Part shown: positions 1-64,000 of the stretch, piece by piece | Numbering within the stretch: position 1 is the first letter of the stretch | Layout of the letters: every line of letters begins with the position of its first letter | NCBI RefSeq assembly: GCF_016725325.1 | Contig: NZ_CP068083.1 | Coordinates: forward strand, 1,798,001-1,862,000 | Reading direction: 5' to 3' | DNA: 64,000 nt | From: Sphingobacterium spiritivorum | GTDB lineage: Bacteria > Bacteroidota > Bacteroidia > Sphingobacteriales > Sphingobacteriaceae | Translations under genes and position numbers: made by a program | Notes under the pieces: generated by a model | Told to the model about the DNA's origin: nothing | Databases searched by the model: none | Seen by the model: the letters and a program-made list of their open reading frames with translations, nothing else

Positions 1-1986
1 AAGGGGAGTGCGAGCGTGCTCTATGGAGGTAAGGCAATTGGAGGAGCTGTGGATATGCACGATAACACAATTCCGGTGTCATTATTTACAAAACCTTTTG
101 GAGGGCGGGTCACGGTAGAAGGTGGTACGAATAGCGGAACCAGACAGGCCGTCGATATCAATGGTAATCTCGGAAAAAAATGGGCCTGGCATTTCGGGGG
201 AATGAATCAGCATAATAATAATCTTAAAATCCCGGGAAATACCAAAGCTCCGATAGCGTATGATCCCCAGATTGACCACCTGACCGAAACAATGGCACAG
301 GTTCATGTGGATAGAGAGACGATTCGTAACCTGAGCCTGTATCCTTACCTAAGCCAGTTTGTACTGGATCATTTGAATGATCCCAAATGGGGTCTTTCCG
401 AAGCAGATCTTTATACTTTTGAATCCCATTCTGTTATCGGTACTGAGCGTGTGCTCAATCCTCCCAATGACAAATATATCGCGGGACAAGACCCCGAAAC
501 ACCTCTTTCGACTACTGTAGTACATGGAATTTCGGATTATGCACCCGTGACCAGAGGGATCATGCCCAACAGCCATGCGGAGAGCCGGGCGATAAATATC
601 GGAACGAGTTATATTCAGGATCGGTGGCGGATAGGCTTAGGCTACCGTGCATTGGAGGGATATTATGGAATTCCGGGATTTGCGATGACAAGTAAACCTA
701 AGCATTCACATGATGTGGTGGTGCCAATGCCGGACTACGCACCGATCAATACAAGAGCTCTGGCTCACAGTGCACTTTTTGAAACAGCTTATCGTGCTGA
801 TTCTTCCATTATATCCGCCTGGAAACTCAATTATATGATGCAGCGATCTGATGACAGAGAATTGGTGGGAATATACCAGGTCAATAAATTCAACAGTACC
901 AGACACGCCCTCCGAACAGATATGGAACATCAGATTAAAAAATTCTGGAAAGGAACCAGTGGAATAGATTTTTCCTTTTTAAAAATTGATGGAACGGGAG
1001 CACAAAGATATTTACCCAATAATTGGAGCCGGGAGGTCGGGGCATTTACCTTACAGCAATTTACTTTCCAACCCGTACTGCTGAATGTCGGTTACAGACA
1101 TGATTGGGTCGTACGGCGGGCAGAACATGATGCCGGATATAAAACGAGTCGCGGGATGGCAGGAGGAAAGCTTTCCGACCGGAATTTTGATCTGAATCAT
1201 TTTTCTGCTGATCTGCGCTGGAATATTTTGAAAACAGCTTTTCTTAAGTTATCCTACAATCATGCTGAACGCGCTCCCGATGTAAACGAACTATACGCCG
1301 GTAATGATCATTTCGCAATTATGATTGAAGAAAACGGAGATGACAGATTACCAAAAGAGGTTGCTAAAACCTATGAATTCGGAGCCGGTTGGCAGGCGTA
1401 CGGTTTTCAGGTGAGTGCAACATATTATGAAACAACGTTTGACAATTACCTTTATCTGGCACATACCGGAATATCCAGATCCGGAGGTTTTTTGGTCAAG
1501 GAATGGAGAGCTTCCGATACGAAAATTTCAGGTTGGGAAGCTGAACTAAGCTACAAAGCTTCCTGGACTAAGGACAGAACGTGGGAGATATCCTCTTTCT
1601 TTGATCTGGTCAAAAATGAAAACACAGCAGATGATAATATGCGTAAATGGGCGGAAGGAGATTATATGCCAAACCTTCCTACCAGCCGATACGGCCTTGC
1701 AGGATCGCTGCAGTTAGATAAGATCTTTTTTCATGTATCCTTTGACCGCTATCTGAAACAACGTTATTTAGGGAAAAATATAAATCCGGAGCCTCCAATG
1801 CCAGCTTATTCTCTGCTTGCGGGACGGGTCGGATATAGATTGAAGTTTATGGGACAGACAGTAGAATGCTATGCGCATGGTAATAATCTGCTGAACATAG
1901 AAGCCAGACCACAAAATTCCTTTTTGAAATATCTTGCACCTCTTCCCGGCCGGAATATCTCTTTGGGTGTCAAAGTGCTTCTGTAA
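1..1986 (+). CDS. TonB-dependent receptor, 5' end outside window
   Basis: The frame is open from base 1, so the gene starts upstream; the first in-window GTG (16) is not the start. The opening residues GSASVLYGGKAIGGAV are the classic end of a TonB-receptor plug domain, and the remaining roughly 640 residues alternate short beta strands as in a 22-strand barrel, with the usual RAPDVNELYAG and LPKEVAKTYEFGAGW signatures and a C-terminal strand ending in hydrophobic residues (ISLGVKVLL). It would sit in the outer membrane and import a substrate using TonB energy. One predicted extracellular stretch carries YYGIPGF followed by KHSHD, a pattern reminiscent of ZnuD-type metal receptors; this substrate hint is weak. 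The missing N-terminus (signal peptide, most of plug) would be needed to classify it further. Confidence 0.9.
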   Translation, partial: KGSASVLYGGKAIGGAVDMHDNTIPVSLFTKPFGGRVTVEGGTNSGTRQAVDINGNLGKKWAWHFGGMNQHNNNLKIPGNTKAPIAYDPQIDHLTETMAQVHVDRETIRNLSLYPYLSQFVLDHLNDPKWGLSEADLYTFESHSVIGTERVLNPPNDKYIAGQDPETPLSTTVVHGISDYAPVTRGIMPNSHAESRAINIGTSYIQDRWRIGLGYRALEGYYGIPGFAMTSKPKHSHDVVVPMPDYAPINTRALAHSALFETAYRADSSIISAWKLNYMMQRSDDRELVGIYQVNKFNSTRHALRTDMEHQIKKFWKGTSGIDFSFLKIDGTGAQRYLPNNWSREVGAFTLQQFTFQPVLLNVGYRHDWVVRRAEHDAGYKTSRGMAGGKLSDRNFDLNHFSADLRWNILKTAFLKLSYNHAERAPDVNELYAGNDHFAIMIEENGDDRLPKEVAKTYEFGAGWQAYGFQVSATYYETTFDNYLYLAHTGISRSGGFLVKEWRASDTKISGWEAELSYKASWTKDRTWEISSFFDLVKNENTADDNMRKWAEGDYMPNLPTSRYGLAGSLQLDKIFFHVSFDRYLKQRYLGKNINPEPPMPAYSLLAGRVGYRLKFMGQTVECYAHGNNLLNIEARPQNSFLKYLAPLPGRNISLGVKVLL

Positions 1987-2101
1987 TAGTCGCATTTATA
2001 AATAAAGATTGTTCAGAGAAGGTTTTTTTTGTGTAAGTTTAGTTGGTAAGATCTTGTAAATGAAGGTGGTTTGCTTTCCTGAGTTCTTAATAAACAATGT
2101 T

Positions 2102-2680
2102 ATGGAAGAAATCAGAAATGGAGTTAAGGTGATATATGCTAAATCGAGAGCGGAATGGCGCCAGTGGCTTGCGGATAATCACCAGACAGCTCATGCAGTG
2201 TGGCTGGTCGTTTTCAGGAAAGAGTCTGCTGTGAAAAGTGTGTTATACTCTGAAGCCGTGGAAGAAGCGCTTTGTTATGGCTGGATTGATAGTCTCAAGA
2301 AGAAGCGGGATCCGGATGGATGCTTTCAGTTTTTCTCCAAAAGAAAAGCACAAAGTAACTGGAGCGCTGTAAATAAGAAAAAAATTGCGCTTTTGATGGA
2401 GCAGAATCTGATGACGGATGCAGGTTTGGAAGTCGTGGATATAGCGAGGAAAAACGGAATGTGGGATGCATCTGATAATGCGGAGAATCTGTTGGTTCCT
2501 CCGGATTTAGAGCATGCTTTTCTTATAAATAAAGAAGCATATAAAAATTGGGAAAGCTTTTCGAGAACATCAAAAAAGGAAATTTTGAAATGGATTTATG
2601 ATGCGAAAAGACCGGAAACCAGGCAAAAGCGAATTGAAGAAACAATCTCTTTAGCCACTGAAAATAAAAGAGCAAAATAG
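2102..2680 (+). CDS. YdeI/OmpD-associated family protein
   Basis: A soluble protein of about 192 residues matching the YdeI/OmpD-associated (bacteriocin-protection-like) family: early VWLVVFRK segment, then EEALCYGWIDSLKKK and the FSKRKAQSNWSAVNKKK motif typical of the family, and a C-terminal IYDAKRPETRQKRIEETI segment seen in these proteins. The biochemical role is unknown. The frame opens earlier at 2060, but the ATG at 2102 (MEEIRNGVKVIYAKSR) fits the family N-terminus better than the extra 14 hydrophobic residues. It stands alone between the receptor and the YiaA-like gene. Confidence 0.8.
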   Translation: MEEIRNGVKVIYAKSRAEWRQWLADNHQTAHAVWLVVFRKESAVKSVLYSEAVEEALCYGWIDSLKKKRDPDGCFQFFSKRKAQSNWSAVNKKKIALLMEQNLMTDAGLEVVDIARKNGMWDASDNAENLLVPPDLEHAFLINKEAYKNWESFSRTSKKEILKWIYDAKRPETRQKRIEETISLATENKRAK

Positions 2681-2837
2681 TTTAAAGTTGATTCCCCGGA
2701 ATAGTAATAAGAAAATAAATTCTTTATATTGGACGTTTATATATCAGCCATTTGTAATTAAGAAGATTGTATTCACTTAAAATATGAAGAAGAATTTCTT
2801 CGCTTAGAATTTTACAACAAATCAATTATACGACTAT

Positions 2838-3256
2838 ATGAATCAAAAACATCAAGTGCATTTATTGCTGCTTCCTGGATTGCTCTTGCAGCAGGAATAG
2901 CGGGCTTTCTTATCGGACTATGGAGAGCGGAGATGCTGTTAAACGAAAAGGGCTATTATTTCACTGTTCTAATGTTTGGCCTTTTTGCTGTTATATCCGT
3001 TCAGAAGAGTGTCCGCGACAGACTGGAAAATATTCCGGTTACAGATATCTATTATGGACTTAGCTGGTTTTCGACGATTCTGGCCATTGTATTACTGACC
3101 ATAGGACTCTGGAATGCAACCCTGCTTCCGAGTGAAAAGGGATTTTATGCCTTCTCCTTTTTACTGGCGTTGTTTGGTGCTATTGCTGTACAAAAAAATA
3201 CAAGAGACAGTCAGCAACTGGCGAAGAAACAGGATAATCAGGAACCAAATTTCTAA
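2838..3256 (+). CDS. yiaA: YiaA/YiaB two-helix membrane protein with apparent frameshift near its 5' end
   Basis: From 2933 the frame encodes a small membrane protein with two copies of the YiaAB pattern: [20 protein letters not shown] and [20 protein letters not shown], each followed by QK and RD. Family members such as E. coli YiaA have one more N-terminal helix (SAFxxxSWIALxxGI...GLWxAEM). That helix is encoded here in the same frame from about 2852, but this frame has no ATG, GTG or TTG back to the stop at 2759-2761. An ATG at 2838 (MNQK) lies one frame off. Reading MNQK and shifting -1 at the five-A run 2845-2849 restores [17 protein letters not shown]. So the gene is frameshifted, uses -1 slippage, contains a sequence error, or starts at 2933 without its first helix. 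Function of the family is unknown. Confidence 0.75.
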
Positions 3257-3351
3257 TAATTTACAACCTATTCTTTTTGTATTAAAATATATAAAAGAAT
3301 AGAATATGGTGTTGCCATAAAATCTTTATAGAAACACCTGCCCCAATAAAA

Positions 3352-3396
3352 AAATAATCATCTCTCCTGACTTCTCCGTTGGGGAGTTGATTATTT
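3352..3396 (+). terminator. Strong hairpin downstream of the YiaA-like gene
   Basis: Bases 3352-3367 pair with 3381-3396 (16-bp stem with one mismatch and one G-T pair, 13-base loop). The arms begin with AAATAATCA and end with TGATTATTT, so the outer part is A/T-rich and could work in either direction, although the U-tract is interrupted. Most likely a terminator for the upstream gene. Confidence 0.5.
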
Positions 3397-3461
3397 GTCA
3401 CAGAATATATATACTCTATATGTGCGTATATAGAAATTTTAGAACTATTTTTATATACAGA

Positions 3462-3506
3462 TACCTTTGAAAAACAATATGTATGTCAGGAACCGACATA
3501 CATATT
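3462..3506 (+). promoter_or_regulatory. Putative -7 box and 5'-leader hairpin before galM
   Basis: TACCTTTG at 3462-3469 fits the Bacteroidota -7 consensus TAnnTTTG; no clear -33 TTG was seen. Beginning just where transcription should start, bases 3476-3487 and 3495-3506 form a perfect 12-bp inverted repeat (AATATGTATGTC, 7-base loop, GACATACATATT). It ends 26 bases before the galM start codon. It could be an operator at the transcription start or a 5'-UTR stem; it lacks a terminator U-run. Confidence 0.4.
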
Positions 3507-3532
3507 ATTATGATAATACAAACGGCTAACCA

Positions 3533-4633
3533 ATGAAAATCACCATCACATTGTTTGTACTTACTATCGGAACTTTGTTAAGTTGTCAATCCTCCACAGA
3601 TAAAAGCTCAAAACAGCAGGTTAATTTGCAGGATTCAGCATATCAGGCATTTATCCTTACTAATAATAAAGGGATGACGGCTCGATTCTGTGAAAACGGA
3701 GCCAGAATTATGAGTCTGCAGGTACCGGATAAAAATGGAAATCCTGTCGATGTCGTTATTGGATTCGAAGACCCTGCAGATTATGATACCGCTACCGAAC
3801 CTTACTTCGGAGCGACAATAGGCCGGTATGGAAACCGGATTAATAAAGGTAAATTTTCACTTGAGGGTAAAGACTACCAATTGACGATCAATAATGGTCT
3901 GAATACATTGCACGGAGGTAAAACAGGATTTCAGTATAAAAAATGGAACCTCAAAAAAGTGGGAGACAGCACACTTGTCTGTACACTGGTTTCTCCGGAT
4001 CAGGATAATGGCTTTCCGGGAAATCTGACAGTAAAAGTAATATATACCATTACAGCCAATAATGAGCTGACAATGGAATATGAAGCAACAACAGATAAAA
4101 CAACCGTTGTGAATCTCACCAATCATGCTTTCTTCAATCTGAATGGATCCGGGAGCATTCTGAACCATACCCTTCAGATAGATGCGGATCAATATACACC
4201 TGTTGACAGTTCATTAATTCCTACAGGAGAGCTCGCCGATGTGGGAGAAACAGCTTTTGATTTCAGGATGGAGAAAAAAATAGGATCTGACATAGACAAA
4301 AAAAATGAACAGTTGAGCTTCGGCAAAGGGTATGACCATAACTTCGTTCTTAATAAGAAATCTACGGGCCCGGTGGCAACCGTAAAAAGTACAGATTCGG
4401 GAATACAAATGCAAATCTATACCAGTGAACCCGGATTGCAGTTTTATTCCGGTAATTTTATGCAGGAAAAAAACACACTCAGAAACGGTAAAGATGTTTA
4501 CAGATCCGCATTTTGTTTAGAAACGCAGCATTTTCCGGATAGTCCCAACCATGCTAACTTTCCTTCAACTGTGCTTCGGCCGGATGAGGTATACCATACA
4601 AAATCTACCTATGCTTTTTCAACCGTTAAATAA
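3533..4633 (+). CDS. galM: Aldose 1-epimerase (galactose mutarotase), lipoprotein
   Basis: Interconverts alpha and beta anomers of aldoses such as galactose or glucose. The 366-residue protein begins with a lipoprotein signal (lipobox LLSC, Cys18), so it probably acts in the periplasm or on a membrane surface rather than in the cytoplasm. The family signatures are all present: GRYGNRINKGKF, NTLHGGKTGF, the catalytic-His segment NLTNHAFFNL, and the catalytic-Glu segment ETQHFPDSPNHANFPS near the C-terminus. The next gene, a GH2 enzyme, follows on the same strand about 35-40 bases later, so the pair probably forms an operon in which the mutarotase handles sugars released by the hydrolase. A hairpin and a -7-like box precede it. 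Confidence 0.92.
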   Translation: MKITITLFVLTIGTLLSCQSSTDKSSKQQVNLQDSAYQAFILTNNKGMTARFCENGARIMSLQVPDKNGNPVDVVIGFEDPADYDTATEPYFGATIGRYGNRINKGKFSLEGKDYQLTINNGLNTLHGGKTGFQYKKWNLKKVGDSTLVCTLVSPDQDNGFPGNLTVKVIYTITANNELTMEYEATTDKTTVVNLTNHAFFNLNGSGSILNHTLQIDADQYTPVDSSLIPTGELADVGETAFDFRMEKKIGSDIDKKNEQLSFGKGYDHNFVLNKKSTGPVATVKSTDSGIQMQIYTSEPGLQFYSGNFMQEKNTLRNGKDVYRSAFCLETQHFPDSPNHANFPSTVLRPDEVYHTKSTYAFSTVK

Positions 4634-4668
4634 CTGAAAAACGTTTGGAACAAAAAAGAAACAAACTA

Positions 4669-6567
4669 ATGATTATGAAAAAAGGAATATTGCTGATACT
4701 GATGGGGTGGCTGGCTATTGCTCAGGTCTTTGCTCAGAAGGAATGGAAAATAGTGCCCGGAAAAATTACCACAGAATGGGCTACAAAAGTAAATGCATCT
4801 TCTCCCCATGCCGAGTATCCACGACCGCAATTAACACGTAATAATAATTGGAAAAATCTTAATGGCCTGTGGCGATACACTATTTTGCCTGATGCTGCTG
4901 ATCCGCAGATTCCGGAATCTTTTGACGGGGATATTCTAGTTCCTTTTGCAGTAGAATCCGCTTTGAGCGGAGTGGGCAGATCTGTGGGAAAAGACAGTGT
5001 ATTATGGTACTACCGGGAAATTGAAATCCCTTCCTCGCTGCGAAAAGGGAAGGTATTGTTACATTTTGGAGCGGTAGATTGGGCAACACAGGTCTATGTA
5101 AACGGGACAAAAGTCGGAACACATGAAGGAGGGTATGATTCCTTTTCGTTTGATATCAGTTCAGCACTGAATAAAGGCACAAAACAAAAGATTGCTGTTC
5201 GGGTTTGGGATCCGACAGACGAAGGGCCACAGCCTGCTGGTAAACAGGTCAACAAACCGGAGTCTATCTGGTATACACCAGTCACAGGGATCTGGCAGAC
5301 CGTATGGGTAGAGGCTGTTCCTGAAACGTATATCTTGTCAACCCGTCAAACGCCTGATATTGATAAGTCGCAGCTACAGTTGACAGTAGAGACAAGTAAT
5401 CTTCAGACGGGTGATCAGATAAAAGTAACAGCATTGGACGGATCAGTAAAGGTTACAGAGCAGTTGCTGACCGACGGAGCGACGACTTTGTCCATTCCAA
5501 ATGCAAAACTATGGTCTCCTAAAAATCCGTTTTTATATGATCTGAAAATAACGATACTACGCAAAGGAAAAGTGATAGATGAAGTAGGAAGCTACTTTGG
5601 AATGCGGAAAATATCTATGGCCAAAGATCAGAATGGCATACAGCGTATGATGCTCAATAATGAGTTTGTATTCCAATACGGACCATTGGATCAGGGCTGG
5701 TGGCCGGATGGATTATATACTGCTCCAACAGATGAGGCACTTGTATTTGATATTCTGAAAACCAGAGAAATGGGATTTAATATGATCCGTAAACATATTA
5801 AGGTAGAACCCGCAAGATGGTATTATCACTGTGATAAGCTGGGGATGCTGGTATGGCAGGATATGCCTAGCGGAGACAGGGGGGATAACAACTGGTCTCA
5901 GCACCTTCGGGTCAAAATGCCTGTGGGAGAGAAAGTCGATGCGGATCACGATCTGATAGCGCAGGCACCAGATCTTAAATTTGATAAGGTGCGTTCTGCA
6001 GAATCAGAAGGGATATTCCGTAAAGAGTGGAAAGCGATCATGGATAAATTCCATAATTATCCGTCTATCGTTGTCTGGGTTCCGTTTAATGAAGCCTGGG
6101 GACAATTCAAAACGAAAGATATTGTAGAATGGACAATGAAATATGATACGAGCAGGCTGGTCAATGCTGCGAGCGGAGGTAATTTTTTCGTGGGATTGAG
6201 TCCAATACTTGACCTGCATTATTATACAGGACCTGCCATGCCGGATCCGGCTGTATATGGCAGCAAACAAATTCTGGTATTGGGCGAGTTCGGAGGATTG
6301 GGACTTCCGGTCAAAGACCATGTGTGGCTGGATAAAGGCAATTGGGGATATAAGTCTTATGATGATAAAGAGAAACTGTTATCCGAGTATGCTAAGCTTA
6401 TAGGGCGCCTTCCTGAATTGATCCGGGCCGGTCTTTCGGCAGCAGTATATACGCAGACTACAGATGTAGAGATTGAGACTAATGGTCTTATGACCTATGA
6501 CAGAAAAGTAATAAAAATTCCGGTAGATGAATTAAAGAAGATTCACAGCAAACTTTACAATAATTAA
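4669..6567 (+). CDS. Glycoside hydrolase family 2 protein (beta-galactosidase-like), secreted
   Basis: Exported glycosidase of about 632 residues. After a signal peptide (ILLILMGWLAIAQVFAQ) comes a GH2 sugar-binding jelly roll (NLNGLWRYTILPD; VPFAVESALSGVG; LLHFGAVDWATQVYVNG), an immunoglobulin-like domain, and a TIM barrel. The probable acid/base Glu lies in VPFNEAWGQF and the probable nucleophile Glu in LVLGEFGGLGL. The frame opens at a TTG (4645), but ATG 4669 or 4675 gives a normal signal peptide. The protein is shorter than LacZ-type enzymes and lacks their C-terminal domains. Substrate cannot be fixed from sequence: beta-galactoside, arabinoside or a related plant sugar are possible. 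Probably cotranscribed with galM. Confidence 0.85.
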   Translation: MIMKKGILLILMGWLAIAQVFAQKEWKIVPGKITTEWATKVNASSPHAEYPRPQLTRNNNWKNLNGLWRYTILPDAADPQIPESFDGDILVPFAVESALSGVGRSVGKDSVLWYYREIEIPSSLRKGKVLLHFGAVDWATQVYVNGTKVGTHEGGYDSFSFDISSALNKGTKQKIAVRVWDPTDEGPQPAGKQVNKPESIWYTPVTGIWQTVWVEAVPETYILSTRQTPDIDKSQLQLTVETSNLQTGDQIKVTALDGSVKVTEQLLTDGATTLSIPNAKLWSPKNPFLYDLKITILRKGKVIDEVGSYFGMRKISMAKDQNGIQRMMLNNEFVFQYGPLDQGWWPDGLYTAPTDEALVFDILKTREMGFNMIRKHIKVEPARWYYHCDKLGMLVWQDMPSGDRGDNNWSQHLRVKMPVGEKVDADHDLIAQAPDLKFDKVRSAESEGIFRKEWKAIMDKFHNYPSIVVWVPFNEAWGQFKTKDIVEWTMKYDTSRLVNAASGGNFFVGLSPILDLHYYTGPAMPDPAVYGSKQILVLGEFGGLGLPVKDHVWLDKGNWGYKSYDDKEKLLSEYAKLIGRLPELIRAGLSAAVYTQTTDVEIETNGLMTYDRKVIKIPVDELKKIHSKLYNN

Positions 6568-6593
6568 TTGAATTACAGGGCGTATTATTTTGG

Positions 6594-6638
6594 AATAAGA
6601 TAAGGTGTATTCAAAAAGATAGCTTATCTTATTTGTTC
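6594..6638. terminator. A/T-rich inverted repeat between convergent genes
   Basis: AATAAGATAAG at 6594-6604 is exactly complementary to 6623-6633 (11-bp arms, 18-base loop). It lies between the convergent GH2 gene and glycosyltransferase gene and overlaps the latter's stop. Probably a bidirectional terminator, though A/T-rich. Confidence 0.45.
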
Positions 6639-7852
6639 TTTTCTGTAATCCAGAGGGACATGTATTTGGTGCTTTGCAAAGTATGATGTTGCAGGATCTG
6701 CCCCACAAAATGAGTTTGGCGGTGTAAGGCAAGAGCGCGCTGCAACTCAAATAACCTTTGTATAAACGTCTCCACAAACTTCCTGCTGGAATACCGGTTA
6801 TTGATAATCGAAATACCTTTTTTCTGAGCAGCTTCCCAGACATCTTTATCACGATAAAGTATCGTGACCTGCTCTGTAAACAGATTTATATCATCCTCCA
6901 CTGCGCCAGGCCAGTTAACCCGGTCAGCCATTGATTCGGCTCCTGTTGAAGAGGTGACGGAAGGTGTTCCGGTTTGCATGGCATCTATAAACTTACCCTT
7001 TATACCAGCACCAAAAGGTATAGGTGCGATCAGCAACCTGTGGTTAGCCATCGTTTCTCTGGCATCTTCTGCCCGGCCGGCTATAAAAAAACGCTCTTTA
7101 GGATTATGAAGCTGTAAGACCTTTTGAGAAGGATAGGCACCATAAATATAAAGAGAGGCTTCAGGCATTTTTTTGCAAAGTAACGGCCAGATATTTTTCT
7201 TAAGATTCAGCACCGTATGCCAGTTCGGCTCATGCAGAAAATTGCCTATGAACAGCATATCTTTTCTTTCTTCAAATGTCTTCCATGATGCAACTCTTTC
7301 ATCATCAATTTCCTGTTCCAAAAAAGGTAGATAATACAGTATACGAGGGTCTATCCGGAATGTAGAAGTCAGGAGATCCATCTCTGTCTCGGAGATAATC
7401 AGACTGATATCTGATCGCAGGATAGCAGCGAGTTCACGTTTAGTGACATCGTTGTATAGGTCGGGAGTGGTATCTGTCGTATTTTGCTGACGTGCGTGGC
7501 GAAGAAAATGAAGATCTTCGGTGTCCAGTATCTTTAGTGCATCCGGACAGTGCTGTGTTACTCTCCATCCATACTGCTCTTCGATCATAAAGCGGTCAAA
7601 TACCACCATAGCAGGATTCAGCTCTTGAATAAAAGTATCAAAAGAAGGATCATTAAGCAATATAGGGGCTTCTTCTACATCCATTGCGGCAAGATCGAGA
7701 CTGTATGCAGACTTTTGAGCAGCACAGGCAAAGACGACCTGTAAATCATGTTGAAGAAAAAGTTCTATCAATTGCTGCATCCGGAATCCTGCTGCTGAGG
7801 ATGTCGGTTCCGGCCACACCAGGCCAATGATCAATACTTTTTGATGTTGCAT
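6629..7852 (-). CDS. Glycosyltransferase, GT-B fold (family 4-like)
   Basis: A 407-residue predicted cytoplasmic glycosyltransferase. The first strand MQHQKVLIIGLVWPEPTSSAAG and following helix match the acceptor-side Rossmann domain of GT-B enzymes; the C-terminal domain has MLFIGNFLHEPNWHTV, IYGAYPSQ, FIAGRAED and the donor-binding stretch PFGAGIKGKFIDAMQTGTP with a conserved later Glu (GAESMADRV). The frame is open 80 codons further upstream, but those codons read like intergenic sequence and extend into mprF on the opposite strand, so ATG 7852 is preferred. It is divergent from mprF with about 100 bases between starts. Donor and acceptor sugars are unknown. Confidence 0.82.
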   Translation of the reverse strand: MQHQKVLIIGLVWPEPTSSAAGFRMQQLIELFLQHDLQVVFACAAQKSAYSLDLAAMDVEEAPILLNDPSFDTFIQELNPAMVVFDRFMIEEQYGWRVTQHCPDALKILDTEDLHFLRHARQQNTTDTTPDLYNDVTKRELAAILRSDISLIISETEMDLLTSTFRIDPRILYYLPFLEQEIDDERVASWKTFEERKDMLFIGNFLHEPNWHTVLNLKKNIWPLLCKKMPEASLYIYGAYPSQKVLQLHNPKERFFIAGRAEDARETMANHRLLIAPIPFGAGIKGKFIDAMQTGTPSVTSSTGAESMADRVNWPGAVEDDINLFTEQVTILYRDKDVWEAAQKKGISIINNRYSSRKFVETFIQRLFELQRALALHRQTHFVGQILQHHTLQSTKYMSLWITEKNK

Positions 7853-7951
7853 GAAGTCCAAAGTTAAGCCAATTTTAAGACGATGGTTAATTTTTTTTAA
7901 CATTGCTTTATTAAGAAATAATACTACATTCGTTTCATCAATGAGGTTATA

Positions 7952-10549
7952 ATGAACGCATTGCTTAAAGAAAAAATAAAGGGTTTTTCCCCAAAAACAT
8001 ATTGGAAAGAGATCGTAGCTATCTTCGTTATCCTTTTGGCTTTTTTCTTTTTCCGTAGTGAACGTAAAGAATTGGCGTCCATTCTTCCGCAATTGCAGCA
8101 GGCCGATCCTGTCTGGCTTCTTGGCGGAGTCTGTATTACGCTGCTATATATTCTTCTTCAGGGCTGGATGTACATACAGAGTTTCCGTACTATTGGAGCA
8201 TCTCTGCATCTTTCAGATGCTATAGAGCTTTTTTTAAAACGTAATTTTTTAAGTGTATTTCTTCCGGCAGGAGGAATCAGCTCGCTCGCCTATACCACGG
8301 CACAGCTACGCCGGCGCAAGCTCAAAGCTACACAAATCCATCAGGCGGGGGCGATTTACGGCTATGTCGGCCTGTTGACGGTATTTATTATCGGAGTTCC
8401 GGTTATTATCTACACGGTGTGGGATCATCGCAGTTTTAATGATGCCTGGCTGGCGTTGCTGGCATTAGGTCTGCTTTTGGGTATTGCTTTTGTTATTTTC
8501 TGGTCCTTTAGAACCAGAGGAAGGCTCTACGGGCTTGTGGAACGTCGGTTTCCTAAAGTAATCCATCAGATAGACGAAGTCTTTTCAGGTAGTCTGGACC
8601 GAAAGCATCTGTTGTATACCGTTCTTCTCTCTACTTTGATCGAATGCTGTGGTATTCTGCATGCCTTTATAAGTATGTATGCATTAGGTGTACACATCTC
8701 TTTCGAAGCTGCTGCAGTAGGCTATACGATTTCAGTGGTGCTGATGATTATTTCTCCTTTTCTAAGAGGACTGGGAGCTGTGGAATTTACGATGCTGTAC
8801 ATTTTTACAGCCTATGGATATGCGCACGATCAGGCTTTAGGAATTACATTACTGTATCGGGTATTTGAATTCTGGCTGCCTTTGTTTGCCGGAATTGTTT
8901 CGTTTTTATGGCGGGGAAAACAGCTTATTGTACGGATTCTTCCGGCGGTATCTATTTTCTTCTTGGGGCTTGTCAACCTGATTTCCGTTGCAACGCCTCC
9001 TCTCGCTGAACGGATGCGGCTGGAGAAATTTTATTTGCCGGCAGAAGCGATGCATGCTTCAAAGCTAATGGTACTGGTCATGGGAATAGCGCTTATGGTG
9101 ACATCAGCCTATCTCTTGAAGGGGCTTCGGTTAGCCTGGGTTGCGGCTATTATCTTTACGGTACTGTCGTTGTTCGGACATCTCGGAAAAGCCTTTGATT
9201 ACGAAGAATCTATCGTTGCTTTGCTCATCCTTTTCCTGTTGATGAGCAACCGAAGACAGTATAATATCAAGACAAATCTGAATTGGATCCGGATTGGATT
9301 TATAACATTTTTTACGGTTTTGACCGCAGTGGGGCTTTTCGAATTTTTGAGCTTCTATTTTATTGATAAAAAACACTTCGGAGAAGACTTTTCCTGGCAG
9401 GAATCGCTTTATCATACGATCCGCAGTTTTCTGTTGTTTTCGGATGATGAATTAGATCCGCGCACCAACTTCGGCCGCGATTTTCTCAACATCACGCGGT
9501 TACTGGGGCTGTGTTCCTGGTTGTTATTATTATATACTATTCTTCGCCCGAAGATCGTGCACCCCGAAAAAATACAGGAAGGTCACGAGCTGGAGAGAGC
9601 CAAGAGCCTCTTGCAGCTCTACGGACATTCCCCAATGGATTATTTCAAGGTATCTGCAGATAAACAGATCTATTTCTCTACGCTGACGGATGGATTTGTA
9701 TCTTATGCGACAGCCAATGAGTTTGCGATAGTACTCGACGAGCCTGTTTGTGAAGAAGAGGATAAGGAAGAAGTGATTGCTGAATTTGAAGAATATTGCC
9801 ACGGACTCGGGCTGAAGACGGCATACTACAGGGTAGATGAAAGTAGTCTGGTCTATTTCATGGATATGAAAAAGCAGAAAATCATCATTGGTCAGGAAGC
9901 TATTATGGAAACACGTTCGTTTTCCCTTAGCGGAAAAGATCGCAAGTCCTTACGAAACGGGCTTAATGCGCTCACAAAGAGAGGGTATAATGCGGAGATT
10001 CTGTATGCTCCCCACAGCTTTGATCTGGTAGAGGAACTACAAGCTGTCTCGCAGGAATGGTTAGTCTCATTTGGTAAAAAAGAGATGATCTTTTCACAGG
10101 GTATGTTTGAAGCCGAAACCATACAGTATCAGGATGTGATTGTCGTGAGAGATGAAGAAAAAAAAATACAGGCATTTTTAAACATTATTCCGGATTTTGC
10201 TCCTGAAGAATGCACCTATGATCTGATCCGTAAACGTGCTGAAGCTCCCGGCGGATGTACGGATGCACTTATTGTCGAATTAATAGGTTACGCACAACAA
10301 AAAAATCTGAATTACCTTAATTTAGGAATGATTCCTATGAGTGGACTCAGTAATCCGGACAATCCGGCAGAGCAGATTATGAAGTTTGCTTCCGAGAAAG
10401 TGGGAAGTTTTAAGCATTATCAGACGTTACGGAGTTTCAAGGAGAAATATGCAACTATCTGGGAAAATAAGTACCTTGTATTCAGTAATGATTTTGATTT
10501 ATTACAATTGCCTGTAGCGTTGACGAAGGTAATGAAGCCGGGAAAGTAG
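7952..10549 (+). CDS. mprF: MprF-type aminoacyl-phosphatidylglycerol synthase/flippase
   Basis: MprF proteins transfer an amino acid (usually lysine) from aminoacyl-tRNA to phosphatidylglycerol and flip the product across the inner membrane, lowering negative surface charge and sensitivity to cationic peptides. This 865-residue protein has the full arrangement: about 14 hydrophobic segments over residues 1-530, including the UPF0104-like flippase part (FLPAGGISSLAYTTAQLRRR), then a soluble DUF2156 synthase domain (SLSGKDRKSLRNGLN; LIVELIGYAQQKNLNYLNLGMIPMSG; FKEKYATIWENKYLVF). The transferred amino acid cannot be read from sequence. The next gene starts 13 bases downstream and encodes a VirJ/AcvB-like hydrolase, a family that includes lysyl-phosphatidylglycerol hydrolases. 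Confidence 0.9.
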   Translation: MNALLKEKIKGFSPKTYWKEIVAIFVILLAFFFFRSERKELASILPQLQQADPVWLLGGVCITLLYILLQGWMYIQSFRTIGASLHLSDAIELFLKRNFLSVFLPAGGISSLAYTTAQLRRRKLKATQIHQAGAIYGYVGLLTVFIIGVPVIIYTVWDHRSFNDAWLALLALGLLLGIAFVIFWSFRTRGRLYGLVERRFPKVIHQIDEVFSGSLDRKHLLYTVLLSTLIECCGILHAFISMYALGVHISFEAAAVGYTISVVLMIISPFLRGLGAVEFTMLYIFTAYGYAHDQALGITLLYRVFEFWLPLFAGIVSFLWRGKQLIVRILPAVSIFFLGLVNLISVATPPLAERMRLEKFYLPAEAMHASKLMVLVMGIALMVTSAYLLKGLRLAWVAAIIFTVLSLFGHLGKAFDYEESIVALLILFLLMSNRRQYNIKTNLNWIRIGFITFFTVLTAVGLFEFLSFYFIDKKHFGEDFSWQESLYHTIRSFLLFSDDELDPRTNFGRDFLNITRLLGLCSWLLLLYTILRPKIVHPEKIQEGHELERAKSLLQLYGHSPMDYFKVSADKQIYFSTLTDGFVSYATANEFAIVLDEPVCEEEDKEEVIAEFEEYCHGLGLKTAYYRVDESSLVYFMDMKKQKIIIGQEAIMETRSFSLSGKDRKSLRNGLNALTKRGYNAEILYAPHSFDLVEELQAVSQEWLVSFGKKEMIFSQGMFEAETIQYQDVIVVRDEEKKIQAFLNIIPDFAPEECTYDLIRKRAEAPGGCTDALIVELIGYAQQKNLNYLNLGMIPMSGLSNPDNPAEQIMKFASEKVGSFKHYQTLRSFKEKYATIWENKYLVFSNDFDLLQLPVALTKVMKPGK

Positions 10550-10562
10550 GAGAGGTCTATAT

Positions 10563-11243
10563 ATGAAAAAGAATTGGGGTTTATTGGGAGCACTTATGAT
10601 CTTAATGGTCGTACAGGCTCAACAAAATACGGTACCTATGAAAGAATGGCAGGGAAATACAAAAGTTCCGTTTATCTTATTTTTTAGTGGAGATGGCGGA
10701 TTGAATACTTTTTCAAGCAATCTTTGCAGTACATTGGCAAATAAGGGATATAGTATTTCTGCTGTGGATTCCAAAAAGTATTTCTGGAATAAGAAGAGTC
10801 CCCAGCAGCTTGCCACTGATATGGCTGGCTACCTTCATAAGATACTGGACAAAAGACCTAATACGCAATTTGTCATTGCGGGATTCTCTTTTGGTGCCGA
10901 TGCGGTTCCCTTTCTTGTAAACAGGCTTCCTGCAGATCTCAAAAGCAAGTTGTATCGCGCTGTCATGATAGAACCTTCCACATCTACCGATCTGGAGATT
11001 CATCTGGCAGATATGGTCGGCCGGAGTCATGTGAAAAGAAGCCTCGATGTCATTGCTGAAATAAATAAAATAGAAAATACACAAACCCTTCTGTTGATGG
11101 GAAACGATACCCGGGATTTTCCTTCCTCACAACTAGCCACAAAACATGTGCGTATTCAGGTACTGAAAGGGGACCATCATTTTGACGGACATGAAGATGA
11201 GGTGGCGAATGCTGTGATCTCCGAGCTGACATCGCATCATTAA
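10563..11243 (+). CDS. virJ: VirJ/AcvB-family alpha/beta hydrolase, probable aminoacyl-PG hydrolase
   Basis: A 226-residue exported alpha/beta hydrolase: N-terminal signal (LGALMILMVVQAQ), then FILFFSGDGGLNTF, which is the VirJ/AcvB hallmark, the nucleophile elbow GFSFGADAVPF, a mid-protein MIEPS strand, and the catalytic His in LKGDHHFDGHEDEV. Agrobacterium AcvB is established as a periplasmic lysyl-phosphatidylglycerol hydrolase working opposite the MprF-like LpiA. The 13-base spacing behind mprF here suggests the same synthesis/turnover pairing (inference). The signal peptide places it in the periplasm, where the flipped lipid would be accessible. Confidence 0.82.
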   Translation: MKKNWGLLGALMILMVVQAQQNTVPMKEWQGNTKVPFILFFSGDGGLNTFSSNLCSTLANKGYSISAVDSKKYFWNKKSPQQLATDMAGYLHKILDKRPNTQFVIAGFSFGADAVPFLVNRLPADLKSKLYRAVMIEPSTSTDLEIHLADMVGRSHVKRSLDVIAEINKIENTQTLLLMGNDTRDFPSSQLATKHVRIQVLKGDHHFDGHEDEVANAVISELTSHH

Positions 11244-11362
11244 GAATCAATTTGACAATGTAGATGCCTGAAAGCGGCATAATATCCTTATTTTTATATT
11301 TTAAAAGAAGAAAAGGTTGATATCGGCAGATTATTAAACAGCTTCTACTATTTACTTTGTAT

Positions 11363-11944
11363 ATGTTAGGATTGAAATTATTAACGGATCCCCGTTGGGC
11401 AAATATTGCAGAATCTAATTTAGAGGAGATTCTTACAGATCACGCATGGTGTGAACAAAAAGCAGCAACAAATGCTATTTCACTGATTACGTATAACTCT
11501 GAACATGAAGATCTTGTGCACGAATTGACGGCAATTGCTATTGAAGAAATGCAACATTTTCAGATGGTTATAGAGATTATCCGGGAAAGAGGGTATACGC
11601 TGGGAAGAGAACGTAAAGATGACTATGTCGGCCAGCTGATGAAGTTTTCAAAAAAAGACGGAAGCCGTAATATGGCTTTTATTGATCGCCTGCTTTTTGC
11701 GGCTATGATTGAAGCGCGAAGCTGCGAACGGTTCAGAGTATTATCCCAGAATATCAAGGATCAGGATCTTGCCAAATTCTACCATGACCTGATGGTCTCT
11801 GAGGCAAATCATTATACTACATTTCTGAATTTTGCGAGAAAATATTCTACAGATGTAGATGTTGACAAGCGGTGGAAAGAATGGCTGACTTTTGAAGGAG
11901 AATTGATTCAGAGCTACGGTAATAAAGAGCTTATTCACGGGTAA
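11363..11944 (+). CDS. miaE: tRNA-(ms2io6A)-hydroxylase
   Basis: MiaE hydroxylates the isopentenyl side chain of ms2i6A at position 37 of tRNAs using a carboxylate-bridged di-iron centre. The 193-residue all-helical protein shows the expected ligands: Glu in ESNLEEILTDHAWCEQKAA, the EEMQHFQ pair, Glu in MIEARSCERF and the EANHYTTF pair. The frame opens with a TTG two codons earlier; ATG 11363 (MLGLKLLTDPRW) is the natural start. It appears monocistronic, following the mprF-virJ pair by 119 bases. Confidence 0.92.
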   Translation: MLGLKLLTDPRWANIAESNLEEILTDHAWCEQKAATNAISLITYNSEHEDLVHELTAIAIEEMQHFQMVIEIIRERGYTLGRERKDDYVGQLMKFSKKDGSRNMAFIDRLLFAAMIEARSCERFRVLSQNIKDQDLAKFYHDLMVSEANHYTTFLNFARKYSTDVDVDKRWKEWLTFEGELIQSYGNKELIHG

Positions 11945-12043
11945 GTATCACAGATATATTTTCATAACAAGCGTTTCTTATCATAGATCAATGCAGGCAC
12001 AACCAATCTTATCTAATTTTGTTGATATAAAATGGGAAATATT

Positions 12044-13084
12044 ATGGAATTAGGAATAGGAATGTTTGGGGATCTTCAAATAGATTCTTCGACCGGCAAG
12101 ATACAGGCACCACAGGAGCGCTTACATCAAATTATTGAAGAGGTCAAGCTGATGGATGAAGTCGGTCTGGATTTCTTTGGAATGGGAGAACACCACCGTG
12201 CAGACTATGCTGTAGCTGCTCCGGAGATTATTTTAGCAGCGGCAGCATCCGTTACTAAAAATATCAAATTGGGTAGTGCAGTTTCTGTATTAAGTTCTGC
12301 CGATCCGGTTAAGTTATATCAGGATTTTGCTACCGTAGATTTACTTTCCAACGGTCGTGCTGAAATCATGGCCGGCAGAGGTTCTTTTATTGAATCATTT
12401 CCATTATTTGGATACAAATTAGAAGATTATAGTGAGCTTTTTGAAGAGAAATTAGATCTGTTGCTCCGTATCAATAAACAACAAACGGTTAACTGGACAG
12501 GTAAGTTCAGACCATCACTCATTAATCAGGAGATATTCCCGAGAGCTGTGCACAACGAACTTCCGATCTGGATCGCTGTCGGCGGAACGACTTCTTCTGT
12601 AATTCGTGCCGGTAAATTGGGCCTTCCGGTAATGTTTGCCATAATCGGAGGAGCTGCGGAGCAATTTCAGCCTTTGTTCGAGATGTACCGTCAGGCTTAT
12701 GAAGACAACGGACATGATATGAATAAATTTCAGGTGGGTGTACACATGCATGCCTTCTTTGGTGAAGACAGTAGAAAAGTAGCGGAGTACTACTATCCTG
12801 TATATGCTGCTCAGATGAACAGAATCGGTAAGAGCCGCAACTGGCCTCCTTACCAAAGATCACAATATGATTTTGGTCGTTCTATCCATGGACACCTGAT
12901 CATCGGAAGTGAGAATGAAGCCATAGAAAAAATCCTTCATGTACAGGAAATGTTTGGTTTGACACGTTTCTCAGCACATATGGATGTCGGTAGTCCGGAT
13001 CACGATATGATGATGAAATCTATAGAAATATTCGGTACAAAAATAGCTCCGGCGGTTAAAAAAGCATTAGCTAAAGCCGAATAA
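12044..13084 (+). CDS. LLM-class flavin-dependent oxidoreductase
   Basis: A 346-residue bacterial-luciferase-like monooxygenase with the TIM-barrel signatures MELGIGMFGD, LDFFGMGEHHRADYAVAAPEI, IKLGSAVSVLSSADPVKLYQDFATVDLLSNGRAEIMAGRG (described by parts: nonprolyl cis segment and phosphate-binding AGRGSF) and PIWIAVGGTTSSVIRAGKLGLP. Members use FMNH2 or F420; nothing identifies the substrate. A -7-like box TAATTTTG lies at 12014-12021. The ATG at 12032 would leave almost no leader, so ATG 12044 is preferred, but either is possible. Confidence 0.85.
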   Translation: MELGIGMFGDLQIDSSTGKIQAPQERLHQIIEEVKLMDEVGLDFFGMGEHHRADYAVAAPEIILAAAASVTKNIKLGSAVSVLSSADPVKLYQDFATVDLLSNGRAEIMAGRGSFIESFPLFGYKLEDYSELFEEKLDLLLRINKQQTVNWTGKFRPSLINQEIFPRAVHNELPIWIAVGGTTSSVIRAGKLGLPVMFAIIGGAAEQFQPLFEMYRQAYEDNGHDMNKFQVGVHMHAFFGEDSRKVAEYYYPVYAAQMNRIGKSRNWPPYQRSQYDFGRSIHGHLIIGSENEAIEKILHVQEMFGLTRFSAHMDVGSPDHDMMMKSIEIFGTKIAPAVKKALAKAE

Positions 13085-13149
13085 ATAAGGATTCGTTTTT
13101 CTTTTATGGAATTTGATTTGATGCTGCATCATGTCTAAAATTCAAAAAA

Positions 13150-13998
13150 ATGAAAAATGTACAACGAATCTTGTTAATAGGATCAGCAGTACTGGTCCTA
13201 TTTTCGTGTAATAAGCTTTCGGACTCCTCTAAGGTCGCTTTGTCCGAGCCTGATGCAGCAGAACCTATGGAGCTGAAACTGGAAGATCAGAGTGAGCCGA
13301 ATGCTGCGGTTGATGCCGCGGCAAAGGTGAGTCTGGTTGTGCCCCAGAAAAAAATCATCAAGACAGGATCTGTTTCTGTGGAATCCCGGGACGTAGCGAA
13401 AAGTAAAAAATCTCTCGATGCGCTGGTCAGCAAACATAAAGGGTTCTATGAGGAAGAGACACTTTCAAAAGGAAATTCAATAGCCTCGTATAATCTTAAT
13501 ATCCGGATTCCTGTACAAGACTATGAAGCATTCATTGCAGAACTGGAAGGCGGGAAGGACAATATTACAAGTAAGAGCATTCAGTCTCAGGATATGACCG
13601 GGCAGTATTATGATCTGGACTCGCGGCTGAAAAGTAAAAAAGCCTACCTCCAACGTTATACAGAATTGCTTGGCAAAGCCCGGAATGTCAAGGAGATCTT
13701 AGAGATTGAGGAGCAGATACGGGTTATTCAGGAAGAAATTGATGCAACGGCTGCTTCTCTCAAATCTTTAAGTGAACAAGTCGCATATAGTACGCTTTCA
13801 GTTTATCTTTATCAGGAACAATCCAATATTTCCATCGGGGCAGACAGCTTTGGCACCAAGCTAGTGGATGCAGTTCGTTTCGGGTGGACTGCATTAGAAA
13901 CCTTCTTTATTATCCTGATTCGAATCTGGCCGTTTTTACTGATCGGAGTATTGGGATTCGTATTTATCCGCAAATATAAAAAGCGCAGGAAACAATAA
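13150..13998 (+). CDS. DUF4349 domain lipoprotein
   Basis: A 282-residue envelope protein. It starts with a lipoprotein signal (VLFSCNK), has a low-complexity linker to about residue 65, then a DUF4349 domain (IIKTGSVSVESRDV; YNLNIRIPVQDYEAFIAEL; GQYYDLDSRLKSKKAYLQRY) with a central coiled coil around EILEIEEQIRVIQEEIDA, a SEQVAYSTLSVYLY strand, and a C-terminal transmembrane helix (FFIILIRIWPFLLIGVLGFV) with a basic tail. Having both a lipid anchor and a C-terminal helix is normal for the family. Function unknown. Confidence 0.85.
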   Translation: MKNVQRILLIGSAVLVLFSCNKLSDSSKVALSEPDAAEPMELKLEDQSEPNAAVDAAAKVSLVVPQKKIIKTGSVSVESRDVAKSKKSLDALVSKHKGFYEEETLSKGNSIASYNLNIRIPVQDYEAFIAELEGGKDNITSKSIQSQDMTGQYYDLDSRLKSKKAYLQRYTELLGKARNVKEILEIEEQIRVIQEEIDATAASLKSLSEQVAYSTLSVYLYQEQSNISIGADSFGTKLVDAVRFGWTALETFFIILIRIWPFLLIGVLGFVFIRKYKKRRKQ

Positions 13999-14026
13999 AA
14001 TTTACTGCTGTCTTTTGTGAGAAATG

Positions 14027-14060
14027 ATGCCGCTATACCTGAAAATAGCGGCATTTTTTG
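14027..14060 (+). terminator. Rho-independent terminator
   Basis: A perfect 10-bp stem (ATGCCGCTAT at 14027-14036 with ATAGCGGCAT at 14045-14054) followed by six Ts. It terminates the DUF4349 gene. Confidence 0.85.
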
Positions 14061-14186
14061 ATGAATAAATAGCGGTAAAATGTATCTTATACACGTAAAC
14101 GTTTTCGTAATTTTTTCGTTGTAAACGCAAGAATATTAAGCGTATAGATCATTATATTTGGTTGATACCAATCAAATAAACTACTT

Positions 14187-15878
14187 ATGAACAATCTAAA
14201 AACACTAATACTGGTGGGGGTGTTGGGCATGCTGTACGCTTGTCAGAAACCCAATGTAACGGATACACAATCCGATTCAAAACTTTCCAATACAAATACT
14301 GTTGCCAACCTCCCGCTGAATGCCGGTGGCTTTGTTTCGAATGCCAGGAACCTGAATATCATTTATTTTGTTCCGTCCGATAATCCGGCAGTAAGTGGTT
14401 ACAAAGAACGGTTGAGTGATCTGCTGATTCATTTTCAGGGATTTATTACAGCGGAGATGATCCGTAACGGATATGGAGGCAAAACTTTAGGACTTCCGTT
14501 GGACAGTACGACTAATCGTGTAAAAATTATAACAATACAGGGCGCGCAACCTCAGGCAAATTACCCATATAGTACAACAGCTGCGAATGCCATTATAAGT
14601 GAAATAAATGCGTATAGATCCACCCATCCGCAGGAATTTTCTACGACTTATCACAATCTGATTATTTTGCCTCAACGTACAGATGGCGGTGGGCAGCCTT
14701 TCTTCGGCCTTGGAAGAAATTGTTTTGCCCTCGATAACCCTAACATCAGTCTGGCGGCTATGCCAACTACGACATCGGCCTATATCGGCGGACTGTTCCA
14801 TGAGTTGGGACATGGATTAAACCTGCCTCACAACAAAGAGAAAGTCTCAGAAGCTCTGGTATTAGGAACCTCATTAATGGGAAGCGGAAATTCTACTTAT
14901 GGTAAGACCGGCAAAAAAACCTTTCTTTCAGAAGGAGATTGTGCTATATTATTTCGCAATGAACTGTTTCAGCCTTCTGTCGTTCCCGGACAATATGGAA
15001 GTCTGACTACAAATGCTTCTCTTACAGAAGCGTATTACAATACAGCAACATCAAAAATGGTTATTTCTGGAACATTTACCAGTAATCAGACATTGGCAAA
15101 CGTCCTTTACTACTTTGACCCTGTCAGTAGTCCGACGAATACAGATCATGACTCTCCTATGTGGGTAAATGCTCCTTCCGGAAATACATTTCATATAGAA
15201 ATGCCTGTAAGTGATTTACATTCCTTAGGCAATACATCCTATAATTTTACAATACGGTTGCTTGCTGAAAATGGGAACATCAGCGCTAAGGGATATTCTT
15301 TCAGCTTTGTAAACGGAATTCCAAAATTTGCAGGAAATACAACTACCGTAACACAAAACTGTTCTTACGGAGGATATAATATTACGCTTCCATATGGTTC
15401 TTATACCACAGCAGAGTTGATCGCGTTAGGAGTTGCAAATAATGATGTTTCCGGGATAAAAGTGCCGATGACCGGCGTTAGAGTGAGGTTATATGATCAG
15501 GACAATTTTGCCGGAACTCCGCTGCTCATGACTGCAAGTGCAGACTGTCTGGCAGGAAGTTATGGTTTTAATGATAAGACCAGTTCTGTCATTGTCGAGC
15601 CTTATGGTGGCGGGGGTACAGCCAAATTTTATAAACATTGCAGTTATGGAGGATATGAAGTCGAGCTGCCGGTCGGAGGATATACAACAGCAGAATTAGT
15701 CGCTAAAGGGATCTCAGATAATGATATTTCCGGAGCATTATTGTCTCCGAATATACGGGTAACACTTTACGATCAGGACTATTTTAAAGGCAGTAGTTAT
15801 GTATTGAATGCCTCTAACAGTTGTATTACATCATTTAATGATAAGGCATCTTCCGTGCTTATAGAATATGTGAATTAA
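14187..15878 (+). CDS. Metzincin-like zinc metalloprotease lipoprotein with two beta/gamma-crystallin repeats
   Basis: A 563-residue surface or periplasmic lipoprotein (lipobox YAC, Cys19). Residues 205-215 read HELGHGLNLPH, an HExxHxxxxxH zinc site (His205, Glu206, His209, His215) with Asn where metzincins usually have Gly; Met231 in GTSLMGSGN fits a Met-turn. A strand-rich linker covers about residues 265-385. Two tandem repeats at about 391-472 and 484-561 each contain C-SYGGY, YTTAEL, an NDxSG motif (418-423 and 511-516), LYDQD and an NDKxSS motif (462-467 and 551-556). The latter two match the double calcium-binding signature of microbial beta/gamma-crystallin domains. Probable secreted calcium-stabilised protease; substrate unknown. 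Bounded by terminators on both sides, so monocistronic. Confidence 0.75.
   Translation: MNNLKTLILVGVLGMLYACQKPNVTDTQSDSKLSNTNTVANLPLNAGGFVSNARNLNIIYFVPSDNPAVSGYKERLSDLLIHFQGFITAEMIRNGYGGKTLGLPLDSTTNRVKIITIQGAQPQANYPYSTTAANAIISEINAYRSTHPQEFSTTYHNLIILPQRTDGGGQPFFGLGRNCFALDNPNISLAAMPTTTSAYIGGLFHELGHGLNLPHNKEKVSEALVLGTSLMGSGNSTYGKTGKKTFLSEGDCAILFRNELFQPSVVPGQYGSLTTNASLTEAYYNTATSKMVISGTFTSNQTLANVLYYFDPVSSPTNTDHDSPMWVNAPSGNTFHIEMPVSDLHSLGNTSYNFTIRLLAENGNISAKGYSFSFVNGIPKFAGNTTTVTQNCSYGGYNITLPYGSYTTAELIALGVANNDVSGIKVPMTGVRVRLYDQDNFAGTPLLMTASADCLAGSYGFNDKTSSVIVEPYGGGGTAKFYKHCSYGGYEVELPVGGYTTAELVAKGISDNDISGALLSPNIRVTLYDQDYFKGSSYVLNASNSCITSFNDKASSVLIEYVN
15357..15869 (+). repeat. Tandem crystallin-like coding repeat
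   Basis: Two degenerate coding repeats, about 15357-15602 and 15636-15869, separated by a glycine-rich linker (PYGGGGTAK). The protein-level identity is high around SYGGY, YTTAEL and LYDQD while the DNA has diverged, indicating an old internal duplication. Confidence 0.7.
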
Positions 15879-15901
15879 TAGTAAAACAGGTGATTGATAG
15901 T

Positions 15902-15934
15902 AGGCTGCTTCGGAGACGGAGTAGCCTTTTTTTG
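15902..15934 (+). terminator. Rho-independent terminator
   Basis: AGGCTGCTTC at 15902-15911 pairs with GGAGTAGCCT at 15918-15927 (two G-T pairs), followed by a run of Ts. Ends the metalloprotease transcript. Confidence 0.8.
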
Positions 15935-15978
15935 ATACTGCTGTGTCATTAGAAAAGACGGATTTCCAAAATTTACCG

Positions 15979-15986
15979 TAACTTTG
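15979..15986 (+). promoter_or_regulatory. Putative -7 box of rlmN
   Basis: TAACTTTG matches the Bacteroidota TAnnTTTG box and ends only four bases before the GTG start codon at 15991, so the transcript may be leaderless. No convincing -33 TTG was found. Confidence 0.4.
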
Positions 15987-15990
15987 CGCC

Positions 15991-17049
15991 GTGGCAGTAA
16001 AAAGTAACATCATCGACATCAGAAGTTTAACACTCGATCAGCTGAAGCAAAAGTTAGTTGAAATGGGAGAGCAGGGATTCCGCGCCAAGCAGATATATGA
16101 ATGGCTGTGGCAGAAATCCTGTACAGATTTTGATGAGATGAGCAACCTGAGTAAAGCATTGAGAGACACATTGAAGGCAAATTTTGCTATTAATGCTGTG
16201 ACTGTCAAAGAATCGCAGGTCAGTTCAGACAGAACTATAAAAAGCTCTTTCTGGCTTTATGATAACAATGTTATTGAAGGTGTACTTATTCCTACTACCG
16301 ATCGTATGACTGCATGTGTCAGTTCTCAGGTGGGATGTAGTCTTACCTGCAAGTTTTGTGCAACCGGATATATGGACCGTAAACGCAACCTGAATGCAGA
16401 TGAAATATATGACCAGGTCGTATTGATCAGCAGGCAGGCTGAAGAAAAATACGGACAGCCTCTTACAAATATCGTATATATGGGTATGGGCGAGCCTTTG
16501 CTTAACTATGCCAATATGATGAAGTCTGTAGAACGGATTACCTCTCCGGATGGTTTGAATATGGCCGCTAAACGGATCACCGTATCTACTGCAGGTATCG
16601 CCAAAATGATCAAAAAATTGGGTGATGATGGAGTGAAGTTTAATCTGGCACTTTCTTTACATGCAGCTAATGATGAGAAGCGTAATGAAATCATGCCTAT
16701 CAATGAGCAAAATACACTGAAAGCTCTTGCTGAATCCCTGAAATACTTCTACTTAAAAACCAAAAGTCCGATCACCTTCGAGTACATAGTCTTTAATAAT
16801 TTTAATGATGAACTTGAAGATGCGAAAGAGCTGGCCCGTTTTTGTAAACATGTACCAAGCAAAGTCAATCTTATTGAGTACAACCCCATATCATTAGCAG
16901 ATTTTACCAATGCTGATGCCGATAAAATAGATGTTTTCGCTGAATATCTGCGTAGTCAGGGCATCATCACAAATGTACGACGTAGCAGAGGCAAAGATAT
17001 AGATGCTGCCTGCGGACAGTTAGCGATCAAAGAAGAGGAAGCTGTCTAG
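15991..17049 (+). CDS. rlmN: 23S rRNA (adenine2503-C2)/tRNA A37 methyltransferase RlmN
   Basis: A radical-SAM methyltransferase that methylates C2 of A2503 in 23S rRNA (and A37 of some tRNAs). The 352-residue protein has the N-terminal accessory domain (GFRAKQIYEWLW), the 4Fe-4S motif CSLTCKFC (Cys116, Cys120, Cys123), the MGMGEPLLNY SAM-binding segment, SLHAANDEKRNEIMPIN, and the C-terminal catalytic Cys in DAACGQLA (Cys341). The start is GTG; no ATG lies upstream in frame close by, and the next Met (EMGEQGF) would remove conserved sequence. Confidence 0.95.
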   Translation: MAVKSNIIDIRSLTLDQLKQKLVEMGEQGFRAKQIYEWLWQKSCTDFDEMSNLSKALRDTLKANFAINAVTVKESQVSSDRTIKSSFWLYDNNVIEGVLIPTTDRMTACVSSQVGCSLTCKFCATGYMDRKRNLNADEIYDQVVLISRQAEEKYGQPLTNIVYMGMGEPLLNYANMMKSVERITSPDGLNMAAKRITVSTAGIAKMIKKLGDDGVKFNLALSLHAANDEKRNEIMPINEQNTLKALAESLKYFYLKTKSPITFEYIVFNNFNDELEDAKELARFCKHVPSKVNLIEYNPISLADFTNADADKIDVFAEYLRSQGIITNVRRSRGKDIDAACGQLAIKEEEAV

Positions 17050-17107
17050 CCGGTTTTCTATTTTCATTATCATTGGTTAACTTTAAGCAAACCAATGACT
17101 TGAATGT

Positions 17108-17800
17108 ATGAAGCTGGTGTTCTATTGGAAAGATTTTCTATCTTTATTTTTTCCGGAATGTTGTTTTGGCTGCGGAGTAGCATTGCTCTATCAGGAAAAA
17201 TTTCTATGTACAACATGCCTGTATCATTTACCGCTGACCTATTTTCATCTGGATAGTAATAATGAACCTACCCGCCAATTAAGAGGGAAGTGTGACTTTC
17301 AGAATGCGACAGCTATGTTGTTTCTATCTAAAGGAAGTCGCGTAGAGCGTATTCTTTATCAACTCAAATACAACGGACATCCTGAAATCGGTTATTTTCT
17401 GGGTATAAAATATGGAGAGGTACTCAGGAGAACCAGTGAATATGCTGATGTGGATCTCGTTGTTCCCGTTCCTTTACACCGTAAGCGTCAACGAAAAAGA
17501 GGCTATAATCAGGCGGAGTATTTCGCGCGGGGACTCGCAACGTCAATGAGTATACCGTTGGACAACGTCAATCTGGCACGAACGATAGAAACTTCGAGTC
17601 AGACGATGTATTCCAGACTGGATCGATATGACAATGTAGAGGGTATATTTGACATTTTAAATAAAGAAACATTGACGGATAAACATATACTCCTTGTAGA
17701 TGATGTATTGACAACAGGAGCGACCCTTGCCTCCGCTGCCAGTATGCTATCCGGCATCAGCGGAGTACGCGTCTCTATCGCTACCCTGGCAAGAGCCTGA
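17108..17800 (+). CDS. comF: ComF family phosphoribosyltransferase-like protein
   Basis: A 230-residue protein with the ComF layout: an N-terminal zinc-finger-like CCFGCG...CTTCL, the VDLVVPVPLHRKRQRKRGYNQAE segment (given in two parts: VVPVPLHRKR and RGYNQAEYFARGLA), and the PRPP-binding loop ILLVDDVLTTGATLASA. ComF is needed for DNA uptake in naturally competent bacteria, but the family is widespread in others and its exact reaction is unclear. It follows rlmN by 58 bases on the same strand and may be cotranscribed. Confidence 0.88.
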   Translation: MKLVFYWKDFLSLFFPECCFGCGVALLYQEKFLCTTCLYHLPLTYFHLDSNNEPTRQLRGKCDFQNATAMLFLSKGSRVERILYQLKYNGHPEIGYFLGIKYGEVLRRTSEYADVDLVVPVPLHRKRQRKRGYNQAEYFARGLATSMSIPLDNVNLARTIETSSQTMYSRLDRYDNVEGIFDILNKETLTDKHILLVDDVLTTGATLASAASMLSGISGVRVSIATLARA

Positions 17801-17921
17801 CATTATTTTCGCTTGCCTGAATTCACCGACGGGCATCCACAGTCTTTCTTAAAGATAGAGCAGGAGCTAAAACATACTGTCGTGAAGACAATCAGAAGTG
17901 TAAAAATCCAGTATTTTCTTT

Positions 17922-18302
17922 TCATATTGTTCTTTTATGATAGAGTAATGAATAGGCAAATACACCCATACCTATACCCACAGTGTCTGCAAAGATATCC
18001 CACCAGTCTGCACTTCTTGTCGTTGTAAGGTACAGTTGTATCCCTTCAGTAAGAAAGGCAAAGGATACTGCTATCAGTATGATTATAATACTTGTCTTCA
18101 GCTTGGTTGCTCTTCTTTTGGACTGTAAAACCGATCCGAAGTAGGACAGGATCGTAAAGACAAAAAAGAAACCGGTGTGTACAAGTTTATCAAATCCTTC
18201 GAACGTACTGACGCCATTGAAATCATTGGACGGAAGGCTGATCAATATAAGAACGATTATGGACCACAAAATCGTCCATGAATAGTTTATTAAAAATCTC
18301 AT
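17922..18302 (-). CDS. VanZ-like family membrane protein
   Basis: A 126-residue protein with four hydrophobic segments and the VanZ pattern: FDKLVHTGFFFVFTILSYFG, an internal AFLTEGIQLYLTTTRSADWWDI loop (key residues E, Q and the RSADxxD motif) and a last helix. VanZ confers low-level teicoplanin resistance in one cluster, but most relatives have no proven role. Convergent with comF. Confidence 0.85.
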   Translation of the reverse strand: MRFLINYSWTILWSIIVLILISLPSNDFNGVSTFEGFDKLVHTGFFFVFTILSYFGSVLQSKRRATKLKTSIIIILIAVSFAFLTEGIQLYLTTTRSADWWDIFADTVGIGMGVFAYSLLYHKRTI

Positions 18303-18478
18303 TAAAATATGCTTTCATTTTAAGGAAGGTTAAGCAGCCTTCCATGTTTTAAAAATAGGGAAAAATAACGGAATAATAATTTTTTTAACCTTTTGATTCA
18401 GTATTAGAAAAAAACATAAAAAATTATTTTGCTGATTATCAGGCTGTTGTTTATTTATTTTCATAAATTATAGTACTA

Positions 18479-18514
18479 TGTATTGCAAAGTACAGGATAA
18501 AGCATATATCTTTG
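18479..18514 (+). promoter_or_regulatory. padR promoter with overlapping PadR-type operator
   Basis: TTG at 18483-18485 and TATCTTTG at 18507-18514 are 21 bases apart, matching both elements and the spacing of Bacteroidota promoters. TGTA-N8-TACA (18479-18494) overlaps the -33 element and resembles PadR-family operators, which suggests autoregulation. The start codon is only 7 bases past the -7 box. Confidence 0.55.
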
Positions 18515-18521
18515 TATTGTT

Positions 18522-18857
18522 ATGATAGCTGAAAATACACAAACACAAATGAGGAAAGGGATCCTGGAATACTGTATCCTTTCTATTATTTCCCGAGGGG
18601 AGATATATGCCTCAGATATTATCAGCGAACTAAAAAAGGCGCAGTTACTGGTAGTAGAAGGTACTCTATATCCATTACTTACTCGACTTAAGAACAATGG
18701 TTTGCTGAGTTATATTTGGAAGGAATCAACTTCAGGTCCTCCAAGAAAATATTATGAGATCACAGCAGAAGGTCTTCAGGTTCTCGAAAAATTAGATGTG
18801 ACCTGGAAGGAACTGGTATTTGCCGTATCCACATCAATTGAAGGAAGAATAAACTAA
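18522..18857 (+). CDS. PadR family transcriptional regulator
   Basis: A 111-residue winged-helix regulator with the PadR core: MRKGILEYCILSIIS, GEIYASDIISELK, VVEGTLYPLLTRLKNNGLL, and the wing SGPPRKYYEITAEG. It is of the short PadR-s2 type, lacking the long C-terminal dimerisation helix. It precedes the PspC-domain gene by 26 bases on the same strand, a pairing often seen in Bacteroidota, and the promoter contains a possible self-operator. Confidence 0.93.
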   Translation: MIAENTQTQMRKGILEYCILSIISRGEIYASDIISELKKAQLLVVEGTLYPLLTRLKNNGLLSYIWKESTSGPPRKYYEITAEGLQVLEKLDVTWKELVFAVSTSIEGRIN

Positions 18858-18883
18858 AGACTAAACAATTAGAGACATATATC

Positions 18884-20620
18884 ATGAATAAGACAATAAT
18901 TATCAATATTAACGGGATCGTCTTCCACATAGAAGAGGATGCCTACGAGACACTCCGATCTTATATGATCGACATCAAACGCCATTTTGGTAAATCGGAG
19001 GATAGTAAAGAGATTCTGGAAGATATCGAAAACAGAATTGCTGAGATGTTTAGCGAGCGTATCGAGAGCGGGCGTAAAGAAGTCATTAACAACGAAGATG
19101 TGAATGATGTGATCGCTCAGATGGGAAGAGTGAGTGACTTTGATACAGCAGATGAATCTTATGGTGAAGGGTATACACAACAGGATTATACAAATAACCA
19201 GTCTTTTACTTTTGGCAAAAAGCTGATGCGTGATCCGGATGATACGGTTATCAGCGGTGTGTGTAGCGGGATTGGACATTATGTAGGACTTGAAGCTCGT
19301 TGGGTACGTCTGCTGTTTGTTTTGTTTGTTCTTCTGGGAGGTTCAGGTATATTGGCTTATGTGATTCTCTGGATTATTATGCCTGTAGCTGTCACCCGCG
19401 CAGATAAAATGGAAATGAGAGGAGAAGCTCCGAATCTGCAGAATTTTAAGAAAAATTTTGAAGAAGAAATGAGTGGGTTTCGCGAAAATTTTTCGGGGGC
19501 CGGCGATTCTCTTAGTCAAGGAGTTCGTTCGGCCGGCGATGTTATCGTCAAGATCTTGACTGTGTTTGTAAAGGCAATAGGATTGGTAATCGCCTTTTCA
19601 ATAGGCTTGAGTTTACTGGGATTATTGATCGCTGTGATTTTCTTCGCCTTCGGAATTTCCGGATTTAGTGACAACGGAATTATGTATCCTGTCAATTTCA
19701 TGGAACCGAATCAGGCCTATATTGCACTTATAGCAGCTGCTTTTGCAATCGCAATACCTATGATCGCTATATTTTACAGTATTATACGGGCGCTTTTCAA
19801 TAAAGGTTCCATGAATAAATATGTATCGATTTCCTTATTTATTGTTTGGTTACTGGCGACAGGAGTAAGTATTTCTTATGGGGTCAACACGATGAAAGAC
19901 TTTAAGGAAGAAAGTACAATCGTTGAAGAAAAGCCTCTTCAGAGACAGGCCGTTTATCACCTGAGTGAGCGTGATGTAAGAGTGATCAAAGTAGAGGAAA
20001 GCAATACCAAAAGAACAATCAAGATAGATGACAGGGATCTTAGCGATTTTCTGAAAAATAATATCAGGGTTAGAGTTGAAAAAATAGACTCTCTGAAAGC
20101 TCCTTATATCAAATATGAGTATTCATCAAGAGGTAAAAATTATCAGCTGGCGACCAATCGTGCTTCGCAAATCAGATATCAGGTAACTCAGGATAGTCTG
20201 GGCATACATTTCGACAGTCACTTTAAATTAAGAGAGAAAGAATTGTACAGAGATCAGGAAGTAACAGTAACTCTTTACCTGCCTGTAGGATCTAAAGTAA
20301 TCATTGATCGCTCTTTGGAACATAAATTAAGAGATATCTCTTACTACGATTGTAAAGTAAGATATGAAGAGGATGTGAAAGAAACGGAGTGGAACGTGAC
20401 AGATCTGGGATTGAAATGTGCTATTGAACCGAAAGAAGAAGTTTCAGAAGATCAAGAGGTGACAATTGAACAGGACTCCATTAATCACAGCGATGATGAA
20501 ACAAATGTAAATATCTCTAAAGATGGGATCAAGATCACAACGAAAAACTCAAAAGACACTTTGGTGAATATTGGGAAAGATGGTGTGAGAATAGATACGA
20601 AGGAGAAGAATAAAAAATAA
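18884..20620 (+). CDS. PspC domain-containing membrane protein
   Basis: A 578-residue inner-membrane protein. Residues 1-90 form an acidic N-terminal domain (IIININGIVFHIEEDAYETL) common to Bacteroidota PspC proteins; residues 111-170 are the PspC domain (KKLMRDPDDTVISGVCSGIG, then a hydrophobic helix ending WIIMPVA). Three more hydrophobic segments lie at about 230-330, followed by a large soluble C-terminal part with many short strands. The C-tail repeats TNVNISKDGIKI and TLVNIGKDGVRI. PspC proteins sense membrane stress in the phage-shock response; here the partner is the preceding PadR regulator. Confidence 0.9.
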   Translation: MNKTIIININGIVFHIEEDAYETLRSYMIDIKRHFGKSEDSKEILEDIENRIAEMFSERIESGRKEVINNEDVNDVIAQMGRVSDFDTADESYGEGYTQQDYTNNQSFTFGKKLMRDPDDTVISGVCSGIGHYVGLEARWVRLLFVLFVLLGGSGILAYVILWIIMPVAVTRADKMEMRGEAPNLQNFKKNFEEEMSGFRENFSGAGDSLSQGVRSAGDVIVKILTVFVKAIGLVIAFSIGLSLLGLLIAVIFFAFGISGFSDNGIMYPVNFMEPNQAYIALIAAAFAIAIPMIAIFYSIIRALFNKGSMNKYVSISLFIVWLLATGVSISYGVNTMKDFKEESTIVEEKPLQRQAVYHLSERDVRVIKVEESNTKRTIKIDDRDLSDFLKNNIRVRVEKIDSLKAPYIKYEYSSRGKNYQLATNRASQIRYQVTQDSLGIHFDSHFKLREKELYRDQEVTVTLYLPVGSKVIIDRSLEHKLRDISYYDCKVRYEEDVKETEWNVTDLGLKCAIEPKEEVSEDQEVTIEQDSINHSDDETNVNISKDGIKITTKNSKDTLVNIGKDGVRIDTKEKNKK

Positions 20621-20793
20621 AGAAAGCGAAATCGGGAAAGGAATGCAACCTTTTCTTTCCCGTTAGCGTCTAACCTATATAAAACAGTAAACAACAACAG
20701 GCCAACCGCCACAAACTGATCATCAATACATCGGAGTGACAGCTTATTTCGGAGAGAATTTTCCGGAACAGGGAAGCCTTATTTTTAAAATCT

Positions 20794-23214
20794 ATGAAAA
20801 GACTAGTACAATTATTAATTATTACAGCCGTATTCTGTGTTGGGAAACTGAATGTGTGGGCGCAGGACAACAACCTGAAAGGAAGGATTGTGGATGAAAA
20901 ACAACAGCCTGTTGCTGCGGCGACCATGTATCTGTATGTGGCGGAAAAACAATTGCTTCTGAAATCCACAGTCTCCAATGAAAAGGGGGAGTATGAGTTT
21001 GTAAATGTTCCGGAGGGAAAATATATCATTGAAGCAAACAGTGTCGGATATGCAAAGGAAAAATCAGCAATCACGGATATAAATGGTCAGAACAGAAGAG
21101 TCGCTGATCTTATTCTTAAAAATTCTTCAACTGTACTCGCAGAAGTAGAGGTACAGGGAAAGAAGCCTCTGATCGAGAATAAACAGGGGAAGTTGATTCT
21201 GAATGTAGAAGATTCACCATTGGCTGCGGGTAATAATGCGCTGGAAATTATCAAGAGAGCTCCAGGTGTAAGTGTAGATCAGAATGACAATATTCAGCTG
21301 ATGGGGCAGAGTGGTATCAATGTGACGATAGATGGCCGTCAGACTTATATGACAGGAGATCAGTTGGCAACTTTATTGAAGAGTACCGATGGCAATCAGG
21401 TGAAGTCTGTGGAAGTTATTACTGCTACTTCAGGTAAAGACGATGCAGAAGGATCTACGGGTACGATCAACATCGTGCTGAAGAAGAATAAAATTGAAGG
21501 CTTCAACGGAAATTTCAATGTATCTGCTGCACAGGCACGCAGATTCAGAGGCAACACTTCCCTGTCTGTAAATTATAAAAAGAACAATACAAATGTGTTT
21601 ACATCATATTCCTATTTCAATGAGCGCTATATCAATGATATCAACGTCGACAGAACTATTGCAAATAATGGAATAAATACTAATTTTTCTCAGATTAGTC
21701 AGATTGATGCACGGGACAAGACACATAGTTACAAATTTGGTATAGAGCAGAAAACATCAGCAAAGAATACAATGGTACTGCAATTCATCGGTCGTAACAA
21801 TAAAGAACTGAATGATAATTGGAGTACAACGGAAGTACGAATTGTCAACAATCCTATAGATTCGATTGTAAGATCAGCTTCGGATTACAAAGAGCGTTTC
21901 AATAACTATTCTGTCAATTTTAACAATGAATTTAAGATTGATTCTGCCGGACGCAAACTGGTATTGGATCTGGACTGGAGCAGATTCAGAAATAACAAAG
22001 GAGCCGATTATGATAACAGAACTTTCCGTCCTGATAACCAATTGATAGGTGCAGCAGAATTGCTTCAAAGCGATATGCCTATAGGGATTGATATTTACGT
22101 TGCGAAATTAGATTATTCTCATCCTATAAATAAAAATCATACCCTGGATGTAGGTGCTAAATATTCCAATGTGACATCTGATAACGATCTTTTATTTGAG
22201 CAGTTTGAGGATAATAATTGGATTAATGATACGACCCGAACAAATCACTTTATCTATAAAGAACAAATCGCTGCCGGATATGTGGATTATTCAGGTCAGT
22301 TTGGAAAATGGGGATTAAAAACCGGATTAAGAGCAGAATATACACAGTCTGATGGTAATTCCATAACAATGGGTAAACGGTCAAAACGTGATTATCTGGA
22401 TTTGTTTCCTACCGGAACACTGACCTATACGGTGAGTCCCAATCATATTGTATCTGTTGGGTATGCAAGAAGAATTAATCGTCCAAACTATAAGTATCTG
22501 AATCCGTTCGATTATTTCATTGATAAGTTTACATCTGAGAGAGGAAATCCGTATCTGAATCCACAATACGCAGATGAATATAAATTTAACTATACTTTAT
22601 TGCAAAAGTATAACGTCGCTATGGGCTACACCGTCAAGAAAGATGCGATAGTGGAGAGTATGGGGCAGGATGCGACAACGAATACAACCTGGGTAACACG
22701 CGAAAATCTGGGAAGAAATAAAGAGGCTTATATCAATCTGAATGTCCCGGTGACGGTGACAAAATTCTGGTCGATGTATAACAACCTGACAGCTGTTTAC
22801 ATGAAGTTTGAAGGAGAGGTTGCCAATAACGCGTTAAACCGTCAGACAGTAATGTTTCAGGGAAATTCCATGAATACCTTCAAGATCTCATCTTTGTTGT
22901 CTGCAGAGGCTAATGTGAACTATATGTCTCCGTTTTCTTATAACATTTATAAGCTGGAATCGCGCTGGAATCTGGATCTGGGAGTTACCAAGACCTTTAA
23001 GAACCAAAGAAGCCTTATCAAACTGGCCATAAACGATATATTCAATACAGGTAATCATAATCTGTCCACAAACTTTGGTGAATTTAATACCCGAATCCGC
23101 CAGACGCATGATCGCCGTGTAGTCCGATTGACCTACACGTATAAGTTTGGAAATCTGAAAAATAACTTCAATAAAAAGGACACCGGTAACGAAGAGAAAA
23201 GCCGGGCCCAATAA
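20794..23214 (+). CDS. Outer-membrane beta-barrel receptor, TonB-receptor-like
   Basis: An 806-residue outer-membrane protein. Signal peptide (VFCVGKLNVWAQ), carboxypeptidase-regulatory-like domain at about 25-100 (LKGRIVDEKQQPVAAATMYL), a plug-like segment (ALEIIKRAPGVSVDQNDNIQLMGQ described in parts: IIKRAPGVSV, GINVTIDGRQTYM, SVEVITATSGKDDAEGSTG), then a long strand-rich barrel with GYARRINRPNYKYLNPFDYF and GNPYLNPQYADEYKFNYTL. This is the OMP_b-brl_3 branch, which often lacks a clear TonB box. Substrate unknown. Ends at a strong terminator. Confidence 0.88.
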   Translation: MKRLVQLLIITAVFCVGKLNVWAQDNNLKGRIVDEKQQPVAAATMYLYVAEKQLLLKSTVSNEKGEYEFVNVPEGKYIIEANSVGYAKEKSAITDINGQNRRVADLILKNSSTVLAEVEVQGKKPLIENKQGKLILNVEDSPLAAGNNALEIIKRAPGVSVDQNDNIQLMGQSGINVTIDGRQTYMTGDQLATLLKSTDGNQVKSVEVITATSGKDDAEGSTGTINIVLKKNKIEGFNGNFNVSAAQARRFRGNTSLSVNYKKNNTNVFTSYSYFNERYINDINVDRTIANNGINTNFSQISQIDARDKTHSYKFGIEQKTSAKNTMVLQFIGRNNKELNDNWSTTEVRIVNNPIDSIVRSASDYKERFNNYSVNFNNEFKIDSAGRKLVLDLDWSRFRNNKGADYDNRTFRPDNQLIGAAELLQSDMPIGIDIYVAKLDYSHPINKNHTLDVGAKYSNVTSDNDLLFEQFEDNNWINDTTRTNHFIYKEQIAAGYVDYSGQFGKWGLKTGLRAEYTQSDGNSITMGKRSKRDYLDLFPTGTLTYTVSPNHIVSVGYARRINRPNYKYLNPFDYFIDKFTSERGNPYLNPQYADEYKFNYTLLQKYNVAMGYTVKKDAIVESMGQDATTNTTWVTRENLGRNKEAYINLNVPVTVTKFWSMYNNLTAVYMKFEGEVANNALNRQTVMFQGNSMNTFKISSLLSAEANVNYMSPFSYNIYKLESRWNLDLGVTKTFKNQRSLIKLAINDIFNTGNHNLSTNFGEFNTRIRQTHDRRVVRLTYTYKFGNLKNNFNKKDTGNEEKSRAQ

Positions 23215-23243
23215 AAGATTGTTTCAATGTTTAGTTAGTTATG

Positions 23244-23277
23244 ACCGTAAGCGCGCGAGGCACTTACGGTTTTTTTA
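23244..23277 (+). terminator. Rho-independent terminator
   Basis: ACCGTAAG at 23244-23251 pairs with CTTACGGT at 23263-23270, followed by Ts. Ends the receptor gene. Confidence 0.85.
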
Positions 23278-23324
23278 TACATGCAAAATCTGAATGTTTT
23301 GGGATTATCATTATCTTTAAAACT

Positions 23325-23906
23325 ATGAAGAGTGTAGCTATATTTTGTGCGTCAAGTCCGGGATTTGATGAAGTTTATATGAACAGTGCCTATTTCGCAG
23401 GGCAAAAATTAGCCGACGAAGGTCTACGTATTGTGTACGGAGGTGGTCATGTAGGGTTAATGGGTGCTGTGGCAAATGGTGCTTTGGCTCAGGGAGGTGA
23501 GGTGATCGGTGTGATTCCTCATTTTCTGAATAGCAAAGAGATCGGGCATAAAGGAGTGACTCAGCTGCATGTGGTGGAAAGTATGCATGAACGAAAGCAG
23601 ATGATGAATGACCTGAGTGATGGCGTGATTACGCTACCCGGAGGCTTTGGTACAATGGAAGAACTGTTCGAGATGATTACATGGGGACAGTTGGGGCTGC
23701 ATTCCAAACCTATAGGACTGTTAAACGTTAATGGATTTTACGATCATCTTATCCTTTTTGTAAATCACATGGTAGAATCAGGATTGCTCTCTGCAGAAAA
23801 CAGGGATATGTTATTGGTTAGTGATGATATCGAAGATCTGCTGGAAAAGATGAAAAACTATCAGGCTCCGCAACGACCGAAATGGCTGACGAAAGACGGG
23901 AATTAA
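23325..23906 (+). CDS. LOG-family nucleotide phosphoribohydrolase-like protein (TIGR00730)
   Basis: A 193-residue Rossmann-fold protein with both family signatures: GGGHVGLMGAVANGAL and the catalytic/ligand motif LPGGFGTMEELFEMITWGQLG (key PGGxGTxxE). LOG enzymes release free base from cytokinin riboside 5'-monophosphate; bacterial relatives also act on AMP-like nucleotides. The frame is open from 23241, but that extension would run through the preceding terminator, so ATG 23325 (MKSVAIFCASSPG) is the start. Confidence 0.92.
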   Translation: MKSVAIFCASSPGFDEVYMNSAYFAGQKLADEGLRIVYGGGHVGLMGAVANGALAQGGEVIGVIPHFLNSKEIGHKGVTQLHVVESMHERKQMMNDLSDGVITLPGGFGTMEELFEMITWGQLGLHSKPIGLLNVNGFYDHLILFVNHMVESGLLSAENRDMLLVSDDIEDLLEKMKNYQAPQRPKWLTKDGN

Positions 23907-23944
23907 TTTTTTTCGTATCTTTAAGAATATAAGCTCTTTATATT

Positions 23945-24769
23945 ATGAAAAACACAATTCTAAGTCTTTCCCTTTCCTTTCTGTGCATTACAATGGCAGA
24001 GGCACAACATCAATTAAAAGAAATCTGGCGTACACAGGAAGAAATGCCTGTTCCGGAATCTGTTCTTGCAGTACCTGACAAACAATTGTATGTGTCATTA
24101 ATTGACGGAGGAGGAATGGAAAGAGACGGAAAAGGAGGTGTTGCCCTATTAAATACAGATGGGACAGTAAAAGAGAAAGATTGGGCTACCGGAATGAATG
24201 CACCTAAAGGATTAGGATTGTATAAGAACAAACTTTATGTAGCGGATATAGACCATGTCGTAGTGGTGGATGCCAAAAGCGGTAAACTATTGGAGAAGAT
24301 TGAAGTCCCCGATGCTACTTTTCTAAACGATATAGCAATTGACGCTAAAGGGACAGTATATGTTTCTGATACGCGTTTAGGAAAAGTGTTTAAACTGATT
24401 AACCACAAACCTGAGGTTTTTCTGGAGGATGCAGAAAGTGCCAACGGGCTTTTGGTGGTTGGGGATAACCTTTTGGTACTTGCCGGTCCGGAATTGTGGA
24501 GTGTACATGCACAAACGAAAGAAAAGCAGATTCTTGCAGAAGGATTTGAGCATGGCGGGGATGGAATAGAAGCTGTAGGTAACGGGGATTATATTGTTAC
24601 CTGTTGGCCGGGTGTGGTGTATTATGTAAAGGCAGATGGAAATTTTGAGAAACTATTAGATGTTGAAGGAGAGTTTAATACTGCCGATCTTGGCTATGAT
24701 GCAAAGAAAAAAATCGTGTATATCCCTACTTTTAATGGCAATAGCGTGATTGCGTATCAATTACAATAA
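23945..24769 (+). CDS. SMP-30/gluconolactonase-like beta-propeller protein, secreted
   Basis: A 274-residue exported protein. A signal peptide ending MAEAQ is followed by six repeated beta-sheet blades with recurring patterns such as GLGLYKNKLYVADIDHVVVV, AIDAKGTVYVSDTRLGKVFKL and LGYDAKKKIVYIPTFNGNSV, typical of SMP-30/NHL-type propellers. The conserved metal-site Asn/Asp positions plausibly include FLNDIAID and ESANGLL. It may hydrolyse a lactone or simply bind a ligand; the substrate is unknown. It follows the LOG gene by 38 bases. Confidence 0.75.
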   Translation: MKNTILSLSLSFLCITMAEAQHQLKEIWRTQEEMPVPESVLAVPDKQLYVSLIDGGGMERDGKGGVALLNTDGTVKEKDWATGMNAPKGLGLYKNKLYVADIDHVVVVDAKSGKLLEKIEVPDATFLNDIAIDAKGTVYVSDTRLGKVFKLINHKPEVFLEDAESANGLLVVGDNLLVLAGPELWSVHAQTKEKQILAEGFEHGGDGIEAVGNGDYIVTCWPGVVYYVKADGNFEKLLDVEGEFNTADLGYDAKKKIVYIPTFNGNSVIAYQLQ

Positions 24770-24899
24770 TATTTTCCAGATTTTACGGAGCATATGGTTT
24801 GATTTTATAAGGAAGAATCTTGCTCATATTTGTTAACCGTCGACAGACTCTTGCATATAGTTACAAGTTTATCTAAGTTTGTGAAACAAATTCTTGATC

Positions 24900-26201
24900 A
24901 TGACTATTGAAGCGCTATACGATTTATATTTACAACATCCATACGTATCTACAGATACCCGTAATATTTTGCCGGGGAGTTTGTTTTTTGCGCTTAAAGG
25001 GGCTAATTTCAATGGAAACAGCTTTGCTGATCAAGCCTTACAAACCGGTGCGAGCTATGTGATTATTGATGAAGCACCACATGCTAAAGACGGACGTTAT
25101 ATTTTGGTAGATGATGTTTTGGAAAGCCTACAGCAGCTCGCTAATCATCATCGTAAAACATTGAGTATTCCTGTTATCGGTGTGACAGGAACAAATGGCA
25201 AGACGACCACGAAAGAACTGTTACATGCTACCTTGTCGCAGAAATTTAAGACGTATGCAACAAAGGGAAATCTTAATAACCATATCGGAGTTCCACTGAC
25301 TTTATTATCTATTGATTCGAGCATACAAATTGCAGTAATAGAGATGGGTGCAAATCACCTCAAAGAAATTGCTTTCTTGTGTACTATTGCGGAACCAACA
25401 CATGGTCTGATCTCAAATGTAGGAAAAGCACATCTGGAAGGATTTGGTTCATTTGAGGGGGTGAAGAAAACAAAAGGTGAATTGTATGACTATTTACAGA
25501 ACCACAATGGCACGTTGTTTCTTCAGGCAGACAACCCGCATCTGAATGAAATGGCTGCCACACGTAAAATAAGTGAAGTAGTTACCTACGGATTTGCTGA
25601 AACCAACGATGTAATCGGGAAATTGCTAAAGGCGGATCCGCTCCTGCAGATTGAATGGAAGGAAAAGGATAAGTCTGATTCCTATACCGTCCACACACAA
25701 TTGACAGGATCATATAACACAGAGAATTTTTTGGCAGCAATAGCTGTAGGATTATACTTTGGTGTCAGTGCTGAGCAAATTAATACCGGAATTGAGCGTT
25801 ATGTCCCTAAAAATAACCGCTCACAGGTGACAAAGACAGAGCATAATACCATTATAGCTGATTATTATAATGCAAATGCCAGCAGTATGGCTGCGGCACT
25901 CGATAATATTGAAGTCATTGATGCTACCCGCAAGGTGATCATATTGGGAGATATGTTTGAGATGGGGGATGAGTCTGATGCAGAACATGAAAAGGTGGTG
26001 CAACGGGCAAAATCTATCGGAGCTGACCGTTTGATTTTTGTCGGAAAGGCATTCAAAAAACAAGCCTATCTTGAAGCGGAATTTTATGAAACCTCGGAAG
26101 AGGCTAAGCAAGCTTTGATTGACCGGCCGGTAATCAATAGTACAATTCTGTTAAAAGCTTCCAGAGGAATGGCATTTGAACATCTGATGGATGTATTATA
26201 A
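24900..26201 (+). CDS. murF: UDP-N-acetylmuramoyl-tripeptide--D-alanyl-D-alanine ligase
   Basis: MurF adds D-Ala-D-Ala to the UDP-MurNAc-tripeptide, the last cytoplasmic step of muropeptide synthesis. The 433-residue protein has the N-terminal substrate domain (VSTDTRNILPGSLFFAL), the ATP P-loop GVTGTNGKTTTKE, the AVIEMGANHLKEI segment, HLEGFGSFEGVKKTKGEL, and the C-terminal ligase domain (ADYYNANASSMAAALD). The frame opens two codons earlier at a TTG; ATG 24900 is preferred. It is away from any dcw cluster. Confidence 0.95.
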   Translation: MTIEALYDLYLQHPYVSTDTRNILPGSLFFALKGANFNGNSFADQALQTGASYVIIDEAPHAKDGRYILVDDVLESLQQLANHHRKTLSIPVIGVTGTNGKTTTKELLHATLSQKFKTYATKGNLNNHIGVPLTLLSIDSSIQIAVIEMGANHLKEIAFLCTIAEPTHGLISNVGKAHLEGFGSFEGVKKTKGELYDYLQNHNGTLFLQADNPHLNEMAATRKISEVVTYGFAETNDVIGKLLKADPLLQIEWKEKDKSDSYTVHTQLTGSYNTENFLAAIAVGLYFGVSAEQINTGIERYVPKNNRSQVTKTEHNTIIADYYNANASSMAAALDNIEVIDATRKVIILGDMFEMGDESDAEHEKVVQRAKSIGADRLIFVGKAFKKQAYLEAEFYETSEEAKQALIDRPVINSTILLKASRGMAFEHLMDVL

Positions 26202-26207
26202 AACAAG

Positions 26208-26241
26208 AGCGGCCGGAAATATTTCCGGCCGCTTTTGTTTT
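26208..26241. terminator. Bidirectional terminator
   Basis: A perfect 13-bp palindromic stem (AGCGGCCGGAAAT at 26208-26220 with its complement at 26221-26233) flanked by A-rich and T-rich sequence, between convergent murF and the receptor gene. Confidence 0.85.
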
Positions 26242-28630
26242 ATCCTGCCCGACGCATTTCATCATCATTTGCATTAGATCTGTTTATTTCTCTTTTTTTA
26301 CCTTTTTTGAAATTATAGCGGACCGTCATGCTGACCTGTTGGCTATTGGAATATTTGTACCGTGTGCGGCGAATATCATTAACATATGCATCATACTGGA
26401 AAGCTCCGGATTTGAACAGATCATTGCCGTTGATAGAAATTTGCAGTGTATCTTTAACAGCCTGGTAGGTGATGCCTGCATGCTGTACAAATCTGGCTTT
26501 GGTTTCCAATACACTGGCATTGCTGGGCGAGCTGTAAGATGAATTTAAAGTCAGCACCAGTTTGTTGTCTGGCAATACCTGAATCTGTTGGTATAGACCG
26601 GCAGTTACGTTAAAGCCGCTAGTATCATCAATCAATGCCAGGTCTGAACCTCTTTTATGTGCCTGAAAAGCTAACTCAGGAGACATTTTCCATTTTTTCC
26701 ACAGATTGAAATCAGTACTTGCATACAGACTGAGAATATCCTGATTTACAAAATTGTCCACTCTGCTTTCACGCTGTCCGGTTGTCGTATCGATTTTCAT
26801 GTATTCCGCATAAATATCACGTGCGGAATAATAGCTTGCATAAAATGTCCACTTTTGTTTGAGCACATACATAAAGGTCAGGTCATTACTGAAATACGGT
26901 TGCAGGGAAGGGTTTCCGTGCGAATATTCGTATGCATTGGTATACCAGGCAAACGGATTGACCCATGAAAATTCAGGTCGCTGAATCTTTTTGCCATAAG
27001 ACAGATTAAACGTATTGTTCTCATCTTTATTGAATGATGCGCTGAAGGAAGGAAAGAATTTCGTGTAATTCCTTTTTGTGATCTGTTCATTCGTAATGCT
27101 GCTGCCTTCTGTTTGGGTAGCTTCCATACGAAGTCCTCCCTGCAATTCCCACTTGCCTATAGTTTTATTTCCCTGAAAATAAAGGGCCTGAATACGTTCC
27201 TTATACTTGAAATTATCAAACTTATCTTCACTTGCATCCCAGTTATTATTTACAAACTCATAAAACGAAGTCTCATTCTGATTTTTGTTGAAGATAAGTT
27301 TGCCTCCTACGTTCAGATTTACAATTTTGTTAGGAAGATCCACGGCAAGATTAGCCGTCTGTACAGCCACATTCTGATTGTTTCCGGAAAAGAAACGTTG
27401 CGTTTGTGTGTCGTTTCCCCCTTTGACGACCGAGTTGGTGAAATCCTGCTCTCTGTCAAACAAGGTAGATACCTGCGCATAATCAAATGTTAGTTTTCTG
27501 TTGCTCTTGCCGAATGTATGTACGTAATTCACATTATAGGAAAAGTTGCTGTAATCCTGAGGATTTGTTCCTGTAGTTCGTAGTGTCGAATCCAGTATCT
27601 TCTTGACATTATAGATAAAGGACTGATTATATTCTTCTCCTGTCGAAGGGCCTTTATAATAAGAAAAAGAGGCATTGATGGCATTACTGGAATCGGGTAC
27701 AAACTCGATTCCGGCAGTAGCGGACAGACTTTTTTGCTGGGTTGTCTGTTCATTTTTGTCCTGCCATAGTCCTGAAGTATAGAAAATGTCATTGGTGCCG
27801 TAAGTCCAGTTTTTTCCTTTATCTACTCCCACAGATCCCCATGTCTGCCACTTTCCGGTTAACATATTAAAATTACCTCCTAATGAAGTGTTTGCATATT
27901 TGGACTTCGTCTGGGTCACGTAGGTGGAGGCATTAATTCCCTTTTCTTTTAACTCTTTCAATACAATATTGATAACTCCTCCTCTGGCATCCGCATCATA
28001 TTCTGCTCCCGGATTGTGTACTATCTCGAGCTTTTCGAGCATGTTAGCTGAAAGAGTGGCGAGATAAGAAGTCAGTTGTTCTCCGCTCATATGTATTTTT
28101 CTGCCGTTTATGCGAATTTCTGTTCCCGTTTTCCCAAGCAGATTGATCTGTTCTTCCTGTATCTGCACGGTAGGGGCAATCTTCATTATCTCCAGTACCG
28201 AACCCGTTTCAACTACACTGGGACTGAATTCTAATTTCCCGTTTCTGAAAACGACAGTTGGTTTGTACTTTCTGATCTCTACTTCAGCCAGCTCTTTAGA
28301 TTTACCATCTTTTTCGACTGTAATCAGGCCCAGATCAAGTTGTTTTTCGACTGTTATTTCTTTTTGATAAAGAAGCTCTTGTAAAAAAGTAACTTTCAGC
28401 AAATAAGAACCCTTATCTGATGTAAGCTGGAATTCTCCATTTTCATCTGTGGCTCCTGCTGTGATCATTTTACCGGCTCCTTTGCCTTGATACAACGTTA
28501 CTACAGCCGATGAAACAGGAGAATCACTGGAATTCCGGATTTTACCGGAAATATTAATCTGCGCAAATGTGTGTTGCGAAATGCCTATAATTAAGGGGAT
28601 TATTAACAATAACCGGTAGAGATTTTTCAT
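26240..28630 (-). CDS. Outer-membrane beta-barrel receptor, TonB-receptor-like
   Basis: A second OMP_b-brl_3-type receptor, 796 residues from ATG 28630 (MKNLYRLLLIIPLIIGISQ signal peptide; five residues longer if the earlier ATG is used). A carboxypeptidase-regulatory-like domain (INISGKIRNSSDSPVSSAVV) is followed by a plug-like segment (LEIMKIAPTVQIQEE; GTEIRINGRKIHM; LEIVHNPGAEYDADARGGVI) and a barrel with SYGKKIQRPEFSWVNPFAWY and HGNPSLQPYFSNDLTFMY. The same conserved strand signatures as the receptor at 20.8-23.2 kb show they are paralogues. Ligand unknown. Confidence 0.88.
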   Translation of the reverse strand: MKNLYRLLLIIPLIIGISQHTFAQINISGKIRNSSDSPVSSAVVTLYQGKGAGKMITAGATDENGEFQLTSDKGSYLLKVTFLQELLYQKEITVEKQLDLGLITVEKDGKSKELAEVEIRKYKPTVVFRNGKLEFSPSVVETGSVLEIMKIAPTVQIQEEQINLLGKTGTEIRINGRKIHMSGEQLTSYLATLSANMLEKLEIVHNPGAEYDADARGGVINIVLKELKEKGINASTYVTQTKSKYANTSLGGNFNMLTGKWQTWGSVGVDKGKNWTYGTNDIFYTSGLWQDKNEQTTQQKSLSATAGIEFVPDSSNAINASFSYYKGPSTGEEYNQSFIYNVKKILDSTLRTTGTNPQDYSNFSYNVNYVHTFGKSNRKLTFDYAQVSTLFDREQDFTNSVVKGGNDTQTQRFFSGNNQNVAVQTANLAVDLPNKIVNLNVGGKLIFNKNQNETSFYEFVNNNWDASEDKFDNFKYKERIQALYFQGNKTIGKWELQGGLRMEATQTEGSSITNEQITKRNYTKFFPSFSASFNKDENNTFNLSYGKKIQRPEFSWVNPFAWYTNAYEYSHGNPSLQPYFSNDLTFMYVLKQKWTFYASYYSARDIYAEYMKIDTTTGQRESRVDNFVNQDILSLYASTDFNLWKKWKMSPELAFQAHKRGSDLALIDDTSGFNVTAGLYQQIQVLPDNKLVLTLNSSYSSPSNASVLETKARFVQHAGITYQAVKDTLQISINGNDLFKSGAFQYDAYVNDIRRTRYKYSNSQQVSMTVRYNFKKGKKREINRSNANDDEMRRAG

Positions 28631-28731
28631 AATTAATCGGTTCAAATATGTACAGTAAAAATAAGTTATTGTTAATTAGCATGATGTTAAATAAGGTTAA
28701 CGAATGTTAAAATAAAAAGGAGATACTACAA

Positions 28732-28767
28732 AAAAAAGCACATTGCGTTAATGCAATGTGCTTTTTT
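28732..28767. terminator. Bidirectional terminator after the Rrf2 gene
   Basis: Bases 28732-28746 (AAAAAAGCACATTGC) and 28753-28767 are exact complements around a 6-base loop; the A-run reads as a U-run on the minus strand, ending the Rrf2 gene. Confidence 0.85.
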
Positions 28768-28789
28768 ATATCTTGCTTTCCGGCAGAAC

Positions 28790-29233
28790 TTAAGGCCTGA
28801 TATCCAGATTTAGTTCTTTTTCTTTATTGATAAGATGTGCGATGCTTGTATCATTCAGGATCTGCAGCATAGCATTGCGGACGTCGATAAAAGTATCGCG
28901 TATACCACAGACATGTTCTTCTGTACATTCATCACAGGAACGATAGAAGTTAAGACTTACGCAGGGTAATAATGCAATAGGTCCATCGATAAGACGCATA
29001 ACCTGTGAAAGAAAAACATCTTCCGGAGCTTTGTTAAGGCTGTATCCGCCACCAGCACCTTTTTTACTGTACAGGATACCAGCGTTTCGCATTTCTAATA
29101 AGATCTGTTCCAAAAACTTTTTCGGAATATTTTCTTCATCAGCTATTTTAACAATTTGCATCGGCTCCTTCCCGTAATTTCGTCCCAAAACCATCAAAGC
29201 CTTGATTGCGTATTTTGTTTTCTTAGAAAGCAT
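28790..29233 (-). CDS. Rrf2 family transcriptional regulator, probable Fe-S sensor
   Basis: A 147-residue winged-helix regulator with the Rrf2 start (MLSKKTKYAIKALMVLGRNY), the recognition region IPKKFLEQILLEMRNAG and the wing KKGAGGGYSLNKAPED. Four cysteines follow in CVSLNFYRSCDECTEEHVC, close to the spacing used by IscR/NsrR-type proteins to hold an iron-sulfur cluster, so it may sense iron-sulfur status, oxygen or NO (inference). It follows the PafA-like gene on the same strand. Confidence 0.9.
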   Translation of the reverse strand: MLSKKTKYAIKALMVLGRNYGKEPMQIVKIADEENIPKKFLEQILLEMRNAGILYSKKGAGGGYSLNKAPEDVFLSQVMRLIDGPIALLPCVSLNFYRSCDECTEEHVCGIRDTFIDVRNAMLQILNDTSIAHLINKEKELNLDIRP

Positions 29234-29296
29234 AGTTTAACTCCATTGATAATCCACAAAAATAAGCAAATTAATTGCGATTTTCATATGATGGTT

Positions 29297-30943
29297 TTAT
29301 TGACCTAATACCTCCAGTATCGGCTTACCAATATTGCCGTTCGGTTCAGTAATATGCAGTAAAGAAGAAATAGTCGGCGCAATATCTGTCATATTAACCA
29401 CTCTGTTTGAAACACCCGGTTTGATGCCCCATCCCATAAATATCAACGGAATATGGGAATCATAAGGTGTCCATGTGCCGTGCGTGGTTCCTGTAGAGCG
29501 CGGAGATCCGTCATACCATTGCGGTTCCAGTACAATCTGGATAACTCCGCTTCTTTTCATGTTGTACCCGTTGATGATACGCTCACGAATAGGTTGTGGA
29601 ATCGCCATATTGTCTCCTTTTTCCACATCTACCACATAGGCTACTCCTTCTTCTTTTTTCAATACTTTGATAATCTCTTCTTTTACTTTATCGACATCCA
29701 GATTGGATTTTTCGATTAGCGGGTAATTCAGGTGAACCTGATAGTTCATCAGACTTTTAACCAGCTTGGTAACTCCGAATTTTGCATTCAATGCTTCATC
29801 CAGATCTTTCATTACCTGACGGGAAAAGAAATAACCTCCATTTCCTTTCATATCCATAAAATAGCGGGAGTTATAGGATGCACCATGATCTGCAGTCAGG
29901 AATAAAGTATAGTTACCCTGTCCTACTGTTTTATCCAGATAATTGAAAAACTCTTCCAGCTGTTGATCCAGACGCAGGTAAGTATCTTCAATTTCAATAG
30001 CAGATAAAGAATAGCGGTGACCTACATAATCCGTGGATGAAAGGCTTACACAAAGGAAATCCGTGTTTTTTGTCGGATTATTTCCCATTTTTTCATTCTC
30101 AATAGCTGCTTTTGCCAGATCCAGAGTCAACTGGTTACCATATGGAGTTGTTTTGATCAGCTCATAACCTTCATCCTTCATCAGCTTGGAAGTAAGGTGA
30201 GGAAATGTTGGTTTATCCTCGCCTGCCCATTTTCCTTCGTATACATTGTCATCAGCAATACTGGAAGTATAGGTCGAAATATCATAAAGTGTATTCCAGT
30301 CTTGTTTCAGGTATTTATCGGCCAGTTTCTTGTTGTTAAAATCCTGTACCCATTTTGGCAGTTGATCCATATAGAAATTACTGCTGATCCAGTTACCTGA
30401 CTTGCTTTCAAACCAATAAGCTGCATTTGCAAAATGACCGGCAGGCAAAATTCCTCCTCTGTCTTTGAGAGCAATACCGATTACTTTTGATTTGAAATTA
30501 GAAGCCAGGCGCAATTGATCTGTCACCGTAGATGTTAACAGATTGCGTGGAGACTGTTTTCCTTCTTTTTCAGTAGTTCCTACACCTGTAACACTTGTAT
30601 CTTGTGTACAGTACATAGATTCTCCGGTCTGTTCCATGATCCAGTCGTTTCCTGCAATACCGTGAATGGACGGTACACTTCCGGTGTAGACCGAACTGTG
30701 CCCGATAGCAGTATAAGTAGGGATATAATTAATGTATGTATTCTGGCAGGTAAAGCCGTCATCTAACAGTCTTTTGAAACCTCCTTTACCGTAGCGGTCA
30801 GCAAAGCGGTAAAGATAATCCCAGCGCATCTGGTCTACCATTAACCCGACCACCAGTTTTGGGCGTTCAGGTTGATTTTGTGCCTGGGCAGTCAATCCCA
30901 GTATTCCGACAGTGGCTAATATTAGTACTTTTTTTAGCTTCAT
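29297..30943 (-). CDS. pafA: PafA-like alkaline phosphatase, secreted
   Basis: An alkaline-phosphatase-superfamily phosphomonoesterase of 548 residues with signal peptide ending AQAQ. Metal and nucleophile positions known for Elizabethkingia PafA are matched: Asp37 (LMVDQMRWD), nucleophile Thr78 in YIPTYTAIGHSSVYTG, the Asp/His pair in STDYVGHRYS, DH in LTADHGASYNS, and the His in GTTHGTWTPYDSHIPLIFMG. PafA enzymes release phosphate from organic phosphates in the periplasm independent of phosphate repression. The gene starts 7 bases after the uvrA stop, so uvrA and pafA are probably cotranscribed, an unexpected pairing. Confidence 0.88.
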   Translation of the reverse strand: MKLKKVLILATVGILGLTAQAQNQPERPKLVVGLMVDQMRWDYLYRFADRYGKGGFKRLLDDGFTCQNTYINYIPTYTAIGHSSVYTGSVPSIHGIAGNDWIMEQTGESMYCTQDTSVTGVGTTEKEGKQSPRNLLTSTVTDQLRLASNFKSKVIGIALKDRGGILPAGHFANAAYWFESKSGNWISSNFYMDQLPKWVQDFNNKKLADKYLKQDWNTLYDISTYTSSIADDNVYEGKWAGEDKPTFPHLTSKLMKDEGYELIKTTPYGNQLTLDLAKAAIENEKMGNNPTKNTDFLCVSLSSTDYVGHRYSLSAIEIEDTYLRLDQQLEEFFNYLDKTVGQGNYTLFLTADHGASYNSRYFMDMKGNGGYFFSRQVMKDLDEALNAKFGVTKLVKSLMNYQVHLNYPLIEKSNLDVDKVKEEIIKVLKKEEGVAYVVDVEKGDNMAIPQPIRERIINGYNMKRSGVIQIVLEPQWYDGSPRSTGTTHGTWTPYDSHIPLIFMGWGIKPGVSNRVVNMTDIAPTISSLLHITEPNGNIGKPILEVLGQ

Positions 30944-30950
30944 AGTAATA

Positions 30951-33755
30951 TTAATTGTTGTTTAAATGATTCTTTAGGTATTGTCCTGTGTAAGATTCCT
31001 TGCATTTGGCGAGTTCATCCGGAGTTCCTTCAAAAACCAACTGTCCGCCTTTATTTCCTCCTTCAGGACCGATGTCGATAACCCAGTCCGCAGATTTGAT
31101 CATCTCCATATTGTGCTCGATCACCAGGATACTGTTTCCTAAAGCGATCAAAGCATCGAAAGATTTCAGTAATTTTTTGATATCATGGAAATGCAGACCT
31201 GTAGTCGGTTCGTCAAAAATAAAAAGAGTCTTTTTACTGTTGTTCCCTTTGATCAGGAAGGAGGCAAGTTTGATTCGCTGTGCTTCTCCTCCGGACAAGG
31301 TACTGGAAGACTGCCCCAGTTTTACATAGCCCAGACCTACATCCTGCAGGGGTTGTAGTTTGGAAATGATTTTAGCCTGATCCTTGAAAAATTCAAGGGC
31401 TTCATCTACGCTCAGGCTTAATATGTCAGATACATTTTTGTCCTTAAACAGTACATCCAGGACATGTGGTTTGAATCGTTTGCCTCCGCATGCTTCACAT
31501 GGCAACACAATATCCGCCATAAATTGCATTTCGATTTTTACTTCTCCCTCGCCCTGACAGACATCACAGCGTCCGCCTTCTACGTTAAATGAAAATGCAG
31601 CAGGTTTTAAGCCTCCCGCTTTTGCAACCGGAAGATTGGCGTACAGGGCACGAATTTCATCCCAGGCTTTTACATACGTCACCGGATTAGATCGTGAGGA
31701 CCGGCCTATCGGATTCTGATCGACCATTTCCACTTGCTCTATACTGTTAATATCACCTTCAATAGCGTCGAAGATACCTGTTTGCTCTCCGGAATAATTA
31801 CCTATCGCTTTTTGGAGAGCAGGAAACAAGATTCTTTTCACTAAAGAGGTTTTTCCCGAACCAGACACCCCCGAAACAACGGTAAATACATTGAGAGGGA
31901 AGGCAACATCTATGCCTTTGAGGTTATTTTCACGAGCACCTTTAATTTTGATGCTATCATGCCATTTTCTTCTTTTTGCTGGAATATCAATTTGCTCTGT
32001 TCCGCTCAGATACTGGCCTGTCAGACTTTTTTTATCCTTCAGGATCTGAGAGTAGGTTCCTGCAAATACTAATTCTCCCCCGTTAATACCGGCTTCAGGG
32101 CCGATATCAATAAGGTAGTCCGCAGCTTCCATCATTTCCTGTTCATGCTCCACTACGATCACCGTATTTCCAATGTCGCGTAGTGATTTCAGCACCCCGA
32201 TAAGGCGTTGCGTATCACGGGGATGTAATCCAATGGAAGGTTCATCCAGAACGTAGATGGATCCCACTAATGAGCTTCCAAGTGACGTAGCCAGATTGAT
32301 GCGCTGAGATTCTCCGCCGGATAAAGAATTGGATAAGCGGTTAAGAGTCAGATAACTCAGTCCTACATCGCACAGGAACTGCAGTCTGTTATTGATCTCT
32401 GCCAATAACCGTTTTGCGACAATCTCTTCATTTTTTGTCAGTTTTATCTCCCGGAAAAAAGTGAGCGCCTGATCTAATGGTAACAGTACAATGTCGGTAA
32501 TCGAACGATCAGCGACTTTGACATAGGTTGCATCTTTACGCAGACGAGACCCTTTACAATCCGGACAATCTGTTTTACCGCGATAGCGGGATAGCATGAC
32601 ACGATACTGGATTTTGTAAGTTTGCTCTTCCAGTTCCTGAAAGAACTCATTCAGTCCGCGGAAATAAGAGTTTCCTGTCCACAGCAATTCTTGCTGCTCA
32701 GGTGTCAGATCCCCATATGCACGGTGTATCGGGAAATCGAATTTGAGTGCAGATTTGATAAGTACCTGCAACCATTCTCCCATCTTTTCACCGCGCCATG
32801 GTGCGATAGCACCATCATATACCGAACGACTCTTATCAGGAATCACCAGATCCGGATCTATACCTATGATTTTTCCGTAACCTTCGCAACGGCGACAGGC
32901 TCCATATGGATTATTGAAACTGAAAAAATTGGGAGTGGGTTCTTCAAATGTAATACCATCCAGCTCAAATCTATCAGAGAAAAAATGCTTAGCACCATCT
33001 ATATCAACAGTACAGACTCCTTTTCCTTCGAAAAAAGCAGTTTGCACAGAATCTGCCAGACGACTGATGGTTTCTTCCTCCTGATCTAACCGGATGCGAT
33101 CAATAACAATTTGTACCTCATCATCTTTGAAGGATTTGTTCGCCACATTTTTATCATCTATAAGCTGCTCTATCTTTTGCATCTTGTCCTGATACCACAC
33201 GCGGACAAAGCCTTTTTGTAAGAGTAAAGAGAGCTCCTCCTTTAGTTTTCTGTTGTTCAGCGGGATTAAGGGAGCAAATATGGTAACTGTAGCCTCATCC
33301 TGTGCTTTCGAAATAAAATCTACAACGCTTGATACCGTATCTTTAGTTACTTCCTTTCCTGAAACAGGAGAGAAAGTCTTGCCTATACGGGCAAAAAGGA
33401 GTTTAAGATAATCATAGATTTCTGTAGATGTCCCTACGGTAGATCTGGGATTGCTGGTAATGACACGCTGTTCAATAGCAATAGCCGGCGCTATACCTTT
33501 TATATAATCTACTTCAGGTTTATTCATCCTGCCCATAAACTGACGGGCATAGGAAGAAAGGCTTTCTACATAACGGCGTTGTCCCTCTGCATAGAGGGTG
33601 TCAAAAGCTAAAGAAGACTTTCCCGAACCGGACATTCCGGTAATAACTACAAGTTTGTTTTTCGGAAGACTGACATCAATGTTTTTGAGGTTATTGACTC
33701 GTGCTCCTTTTATAAGTATATGAGTTTTAGGGCTGTTTTTTTCAGAATCTTGCAT
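30951..33755 (-). CDS. uvrA: Excinuclease ABC subunit A
   Basis: UvrA is the damage-recognition ATPase of nucleotide excision repair. About 934 residues from ATG 33755 (an earlier ATG at 33773 adds six). Two ABC modules are visible: Walker [10 protein letters not shown] and GVSGSGKTS, signatures [13 protein letters not shown] and [13 protein letters not shown], Walker [13 protein letters not shown] and [12 protein letters not shown]. Zinc-finger cysteines appear in [24 protein letters not shown] and CEACGGKR. Length and order are normal. Confidence 0.97.
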
Positions 33756-33900
33756 GCAATAGTGACTTATCACGCTGTTTTTCAGTGAATTTTCGAAAGC
33801 AGCATGGCAAATTTAAGGAATTAAAATATCTTATGATACCCTGATCGACGGAAACTAATTAAACAACAATATCTTTACACTTCGGTTATAAGCACGTCTG

Positions 33901-34128
33901 TTACTCTTCTTCCGGGCTAACATGTGCCTCAGCAGGGGCAAGATTCGCCAGGAGCTGGTTTACTTCTTCTTCTGTAGAAATCAGTTTGGTGCGACAGACT
34001 TTGATAAGGAGAGCTGCCCGTTTGATCTTTTCGGACAGTTCATCAATATTCGTGCTTCCTGAAGAGATATCATTGACAATTTGTTGCAGTTCGTTGAATG
34101 CATCTGTATAGCTGTAGTTAGTCTCCAT
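33901..34128 (-). CDS. xseB: Exodeoxyribonuclease VII small subunit
   Basis: A 75-residue, helical, acidic protein (SYTDAFNELQQIVNDISSG; NIDELSEKIKRAALLIKVCR), typical of XseB. The frame opens at 34173, but ATG 34128 (METNYSYTDAF) gives a normal length and overlaps the xseA stop by 11 bases, indicating translational coupling. It forms the nuclease with XseA. Confidence 0.9.
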   Translation of the reverse strand: METNYSYTDAFNELQQIVNDISSGSTNIDELSEKIKRAALLIKVCRTKLISTEEEVNQLLANLAPAEAHVSPEEE

Positions 34129-35392
34129 ATTGTTGGGTATTAATGGCATGTACTGTACTGGAAACTTCTCCATCCTGCACGCGTGTGCTGATGCTGTCTC
34201 CCGGTTTGACCTGTACCGTTGAAGTCAGTAATTGCCCGTTTATTTTTGTTATTGAAAATCCGCGTTGCAGCAGATGTACCGGATCAGCTAACTGCAGCAG
34301 CTTTTCTGTATTTTCTAGAAAAGAGAGTTGCTCCTTTATGTGTTGCTGAAATCCGGTTTTAAGATCCTTTTCCAGAATATGGATATTATTTTTAGCCATC
34401 TGGACCATATGTTGCGTAGTCCATCTGATATCTGAAGCAAACACATTCAGTTTCTGAGCTTGCTGTTCAAATATCAGGCTGCTGTAATGGTGGATTGTTT
34501 CGGAGGCGCGGTCCAGCGGGATAGCAAAATTATGAAATCTCTGCAGAAGAAAATCAGCTAATTCACTGGGGGTAATAGCATTTTTATAAGCCACCATTTC
34601 ACTTACTGTAAGGTTCGTTGAATGTCCTATACCCGTAAGAACCGGCAGTGGAAATATAGCTATAGCTCTTGCCAGCAGATAATTGTTATAGCTGGATAGT
34701 CCGACTTCTCCACCACCTCCCCGGATTATGGCAACTACATCATATTTATCCTGATGTTCTGCCACTATACTAAGCTGTTGAATAATGGAAGGAATAGATT
34801 TATCCCCTTGTAACAGGGCAGGATACAGGGTGCATTCGAATCGGTATCCCCAGGGATTCTGTTGAATGATCTTGTAAAAATCGGATAATCCTTTACTTGT
34901 TTCTACAGATATAATAGCTATACGCTTGGGAATTACAGGGAAAGGGAGAGACTTGTTCAGATCGTAGATTCCCTCTTCTTTAAGACGTTGTATGCTCTCC
35001 AATTTTTCTTTTTCCAGTTCCCCCAGTGCGAAAGTCGGATCTATATCTACAATTTTAAGACTCAATCCATACATAGGATCGTAGGAGATGCTGGCCTGAA
35101 AAAGCATCGTGATACCTTCGCGAAGCGGCTCACGTACCGTCTTCATAAAATTTATGTTGATCCGGTTGTAGTCCGCCTTCCAGAGGATAGAACGAATTTC
35201 TGCGACAATTTTACCATCTTTTTTTTCAACCAGTTCAGGATAACAATGTCCGGAATGCGTGTAATGATTCAGCTTATTCATCTCCGCTTTAATCCAATAC
35301 ATACTCTTGTAACGATCCGCAATAGTCTTTTGAATACTTTTCGTTACTTCCAGTAAGGAGAAAATGGTTTTATTGTCGATAACCTCTGGCAT
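34118..35392 (-). CDS. xseA: Exodeoxyribonuclease VII large subunit
   Basis: XseA is the catalytic subunit of exonuclease VII, which degrades single-stranded DNA in both directions. The 424-residue protein has the N-terminal OB-fold (YWIKAEMNKLNHYTHSGHCY), the catalytic domain with IAIISVETSKGLSDF, YDVVAIIRGGGG, LPVLTGIGHSTNLT and ITPSELADFLLQR, and a coiled-coil C-terminus ending LLQRGFSITKINGQ. The downstream overlap with xseB shows an operon. Confidence 0.95.
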   Translation of the reverse strand: MPEVIDNKTIFSLLEVTKSIQKTIADRYKSMYWIKAEMNKLNHYTHSGHCYPELVEKKDGKIVAEIRSILWKADYNRININFMKTVREPLREGITMLFQASISYDPMYGLSLKIVDIDPTFALGELEKEKLESIQRLKEEGIYDLNKSLPFPVIPKRIAIISVETSKGLSDFYKIIQQNPWGYRFECTLYPALLQGDKSIPSIIQQLSIVAEHQDKYDVVAIIRGGGGEVGLSSYNNYLLARAIAIFPLPVLTGIGHSTNLTVSEMVAYKNAITPSELADFLLQRFHNFAIPLDRASETIHHYSSLIFEQQAQKLNVFASDIRWTTQHMVQMAKNNIHILEKDLKTGFQQHIKEQLSFLENTEKLLQLADPVHLLQRGFSITKINGQLLTSTVQVKPGDSISTRVQDGEVSSTVHAINTQQYGD

Positions 35393-35581
35393 TAAACAAA
35401 CTTAGACAATCTTTCTTTGATAAAAAAGTAACGATTTTAGCAGATTGTATGTAATATTTTTACTGGATTGGAATAAAAAAGACAAATTGTATGCATGTTT
35501 GTGCATTTTTGGAGTTTAAATTTACAGCAAAAAAGAATTTATTCGTTACTTTTATCATCGTAAACCCTAAATTAAAGACGT

Positions 35582-37342
35582 ATGAAAATCCATAAATGGG
35601 TAATCGCAGCAACTGTTTGTAGTTTTTTGGGAACACTTCCTCTGTACGGACAGTATAAATCTGCTGTCAAAAATGAGAGTGTGTTGCTCCTTAATCAGGA
35701 GGGAATGATTCCTCTTAAAAAGCTGGATGACTATAAAATTGTTATTGCCAGCCCTTCTTCAGATAAATTTGCGGATTTTATTGCTCAGGCCGGACGTTAC
35801 ACCGAATTTGAAACAAAGGGGCTGGAAAAACTGGATGAGAGTATTAAGTATGCGAATACGGTTATTGTTCCATTACAAGATGCGGATATCACGGATCAAT
35901 TCGTCTACCAGCTGGTGCAGGCCCGTAAAAATAATAAAAAGATCATCCTTGCTGTTTTCGGTAACGGAAGCGGATTGACGAAATTGAACAGCCTTACAAT
36001 ACCAATTCTGTTTAATACAAATACAGATAGTCAGACGCAGAAAAACGCGGCTATGACAATTTTTGGCGGGATCTCCAGTACCGCAAAACTGGATAAGACT
36101 TATAGTTTTTATTTTCAAAAGGGAGCCGGTTTCAATACGAATCAAACCAGACTTCAGTATACAGAGGGGCAGAACAGCTCTCTTAATCTAAATAAGCTCA
36201 CAAAAAAAATAGATGAGATTGCTGCAGAAGCCATCAGCAAACAAGCGACTCCTGGTGCTGTAGTGATGATTATTAAGGATGGACAGGTCATTTTTGAAAA
36301 AGGCTACGGATATCACACTTATGACAAAAAGACGCCTACGACTATAGGTAATATTTTTGATCTTGCTTCCGTGAGCAAAATTGCAGGTACAACCCCTGTT
36401 ATTATGCGTCTTACAGAACAACATGTGATCAATCTGGATAGTACCATAGGAGACTACCTGTATCAGGCACAGGCAACCAATAAAAAGAACATCTCCTTAA
36501 GAAGTGTAATGTTGCATGAAGCAGGATTTACTCCCTTTATTCCATTTTACAGAAACCTGAAACCCGGAGATCTGGAACGTCGTTTTTCGGCAAGTCATCA
36601 GGTGAAAGTTGCAGATAGCTGTTATCTGCTGAACAATTACTACAGAGATGTGATGTGGCCTGAAATGCTAAATTCTCCGGTCAAGCCGGTCGGCAATTAT
36701 GTATACAGTGATATCAGTATGTATGTCATGAAAGAAGTTGCAGAGCATCAGACGGGCGTACCTATGCAGGATTATGTACAGAAGAACTTTTATAAGCCGT
36801 TGGGTATGAAGACTGCAGGATATCTTCCAAGAGACCGTTTTGCAAAAGAAAATATTATTCCTACAGAGCATGACACTTCTTTTCGTAAAGTCCTTTTACA
36901 AGGTTATGTTCATGATCAGGGAGCTGCAATGGCCGGTGGAGTGGCAGGACATGCCGGGCTTTTTGCTACCGCAAATGACCTGGCCATATATGGTCAGTTA
37001 CTTTTAAACAGAGGAGAGTATGGTGGAAACCGCTATTTTAAAGGAGAAACAGTGGATCTGTTTACCAGCAAACAATCCGCAACGAGCAGACGAGGACTTG
37101 GATTTGACCGTTGGGATCCGAATCCAAAAAATGAATATCCTTCTAAAGGTGCAAATAGCTCCGTATATGGACATACCGGATACACCGGTACATGTATCTG
37201 GATAGATCCGTCTAATCAGCTTATCTATATTTTCTTATCCAACAGAGTTCACCCGCAGGTTTCATCTAAATTGCTGGACCTGAATATCCGCAGCCGGATT
37301 CAGGATGCCATATATGAGACGCTCGATGAAGTAAAGAAATAA
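35582..37342 (+). CDS. Serine hydrolase (beta-lactamase class C-like) with an N-terminal GH3 C-domain remnant
   Basis: A 586-residue exported protein. After the signal peptide, residues 25-195 (KNESVLLLNQEGMIPLKKL; IILAVFGNGSGLTKL) resemble the C-terminal domain of GH3 beta-N-acetylhexosaminidases. Residues 205-585 are a penicillin-binding/class C beta-lactamase domain: nucleophile Ser263 in SVSK, YSD as the second motif, and HTG in YGHTGYTGT as the third. In Bacteroidota, a larger GH3-NagZ plus beta-lactamase fusion of about 1000 residues is common; here the GH3 catalytic barrel is absent, so this looks like a shortened version. Probable role in peptidoglycan or D-amino-acid ester hydrolysis; it precedes a dipeptidase on the same strand. 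Confidence 0.75.
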   Translation: MKIHKWVIAATVCSFLGTLPLYGQYKSAVKNESVLLLNQEGMIPLKKLDDYKIVIASPSSDKFADFIAQAGRYTEFETKGLEKLDESIKYANTVIVPLQDADITDQFVYQLVQARKNNKKIILAVFGNGSGLTKLNSLTIPILFNTNTDSQTQKNAAMTIFGGISSTAKLDKTYSFYFQKGAGFNTNQTRLQYTEGQNSSLNLNKLTKKIDEIAAEAISKQATPGAVVMIIKDGQVIFEKGYGYHTYDKKTPTTIGNIFDLASVSKIAGTTPVIMRLTEQHVINLDSTIGDYLYQAQATNKKNISLRSVMLHEAGFTPFIPFYRNLKPGDLERRFSASHQVKVADSCYLLNNYYRDVMWPEMLNSPVKPVGNYVYSDISMYVMKEVAEHQTGVPMQDYVQKNFYKPLGMKTAGYLPRDRFAKENIIPTEHDTSFRKVLLQGYVHDQGAAMAGGVAGHAGLFATANDLAIYGQLLLNRGEYGGNRYFKGETVDLFTSKQSATSRRGLGFDRWDPNPKNEYPSKGANSSVYGHTGYTGTCIWIDPSNQLIYIFLSNRVHPQVSSKLLDLNIRSRIQDAIYETLDEVKK

Positions 37343-37486
37343 AAGTAGGGTCTGTCAATCGTTGAAAAGCCGTATTCTAATGAAATATCATGTCGTACAG
37401 GCTGCACAAACACCAATGAATATAGTTTGGATATTCTGTATTACCATTGAAAATCAAATTATATACATGGAATAAAAGATACTCTT

Positions 37487-38656
37487 ATGATTAAAATAGT
37501 CAAACAGTTAACTGTAGGAATTACACTTATGAGTGCTTTCTCTTCTGTATTTGCCCAGGATTACAAACAGATTCATAAGGATCTGATTGTCGTGGATGGC
37601 CATAATGATGTGATCTATGAATCTATTTTCAAGGGCAAGGATATTGGTAAGCGGCTGAATACAGGCCATACAGATCTCCCCAGGCTTAAAGAAGGCGGGG
37701 TGGATGTGCAGGTCTTTGCTGTATGGTCGGATGATAAGAAATGGAAAAAGGGTGCATTTAATCATGCAAACGACCAGATTGATGCGCTGGAGAAAATGAT
37801 TTCGAAAAATTCGCAGCAGATCGAACTGGCCAAAAGCTCCAAAGATATAGATGCCATACTGAATAAAGGAAAGATTGCTGCGGTGATAGGTGTAGAAGGT
37901 GGCAACATGATTGAAAGCAAAATTGCGAATCTGGAAAAGCTATATGACAGGGGAGTCCGTTATCTTACATTGACATGGAATTATAATCTTCCATGGGTTA
38001 CAGCAGCAGCTATTGAGGTCAAAACAAGCTCTGATAAAGGTAAGGGACTGACAGCGCATGGAAAGGATATTATCCGAAGGATGAATGAACTGGGGATGAT
38101 GGTGGATCTTTCTCATGGAGGTGAAAAGACTTTTTATGATGTTATCGCCACATCTACCAAACCGATTCTGGTATCTCATAGTAATGCCTATGCTTTAATG
38201 CCACATTATCGTAATCTGAAAGACGAACAACTGGAAGCCTTAAAGAAAAATGGCGGAGTCATCGGTGTAAATTTTTATTCGGGATTTTTAGATCCGACGT
38301 ATACAGAACGGGTCAAGAAGCTTTACCGCAAGCATTTTGGAGATAAAGGGAACTATAAATTATCCCCTACCCGCCAATATGAAAAACTGCCAAAGAAATT
38401 ACAGCATGAGGCTAATGCTCCGATGTCCAAATTGCTGGAACATATTAATTATCTGGTTAAGAAAGTCGGTGTCGACCACGTGGCCATAGGATCCGATTAT
38501 GATGGAATCGAATCTCCTCCGCGTGAGCTGGAAGATGTAAGTACATTCCCCTTATTGACTAAAGCACTTCTGGAACAGGGGTATTCCAAAGAAGATGTAG
38601 GCAAAATAATGGGAGGTAATTTTCTACGCTTACTGCGCGAAAACGAAGTACATTAG
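37487..38656 (+). CDS. Membrane dipeptidase (peptidase family M19), exported
   Basis: A 389-residue zinc dipeptidase of the renal-dipeptidase family. Signal peptide ends VFAQ. Metal-site motifs are VDGHNDV near the N-terminus, the bridging Glu in GVEGGNM, HGG in VDLSHGG, His in ILVSHSNAY, and GSDYDGI near the C-terminus. Family members cleave dipeptides, including those with D-residues, and may work with the preceding serine hydrolase in envelope peptide turnover. Its stop codon overlaps that of the convergent symporter (shared bases 38653-38656). Confidence 0.9.
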   Translation: MIKIVKQLTVGITLMSAFSSVFAQDYKQIHKDLIVVDGHNDVIYESIFKGKDIGKRLNTGHTDLPRLKEGGVDVQVFAVWSDDKKWKKGAFNHANDQIDALEKMISKNSQQIELAKSSKDIDAILNKGKIAAVIGVEGGNMIESKIANLEKLYDRGVRYLTLTWNYNLPWVTAAAIEVKTSSDKGKGLTAHGKDIIRRMNELGMMVDLSHGGEKTFYDVIATSTKPILVSHSNAYALMPHYRNLKDEQLEALKKNGGVIGVNFYSGFLDPTYTERVKKLYRKHFGDKGNYKLSPTRQYEKLPKKLQHEANAPMSKLLEHINYLVKKVGVDHVAIGSDYDGIESPPRELEDVSTFPLLTKALLEQGYSKEDVGKIMGGNFLRLLRENEVH

Positions 38657-40542
38657 AATTTCTGATCAATACTTCTGAAGTTTTTCTTCATAAATTCATT
38701 GTATTCTTTCTCCTCGATATTCATCTTATCGTACCAGTTTTTCTTGAGGATAAGTGAGGTAATTCCTAAGATCAGTATACTGGTGAATAACGGAAAGCCT
38801 TGCTTGATTACAATATACATGGGTATGAGGGTCAGGCTGCATTGCCAGATAATGCCGATAACAATATTGAACATATCACGCTTGAAGTTTGTGTTTTCCT
38901 TAAGATCCGGATATTGTGCCGTTGCTTTCTGGATGATGGGCTTCCAGAATCCCCAGGGACGTACTTTGATATAAAAATCTATCAATACTTTTTCTTCTGT
39001 AGGTTTGGAGAGCAATGTGCCCGCTATACATCCGGTAACGGATACCAACAGGAGTGCAGGGAAATAATAAAGAGGAAGTATATCCGGAAAAAACAGCGGT
39101 GCAATCATGGATGCGATAATACCTGAAAGCATTCCCCAGAAGAAACCGTTCCCATTGAAGCGCCACCAATGCCACTTCAGTACATTGGCGGCAATATATC
39201 CGCCATATAATGCGGATACGATCCATTGCAATACGGAATTGATGTTGCTGACATACATACCAATAATGGTACTGATAATCACGACAAGAGCAGATACGAT
39301 ATAGCTCACTCTGATCTGTGTCACTGCTGAAGCTTTTTTGTGTATACATTTCAGGAATACATCATTGACCAGATAGGCCTGTGCTGCGTTGACCGTAGAG
39401 GCGAATGTAGACATAAAAGCAGATAAAAGTCCGGCCAGTAAAAGACCCACCAGCCCTACGTGTGCAAATTCATTAATTGCTCTGGGTAAAATAGTTTCAA
39501 AATCTATACTATTTCCCATATTGTTAAAGTCTTCACTGAAAAAGACAAGAGCAAGAACTGTGAATCCCATAATCATAAGGTATCTTGGTATCAACAGAAT
39601 GACAGATACAGAACCGCTCATGAGTGCTGCTTCTTTGGGGCTTTTGCAGGCTAATATCTTTTGCATATCATAATTGGCTGCCGGACCTGCCATACTCATA
39701 AAAATTCCTTTGAAAAGCATCATCATCACAAATATGGTAAACAGACTATACTGATCTTCATTGATTTTGTCCATAATGGAGGGGATGAGATTACTCCAGT
39801 CGAGGTCCAGTGTCCAGCCAAAAGACGGAGAACCCCAGCCTGCAGGAGTGTGAGCTGCCAGCATTTCAGGGCTTACTTTATTCATCGCGATAACAGCGAT
39901 CACCATTCCGGATACGGTCATAATACTGAACTGTACAACATCGGCCCAGACAATACTGTGCATACCGCCTAGCATCACATAGAAAGTTGCAATACCGGTG
40001 AAAAAAATTCCGTAAACCTGTGCGACGGACGCTGTTTCAAGATGAAGCGGAATATATTGGGAGACAAATTCCCAGGGAAAGAATACTTCCATAAACTTGC
40101 CGATCCCGATAAATCCATAACTTAAGAACCCCAGTACACCCATCAGGGCATAGAGGATCACGATAGTATGAGAGAGATTGGCCCCCCGTCCATAACCAAA
40201 CCGTGTACGTATCCATTCTGCTCCTGTAAGTACATTGGAGCGCCGCAACCATACGGAGAGATAGATCATAAGGAAAACCTGATTAAATACAGGCCACAGC
40301 CACGGAATCCAAAGACTCTTGAATCCATACACAAATGCAAGGTAAACCATCCACATGGTGCCTGAAATATCAAACATTCCGGAAGCATCGGAGAGACCCA
40401 GTAAATAGAAGGGAAGAGATTTGCCGCCCAGAAAATAAGAGTCAAGATTTTTAGATGCTTTCTTTTTCAGCAATAAGCCGATGACAATCATTGTAATGAG
40501 GTATACAACAATAATAAGAATGTCTATAAACTGGAGTTTCAT
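38653..40542 (-). CDS. Sodium:solute symporter (SSS family)
   Basis: A 629-residue inner-membrane sodium-coupled transporter. About 14 hydrophobic helices are seen, with SSS signatures SYFLGGKSLPFYLLGLSDASGMFD (key GGKSLP and SDAS), the GLLLAGLLSAFMSTFASTVNAA sodium-binding segment, and a C-terminal cytoplasmic stretch. It is the most distal gene of the SusCD locus and probably carries the disaccharide or sugar into the cytoplasm (inference). A 240-base gap separates it from the phosphorylase gene; no clear promoter was seen in the gap, which contains a small CCATCC/GGATGG hairpin at 40731-40750. Confidence 0.9.
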   Translation of the reverse strand: MKLQFIDILIIVVYLITMIVIGLLLKKKASKNLDSYFLGGKSLPFYLLGLSDASGMFDISGTMWMVYLAFVYGFKSLWIPWLWPVFNQVFLMIYLSVWLRRSNVLTGAEWIRTRFGYGRGANLSHTIVILYALMGVLGFLSYGFIGIGKFMEVFFPWEFVSQYIPLHLETASVAQVYGIFFTGIATFYVMLGGMHSIVWADVVQFSIMTVSGMVIAVIAMNKVSPEMLAAHTPAGWGSPSFGWTLDLDWSNLIPSIMDKINEDQYSLFTIFVMMMLFKGIFMSMAGPAANYDMQKILACKSPKEAALMSGSVSVILLIPRYLMIMGFTVLALVFFSEDFNNMGNSIDFETILPRAINEFAHVGLVGLLLAGLLSAFMSTFASTVNAAQAYLVNDVFLKCIHKKASAVTQIRVSYIVSALVVIISTIIGMYVSNINSVLQWIVSALYGGYIAANVLKWHWWRFNGNGFFWGMLSGIIASMIAPLFFPDILPLYYFPALLLVSVTGCIAGTLLSKPTEEKVLIDFYIKVRPWGFWKPIIQKATAQYPDLKENTNFKRDMFNIVIGIIWQCSLTLIPMYIVIKQGFPLFTSILILGITSLILKKNWYDKMNIEEKEYNEFMKKNFRSIDQKF

Positions 40543-40782
40543 TGGAAATCTGCTATCCTTTTGTATGTATCAACCGGAATATAATTGTTTAAGGAGCGGC
40601 TAAAGGTACATTTTTTCTCTTTCTTTACAAGTGTAATATAGTAGTCACCGGTTAGTCTTCAGAAATTTTTCTGAAAGTTGACCCGTCTCTAAAGGTTAAT
40701 ATATCAAATAGATAATGTCGTTGTTCTATCCCATCCTTGTTAGCGGATGGAGCGTAAATAACACATGAATATACTCATCTTT

Positions 40783-41988
40783 TTATTGATGCTGTTGGTT
40801 GTATATATTGTTTCTGTCAATGAGTTCGTTAATTTTTTTTAAAGATTCTATGGTTCTTAAACCGTCTTGCGGCGTGTGAAGACAATAATCCAGTAATTGG
40901 TCTATCGAAGAAACGGCTACATGCATGCGGGTATCACTGGATGCGTAATAAATATAAACGGTTCCGTTTTCATCGGCAATCCAGCCATTGGAAAACAGCA
41001 CATTAGATACGTCACCAATCCGCTCACCCTGTTCCGGAGCCATGAAATAGCCTGCCGGCTCGGCGATCAGTATATCCGGATTGATCAGATCAGTCAGGTA
41101 CAGATAGAGTACATATCGTAGCCCGGCTGCGGTATGTCGTACACCATGTGCCAGGTGCAGCCAGCCTTCAGCAGTCTTAAGCGGAGAAGGTCCTTCTCCG
41201 TTTTTAACCTCTTTGATGGTATGATAATGACGCTTATTAATGATTATCTCGTTTTGAATTACGGCGTGGCGGATATCATCTGTGAGTGCCCAACCAATTC
41301 CGCCTCCGTTTCTGGCCAGAATAAAATCATCCTGAGGGCGTGTATACAGGGCATATTTGCCATTTACGAATTCAGGATGTAAGACGACATTACGTTGCTG
41401 GCTGTCAGACTTGATATTGGAAAGTCTTTCCCAATGTGTAAAATCTTTTGTCCGGATAATGCCTGCTGAAGCGATAGCAGATGACAAATCTCCCGGAGAA
41501 GCTTTCGGATCATGCCTTTCACTACAAAAAACGCCATAAATCCACCCGTCTTCATGGGCTGTCAGGCGTATATCATAAACATTTGTCTCCTGTTCATCAT
41601 TATCAGGAAAAGATAAAGGACGCTCCCAGAATCGAAAATTATCAATCCCATTGGGACTTTCGGCTATAGCAAAGAAGGATTTTCTGTCGACCCCTTCTAC
41701 ACGAACAAGGAGAAGATAGCTGCCCTTCCATTTGATTGCTCCGGCATTTAATGTAGAATTGACCGGGATTCGTTCTAAAAAATGTGGGTTTGTTTCGGGA
41801 TTAAGGTCATATCTCCAGTTTAACGGAATATGATGTTTGCTGATAACCGGATATTTATAGCGATTTATAATCCCATTGAAATCCGATTGAGGCATGTTGG
41901 TTCTCGTCAGTAACTCCTCGTGTCTGTCAAAAAGTAATGTTTTTCGCTGGTTAAAAAAGTGTCCCCTCATGTTGTTCTGCTGGCTCAT
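40783..41988 (-). CDS. Glycoside phosphorylase family GH130, probable 4-O-beta-mannosyl-glucose phosphorylase
   Basis: A 401-residue cytoplasmic phosphorylase (no signal peptide). It reads closely like the GH130_1 group: [45 protein letters not shown], the conserved NVYDIRL segment with the catalytic Asp, [23 protein letters not shown] and [21 protein letters not shown] (long motifs given here as landmarks, key residues E, D, R and H). Enzymes of this group convert beta-mannosyl-glucose plus phosphate to mannose 1-phosphate and glucose. It sits between the symporter and the sulfotransferase in the SusCD locus. Confidence 0.85.
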
Positions 41989-42002
41989 GTTTGATCAATA
42001 GG

Positions 42003-43820
42003 TTATAGGTTGTCCGGATACATGGGAAGGCGTGTTACCCTGTGAAAAGCGGTGTAGCTAGGGGAGCTGATCTCCAGTTCATAAATGACTTCCTTGGTTT
42101 TACCATCGATTTCAATAATATGGCCTCCGTAGCCTTTGTTGGTTACCGTTCCCATGCCGGGACAGAATAATATATTTCCGGTTTGGGATAGGTATTGTAC
42201 TCCTGAAAGAGCCTGTGAAAAAGTTCTTCTTCCTCTGTTTTGTCCATATGCCCACACCTGTTGTACAGTTTTTTTGCCTTCATCGACCGCATATTCTACT
42301 ACACGGCTGTAGCTTTCATCGGAACTTAGATCATTGGGTTTAAAATGGCGGTTGTAGCCATTATCAAAAACAAGGATATTGCCGTTTGGCATTACTACAG
42401 GGGTATGGGGCCCCCATGGCCAGTCAAAATCAGGATGAGCGACTTCTCCGGAGATGATCCGGGAATCTGTAATCGGCTGTCCCTGCTTATCAACAGGCTG
42501 TAAGAGATAAGACTGATAGTTTGCTCCCCATCCTTTGTGTGGTGAAATAATCCATTTCAGTTTATGAGATGGATTAAAGCTGGTAATCCCCTGATAACGT
42601 AAGGTTGCCAGAAGATCATTACCCCGCTCCGTAATAGAGTTGTTATGTGCCCAGTTGGTTGGGGTCTGTGCGAATGGTGGAGGAGTATTTTCATCCCCTT
42701 TGTCATAGCGCGAACTGTCCAGCATACTGACAAGATCCCATTCATTTACCAGATTTCCTGAGCTAGGATTAAGTTCAATAATATGATCGTTTATTCTAGG
42801 TTTACCATTATTCAGACGCGCACTTGATTTTGTTACTGTGACAAGAAAGTTGCCGTTTTTGGCCTCTGATACTTCATGATGGAAAGTGTATCCTAATTTC
42901 TTGAGATCCCACTGCCGGACAAGTTTTCCGAACATATCCAATTCAACAATTCGGTTTTGATACATATCTCCTGACAGAAAATTCCCGTTTTTAAGTCTCT
43001 TCAGACCAATAGAGGCACCTAAAGACTGCAGATCCGGAGACTTTTTGAGCAACAATATCCATCGGATCTCTCCATCGGCATCCAACATATAGGGACAGGA
43101 AGTATCCAGTTCGCTCTCTCCCGGATAACTTACCAGATTCAATCCGGGTTCCATTCGGACTCTTTGAGCAGTGATGATTTCAAAAGCGGGGAAAGAACTT
43201 ATATCAAGAGGTTTTGTTTGGATCGATATAGAAGTACGGCCACGTTCAAGACCATCTTTGTCCGTGAATACAAGTTCTACTTTATTATTAAAATTGGCAT
43301 ACAGTCCGAATACCGGTATTTGCTGTCTTGGAGTTTGTGCCTGCAGTAAGTGTGTAATTGTGCCTTGTTCTCCGGATTTACCTTTCACGATGACTTTGAT
43401 CCTGCCTGCTGCCGGTAATAGTACATCTACCATAGCCGCGAGCGGATTATATCCTGAAGGATCTAAAACGATATCCTTCACAATGAAGTCAAGTTTATCT
43501 CCTTTTGAGGGGATAGCGATGGACTGGTGATCCGTAAATGTGATTTGTGTAGACCATAGTTCAGGACTTTCTTTGATATCTCTGACATTAGATACAGGCA
43601 CACTGATCTCTCCTGTCTCAAAATGAAAAACATAATATTCAGCACCCTTTGTATATTTTTGGAGAAGAACTCCTTTATCAATCATGGCTTGAAGAGCTGC
43701 ACGAAAGGGAAGGTCGGCACTTGTTGCTTCGACCTTGTCATCCTTACAACGTACGTAAAGCAAAAGGATAAGGAACAATACCAGTGTATGGAATCCCCTC
43801 CTTAAAAATTGTCCAGGCAT
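42003..43820 (-). CDS. Aryl-sulfate sulfotransferase-like lipoprotein
   Basis: A 605-residue lipoprotein from ATG 43820 (lipobox YVRC); the frame opens 21 codons earlier, which would spoil the signal peptide. The N-terminal third has a strand-rich domain as in ASST_N; the rest is a beta propeller of the arylsulfotransferase family with HHEVSEAKNGNFLVTVT, TNWAHNNSITERGNDLLATL, GPHTPVVMPNGNILVFDNG and RVVEYAVDEGKK. E. coli ASST transfers sulfate between phenols through a His intermediate; candidate His residues lie in the first two segments. It is embedded in a carbohydrate-use locus, so its acceptor or donor may be unusual. Activity is not proven by sequence alone. Confidence 0.78.
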   Translation of the reverse strand: MPGQFLRRGFHTLVLFLILLLYVRCKDDKVEATSADLPFRAALQAMIDKGVLLQKYTKGAEYYVFHFETGEISVPVSNVRDIKESPELWSTQITFTDHQSIAIPSKGDKLDFIVKDIVLDPSGYNPLAAMVDVLLPAAGRIKVIVKGKSGEQGTITHLLQAQTPRQQIPVFGLYANFNNKVELVFTDKDGLERGRTSISIQTKPLDISSFPAFEIITAQRVRMEPGLNLVSYPGESELDTSCPYMLDADGEIRWILLLKKSPDLQSLGASIGLKRLKNGNFLSGDMYQNRIVELDMFGKLVRQWDLKKLGYTFHHEVSEAKNGNFLVTVTKSSARLNNGKPRINDHIIELNPSSGNLVNEWDLVSMLDSSRYDKGDENTPPPFAQTPTNWAHNNSITERGNDLLATLRYQGITSFNPSHKLKWIISPHKGWGANYQSYLLQPVDKQGQPITDSRIISGEVAHPDFDWPWGPHTPVVMPNGNILVFDNGYNRHFKPNDLSSDESYSRVVEYAVDEGKKTVQQVWAYGQNRGRRTFSQALSGVQYLSQTGNILFCPGMGTVTNKGYGGHIIEIDGKTKEVIYELEISSPSYTAFHRVTRLPMYPDNL

Positions 43821-43892
43821 AATGTTTTGTGATAAAAGACAGGGAACATTTTGCTGTCCCCTGTCTGGTTTTATGAATTGCATTAGTAGTTC

Positions 43893-45518
43893 TTATCTCC
43901 AAAGCGGATGTTGCTGGATCGCAGTATTTGTATTCATCTCTCCCTGTGGTATTGGCAGATAATAATGCCTGGCCTGAAAATTCTCTGCACCTTGTTTTTT
44001 GTTGGTAACGAGGATCTGTTTCATCTGTTCGTAAGGATACCACCGTTTCAGATCAAAAAAACGGTGACCTTCGAAGAAGAATTCCAGTTCGTTCTGATGG
44101 ATCATTTCATTCCATAATTCATCAGCATTAGCCCAGGTTTTTGATGCCAGTCCGGCACGGCTTCGGATACGTGTAAGATCCGCTGCAGCATCGCCCAGTT
44201 TACCCGTTTTGATACAGGCTTCAGCGTGTAACAGCAGCACCTCAGCAAAGCGCATTACACGAAGGTTATTATTTTGATTTTGTTGATTGTACATGCTGTT
44301 TGCATCGGCTTCATTTTTATAAAAGTTGGTAAACTTTTTAATTAAGAACCGCCCTTTTACAGCATTTATAGTTGGAAAATCGGGTTCTCCGCGAAGGCGT
44401 TTGGTTGCAGAAGCTTCCCATATTTTGTCAAATGACATATTTCCAAACCATGCACCATCCGGAACAGTCGACTCAAAGTCCGAATGCTTCCAGAAAAGGC
44501 TGGTATACATCCGTTTGTCAAATCGGGAGCTTGATCCTGCAGGACGCTCTTCTGCTGTGAAGCTTTTAACAATGGAGGCTGTTGGCATCCACTTAAACCA
44601 TCCTCCGGTTCCCTGCGGGCCTACAAAATTGGCAATCACAAAACCCTGCGTACTGGTAGATTCTTCAGATCCCCAGGAACCACTGCCGAAACTACCGTCA
44701 TAGATAAGTTCAAATATGGATTCTTTGTTCAGTTCCTTATATTCGGTAAAATTGTCTTCAAAGTTTTCAACCAGATCGTAGCTATACGGAGCTTTCATAA
44801 TGGTGGCCAGCTCCGTTTCCGCTTCCGGATAACGCTTCATAAAAAGATAAGCCTTTCCCAGGTAAGCAATGGCAGCGCCTTTCGTCACACGTCCTGCTTC
44901 TGCAGCCGGTCTTGTGACAGGCAGATATTCTTTTGCGGTCTTGAAATCTTCTGTAACCTGTTTCCAGACTTCTTCCTCCGGAGAAGATTTTTTCATAATC
45001 TCATCAGAACTCTCACCTGCAGGGAGCAAGCGTATCGGAACATCCCCAAAGTTGCTGGCGAGTAGAAAATAAGCATAGCCTCTCAGGAAGCTGGCTTCTG
45101 CATACAGCTCGTTTATCTTATTTTCACTCATGGGAACATTCCGGATATTTTTGAGGACGACGTTTGCTCTGTTGATACAATTGTATAATCTTCCAAAATC
45201 GCTCTCTGCGGTATTTGCTGTATTGGTATAGGTCGCCGGTTCCCAGTTTAGAATTTCTTCACCCAGGATGAACCAGACATCATCGGCCCTGTTCATGGTA
45301 TGCCATCCTGTATATCCGCCAAAATATCCGTACATCTGTCCCCGTATTGGCGAATAAACAGTTGCTAAAGCAGCCTGAGCATTGGCTTCAGAAGTCCAGA
45401 ATGTTTCTTCCACAGCCTGGTTTGGATTGACCAGATCTAAAAAGTCTGATTTACAGCTGGATAGAGATAGTGTGACTATCGCAGCAAATGATATATTTTT
45501 TAATATAGTGGTTTTCAT
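43893..45518 (-). CDS. susD: SusD/RagB family outer-membrane lipoprotein
   Basis: A 541-residue surface glycan-binding lipoprotein (lipobox LSSC) with the SusD start SDFLDLVNPNQAVEETFWTS, TPR-like helices (INRANVVLKNIRNV; AEASFLRGYAYFLLAS), and the C-terminal RFAEVLLLHAEACIKTG and LDLTRIR-like segment, ending with FEGHRFFDLKRW. It forms the lid of the SusC barrel and lies 17 bases after it. Confidence 0.95.
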   Translation of the reverse strand: MKTTILKNISFAAIVTLSLSSCKSDFLDLVNPNQAVEETFWTSEANAQAALATVYSPIRGQMYGYFGGYTGWHTMNRADDVWFILGEEILNWEPATYTNTANTAESDFGRLYNCINRANVVLKNIRNVPMSENKINELYAEASFLRGYAYFLLASNFGDVPIRLLPAGESSDEIMKKSSPEEEVWKQVTEDFKTAKEYLPVTRPAAEAGRVTKGAAIAYLGKAYLFMKRYPEAETELATIMKAPYSYDLVENFEDNFTEYKELNKESIFELIYDGSFGSGSWGSEESTSTQGFVIANFVGPQGTGGWFKWMPTASIVKSFTAEERPAGSSSRFDKRMYTSLFWKHSDFESTVPDGAWFGNMSFDKIWEASATKRLRGEPDFPTINAVKGRFLIKKFTNFYKNEADANSMYNQQNQNNNLRVMRFAEVLLLHAEACIKTGKLGDAAADLTRIRSRAGLASKTWANADELWNEMIHQNELEFFFEGHRFFDLKRWYPYEQMKQILVTNKKQGAENFQARHYYLPIPQGEMNTNTAIQQHPLWR

Positions 45519-45535
45519 GTTTTACTTTTTAAATG

Positions 45536-48500
45536 TTAGAAATTCGCTTGCAGCCCCATCATAATTGTTCTGGCCAATGGGAATCGTCCATGGTCTGTAC
45601 CTCTGGACATTGTGCTTGAGCCACCTCCGTTCTGATCGTCATTTTGTCCAAGGTCAGGTGTATATCCTTTGTATTTGGTCGATGTGAAAAGATTGTCTGC
45701 TGCAGCGAAGAGACGGAGATTTTTGAACTTTGCTTTGCTTACCCACTGTGTATTGAAAGTATATCCGATTTCCAGTGTTTTGAGTCTGAAGAAAGAACCG
45801 CTTTCTAACCAACGGTCACTGACTCTCCGGCTGTTTTTATTTTTATCCTCCTGTGTAAAACGAGGGACATCCGTATCTCTGTTCTGTTCTGTCCATGCAT
45901 TTTCTACATTAGAACCGAAGTTGGTAAATTCATTCATGGACTCCATACGTGCCCGGGTATAGTTGTATATTTTATTTCCCGCCATACCGTCGAAAAATAT
46001 GCCCAGATCAATTCCTTTAAAGGAAACGTTTCCTCTGATCCCATAGTTGAAATCCGGAAACGGACTTCCTGCATATTGCCGGTCATCATCCGTGATTTTG
46101 CCGTCTCCGTTGAAATCTACAAAACGGATATCTCCCGGTTTTGCATCCGGCTGAATAAGCTGACCATTCTGAGCGGTATGTGCCTTTACTTCTTCTTCAG
46201 ATTGAAACAGTCCATTGGTTTTAATCAGATAGAAAGCCCCGATAGGATCACCCACCTTTGCCCAGGTGATTGTGCCTTCTCCCTGAGGATTATAACCCCC
46301 AAATTCCTGAGTAGAGCCAACCGTTACAGCCTTGACTTTGTTTTTTACTGTTGATGCATTTACAGCAATGTTATAATGAACTTCACCAACGTTATTTTTA
46401 TGATTTAACAGGAGTTCAAAACCTTTATTCTGGATTACTCCTGCATTCATGGTAGGGCTTCCGTTCATTCCCGCAGAACTTGGCATAGCGATGCTGAGCA
46501 ACACATCATTCGTCTCCTGGACATAATAATCTGCATTTAAGCCAAACTTGCCATTCAGAATGCTTACATCCAATCCCACATTACTCGTTTTGGTTTCTTC
46601 CCATGTCAGGTTTTTTGGAGAAACCCATGTAACCCCGGTGTTGCTACCCATCCACCAGGTTCCTCCCTGAATGTAATTGATTCCGCTGGAACTGATATTT
46701 TGTGTCGCATAATTTCCGATTTCCTGATTGCCAAGAATCCCGTAGCTGGCCCGAAGTTTTAATTCACTGATTTTGTTTTTAGCCTGAGCAAAGAAGCTTT
46801 CGTTCATGATATTCCAACCGACGGATACCGACGGGAATACGCCGTACCTGTGGCCATCTGCAAATCTGGAGGAGCCGTCTCTTCGTACAGAAGCTGTCAA
46901 CATATAGCGGGAATCATAACTATACATTGCACGTGCAAACTGGGAAAGCAACGCATATTCCTGTAGCTGACCAGATGTTGTCTGTTGCGTTGTGGAGCCT
47001 GCACCTATAGAATTTGTTCCGAATGGGATATCACTACGGCCGGCACCAAATCCGCGATTCGAATTTTTCTGAGAAGAATATCCCAATAGTGCGGATATAG
47101 TATGCTTTTCAAAAGTATTGTCGTAGTGTAGAGTATGCTCCAGCAACCATTGGTTTTCAAAAAATGCCGATTCATTTAGTTTAGATTGTACTGCTCCGGA
47201 TCCGAAATCATAAGGAGCATTATAGGCATAGTTGCGTCCATTGTCTTTGTTATAACCGAAGTTGAGTTTATATTTCAGTCCTTTCAGCCACAGATCGACT
47301 TCTGCATAGGCATTGAATAGTATTTCTGTGCTATGTACTTCGTTATCAAACAGACGGGAAGCGCCTACGGGATTGTCCATGTTTTTCATCCACGGAGAAA
47401 TACCTGCATATCCGCCCAGCTGGTCTGCATCATATACAGGCATCAGAGGATTCTGACGGAGAGCATCTGTAATCGTTAATCTGTTGATATCTTTATTAGA
47501 TGTTTTCAATAATAAGGTATTGCCTAATCTGAAATTGTCATTGAAAAAAGAAAAGGTGTTTTTAGACCGGATATTGAACGCATCATAACCTGAATTGATC
47601 AGAATCCCTTCCTGATTCATATATCCGGCAGATAAGCTATACGTGGCCTGTTGGGACCCGCCCGTAATACCAACATTAGCTTTGGTTACAGGAGCAGTTC
47701 TGTATACTTCATTCTGCCAATTGGTTCCCGCACCCTGATAGTCTACCGCTTCCTGCGGGAGATAGCCTGATTGTTTCATTATACTTTTCCACTGTTGCGC
47801 ATCCAGCACGCCCAGTTTTTTGGTAATCTGCTGTACTCCTGAATAGAAATTTACATTGATGGTAGGGGCCATCTCCTTTTTACCGCTTTTGGTGGTAATG
47901 AGTACCACGCCATTTGCGGCTCTTGAACCATAGATGGCTGCTGCGGATGCATCTTTGAGGACCTCCAGAGAAGCAATATCTGCCGGGTCTACCATATTGA
48001 TATCTCCGTATACACCATCAATGACATACAACGGGGTATTTGCCCCTAAGGAACTAAGTCCCCGGACATTGATACTCATGCCTGAACCGGGCTGGCCTCC
48101 TGTATTCGATACCGTTACTCCGGCAATTCTGCCCTGCAAAGCTCCACTGGCACTTTTTGCAACATCAGCCTGCAGATCTTTGCCTGTAACGGAAGCGACA
48201 GCACCTGTCAGGTCACGTCTTTTGACGGTTCCGTATCCGACCACAACGACTTCATCCAGCTGATTGTCGTCATCTAATGTAATCTGTAGAAAAGATGCAT
48301 CTGAAATTGTATGCTCAGATTTTTGCATTCCTACATATGAAAACTGGAGTATTTTACCCTGAGCGATACTGATCGTAAAATTCCCGTCAATATCTGTTTT
48401 GGTTCCTTCAGAACTACCCTTTACGGCGACTGTAGCTCCGATTACCGGTTTGTTTTCCTTGTCTCTGACTGTTCCTTTGACAGTGATAGCCTGTTGCGCC

Positions 48501-48553
48501 CAAGCATATAGACTACAGACTCCAAGCAGGAGTATTAAAATAATTCTTCTCAT
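45536..48553 (-). CDS. susC: SusC/RagA family TonB-linked outer-membrane transporter
   Basis: A 1005-residue TonB-dependent oligosaccharide importer. Signal peptide ends AWAQ; carboxypeptidase-regulatory-like domain (VKGTVRDKENKPVIGATVAV); TonB-box-like DEVVVVGYGTVKRRDLTGAV (classic SusC motif); plug with ASGALQGRIAGVTVSNTGGQ and SAAAIYGSRAANGVVLITTK; and a long barrel ending LARTIMMGLQANF. It pairs with the next gene (SusD) and is upstream of the sulfotransferase, phosphorylase and symporter genes. Confidence 0.96.
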   Translation of the reverse strand: MRRIILILLLGVCSLYAWAQQAITVKGTVRDKENKPVIGATVAVKGSSEGTKTDIDGNFTISIAQGKILQFSYVGMQKSEHTISDASFLQITLDDDNQLDEVVVVGYGTVKRRDLTGAVASVTGKDLQADVAKSASGALQGRIAGVTVSNTGGQPGSGMSINVRGLSSLGANTPLYVIDGVYGDINMVDPADIASLEVLKDASAAAIYGSRAANGVVLITTKSGKKEMAPTINVNFYSGVQQITKKLGVLDAQQWKSIMKQSGYLPQEAVDYQGAGTNWQNEVYRTAPVTKANVGITGGSQQATYSLSAGYMNQEGILINSGYDAFNIRSKNTFSFFNDNFRLGNTLLLKTSNKDINRLTITDALRQNPLMPVYDADQLGGYAGISPWMKNMDNPVGASRLFDNEVHSTEILFNAYAEVDLWLKGLKYKLNFGYNKDNGRNYAYNAPYDFGSGAVQSKLNESAFFENQWLLEHTLHYDNTFEKHTISALLGYSSQKNSNRGFGAGRSDIPFGTNSIGAGSTTQQTTSGQLQEYALLSQFARAMYSYDSRYMLTASVRRDGSSRFADGHRYGVFPSVSVGWNIMNESFFAQAKNKISELKLRASYGILGNQEIGNYATQNISSSGINYIQGGTWWMGSNTGVTWVSPKNLTWEETKTSNVGLDVSILNGKFGLNADYYVQETNDVLLSIAMPSSAGMNGSPTMNAGVIQNKGFELLLNHKNNVGEVHYNIAVNASTVKNKVKAVTVGSTQEFGGYNPQGEGTITWAKVGDPIGAFYLIKTNGLFQSEEEVKAHTAQNGQLIQPDAKPGDIRFVDFNGDGKITDDDRQYAGSPFPDFNYGIRGNVSFKGIDLGIFFDGMAGNKIYNYTRARMESMNEFTNFGSNVENAWTEQNRDTDVPRFTQEDKNKNSRRVSDRWLESGSFFRLKTLEIGYTFNTQWVSKAKFKNLRLFAAADNLFTSTKYKGYTPDLGQNDDQNGGGSSTMSRGTDHGRFPLARTIMMGLQANF

Positions 48554-48983
48554 ACGGTTTATAATTTTCTGGGTTGATGGTTGTATCTTCCTGAACGAGC
48601 GTTGGATTCACTGATGTCTGATGTATATGCATTAGTGTATCCGGATTGTTTTTGGAATTTGTCCGGAGCTAAACTACAGGAAAACATATTCCGTAAATTG
48701 AACTCTTGCTTCAATCGGATTGAACTTTTTAATCTTTATTTGGGGCGGATATGCTAAAAGAGGAGAAGGAAGATCTTCTCTGTCAGGAAAATTAGTTTCT
48801 ATACCTGCTGATTTTTATTGTACTCAAAAAATCTGAATTTATCTTAATTATCTGTTAAATAGGTTTTTAAGTGTTATTTTGTCTGTTTGCAGTTGTACAA
48901 TTAGCTCAATTTTATTGAACTATTCACTCTTAAGGGAAGATCAGAGAAAGGAATGGAAAAATATAGTGAACTTCTGAAACCAT
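48554..48983 (-). promoter_or_regulatory. 430-base regulatory region upstream of susC with three ATTGAACT repeats
   Basis: No gene was seen here. ATTGAACT occurs at 48697-48704, 48719-48726 and 48914-48921. The first two copies are 22 bases apart (two helical turns), and the second is the right arm of TTCAAT-CGG-ATTGAA at 48710-48724; the third is in TCAAT-TTT-ATTGA at 48906-48918. This looks like an operator set for an AraC-type activator of susC. No clear -7 box on the minus strand was recognised. Confidence 0.5.
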
Positions 48984-49853
48984 TTAAATAATCAACTGTT
49001 GATTTTTACTGTTGTCTCTAAACTCGGCAGGCGTAATGCCTTTTGCTTTTTTAAAGACCCTGTAGAAATACGAAATACTGTTAAAACCACAAAGGCTGAC
49101 CACCTCGGATATAGGGGTCGCATCCTTAAGTTTTCGCATAGCCATATTTATTCTGAAATCCAGCAGGTAATCTGTAAAATTCATTGCTGTATTGCATTTG
49201 ATAAAACGGGCAAAAGTGGATCTGCTCATGTTTAATGCATCTGCAGCCTCAGGAAGCCGGATTACTTCTGCAATATTAGTAGATACATAGTTTTGAAGTT
49301 TGTGTAGTAAAATCTCATTCTTTGTCATTTCTATGGTAGTTTCACTGGAGAGTTCCCGAAGGTCGTCTCCTTTTGACAATTCATAGAGAAGAATAAACAA
49401 CTTCATAACGGCATAAAATCCATCCTTTTCCATTGTTATGATCCGCAGTAACGGGAGTACTTTTTCTATAGTGGCGGCACCAAAATGAACTCCTTTCGAG
49501 GCACGTGAGAACAACTGCTGGATGCTCTGAAATTGTTTCTTATCCAGACATTGTTCGATTAATGAGGGATGAAACTGGATGGTAATCTCATGAATATTGG
49601 TGGATGTACAATCTCCGTCTTTCCAGGCATGTTTGAGTTCCGGATTGGCAATTAATACCAGATCTTTCTCTCCGATATTCTCTACAGAATCTCCAATAAT
49701 ACGCAACGCTCCGGATGCCCCTTCCACATAATTGATCTCATATTCGGGATGAATATGTACTGGAAATGTGAACGAGGATTTTCTGCGGTCAAATACGACA
49801 AAACAATCTTGCTCAGACAATGGCGATTTTTCTCTATAAATATCGGAAAGCAT
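48984..49853 (-). CDS. AraC family transcriptional regulator
   Basis: A 289-residue regulator. The N-terminal half has a cupin-like fold pattern (FPVHIHPEYEINYVEGASG; EKDLVLIANPELKHAW), suggesting sugar sensing. The C-terminal 100 residues contain two helix-turn-helix units: LPEAADALNMSRSTFARFIK and ISEVVSLCGFNSISYFYRVFK, followed by GITPAEFR. It is upstream of susC on the same strand and the ATTGAACT repeats lie between them, so it probably controls the SusCD locus. A TAGATTTG box (plus bases 49882-49889) may be its -7 element. Confidence 0.93.
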   Translation of the reverse strand: MLSDIYREKSPLSEQDCFVVFDRRKSSFTFPVHIHPEYEINYVEGASGALRIIGDSVENIGEKDLVLIANPELKHAWKDGDCTSTNIHEITIQFHPSLIEQCLDKKQFQSIQQLFSRASKGVHFGAATIEKVLPLLRIITMEKDGFYAVMKLFILLYELSKGDDLRELSSETTIEMTKNEILLHKLQNYVSTNIAEVIRLPEAADALNMSRSTFARFIKCNTAMNFTDYLLDFRINMAMRKLKDATPISEVVSLCGFNSISYFYRVFKKAKGITPAEFRDNSKNQQLII

Positions 49854-50014
49854 ACCTCAGTATTATTTGGTTGATCAATTCCAAATCTAACGATTTTGGT
49901 TTTTGTTTTAATTGTTTTTTTACTGATCAGGATTTAGGAAAGATGCGGGCATACGCTCAACTTATCAACGTTTGAAATAACTTTGAACACCTTGCATGTA
50001 CATGTTCTTTAATT

Positions 50015-52171
50015 TTAGATGGATAAGCTTTGTTTTTGCCACATCGATCGGTATATGCTATCTTTTGTGAGGAGTTGATGGTGGCTTCCTTCTTCCATTA
50101 ATTTGCCCTCTTTGAGCACCATTATGCTGTCTGCATGGGCAACCGTACTGAGGCGGTGGGCGATAACAATCATCGTCTTACCCTGCGCTTTGAACTGTGC
50201 CAGCGTTTGTTGAATCAGGAGTTCTGACTCGGTGTCTAGCGAGGATGTGGCTTCATCCAAAATAAGGATTTCCGGATCTTTATAGAGGGCTCTTGCTATA
50301 GCGATTCGTTGTTTTTGGCCGCCGGATAATACGGTCCCGTTTTCACCCAGATGTGTTTCAAAACCCTCGGGTAATTTTTCAATAAAAGGCCGGATACCTA
50401 ATGCTGTCGTAATATCAAGAATACGACTAAAGTCGGGAGAGTCTTCTCCAAGGGCAATATTTTCAATAACATTTCCCGAAAAGAGGTCTACCTGCTGTGG
50501 AACGACAGAAATAAGGTTTCGAAGGGAGTGCTTACTGATGTTTCTGATATTGGTGGAGCCAATGGATATTTTTCCGCTATTGGTCGGATAGATATGCTGG
50601 ATCAGTGCTGCCAGCGTTGTTTTGCCGGAACCGCTCTCTCCCACAACAGCCGTAGTCTGTCCCTTTTTGAATGTGCAGGAAAAATCCTTGAAAACACGGG
50701 CACGTGATCCATAGCTAAAAGATACATCTTCCAGTTTAATATCACCTGTCGAATCCCGGGACAAATCTGTTTTTCCTGTTAATTCTTCCTGCTCCAGATC
50801 CATTATTTCGAATAATCTGTCTGCTGCAATGAGAGCGTTCTGTATAGCTTTGTTTGTGCCGATAAGTTGCGATACAGGACCGGTAAAGTAGCCAATCAAT
50901 GCATAGAACGATAATAATTCTCCGGCCGTAATGGAGCGGTCTATTACATACCTAGCTCCTGCCCATAAGAGTATAATGGTAAATAATTTCGACAAAAAAT
51001 CTGAAGCATTTGTAGAAAACAGGGTATTCATTACTGAAGTGTTGATGGTGCCGAGCAACTTCCTGAAACTGTTGTCGATCTTCTTATTGGCATAACTCTC
51101 TACTCCAAACTGTTTGATGGTGCTGATAGCATGTAAGGATTCAACCAGATGGGATTCCAGATCGGCTGCTTCTTCCATCATTCTTCGCTCCACCATCTTA
51201 TTTAGTTTATTGGAAACCCAGTAGATAAAGATATACAGAGGAATAACCAACATGACAATAAGGGCCAGCTTCCAGTAATAAGTAAACATCAGCGTAAACG
51301 AAAAGACGATAATAAATACGTTCACAATGATCTGAATGGATACATCGTTGATAAAGGTTCTTATTTTGACCGCGTCATTCACCCGTGAAATAATTTCACC
51401 GACTTTCATGGTGTCAAAAAAACGCTGAGGCAACTGCAGTAAATGTTTATAATATCCCAGAATCAGATACCGATCTATGCGTTGTCCGGTCTTTAGTACC
51501 ATAATGCTTTTCATCGAGCCTATAAAAAGTTGAAATACCAGAATTACAATCATGATTACGGAGAGCAGATTGAGTAAACGGAGGTTTCCGTCAACAAGCA
51601 CCTCATCCGTTATTTTCTGTATATAAATGGACATGGAAAGACCAAGTATCGTGTATAACAGTGCGCCCAGCAGTGCCGGTATGATCATGGTCTTATGTGG
51701 CTTGATCAGATTCCAGAATCGGGTATAATTACTGATTTTCTCCTTCTTTTGCCGGAAAAATTCATTAGGTTCCATCAGGATAAGAACTCCTGTCCATAGT
51801 TCTGTAAATTCCTGGATGCTGAATTGTTCCATTTTTCCATGAGCAGGGTTCATGATACAGACCTTGTCTTTACTCACTTCATAAATGACGACATAATGAT
51901 GCAGTTTGTTTTTTAGAATAAGATGGGCAATAGCAGGAAGGGGTATCCCGGAAAGAGACTGCACAGTTGCTTTAACCCCTTTGGCGTTGAAACCCATGGT
52001 CTGTAGTCCCTGTATCATGCCCAGAACATTGGTCCCCTGACTATCGGTGTAACAGATCTGCCTGATCCTGGCTAAAGGAAGTTCCAATCCAAAATGAGCC
52101 CCTGCAGATGCCAGACATGCTGCTCCGCAGTCTTTGATATCATGTTGTTTTACAAGACGGTTTTTTTTCAT
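50015..52171 (-). CDS. Peptide exporter: ABC transporter with N-terminal C39 peptidase domain
   Basis: A 718-residue processing exporter of the kind that removes double-glycine leaders from peptides while secreting them. Residues 1-135 are a C39 peptidase: catalytic Cys in HDIKDCGAACLASAGAHFG, His in KLHHYVVIYEV, and MNPAHG where Asp is usual (Asn here, as in papain). Six membrane helices follow (about 155-440), then an ATPase with Walker A GESGSGKTT, signature LSGGQKQRIAIARAL, Walker B ILILDEATSSLD and the H-loop in IVIAHRLSTV. The double-glycine peptide gene 1.1 kb away (53250-53399) is the natural substrate (inference). No HlyD-type adaptor gene is nearby in this window. Confidence 0.93.
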   Translation of the reverse strand: MKKNRLVKQHDIKDCGAACLASAGAHFGLELPLARIRQICYTDSQGTNVLGMIQGLQTMGFNAKGVKATVQSLSGIPLPAIAHLILKNKLHHYVVIYEVSKDKVCIMNPAHGKMEQFSIQEFTELWTGVLILMEPNEFFRQKKEKISNYTRFWNLIKPHKTMIIPALLGALLYTILGLSMSIYIQKITDEVLVDGNLRLLNLLSVIMIVILVFQLFIGSMKSIMVLKTGQRIDRYLILGYYKHLLQLPQRFFDTMKVGEIISRVNDAVKIRTFINDVSIQIIVNVFIIVFSFTLMFTYYWKLALIVMLVIPLYIFIYWVSNKLNKMVERRMMEEAADLESHLVESLHAISTIKQFGVESYANKKIDNSFRKLLGTINTSVMNTLFSTNASDFLSKLFTIILLWAGARYVIDRSITAGELLSFYALIGYFTGPVSQLIGTNKAIQNALIAADRLFEIMDLEQEELTGKTDLSRDSTGDIKLEDVSFSYGSRARVFKDFSCTFKKGQTTAVVGESGSGKTTLAALIQHIYPTNSGKISIGSTNIRNISKHSLRNLISVVPQQVDLFSGNVIENIALGEDSPDFSRILDITTALGIRPFIEKLPEGFETHLGENGTVLSGGQKQRIAIARALYKDPEILILDEATSSLDTESELLIQQTLAQFKAQGKTMIVIAHRLSTVAHADSIMVLKEGKLMEEGSHHQLLTKDSIYRSMWQKQSLSI

Positions 52172-52227
52172 GGATGATTCTATAGCAGATATGGGATAAT
52201 GGGTCTAAGCTTTATGTGCGGACTGTG

Positions 52228-52443
52228 TCAGATAATTGCAGAAGAAATAAGAAGGACTGTATCATACCTCTTCATTTTTTCGTTGTACTGCTGAAGCCGT
52301 ATATCAGCAATTAACTCTTTATCTACCGGAGAGTGTACAGTGGAATCTTTATTTGCAGGGAGAGGGATTTCTTCTGCAGATACTGATGCCGGAATGTAGA
52401 GAAACGGTATCGCCATAAATATGAAAAGTAAAAATATAATCAC
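52228..52443 (-). CDS. Small exported protein candidate upstream of the C39 exporter
   Basis: A 71-codon frame starting with GTG (an in-frame stop is just upstream). The first 23 residues form a strong hydrophobic signal-like segment ending ASVSA, followed by EEIPLPANKDST and a short charged region. It lies 56 bases upstream of the exporter on the same strand, so it may be cotranscribed. No family was recognised. If the GTG is not used, the ATG at 52416 leaves a shorter hydrophobic start. It may be a spurious frame. Confidence 0.45.
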   Translation of the reverse strand: MIIFLLFIFMAIPFLYIPASVSAEEIPLPANKDSTVHSPVDKELIADIRLQQYNEKMKRYDTVLLISSAII

Positions 52444-52494
52444 AGCAGGTATTTAATGTTCTTTTTGGGAAAAATCATAAGTGTCAGGTTTGTA

Positions 52495-52532
52495 GGTCAA
52501 TATACGAAAAGAAAATTTTTGTTCAATTGACC
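52495..52532. promoter_or_regulatory. Inverted repeat between the divergent small-protein gene and the rhomboid gene
   Basis: GGTCAAT at 52495-52501 is exactly complementary to ATTGACC at 52526-52532 (24-base A/T-rich spacer). It lies in the 137-base region between two divergent starts. Possible operator; not a terminator by position. Confidence 0.35.
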
Positions 52533-52580
52533 GTGATTATATTATGAAAAAAACAATACATTCGTTTACACATTCTACAT

Positions 52581-53243
52581 ATGCCGGCAATATTTGATAT
52601 ATTACCTACTCCTGCAGAGTCACCATGGTCATATACTTTGGTACCTGTTATTATTATCTGCAGCATTATCGGATTTTACTATAAACCGTTTTTTTATAAA
52701 CTGCTCCTGCACCCGTATGAAATATGCCGGGGCAAAAGGTGGCATACCTTATTTACCTCGGCATTGATTCACAGAAGCTGGATACATCTTCTGGTCAATG
52801 TGGTACTGATTTATGCGCTTTTATACGATCTGTTTGGATTGATAAAGCAAGAATATGGGACGACAGCAGCATATTTACTTTCTGTTTTGATAATTATATG
52901 CTTAGTTATCATCCCAAATCTTTTTCAAACCTATATCAAAAAAGATGACTTTACATATACAGCTGTTGGTGCTTCCGGATTAACGTTTGGCTTATATGGA
53001 TTCAGCTTTTTATACTATCCTCTTCAAAAAATGAGTAGTTTCTGGATAGAAGCAATAAAAGTAAGCGCACAATTTTGGTTAGCGGTACTTATTGTGATTC
53101 TATTGCTGAGCTTCGTTCCTAAAAGTAAAGTTAATAAGGGGCTGCATATTTTTGCTTTTTTGTTAGGATCAGTTTTGGCATTTTGTGTCAGACCACCGGC
53201 TTTTATTGAATTTATAAATTCATTTAAATCAATTTTTCAATAG
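52581..53243 (+). CDS. Rhomboid family intramembrane serine protease
   Basis: A 220-residue protein with about six membrane helices. The rhomboid determinants are visible: HRSWIHLLVN (His64, His69, Asn73) in the second helix, the catalytic Ser132 in GASGLTFGLYGF (GxSG), and the catalytic His189 in GLHIFAFLLGSVLAF. Rhomboids cut membrane-spanning substrates; in Providencia, the rhomboid AarA is needed for a peptide signal by activating TatA. Here it lies convergent with the double-glycine peptide gene (7 bases between ends), which suggests but does not prove a shared function. Confidence 0.85.
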   Translation: MPAIFDILPTPAESPWSYTLVPVIIICSIIGFYYKPFFYKLLLHPYEICRGKRWHTLFTSALIHRSWIHLLVNVVLIYALLYDLFGLIKQEYGTTAAYLLSVLIIICLVIIPNLFQTYIKKDDFTYTAVGASGLTFGLYGFSFLYYPLQKMSSFWIEAIKVSAQFWLAVLIVILLLSFVPKSKVNKGLHIFAFLLGSVLAFCVRPPAFIEFINSFKSIFQ

Positions 53244-53249
53244 ATATTC

Positions 53250-53399
53250 CTATTGGAAAAGCCATTTGGAAATGATATCCCACAGATCTTCCTGTTTAGG
53301 ATCATTTCTGGATCCACCATTGATATTGATTTGCTCCTCTAGTGTTAATTCTTTTAATTCAACTGGAGTTTCTGTTGTTTTTTTTTCTAAATTGTTCAT
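53250..53399 (-). CDS. Double-glycine leader peptide (bacteriocin-like or signalling peptide precursor)
   Basis: A 49-residue frame from ATG 53399 to TAG 53250-53252. The N-terminal part MNNLEKKTTETPVELKELTL is charged and helical and leads into EEQININGG, a textbook C39 leader ending in Gly28-Gly29, with hydrophobic Leu18, Leu20, Ile24 and Ile26 at positions expected for docking into the peptidase. Cleavage after GG would release a 20-residue peptide: SRNDPKQEDLWDIISKWLFQ, acidic at the start, amphipathic and tryptophan-rich at the end, without cysteines. A C39 exporter gene is on the same strand 1.1 kb downstream. A TAGCTTTG box on the minus strand (plus bases 53428-53435) is 28 bases before the ATG. 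Function (toxin or signal) is not determined. Confidence 0.75.
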   Translation of the reverse strand: MNNLEKKTTETPVELKELTLEEQININGGSRNDPKQEDLWDIISKWLFQ

Positions 53400-53427
53400 A
53401 GCATTTTGGGTTATTTAATATTTAAAC

Positions 53428-53525
53428 CAAAGCTAGATCTAGATCAGAGGAGCTACCACAACCCAGAGTTGTATGTTATAACTTAGCGTTGTAATTGAAG
53501 TTTTTCTTATAACCGTAGGTTATAA
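53428..53525. promoter_or_regulatory. Promoter and palindromic operator region between peptide gene and XRE regulator
   Basis: The minus-strand -7 box TAGCTTTG (53435 to 53428) has a TTG about 23 bases upstream (53461 to 53459). The TTG lies in the inverted repeat ACAAC-CCAGA-GTTGT (53458-53472). Next come the palindrome GTTATAAC (53475-53482) and the perfect repeat TTATAACC-GTA-GGTTATAA (53507-53525); both contain TTATAAC. This is a likely binding region of the adjacent XRE regulator. Confidence 0.55.
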
Positions 53526-53570
53526 TTTTTTATATTATTATATTTATAGCAGAATTAATTGGTAACGGAT

Positions 53571-53861
53571 ATGGAAATTGGAGAATACATTCGTATCAAG
53601 AGAGAAAACTTAAAAGTATCTCAGGAAGCTGTGGCATTTAAATTAGATATGTCCCAGGCAGCTTATTCTAAAATTGAAAGAGGGGAAACAAAAGTAAAAG
53701 TTGATCAGGTCTATAAAATAGCCCACCTTTTCGGTATTAGTGTATATGAGCTGTTGCCACCATCTCTGGCAAGTGATGTTACAAAAGAGAACACATTTGG
53801 ATTGATATGGTATGCAATCAAGTGGTCTTTTTACAAAATCAAAGGACTGGTAAAAGGTTGA
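53571..53861 (+). CDS. XRE family helix-turn-helix regulator
   Basis: A 96-residue DNA-binding protein. The Cro/CI helix-turn-helix is clear (IGEYIRIKRENLKVSQEAVA; LDMSQAAYSKIERGETKVKV; VYKIAHLFGISVYELL). After residue 70 a basic, aromatic, amphipathic helix follows (FGLIWYAIKWSFYKIKGLVK), which could contact membrane or dimerise. ATG 53571 is preferred to the TTG at 53559. It is divergent from the double-glycine peptide gene with palindromes in between and probably controls it. A CACAGAA/TTCTGTG hairpin at 53908-53925 lies downstream. Confidence 0.88.
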   Translation: MEIGEYIRIKRENLKVSQEAVAFKLDMSQAAYSKIERGETKVKVDQVYKIAHLFGISVYELLPPSLASDVTKENTFGLIWYAIKWSFYKIKGLVKG

Positions 53862-54016
53862 TTTTCTTTAGTTAAATTTCATTTTCAAATAATAAGATAT
53901 ATTCATACACAGAAGTCATTCTGTGCTATGGAATATTTCGCTATTCCTGTCTTAATTTCATCCATACTGTTTATGATCACTGCATATGCACTGATTATTT
54001 TTAGTAATTTCGTACA

Positions 54017-55402
54017 ATGGCTAAAAGTAAATCAGCATATTTCTGTCAAAACTGCGGATATGAATCCCCGAAATGGTTAGGTCAATGTCCCTCATGTAAA
54101 CAATGGAATTCATTTGTAGAGGAAGTCGTCGAGAAAGGTAACTCCAAGGTTCCTGAATGGCGAAGTACAACCAGTGCTTCCGTAACTAAGAGAGCGAATA
54201 AGGCCGCAATCATACACGAAATTATTTATCAGGATGAGTCACGCATTCTGACTCCTGATCAGGAATTCAACAGGGTTCTTGGAGGCGGGATTGTACCCGG
54301 ATCATTAGTCCTGATAGGAGGGGAGCCCGGTATAGGTAAATCTACACTGATGCTGCAGCTTGCACTCTCTATTCCTCAGGTCAAAACGCTTTACATTTCG
54401 GGTGAAGAGAGTGAACAGCAGATCAAAATGCGGGCAGAACGCCTTTCGCAATCTTCCAGAGCTGATTGTTATATTCTTACGGAGACATCCACACAAAATA
54501 TATTTAAACAGATAGAAGCTGTACAACCCAATGTTATCGTAATAGATTCTATTCAAACGCTACATTCTTCTCAGATTGAATCTGCTCCGGGATCTGTATC
54601 TCAGGTCAGAGAGTGTACAGCTGAGCTTCTTCGGTTTGCAAAGGAGACCAGTACGCCGGTATTTATTGTCGGTCATATCACTAAAGACGGCTCTATTGCC
54701 GGGCCAAAGGTATTAGAGCATATGGTAGATACCGTTCTGCAGTTTGAAGGAGATCGTCATCACGTATACCGAATTCTTCGGGCAGTAAAAAACAGATTTG
54801 GCTCTGCTTCCGAACTGGGTATCTATGAAATGCAGGGAGCTGGTCTGAGAGAAGTTTCCAATCCGTCTGAGATTATGATTTCTCAGCGGGATGCACCCGT
54901 GAGTGGCGTTTCAATTGCTGCGATGCTTGAAGGGATGCGTCCTATGATGATAGAAGTACAGGCATTGGTCAGCAATTCAGCGTTTGGTAATGCACAACGA
55001 TCCTCTACAGGTTACGATACCAAGCGATTAAATATGTTGCTTGCTGTGCTTGAAAAGCGGTTTGGCTTTCGCCTGAGTGCACAGGATGTCTTCCTGAATA
55101 TTGCAGGTGGTTTACGTGTAGAAGACCCCGCTATTGACCTGGCTGTGATTGTTGCTATTATTTCTTCGCAACAGGATATGCCGATAAAAACAACTTTTGC
55201 TTTCGCAGGAGAAGTAGGGTTGTCCGGAGAGATACGGGCCGTAAACCGAATAGAACAACGTATTGCTGAAGCAGAAAAACTGGGTTTTGAAGGTGTTTTT
55301 ATATCCAAGTTCAATATAAAAGGTCTTGACCCTAAAAAGTATAATATCGCAATCCGTCCTATGGCAACATTGGAGGATATATTCAGAGCATTATTTGGTT
55401 AG
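54017..55402 (+). CDS. radA: DNA repair protein RadA
   Basis: RadA is a RecA-like helicase that helps process recombination intermediates. The 461-residue protein has the N-terminal C4 zinc finger (CQNCGY...CPSCKQW), Walker A GGEPGIGKSTL, the RadA-specific KNRFG motif in VKNRFGSASELG, and a C-terminal Lon-protease-like domain (VFLNIAGGLRVEDPAIDLAV; FAGEVGLSGEIRAVNRIEQR). Length is normal. Confidence 0.97.
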   Translation: MAKSKSAYFCQNCGYESPKWLGQCPSCKQWNSFVEEVVEKGNSKVPEWRSTTSASVTKRANKAAIIHEIIYQDESRILTPDQEFNRVLGGGIVPGSLVLIGGEPGIGKSTLMLQLALSIPQVKTLYISGEESEQQIKMRAERLSQSSRADCYILTETSTQNIFKQIEAVQPNVIVIDSIQTLHSSQIESAPGSVSQVRECTAELLRFAKETSTPVFIVGHITKDGSIAGPKVLEHMVDTVLQFEGDRHHVYRILRAVKNRFGSASELGIYEMQGAGLREVSNPSEIMISQRDAPVSGVSIAAMLEGMRPMMIEVQALVSNSAFGNAQRSSTGYDTKRLNMLLAVLEKRFGFRLSAQDVFLNIAGGLRVEDPAIDLAVIVAIISSQQDMPIKTTFAFAGEVGLSGEIRAVNRIEQRIAEAEKLGFEGVFISKFNIKGLDPKKYNIAIRPMATLEDIFRALFG

Positions 55403-55466
55403 TTGAAGGAGCTCATAACAGTTGTGGTCTTTTCTTGCTCACCTGTATAATCTGCCGGTAAAACAG

Positions 55467-55500
55467 AATAGCCCCTGATTTAATTCAGGGGTTATTTTAT
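55467..55500. terminator. Bidirectional terminator
   Basis: AATAGCCCCTGA at 55467-55478 pairs with TCAGGGGTTATT at 55485-55496 (one G-T pair), with T-rich sequence after it, between convergent radA and the TlpA-like gene. Confidence 0.85.
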
Positions 55501-55518
55501 TCTGATTTCGTCCATTTA

Positions 55519-56211
55519 CTACTTAAGGACCTCTGCCAGTTTTTTGTCGAGCGCTTCTTTATGCAGATTCCGGGCTATTATTTTGCCGTTAGGATCGATA
55601 AGGACATTCTGTGGAATGGCTTTTACACCATATAATGTTCCTACATCATTCTGCCAGCGCTTCAGATCTGATACATGTCTCCAGTGTCTTTTATCTGCAT
55701 GTATAGCTTTGGTCCAGGCAGCCTTATCTTTGTCAAATGAGATACCCAGTATTTCGAACTTATCGCCTTTAAATTTTTCATAAGTAGCAACCAGATCAGG
55801 GCTTTCTACACGGCAGTCCGGACACCAGGAAGCCCAAAAATCTAACAGGACATATTTCCCTCTGAAATCTTTTAGTTTAACAGGATTTCCGGTTGTGTCA
55901 TTTTGAGTAAATTCAGGAGCTTGTTTTCCTACTGCAACGGTAGATAATACCCGCAAATAGTCCTGAAATTCTTTTCCTTCTTTAGACTTTTTAACGCTTT
56001 TATTCAGACCGTTATAAAGTTCCTGCATCTCTTTATAATCCGGGTCATAGCCACCTACTCTCCGGAGGGAGATCAGACTGGATACTGAATCCGGATGGGC
56101 TTTGACCAGCTCTATATATTCTTGCTTGGTAAGCTCCTTCTTTTGTGATCCTTGCTGCCCGAAAGCAAATACCGGAATAGCAAAAAGAAGGTATAGGCAT
56201 ATCTTTTTCAT
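55519..56211 (-). CDS. TlpA-like thioredoxin-fold protein, exported
   Basis: A 230-residue periplasmic thiol-disulfide protein. Signal peptide ends AFGQ; a helical N-terminal region runs to about residue 90; then an AhpC/TSA-type thioredoxin domain with KDFRGKYVLLDFWASWCPDC (active site WCPDC), ILGISFDKDKAAW, and the cis-Pro loop GVKAIPQNVLIDPNGKI. It would reduce or exchange disulfides of exported proteins. Confidence 0.9.
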   Translation of the reverse strand: MKKICLYLLFAIPVFAFGQQGSQKKELTKQEYIELVKAHPDSVSSLISLRRVGGYDPDYKEMQELYNGLNKSVKKSKEGKEFQDYLRVLSTVAVGKQAPEFTQNDTTGNPVKLKDFRGKYVLLDFWASWCPDCRVESPDLVATYEKFKGDKFEILGISFDKDKAAWTKAIHADKRHWRHVSDLKRWQNDVGTLYGVKAIPQNVLIDPNGKIIARNLHKEALDKKLAEVLK

Positions 56212-56408
56212 ATGTATATTTATTTTCTACAAATATAAAGTAATCTATTAAACTAGTCGAGTAATATTATTGTCATATAACTGTTTTTAGGATTGTGCAG
56301 ATGTTTATTTCTATTCTTAACAAACTTTAACAGAATATTGAAATTTGCACAATTATATTTGCTTTTTAACCTAATAGTCAACAGATTTTGTCGACCAATA
56401 CAGTACTG

Positions 56409-58898
56409 ATGAAGAATATTCTCTCCTTTTTATGTGTAATGCTCTTATGCTGCTCATTATCAGCTCAGATTAAAGGTGTAGTCACGGATCAGTCCGGAAA
56501 GCCCCTTCCTTCGGTATCTGTTTTTCTGCAGAACAGTACCTCCGGAACATCTACCAATATGATGGGACAGTACGAGTTGAAAATTTCCAAAGAAGAGAAA
56601 AGCCGTACTCTTATCTTTCAAAACCTGGGTTATAAGACACAGATCGTGACAGCACAAATAAAAGAACAGCCTCATATTATCAATATACGTCTGGAACCTG
56701 AAGAACGGCAGATCGAGGAAGTCGTGGTGACGATGAAAGGGGAAGATCCTGCTGTACGAATTATCCGGCAGGCGATTGCATCACGACAGGTTAATGCAGA
56801 AAAAAATGATAAATATACAGCAGACTTTTATTCAAAAGGACTGCTGAGAGTAAAGAAGTTACCAAAAAAGATACTTGGACAAAAGATTGACGATGACGAG
56901 CTGGCATTAGACACAGCCCGTACAGGGGTTATATATCTTTCTGAAACGGTATCTGAGATCCGTTTTCAGAAACCGGACAAGATAAATGAACACATTGTCG
57001 CATCAAAAGTGAGCGGAGATGATAAAGGATTTAGCTTCAATACCGCTCAGGGAACGAATTTTGATTTCTATGCTAACCATGTAACACTGGGATCAAGTAT
57101 TGTATCTCCTTTGGCTAATGCTGCATTCTCCTATTATAAATTTAAAAGAGAAAATGTCATTGATGTAGAACCCAGCATGCGTGTTCACAAGATAAGAGTG
57201 ACACCTGTGCGCGAATCCGAGCCGGTAGTGAAAGGCTATATTTATATTGTAGACGGGAGCTGGGAGATATACGGGGTCGATTTTATTATTAAAGGTTCAC
57301 AGATGAATCAACCAATTATTGATACACTGCATTTGATACAGCAATATGCTTATAATGCACAGGATCAGAAATGGTCCAAGATGTTGCAAACTATAGAGTT
57401 TCAGATCAGTGTATTAGGTATTGCGTTTGATGGCCGGTATATACACAATTTTTCGAATTACAATTATGTGAATGCATTTGAGAAGAAGACTTTTACGAAT
57501 GTCATTGCCAGGATAGATCCGTTGGCAAATAAAAAAGGAACTGATTACTGGGAAAGGAACAGACCTGTACCGCTAACGGCAGAGGAATCTGCTGATTATA
57601 GTAAGAAAGATAGTATTCAGCAGGTAAGAAATTCGCCGCGGTATATCGATTCTGTGGATAGAAAGAATAATCAATTTAAACCTTTGGATGTGTTGATCGG
57701 CTATACGTATCGGAACACAGCGGATCATTTTGTATTCCGGTACAGAGGTTTATCAAATCTGCTGTCTACGAGTTTCAATACCGTACAGGGCTGGAATTTT
57801 AATGCTGGATTTTCGGCGGCAAAAGGCGAGTCTGACAAAGGTAAATACAGCCGGGGAGAAGTATCTTTCAATTATGGACTTGCTGATGAGCAGTTGCGCG
57901 TGAAAGGAAAACTTTTACATCGGTTTAATACACAGACTTACGACATACTTACATTTGAAGGTGGCCGTTCTGTAGAACAGTTTAATCCGTCAGAGCCTAT
58001 AGATCCGTTTTTGAATATGGCCTATTCCTTGTTTTCACGGAAAAATTATATGAAAATATATCAAAAGGATTTTGCTAAAATTTCCTATTCCCGAAACCTG
58101 ATAGATCAGATCGCAGCTTCGCTATCTCTTGAATATGCCGACCGGAGAGCCTTGTTTAACAATACGGATTACTCTTTTGCCGGGAGAGAACATGAATATA
58201 CTTCTAACAACCCATTATTGCCGGAGGATAATACAGTTCCTGTATTTAATCCCCATCATTTATTTAAATACAATATTACGGCACGTATAAGACCAGGGGT
58301 TAAGATTATTGAGCGTCCGGATGAACGTCTCTCGATTCCGGACCCGACTTTTCCGACCCTTTTACTTGGTTGGGAGCAGACTTTCGGGGCTTCAGAACAG
58401 AAGTATGAGTATCAGCTTATAAAGGGAAGACTGACCCAGGATTTTGATTTTAACAATAAAGGCCTTTTTGGCATCGCACTGAATGCCGGTAAGTTCTTTA
58501 ATGCTTCGGGTATCGGATTTGCAGATTTCAGACATTTCAATGGTAATGAGACAAATGTAGAACGGGCTTCCCGATACCTTAATAATTTTCTGATGTTACC
58601 TTATTACACGCGCAGTACCAATGATGCCTATTTTGAAATGCATGCAGAACATAATTTTAAGGGTTATGTCATGAACAAAGTTCCTTTATTAAACTTACTG
58701 CAGTGGAATCTCGTTTTAGGGTATCATCATCTGGCTGTTCCGAAATTCAAGCCATATCACGAGTTTACGGCGGGATTTGACAATGTTGGATTTGGAAAAT
58801 ACAGGATATTTAGGGTAGATTATGTACGAAATCTGCAAGGAGCATCTGCTGAAAATGGATTTATGATCAGTATCAAATTGTTGAATGTGCTGAAATAG
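56409..58898 (+). CDS. DUF5686 outer-membrane protein with carboxypeptidase-like regulatory domain
   Basis: An 829-residue predicted outer-membrane protein from ATG 56409 (signal peptide ending CSLSAQ; the frame opens at a TTG seven codons earlier). Residues 20-110 form a carboxypeptidase-regulatory-like domain (IKGVVTDQSGKPLPSVSVFL), followed by EEVVVTMKGEDPAVRIIRQA, which marks DUF5686 proteins, then a large strand-rich part. The function is unknown; a barrel with a surface role is expected. A TATATTTG box lies at 56354-56361. Confidence 0.88.
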   Translation: MKNILSFLCVMLLCCSLSAQIKGVVTDQSGKPLPSVSVFLQNSTSGTSTNMMGQYELKISKEEKSRTLIFQNLGYKTQIVTAQIKEQPHIINIRLEPEERQIEEVVVTMKGEDPAVRIIRQAIASRQVNAEKNDKYTADFYSKGLLRVKKLPKKILGQKIDDDELALDTARTGVIYLSETVSEIRFQKPDKINEHIVASKVSGDDKGFSFNTAQGTNFDFYANHVTLGSSIVSPLANAAFSYYKFKRENVIDVEPSMRVHKIRVTPVRESEPVVKGYIYIVDGSWEIYGVDFIIKGSQMNQPIIDTLHLIQQYAYNAQDQKWSKMLQTIEFQISVLGIAFDGRYIHNFSNYNYVNAFEKKTFTNVIARIDPLANKKGTDYWERNRPVPLTAEESADYSKKDSIQQVRNSPRYIDSVDRKNNQFKPLDVLIGYTYRNTADHFVFRYRGLSNLLSTSFNTVQGWNFNAGFSAAKGESDKGKYSRGEVSFNYGLADEQLRVKGKLLHRFNTQTYDILTFEGGRSVEQFNPSEPIDPFLNMAYSLFSRKNYMKIYQKDFAKISYSRNLIDQIAASLSLEYADRRALFNNTDYSFAGREHEYTSNNPLLPEDNTVPVFNPHHLFKYNITARIRPGVKIIERPDERLSIPDPTFPTLLLGWEQTFGASEQKYEYQLIKGRLTQDFDFNNKGLFGIALNAGKFFNASGIGFADFRHFNGNETNVERASRYLNNFLMLPYYTRSTNDAYFEMHAEHNFKGYVMNKVPLLNLLQWNLVLGYHHLAVPKFKPYHEFTAGFDNVGFGKYRIFRVDYVRNLQGASAENGFMISIKLLNVLK

Positions 58899-58972
58899 AA
58901 AGCCATCTTTCTTTTGATCAGATAATTCTGGAATAATCTACTATATTAGTGGATATTTATCAGTCTTTTCAT

Positions 58973-60124
58973 ATGTCCATCCATATATCATCTAAACTTC
59001 CGAATGTAGGAACGACCATTTTTACCCGAATGTCAGCTTTGGCGCAGCAATATGGTGCATTGAATCTTTCGCAGGGATTTCCGGATTATGCCCCGGATCC
59101 TCAACTGCTGGCTCTTGTAGAGCAGTCCATGCGGGATGGCCACCATCAATATGCTATGATGGCAGGAGTTCCGCCGTTAAGAGAGCGAATTGCGTCGAAA
59201 GTTGAACAGCTCTATCGTGTTACTGTTGATTCTGCAGAAGAAATAACGGTAACAGCAGGAGGTACTCAGGCCATATTCACGGCTATAGCCTCCACAATAA
59301 GTCCGGGTGATGAAGTGATCATTTTCGAACCGGCATATGACTGTTACAGGCCTGCAATAGAACTCTTCGGCGGTAAAGCATGTGCTGTCCGGTTGCTTGC
59401 CCCGGATTTTGAGATAGACTGGGATTATGTGAAAGAACAGATTACGGATAAGACCAAAATGATCATTATCAATAATCCTAATAATCCAACAGGCAGAGTA
59501 CTTCAAACAGCAGACTTTACAGCACTTTGTCATATTGTCCGGGGAACTGGTATTCTTATTATCAGCGATGAGGTTTATGAGCATATAGTATATGATGGAG
59601 GTGCTATTCATTCCCTTCTGGAATATGAGGAATTGAGAAACAGAAGTTTTATAATTGCTTCTTTTGGCAAATTGTTGCATACCACGGGATGGAAAGTCGG
59701 ATATTGCATTGGTCCCGCGGAATTAACTAAGGAATTTCGTAAAGTTCATCAGTTTAATGTGTTCAGTGTCAATACACCGATGCAGTATGCTATTGCAAAA
59801 TATCTGGAGGATCCGCAAACGTATTTGTCTTTACCTTCCTTCTTTCAGGAAAAAAGAGATTTTTTAGCTGAAGGCCTGAAAGACACGGGTTTTGAGGTTA
59901 TTCCTTCACAGGGTACTTATTTTTTAAATGTTTGTTACAGCAGAATATCCACACTTCCGGAAGAAGATTTTGCTGTCCGGTTGACAAAAGATAACGGAAT
60001 CGCTATGATTCCTGTCTCTGCTTTCTATTCTACACCAGTCAATCAGCAACTCCTTCGTATCTGTTTTGCCAAGAAAGCGGAGACATTATCTAAAGCCCTT
60101 GATTTACTGAGGAATATTCGCTAA
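58973..60124 (+). CDS. Pyridoxal-phosphate aminotransferase, methionine aminotransferase-like
   Basis: A 383-residue class I/II aminotransferase. Landmarks are LNLSQGFPDYAPDPQLL, HHQYAMMAGVPPLRERIASK, TVTAGGTQAIFTAI, NNPNNPTGRV, SDEVYEHIVYDG and the PLP-lysine in SFGKLLHTTGWKVGYCIGP, ending with an Arg-containing LLRICFAKK for the substrate carboxylate. The pattern is close to YbdL-type methionine/glutamine aminotransferases. ATG 58973 (MSIHISSKLPNVG) is preferred over the frame's earlier start at 58949. Confidence 0.9.
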   Translation: MSIHISSKLPNVGTTIFTRMSALAQQYGALNLSQGFPDYAPDPQLLALVEQSMRDGHHQYAMMAGVPPLRERIASKVEQLYRVTVDSAEEITVTAGGTQAIFTAIASTISPGDEVIIFEPAYDCYRPAIELFGGKACAVRLLAPDFEIDWDYVKEQITDKTKMIIINNPNNPTGRVLQTADFTALCHIVRGTGILIISDEVYEHIVYDGGAIHSLLEYEELRNRSFIIASFGKLLHTTGWKVGYCIGPAELTKEFRKVHQFNVFSVNTPMQYAIAKYLEDPQTYLSLPSFFQEKRDFLAEGLKDTGFEVIPSQGTYFLNVCYSRISTLPEEDFAVRLTKDNGIAMIPVSAFYSTPVNQQLLRICFAKKAETLSKALDLLRNIR

Positions 60125-60275
60125 TTTTTAATTTAAATATGTTGCTCAAACGATTGTTTAAGGGCAAAAAACGACATAACCGACAAAATCTTGCAAAAAA
60201 GCGCAAACATGCTGTGGTTAAACCGTAGAAATTATTAAATTTGCTATTCACCTTATCTAATACTCTATATCTAAA

Positions 60276-62198
60276 ATGGCTAGATTAAATTTGTTGGAAG
60301 AGACACGCTTCGAAAAAGTTCCAGTAAGTGTGTACCCTGACCAGGATACGGCATCAAAGGTTGTTGCCAAACGTATCGCTGATATTATCCGGGCTAAGCA
60401 AGAGAATGGCGAACAGGCTGTTCTTGGATTGGCAACAGGTGCTACTCCTGTAAAAGTGTATGCGGAATTGATCCGGCTGCATAAGGAGGAGGGATTGAGT
60501 TTCAAAAATGTAGTGACGTTTAACTTGGACGAATACTACCCGATGCAACCAGATGCTGCGCAGAGCTATGTGACATTTATGAATAATAAATTATTTGATC
60601 ATGTAGACATCGATAAAGCAAATATCAACATACCTGACGGTACACTGGATGCAAAAGATGTACAGGCATTCTGTGCAGCTTACGAGCAAAAAATTACAGA
60701 TTGCGGAGGTCTTGATATTCAGATTCTGGGTATTGGACGTACGGGTCACATTGGTTTCAATGAGCCGGGTTCAGCTCCGAATTCAGGAACACGTCTGGTT
60801 ACATTAGATGATCTTACACGTCGTGATGCATCCAGAGATTTTGGTGGTAAAGATAATGTACCTCGCAAAGCAATCACAATGGGTGTCGGTACGATCTTCA
60901 AAGCCAGAGAGATTATTCTGATGGCATGGAGTGGAAATAAAGCCGAAATCATTAAAAAAGCTGTTGAAGGTGAAATTTCTTCAGAAATTCCGGCTACTTA
61001 CCTGCAATTATCGGATAGTGTAGAGTTTATTCTGGATACAGATGCAGCATCTTTATTGACTCGTTTTGACAGACCCTGGTTAGCAGAAGATGTAGAGTGG
61101 ACGCCTGAACTGACAAAGAAGGCAGTTGTTTGGCTGGCTTTAGAAGTGAAAAAACCAATCTTAAAACTTCAGGAAGAAGATTATAACAGTCACGGAATGG
61201 CTAAGCTTGTAACCGAAGAAGGGCCTGCTTATACCATCAATATCCGTATTTTTAATGAATTGCAGCACACGATTACCGGCTGGCCGGGGGGTAAACCAAA
61301 TGTAGATGATTCTCAACGTCCGGAACGTGCTAATCCGGCAAAGAAAACATCTATCGTATTTTCTCCACACCCCGATGATGATGTGATCTCTATGGGAGGA
61401 ACATTTATCCGTCTTGCGGATCAGGGACATGATGTACATGTAGCTTATCAGACCAGTGGTAATACAGCAGTATGGGATGATGATGTGGTGAGATACCTGG
61501 AATTTGCAGAAGATTTTGCAAATGAAATGGGTATTGATGCAAGTAAAATCAAAGCTTTATATGATGAAAGCCGTGATATCTTCGCCAGTAAAAAACCAAA
61601 TCAGATCGATACAGACATTGTTCGTAAGATAAAAGCATTAATCCGTAAAGGAGAGGCAATCGCAGGAGCACGATTTGTTGGTCTTCCGGCATCAAATATT
61701 CACTTTCAGGATCTTCCGTTTTACGACAGACAGAAATTTTCTAAAAATGTATCTTTTGAAGATGATATCGTTCAGACGATGGAACTGTTGCGTAAAGTAA
61801 AACCTCATCAGATTTTTGCTGCAGGTGACTTTGCCGATCCGCATGGAACACACCGGATTTGTTTTGACATTATTCTGGAAGCCGTAAAAAGATTACGTCA
61901 GACAGATGAGTGGACAAAAGATTGTTGGTTGTGGTTGTACCGTGGAGCATGGCACGAATTTCCGATCCATGAGATCGAAATGGCTGTTCCGTTGTCTCCG
62001 CAAGAGGTGTACCGCAAGCGCTTGGCTATATTCAAACACCAGTCGCAGAAAGATCTTCCTGTTTTCCCGGGCGACGATCCGCGTGAATTCTGGGTGCGTG
62101 CAGAAGACCGTACAAGTGAAACCGCTTCACTTTATGACCAGTTAGGTCTGGCAGATTACGAAGCGATTGAAGCTTTTGTAAGATGGAAATTCGATTAA
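60276..62198 (+). CDS. nagB: Glucosamine-6-phosphate deaminase fused to a PIG-L deacetylase domain
   Basis: A 640-residue two-domain protein. Residues 1-265 are NagB-like (LATGATPVKVYAELIRLHKE, FNLDEYYPM, ILGIGRTGHIGFNEPGSAPN), which converts glucosamine 6-phosphate to fructose 6-phosphate and ammonia. In the usual GxDGHxAFNEP motif, RT replaces xD, as known for this Bacteroidota subgroup. Residues 355-640 form a PIG-L/LmbE zinc deacetylase domain with FSPHPDDDVISMGGT and GDFADPHGTHRIC. The fusion would couple deacetylation of an N-acetylglucosamine-type substrate with deamination (inference). A TAAATTTG box lies at 60236-60243. Confidence 0.9.
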   Translation: MARLNLLEETRFEKVPVSVYPDQDTASKVVAKRIADIIRAKQENGEQAVLGLATGATPVKVYAELIRLHKEEGLSFKNVVTFNLDEYYPMQPDAAQSYVTFMNNKLFDHVDIDKANINIPDGTLDAKDVQAFCAAYEQKITDCGGLDIQILGIGRTGHIGFNEPGSAPNSGTRLVTLDDLTRRDASRDFGGKDNVPRKAITMGVGTIFKAREIILMAWSGNKAEIIKKAVEGEISSEIPATYLQLSDSVEFILDTDAASLLTRFDRPWLAEDVEWTPELTKKAVVWLALEVKKPILKLQEEDYNSHGMAKLVTEEGPAYTINIRIFNELQHTITGWPGGKPNVDDSQRPERANPAKKTSIVFSPHPDDDVISMGGTFIRLADQGHDVHVAYQTSGNTAVWDDDVVRYLEFAEDFANEMGIDASKIKALYDESRDIFASKKPNQIDTDIVRKIKALIRKGEAIAGARFVGLPASNIHFQDLPFYDRQKFSKNVSFEDDIVQTMELLRKVKPHQIFAAGDFADPHGTHRICFDIILEAVKRLRQTDEWTKDCWLWLYRGAWHEFPIHEIEMAVPLSPQEVYRKRLAIFKHQSQKDLPVFPGDDPREFWVRAEDRTSETASLYDQLGLADYEAIEAFVRWKFD

Positions 62199-62220
62199 TC
62201 AATCTATAAGTATAATAAGT

Positions 62221-62254
62221 AACGGCTCTCTTTAAACAAAGGGAGCCGTTTTCA
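62221..62254. terminator. Bidirectional terminator
   Basis: AACGGCTCTCTTT at 62221-62233 pairs with AAAGGGAGCCGTT at 62238-62250 (13 bp, one G-T pair, loop AAAC), between the convergent nagB and AraC-family genes. Confidence 0.88.
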
Positions 62255-63148
62255 TTATAAAAGGCCAAGTTCTGTTATCGCAACTATTTCATTATAAAAA
62301 AGAATAAACAAATAGCGGATTGTATTCGGGACGTAACCGAAGAATTTTTTGAAGGCATTTGTAAAATGACTGGCATGTTTATAACCCAGTTGGTGGCTGA
62401 TAAAGCTGATCGTAAGTTCCCGCTCTTTCAACAGGTGCTGAGCCTTTTGCATCTTACATTCGGAAATAAAACTAAAAATGGTCTTTCCGTAGTACTGTTT
62501 GAAATGCTGCTTCAGGTATTGAACATTCGTGCCCACCTCTCTCGCCAAATGTTGAATAGTAAAATTCTTATTCAGGTTAGTTTCAATAATATATTTTACT
62601 TTTTTGATCTTTTCAATATCAGCCTCCCTCAATTCAGCCGGTACTGAAGATACTGTTCGCTGTATACCATCCATCAATAAGGATAAAATATAAAGGGATT
62701 TAGATTTATAGAAAGCAGGTAAAAGAGTATGAGTTGCTTTCACGCGCATAAGATCAACAGCTTTAATATAAGTTCTGGAAGCAACTTCACTTTCCATTTT
62801 TTCAACTTTGCGGATTCCGGCATCTATCTGAAGAATACTTTGGTCAGACATATCCATATGCTTCAGGTAGGAAGGCTTGTAGAGTAAAGTAAGGCATTGG
62901 GCCTCCGGATGTCTGGAGCTTACTTTTATATTCGTTTTATCAAGTCGTATGATGGTGCTTTCTTTCTCTTTCAGGATGAGTTTATGATTTCCGGCTGATA
63001 ATGAACATCCTTCTTTTATGGCTATCAATACAAGATAGCCTTCGTGATCAGGAATAAACTCGTATGCAGTATACGGATTGATCAACCGGATACCATAATC
63101 CTGATGATCATAATGAAGTGTACGTATTTTCGTATTAAGCAATTTCAT
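62255..63148 (-). CDS. AraC family transcriptional regulator
   Basis: A 297-residue regulator. The N-terminal half has a strand-rich sensor region (YEFIPDHEGYLVLIAIKEGC). The C-terminal part holds two helix-turn-helix units: FTIQHLAREVGTNVQYLKQH and ISFISHQLGYKHASHFTNAF, followed by KKFFGYVPNTIR. It is divergent from the SusC gene at 63299, with an 11-bp inverted repeat in the 150-base gap, so it probably controls that gene. Confidence 0.92.
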   Translation of the reverse strand: MKLLNTKIRTLHYDHQDYGIRLINPYTAYEFIPDHEGYLVLIAIKEGCSLSAGNHKLILKEKESTIIRLDKTNIKVSSRHPEAQCLTLLYKPSYLKHMDMSDQSILQIDAGIRKVEKMESEVASRTYIKAVDLMRVKATHTLLPAFYKSKSLYILSLLMDGIQRTVSSVPAELREADIEKIKKVKYIIETNLNKNFTIQHLAREVGTNVQYLKQHFKQYYGKTIFSFISECKMQKAQHLLKERELTISFISHQLGYKHASHFTNAFKKFFGYVPNTIRYLFILFYNEIVAITELGLL

Positions 63149-63200
63149 CTTTACAGAAATTTCCGATGTTATAAGTCTTATTTCCTATTGCGTTATTCGG

Positions 63201-63255
63201 TGATTTAGATTAACTCTATCTTCGTGCATTATTTATTTAGACTGAATCTAAATCA
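63201..63255. promoter_or_regulatory. Inverted repeat operator candidate between AraC and SusC genes
   Basis: TGATTTAGATT at 63201-63211 is exactly complementary to AATCTAAATCA at 63245-63255. A second symmetrical pair, TTTAGA-CTGAA-TCTAAA, lies at 63236-63252, so the TTTAGA word occurs three times. Likely target of the adjacent AraC regulator or a shared promoter element. Confidence 0.5.
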
Positions 63256-63298
63256 AATATAGAAAATTTTATACTTATTCAATTTAAAATATTAAGAT

Positions 63299-64000
63299 AT
63301 GTTAAAAAAATACTTTTCAATCTTATTACTTGTGTGGATGTCGATGTGCGTTTCGGAGTCATCGGCGCAGACCCATATTACCCTGGAAGGGCGTATTCTG
63401 GATCAGAAAAGTGATGAGCCGATCAGTGGCGTGTCGGTTTCGGTGAAAGAAAATCCGCGTTCAGGAAGCGTAATTACAGGTTCTCAAGGTTCCTTCCGTA
63501 TCCGTGCACATCGCGGACAGACATTAGTGATCTCCCATATTGGTTATATTGCTGCTGAGGTCGTCGTTAACACGAGTCAGTCCGATCTTATATTTCGCCT
63601 GGAAGAAGATCCTCATGTGCTCAGCGAAGTTCTTGTAACGGGAGCTTTGGGTATAAAAAGACAGTCCAGAGAACTGGGTACCTCTGCACAATCGGTCAAT
63701 AATGAAGAGCTTAATTTAGGTAAAGTGGTCAATCCCTTACTGGCTTTATCAAGTAAGGTTGCCGGATTGAGGATTAATGCTACGGACCTGACAACAGGAA
63801 AAACAGATCCGGGTATTCAGATCCGTTTGAGAGGAACACGCTCTTTGAACAGATCTAAAAATGACCCTTTATATGTTGTAGACGGAGTTCCTTTGCCGGA
63901 TATTACCCGTATTAATCCAAATGACATACAGGATATCACTGTGCTTAAAGGAGCAAATGCTGCGGCCTTATACGGATCTGAAGGTGTTAATGGTGCTATT
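63299..64000 (+). CDS. susC: SusC/RagA family TonB-linked receptor, 3' end outside window
   Basis: Only the first 234 codons are present; the frame is open to the window end. Signal peptide (ILLLVWMSMCVSESSAQ), carboxypeptidase-regulatory-like domain (LEGRILDQKSDEPISGVSVS; ISHIGYIAAEVVV), then the SusC plug start LSEVLVTGALGIKRQSRELG, VAGLRINATDLTTGK, PLYVVDGVPLPDI and LKGANAAALYGSEGVNGAI. It would take up an oligosaccharide or other nutrient; a SusD partner presumably follows beyond the window. Confidence 0.93.
   Translation, partial: MLKKYFSILLLVWMSMCVSESSAQTHITLEGRILDQKSDEPISGVSVSVKENPRSGSVITGSQGSFRIRAHRGQTLVISHIGYIAAEVVVNTSQSDLIFRLEEDPHVLSEVLVTGALGIKRQSRELGTSAQSVNNEELNLGKVVNPLLALSSKVAGLRINATDLTTGKTDPGIQIRLRGTRSLNRSKNDPLYVVDGVPLPDITRINPNDIQDITVLKGANAAALYGSEGVNGAI

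Follow-up and report, generated by a model that had tools for sequence, protein, structure and literature searches.

A predicted Sphingobacterium lipoprotein that joins an OgpA-type metzincin to two beta/gamma-crystallin domains is probably an O-glycopeptidase with altered glycan specificity

Introduction

Mucin-type glycosylation can be mapped with the help of O-glycopeptidases. One of them, OgpA (Amuc_1119) of Akkermansia muciniphila, PDB entry 6z2d, has 385 residues and ends after a beta-sandwich domain without crystallin domains (PMC7518263). According to the same paper, its glycan is contacted by Tyr116, Phe166, Lys198 (main chain), Trp199, Asn235, and Tyr236, and glycans with a branch at GalNAc O6 are blocked by its long alpha3 helix; the use of OgpA is limited, since this helix is thought to block both branched and 2,6-sialylated glycans (PMC7518263). 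A second enzyme, Amuc_1438 (8dek, 8df2), is strict for the single-GalNAc Tn antigen, has Tyr at the position of OgpA Trp199, and carries an NPCBM domain (PMC9513282).

The microbial beta/gamma-crystallin domains closest to those described here are from Protein S of Myxococcus xanthus (1prr, 1nps), which has two tandem domains, and from a Flavobacterium johnsoniae protein (3hzb). Both share the crystallin fold and the N/D-N/D-x-x-S motifs with the protein reported here, but no peptidase is fused to the crystallin domains in these solved entries. Our literature search brought up no evident published fusion of a crystallin domain with an O-glycopeptidase, in results where the query 'crystallin' also matched 'crystalline', and no evident report of OgpA relatives in the genera considered here or in PULs; such a search leaves absence from print unproven. 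Here we describe a Sphingobacterium spiritivorum gene that encodes such a fusion, and compare it with its relatives.

Results

The gene and the architecture of its product

The analysed stretch of DNA, 64,000 nucleotides long, is called the window, and all features given below lie on its plus strand. The open reading frame at 14187-15878 was confirmed as a single gene of 563 codons for amino acids, and it encodes a lipoprotein signal, an OgpA-type metzincin domain, a beta-sandwich, and two beta/gamma-crystallin domains. Residues 1-19 (14187-14243) form a signal peptide ending in the lipobox-like LYAC, and Cys19 was near-invariant across the 43-row family alignment, which supports the earlier proposal of a lipoprotein; the protein is thus predicted to be lipidated and exposed at the surface. 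The catalytic domain covers about residues 50-262 (14334-14972), with its boundary set by analogy with OgpA (PMC7518263), and is followed by the beta-sandwich, about residues 263-380 (14973-15326), placed by alignment of the model to OgpA over residues 39-384. Crystallin domain 1 (residues 384-472, 15336-15602) was delimited by sequence matches and the model, and domain 2 (residues 478-562, 15618-15872) by sequence matches and a separate model. The gene, with a GC content of 0.414, differs little in this respect from the window as a whole (0.407). Terminator-like hairpins lie upstream (14026-14055) and downstream (15902-15927) of the gene, which suggests a single-gene unit.

The protease part

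No protease family scored above the cut-off for the 563-residue protein in Pfam or NCBIfam, and Pfam found the crystallin part only; the protease was therefore placed by a search of PDB sequences. With phmmer, residues 51-373 matched OgpA with an E-value of 5.4e-52, while Amuc_1438 (8dek) was a weaker match (E 1.5e-13). The full-length model, built on 43 family rows, had a mean pLDDT of 77.4; averaged over blocks of ten residues, pLDDT was 74-97 for the catalytic part and a moderate 52-79 for the crystallin part. It aligned to OgpA with a Z score of 36 at 2.7 A over 334 residues, covering both the catalytic and the beta-sandwich domains, and to Amuc_1438 with a Z score of 28.7 and a low identity (22%); ADAM and snake venom enzymes were among the more distant structural matches.

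The zinc motif HELGHGLNLPH (residues 205-215, 14799-14831) is shared with OgpA, as is the Met-turn; in the window protein the latter reads GTSLMGSGNSTYG (residues 227-239, 14865-14903) and contains Met231 and the candidate GTSLMGSGN (227-235) named earlier. His205, Glu206, His209, His215, and Met231 are all kept in OgpA numbering, which coincides with that of the window protein at the zinc site. The earlier note had described a metzincin-type zinc protease on the strength of the zinc motif and the Met-turn; both the metzincin fold around HExxH and the zinc site were borne out. Its reading of the fold was thus right, but it was incomplete as to the kind of enzyme and missed the OgpA O-glycopeptidase family. 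It had also pointed to an Asn at the normally Gly position. Asn212 does stand where the classical motif (HExxHxxGxxH/D) has Gly, but this residue was found in 137 of 141 relatives and in OgpA itself; since the protein belongs to the OgpA family, the Asn is the family norm and not an oddity.

The glycan pocket

Three of the five tested glycan-contact side chains of OgpA, at the positions of Tyr116, Phe166, and Asn235, are kept in the window protein, while Trp199 is replaced by Tyr and Tyr236 by Ser. The protein thus falls outside a core-1-specific OgpA subfamily defined by all five residues (Tyr116, Phe166, Trp199, Asn235, and Tyr236), and because two of the five differ, it cannot be taken to cleave core 1 in the way OgpA does. 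Counted in the alignment from the conserved Asp183 up to but excluding His205 (14733-14798), there are 22 residues, compared with 28 in OgpA, so that the window protein has six residues fewer before the zinc helix and the start of helix alpha3 is removed. With Amuc_1438 the protein shares the fold, the Tyr at the Trp199 position, and an identical GNSTYG turn. Read from the aligned residues, the predicted pocket is a mixture of OgpA-like and Amuc_1438-like features.

The crystallin domains

Residues 387-559 matched Protein S of Myxococcus (1prr) with an E-value of 4.4e-24. Domain 1 in the full-length model aligned to domain 1 of Protein S (1nps) with a Z score of 15.1. The single crystallin domains of relatives aligned to domain 2 but not to domain 1; modelling of the pair together was therefore dropped, and domain 2 was modelled alone. 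This second model had a pLDDT of 94.5, a TM score of 0.94 to 3hzb, and a Z score of 18.3 to 1nps. Both modelled domains show the two-Greek-key beta/gamma-crystallin fold, as would be expected from the two tandem crystallin repeats that had been proposed. Each of the two repeats is a complete domain, which brings the number of Greek-key motifs to four rather than two.

The calcium-binding motif of these domains is N/D-N/D-x-x-S/T-S (PMC3551895). By this definition, NDKTSS (residues 462-467, 15570-15587) and NDKASS (551-556, 15837-15854) are canonical, and by motif comparison NNDVSG (418-423, 15438-15455) and DNDISG (511-516, 15717-15734) have Gly in place of the last Ser. The crystallin domains may therefore be expected to bind calcium, and a dependence on calcium is plausible, given that the protein has four N/D-N/D-x-x-S motifs and that two of these are canonical in the strict sense. 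To see whether the domain pair arose independently in the window protein and in the two-domain relative L050, their domains were compared; identities were 54% for the two first domains and 51% for the two second domains, too near the 49% and 48% within the proteins to favour either history. Each crystallin domain of the window protein also has a Cys pair (Cys392 and Cys454, Cys485 and Cys546; 15360-15824), a possible disulfide; such pairs were present in two-domain members and missing from most single-domain members.

Tails of the family

We assembled 141 family proteins from 19 named contigs and from genus and family searches, in which 41 of 93 and 78 of 301 genomes, respectively, had a match. 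For L001-L062, the open reading frames taken were those that carry the zinc motif. Dropped before counting were L101, since it and L142 are one gene, incomplete or disrupted matches in genomes G037, G091, and G224, and a match in G451 that was found later. Tail classes were assigned by profiles made from members, and the name F5/8-type-C comes from Pfam matches in five of the seven examples scanned. An F5/8-type-C tail was present in 100 proteins, a crystallin tail in 36, neither in 5, and both in none. The fusion is thus no singleton. Among the crystallin-tailed proteins, 33 had one crystallin domain and three had two, namely those of the window, G081, and G238. The F5/8-tailed relatives from Bacteroidota share the homologous catalytic part and the lipoprotein signal but end in a discoidin-type tail.

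The pocket changes went with the tail. A short pre-helix segment (24 residues or fewer) was found in all 36 crystallin-tailed members and in 4 of the 105 others, and the five glycan side chains were all kept in none of the 36, in 9 of the 100 F5/8-tailed proteins, and in 3 of the 5 others. After the trait columns had been taken out of the alignment, a tree was made by a quick method from 76 non-redundant rows; in it, the 14 crystallin rows lay on one side of a branch with an SH-aLRT support of 99, consistent with one change of tail. The crystallin rows are thus a single clade, and we saw it in one bacterial family (f1). In a class-wide sample of 395 genomes, 8 matched as carrying OgpA relatives, and no crystallin-tailed relative was seen outside f1. 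The data showed a swap of domains accompanied by changes of the pocket; because the crystallin-tailed members form one clade, the links between tail, pocket, and neighbouring genes may be one historical event. Values from Fisher tests take no account of kinship and are overstated.

One of the 36, L065 (G057:C1:1799229-1800557), was kept despite a degenerate zinc motif (HEMIHGLTLLG), in which the third zinc ligand is missing from its normal distance, and its His215 in the count of 36 of 36 is an effect of the alignment. It has the longest end branch of the family tree and is possibly a pseudo-enzyme. Two other OgpA relatives, L130 and L133, have a tail that by eye looks like a ricin/QxW-type lectin repeat, which would be a third kind of tail.

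Gene context

Genes flanking the relatives recur, and their Pfam names are GH29 fucosidase, GH20 hexosaminidase, M60 peptidase, SusC, SusD, and LacI regulator. We examined 20 kb around each of the 36 crystallin genes, except for L184 (14.0 kb) and L194 (13.5 kb). GH29 was present in 28 contexts, SusC in 28, SusD in 26, GH20 in 14, LacI in 7, and M60 in 6; GH29 occurred together with SusD in 24 of the 36. The fullest order, in L173, was SusC, SusD, crystallin-OgpA, M60, GH29, GH20, GH29, whereas L200 and L201 had SusC only. Around 15 of the 100 F5/8 genes, which were hand-picked and non-random, we found GH29 in none, SusC in 6, SusD in 5, GH20 in none, LacI in none, and M60 in 1. Twenty arbitrary windows from the same genomes, also hand-picked, gave GH29 0, SusC 3, SusD 2, GH20 1, LacI 0, and M60 0. 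This context in the relatives suggests a role in breaking down glycoproteins, and not in proteolysis at the surface in general.

Most relatives of the window gene thus lie in a glycan-utilisation locus, with adjacent SusC/SusD and glycosidases, but the window gene does not. None of the six families was found in the 20 kb around it, and its neighbours are housekeeping-like (MprF, an LLM monooxygenase, RlmN, ComF, and similar). None of the six was found near L182 (a near twin, in G081), L177 (which holds L050), or L178. All three two-crystallin members (window, G081, and G238, the last being L050) are therefore orphans outside fucosidase clusters. The genome of the window itself had matches to 10 GH29, 7 GH20, 6 M60, and 2 BNR_2 proteins. 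A GH101 search of this genome had no match, but its controls were equally silent, so that it does not demonstrate a lack of GH101; a PF00030 search of it gave zero matches even though the window gene scored above the cut-off in a direct scan, which marks that search as too insensitive to exclude further crystallin genes.

Crystallin domains in other enzymes

From match lists we hand-picked 15 regions, a non-random set, with 20 open reading frames containing a crystallin domain, 19 of which were scanned by Pfam. A catalytic match above the cut-off was found in 10 of the 19: GH18/EndoS-like in five, an alginate lyase family in three, and a polysaccharide lyase and a pectate-lyase-like match in one each. 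Of the rest, L156 (to alginate lyase) and L145 (to PNGase F C-terminal) had matches below the cut-off, one had nothing but crystallin above it, and six had no assignment. The Fusarium GH29 fucosidase 4ni3 likewise has a crystallin domain at its end. Because crystallin domains end glycan-degrading enzymes, a targeting module is the likeliest role of the crystallin tail; judged from this position in enzymes, the tail may act as a carbohydrate-binding module. In L151 and L152 there are runs of adjacent GH18/EndoS-like proteins, each with a C-terminal crystallin domain.

Discussion

We consider it probable that the product of 14187-15878 is an OgpA-type O-glycopeptidase with altered glycan specificity, anchored by a lipid in the outer membrane, in which the crystallin pair serves in the manner of a carbohydrate-binding module, and that the gene helps the bacterium to digest sugar-coated proteins. 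What is known here is the OgpA-type O-glycopeptidase; what is new is the replacement of the F5/8 module by crystallin in such an enzyme. His205, His209, and His215 would coordinate zinc, Glu206 would act as the base, and the enzyme would bind a glycan and cleave the peptide bond adjoining a glycosylated Ser or Thr in a mucin-like glycoprotein. Given the changes of Trp199 to Tyr and of Tyr236 to Ser, and an alpha3 start shorter by six residues, O-glycans other than unbranched core 1 are probably accepted. The two Protein S-like domains, standing in place of the F5/8-type-C domain usual in relatives, would form a calcium-stabilised targeting module.

The proposal can be widened to the whole clade of Bacteroidota, in which F5/8 would have been swapped once for crystallin together with the shortened alpha3 and the changed pocket, the enzymes working with GH29, GH20, and M60 proteins on O-glycoproteins that are fucosylated and may be branched, and with the crystallin domain acting as a calcium-dependent carbohydrate-binding module as in EndoS-like enzymes and lyases. 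We hold this wider version tentatively, as possible but short of probable. If it is true, the widespread microbial beta/gamma-crystallin domain gains a function as an accessory module of enzymes that degrade glycans and glycoproteins. A natural group of enzymes with the start of alpha3 deleted is also a direct test of the idea that this helix blocks branched and 2,6-sialylated glycans.

Other explanations were weighed against the O-glycopeptidase. The protein could be a general calcium-dependent surface metzincin that cuts ordinary proteins, with the crystallin part only a calcium-dependent stabiliser or surface anchor; the metzincin fold, whose more distant structural matches include ADAM and snake venom enzymes, and the incompletely kept OgpA pocket would fit this, but by far the nearest relatives are glycan-dependent peptidases and the genes of relatives adjoin fucosidases and hexosaminidases, so we regard it as rather unlikely. 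About as little credit is due to an O-glycopeptidase for bacterial or fungal O-glycoproteins, such as the O-mannose-linked glycans of Bacteroidota, whose altered pocket fits a first sugar other than that of animal mucin-type glycans. The pocket is changed in all 36 crystallin-tailed members, and fucose can occur in Bacteroidota O-glycans; however, the GH20 genes in 14 of 36 neighbourhoods and the BNR_2 sialidase-type genes of the own genome fit animal glycans better, and the window protein retains the residues found in OgpA at Asn235 and Phe166.

The orphan position of the three two-domain members raises another alternative, in which the two-crystallin copy is a side branch that serves, for example, in remodelling or shielding of the cell surface and not in nutrition. 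Protein S of Myxococcus, which coats spores, would be a model for this, and the L153 protein, which has crystallin domains and no other recognised domain, points the same way. The fully kept zinc site and Met-turn and the many glycan-trimming genes elsewhere in the genome argue against it, and we think it improbable. The O-glycopeptidase thus remains the preferred explanation.

Two further observations were made on crystallin proteins and on the own genome. L153:1462-2628 encodes a signal-like start and four crystallin domains. At G000:C1:2469570-2475789, in the genome of the window, a BNR_2 sialidase-type match is flanked by two GH29 matches; this may be a cluster for host glycans at some distance from the window.
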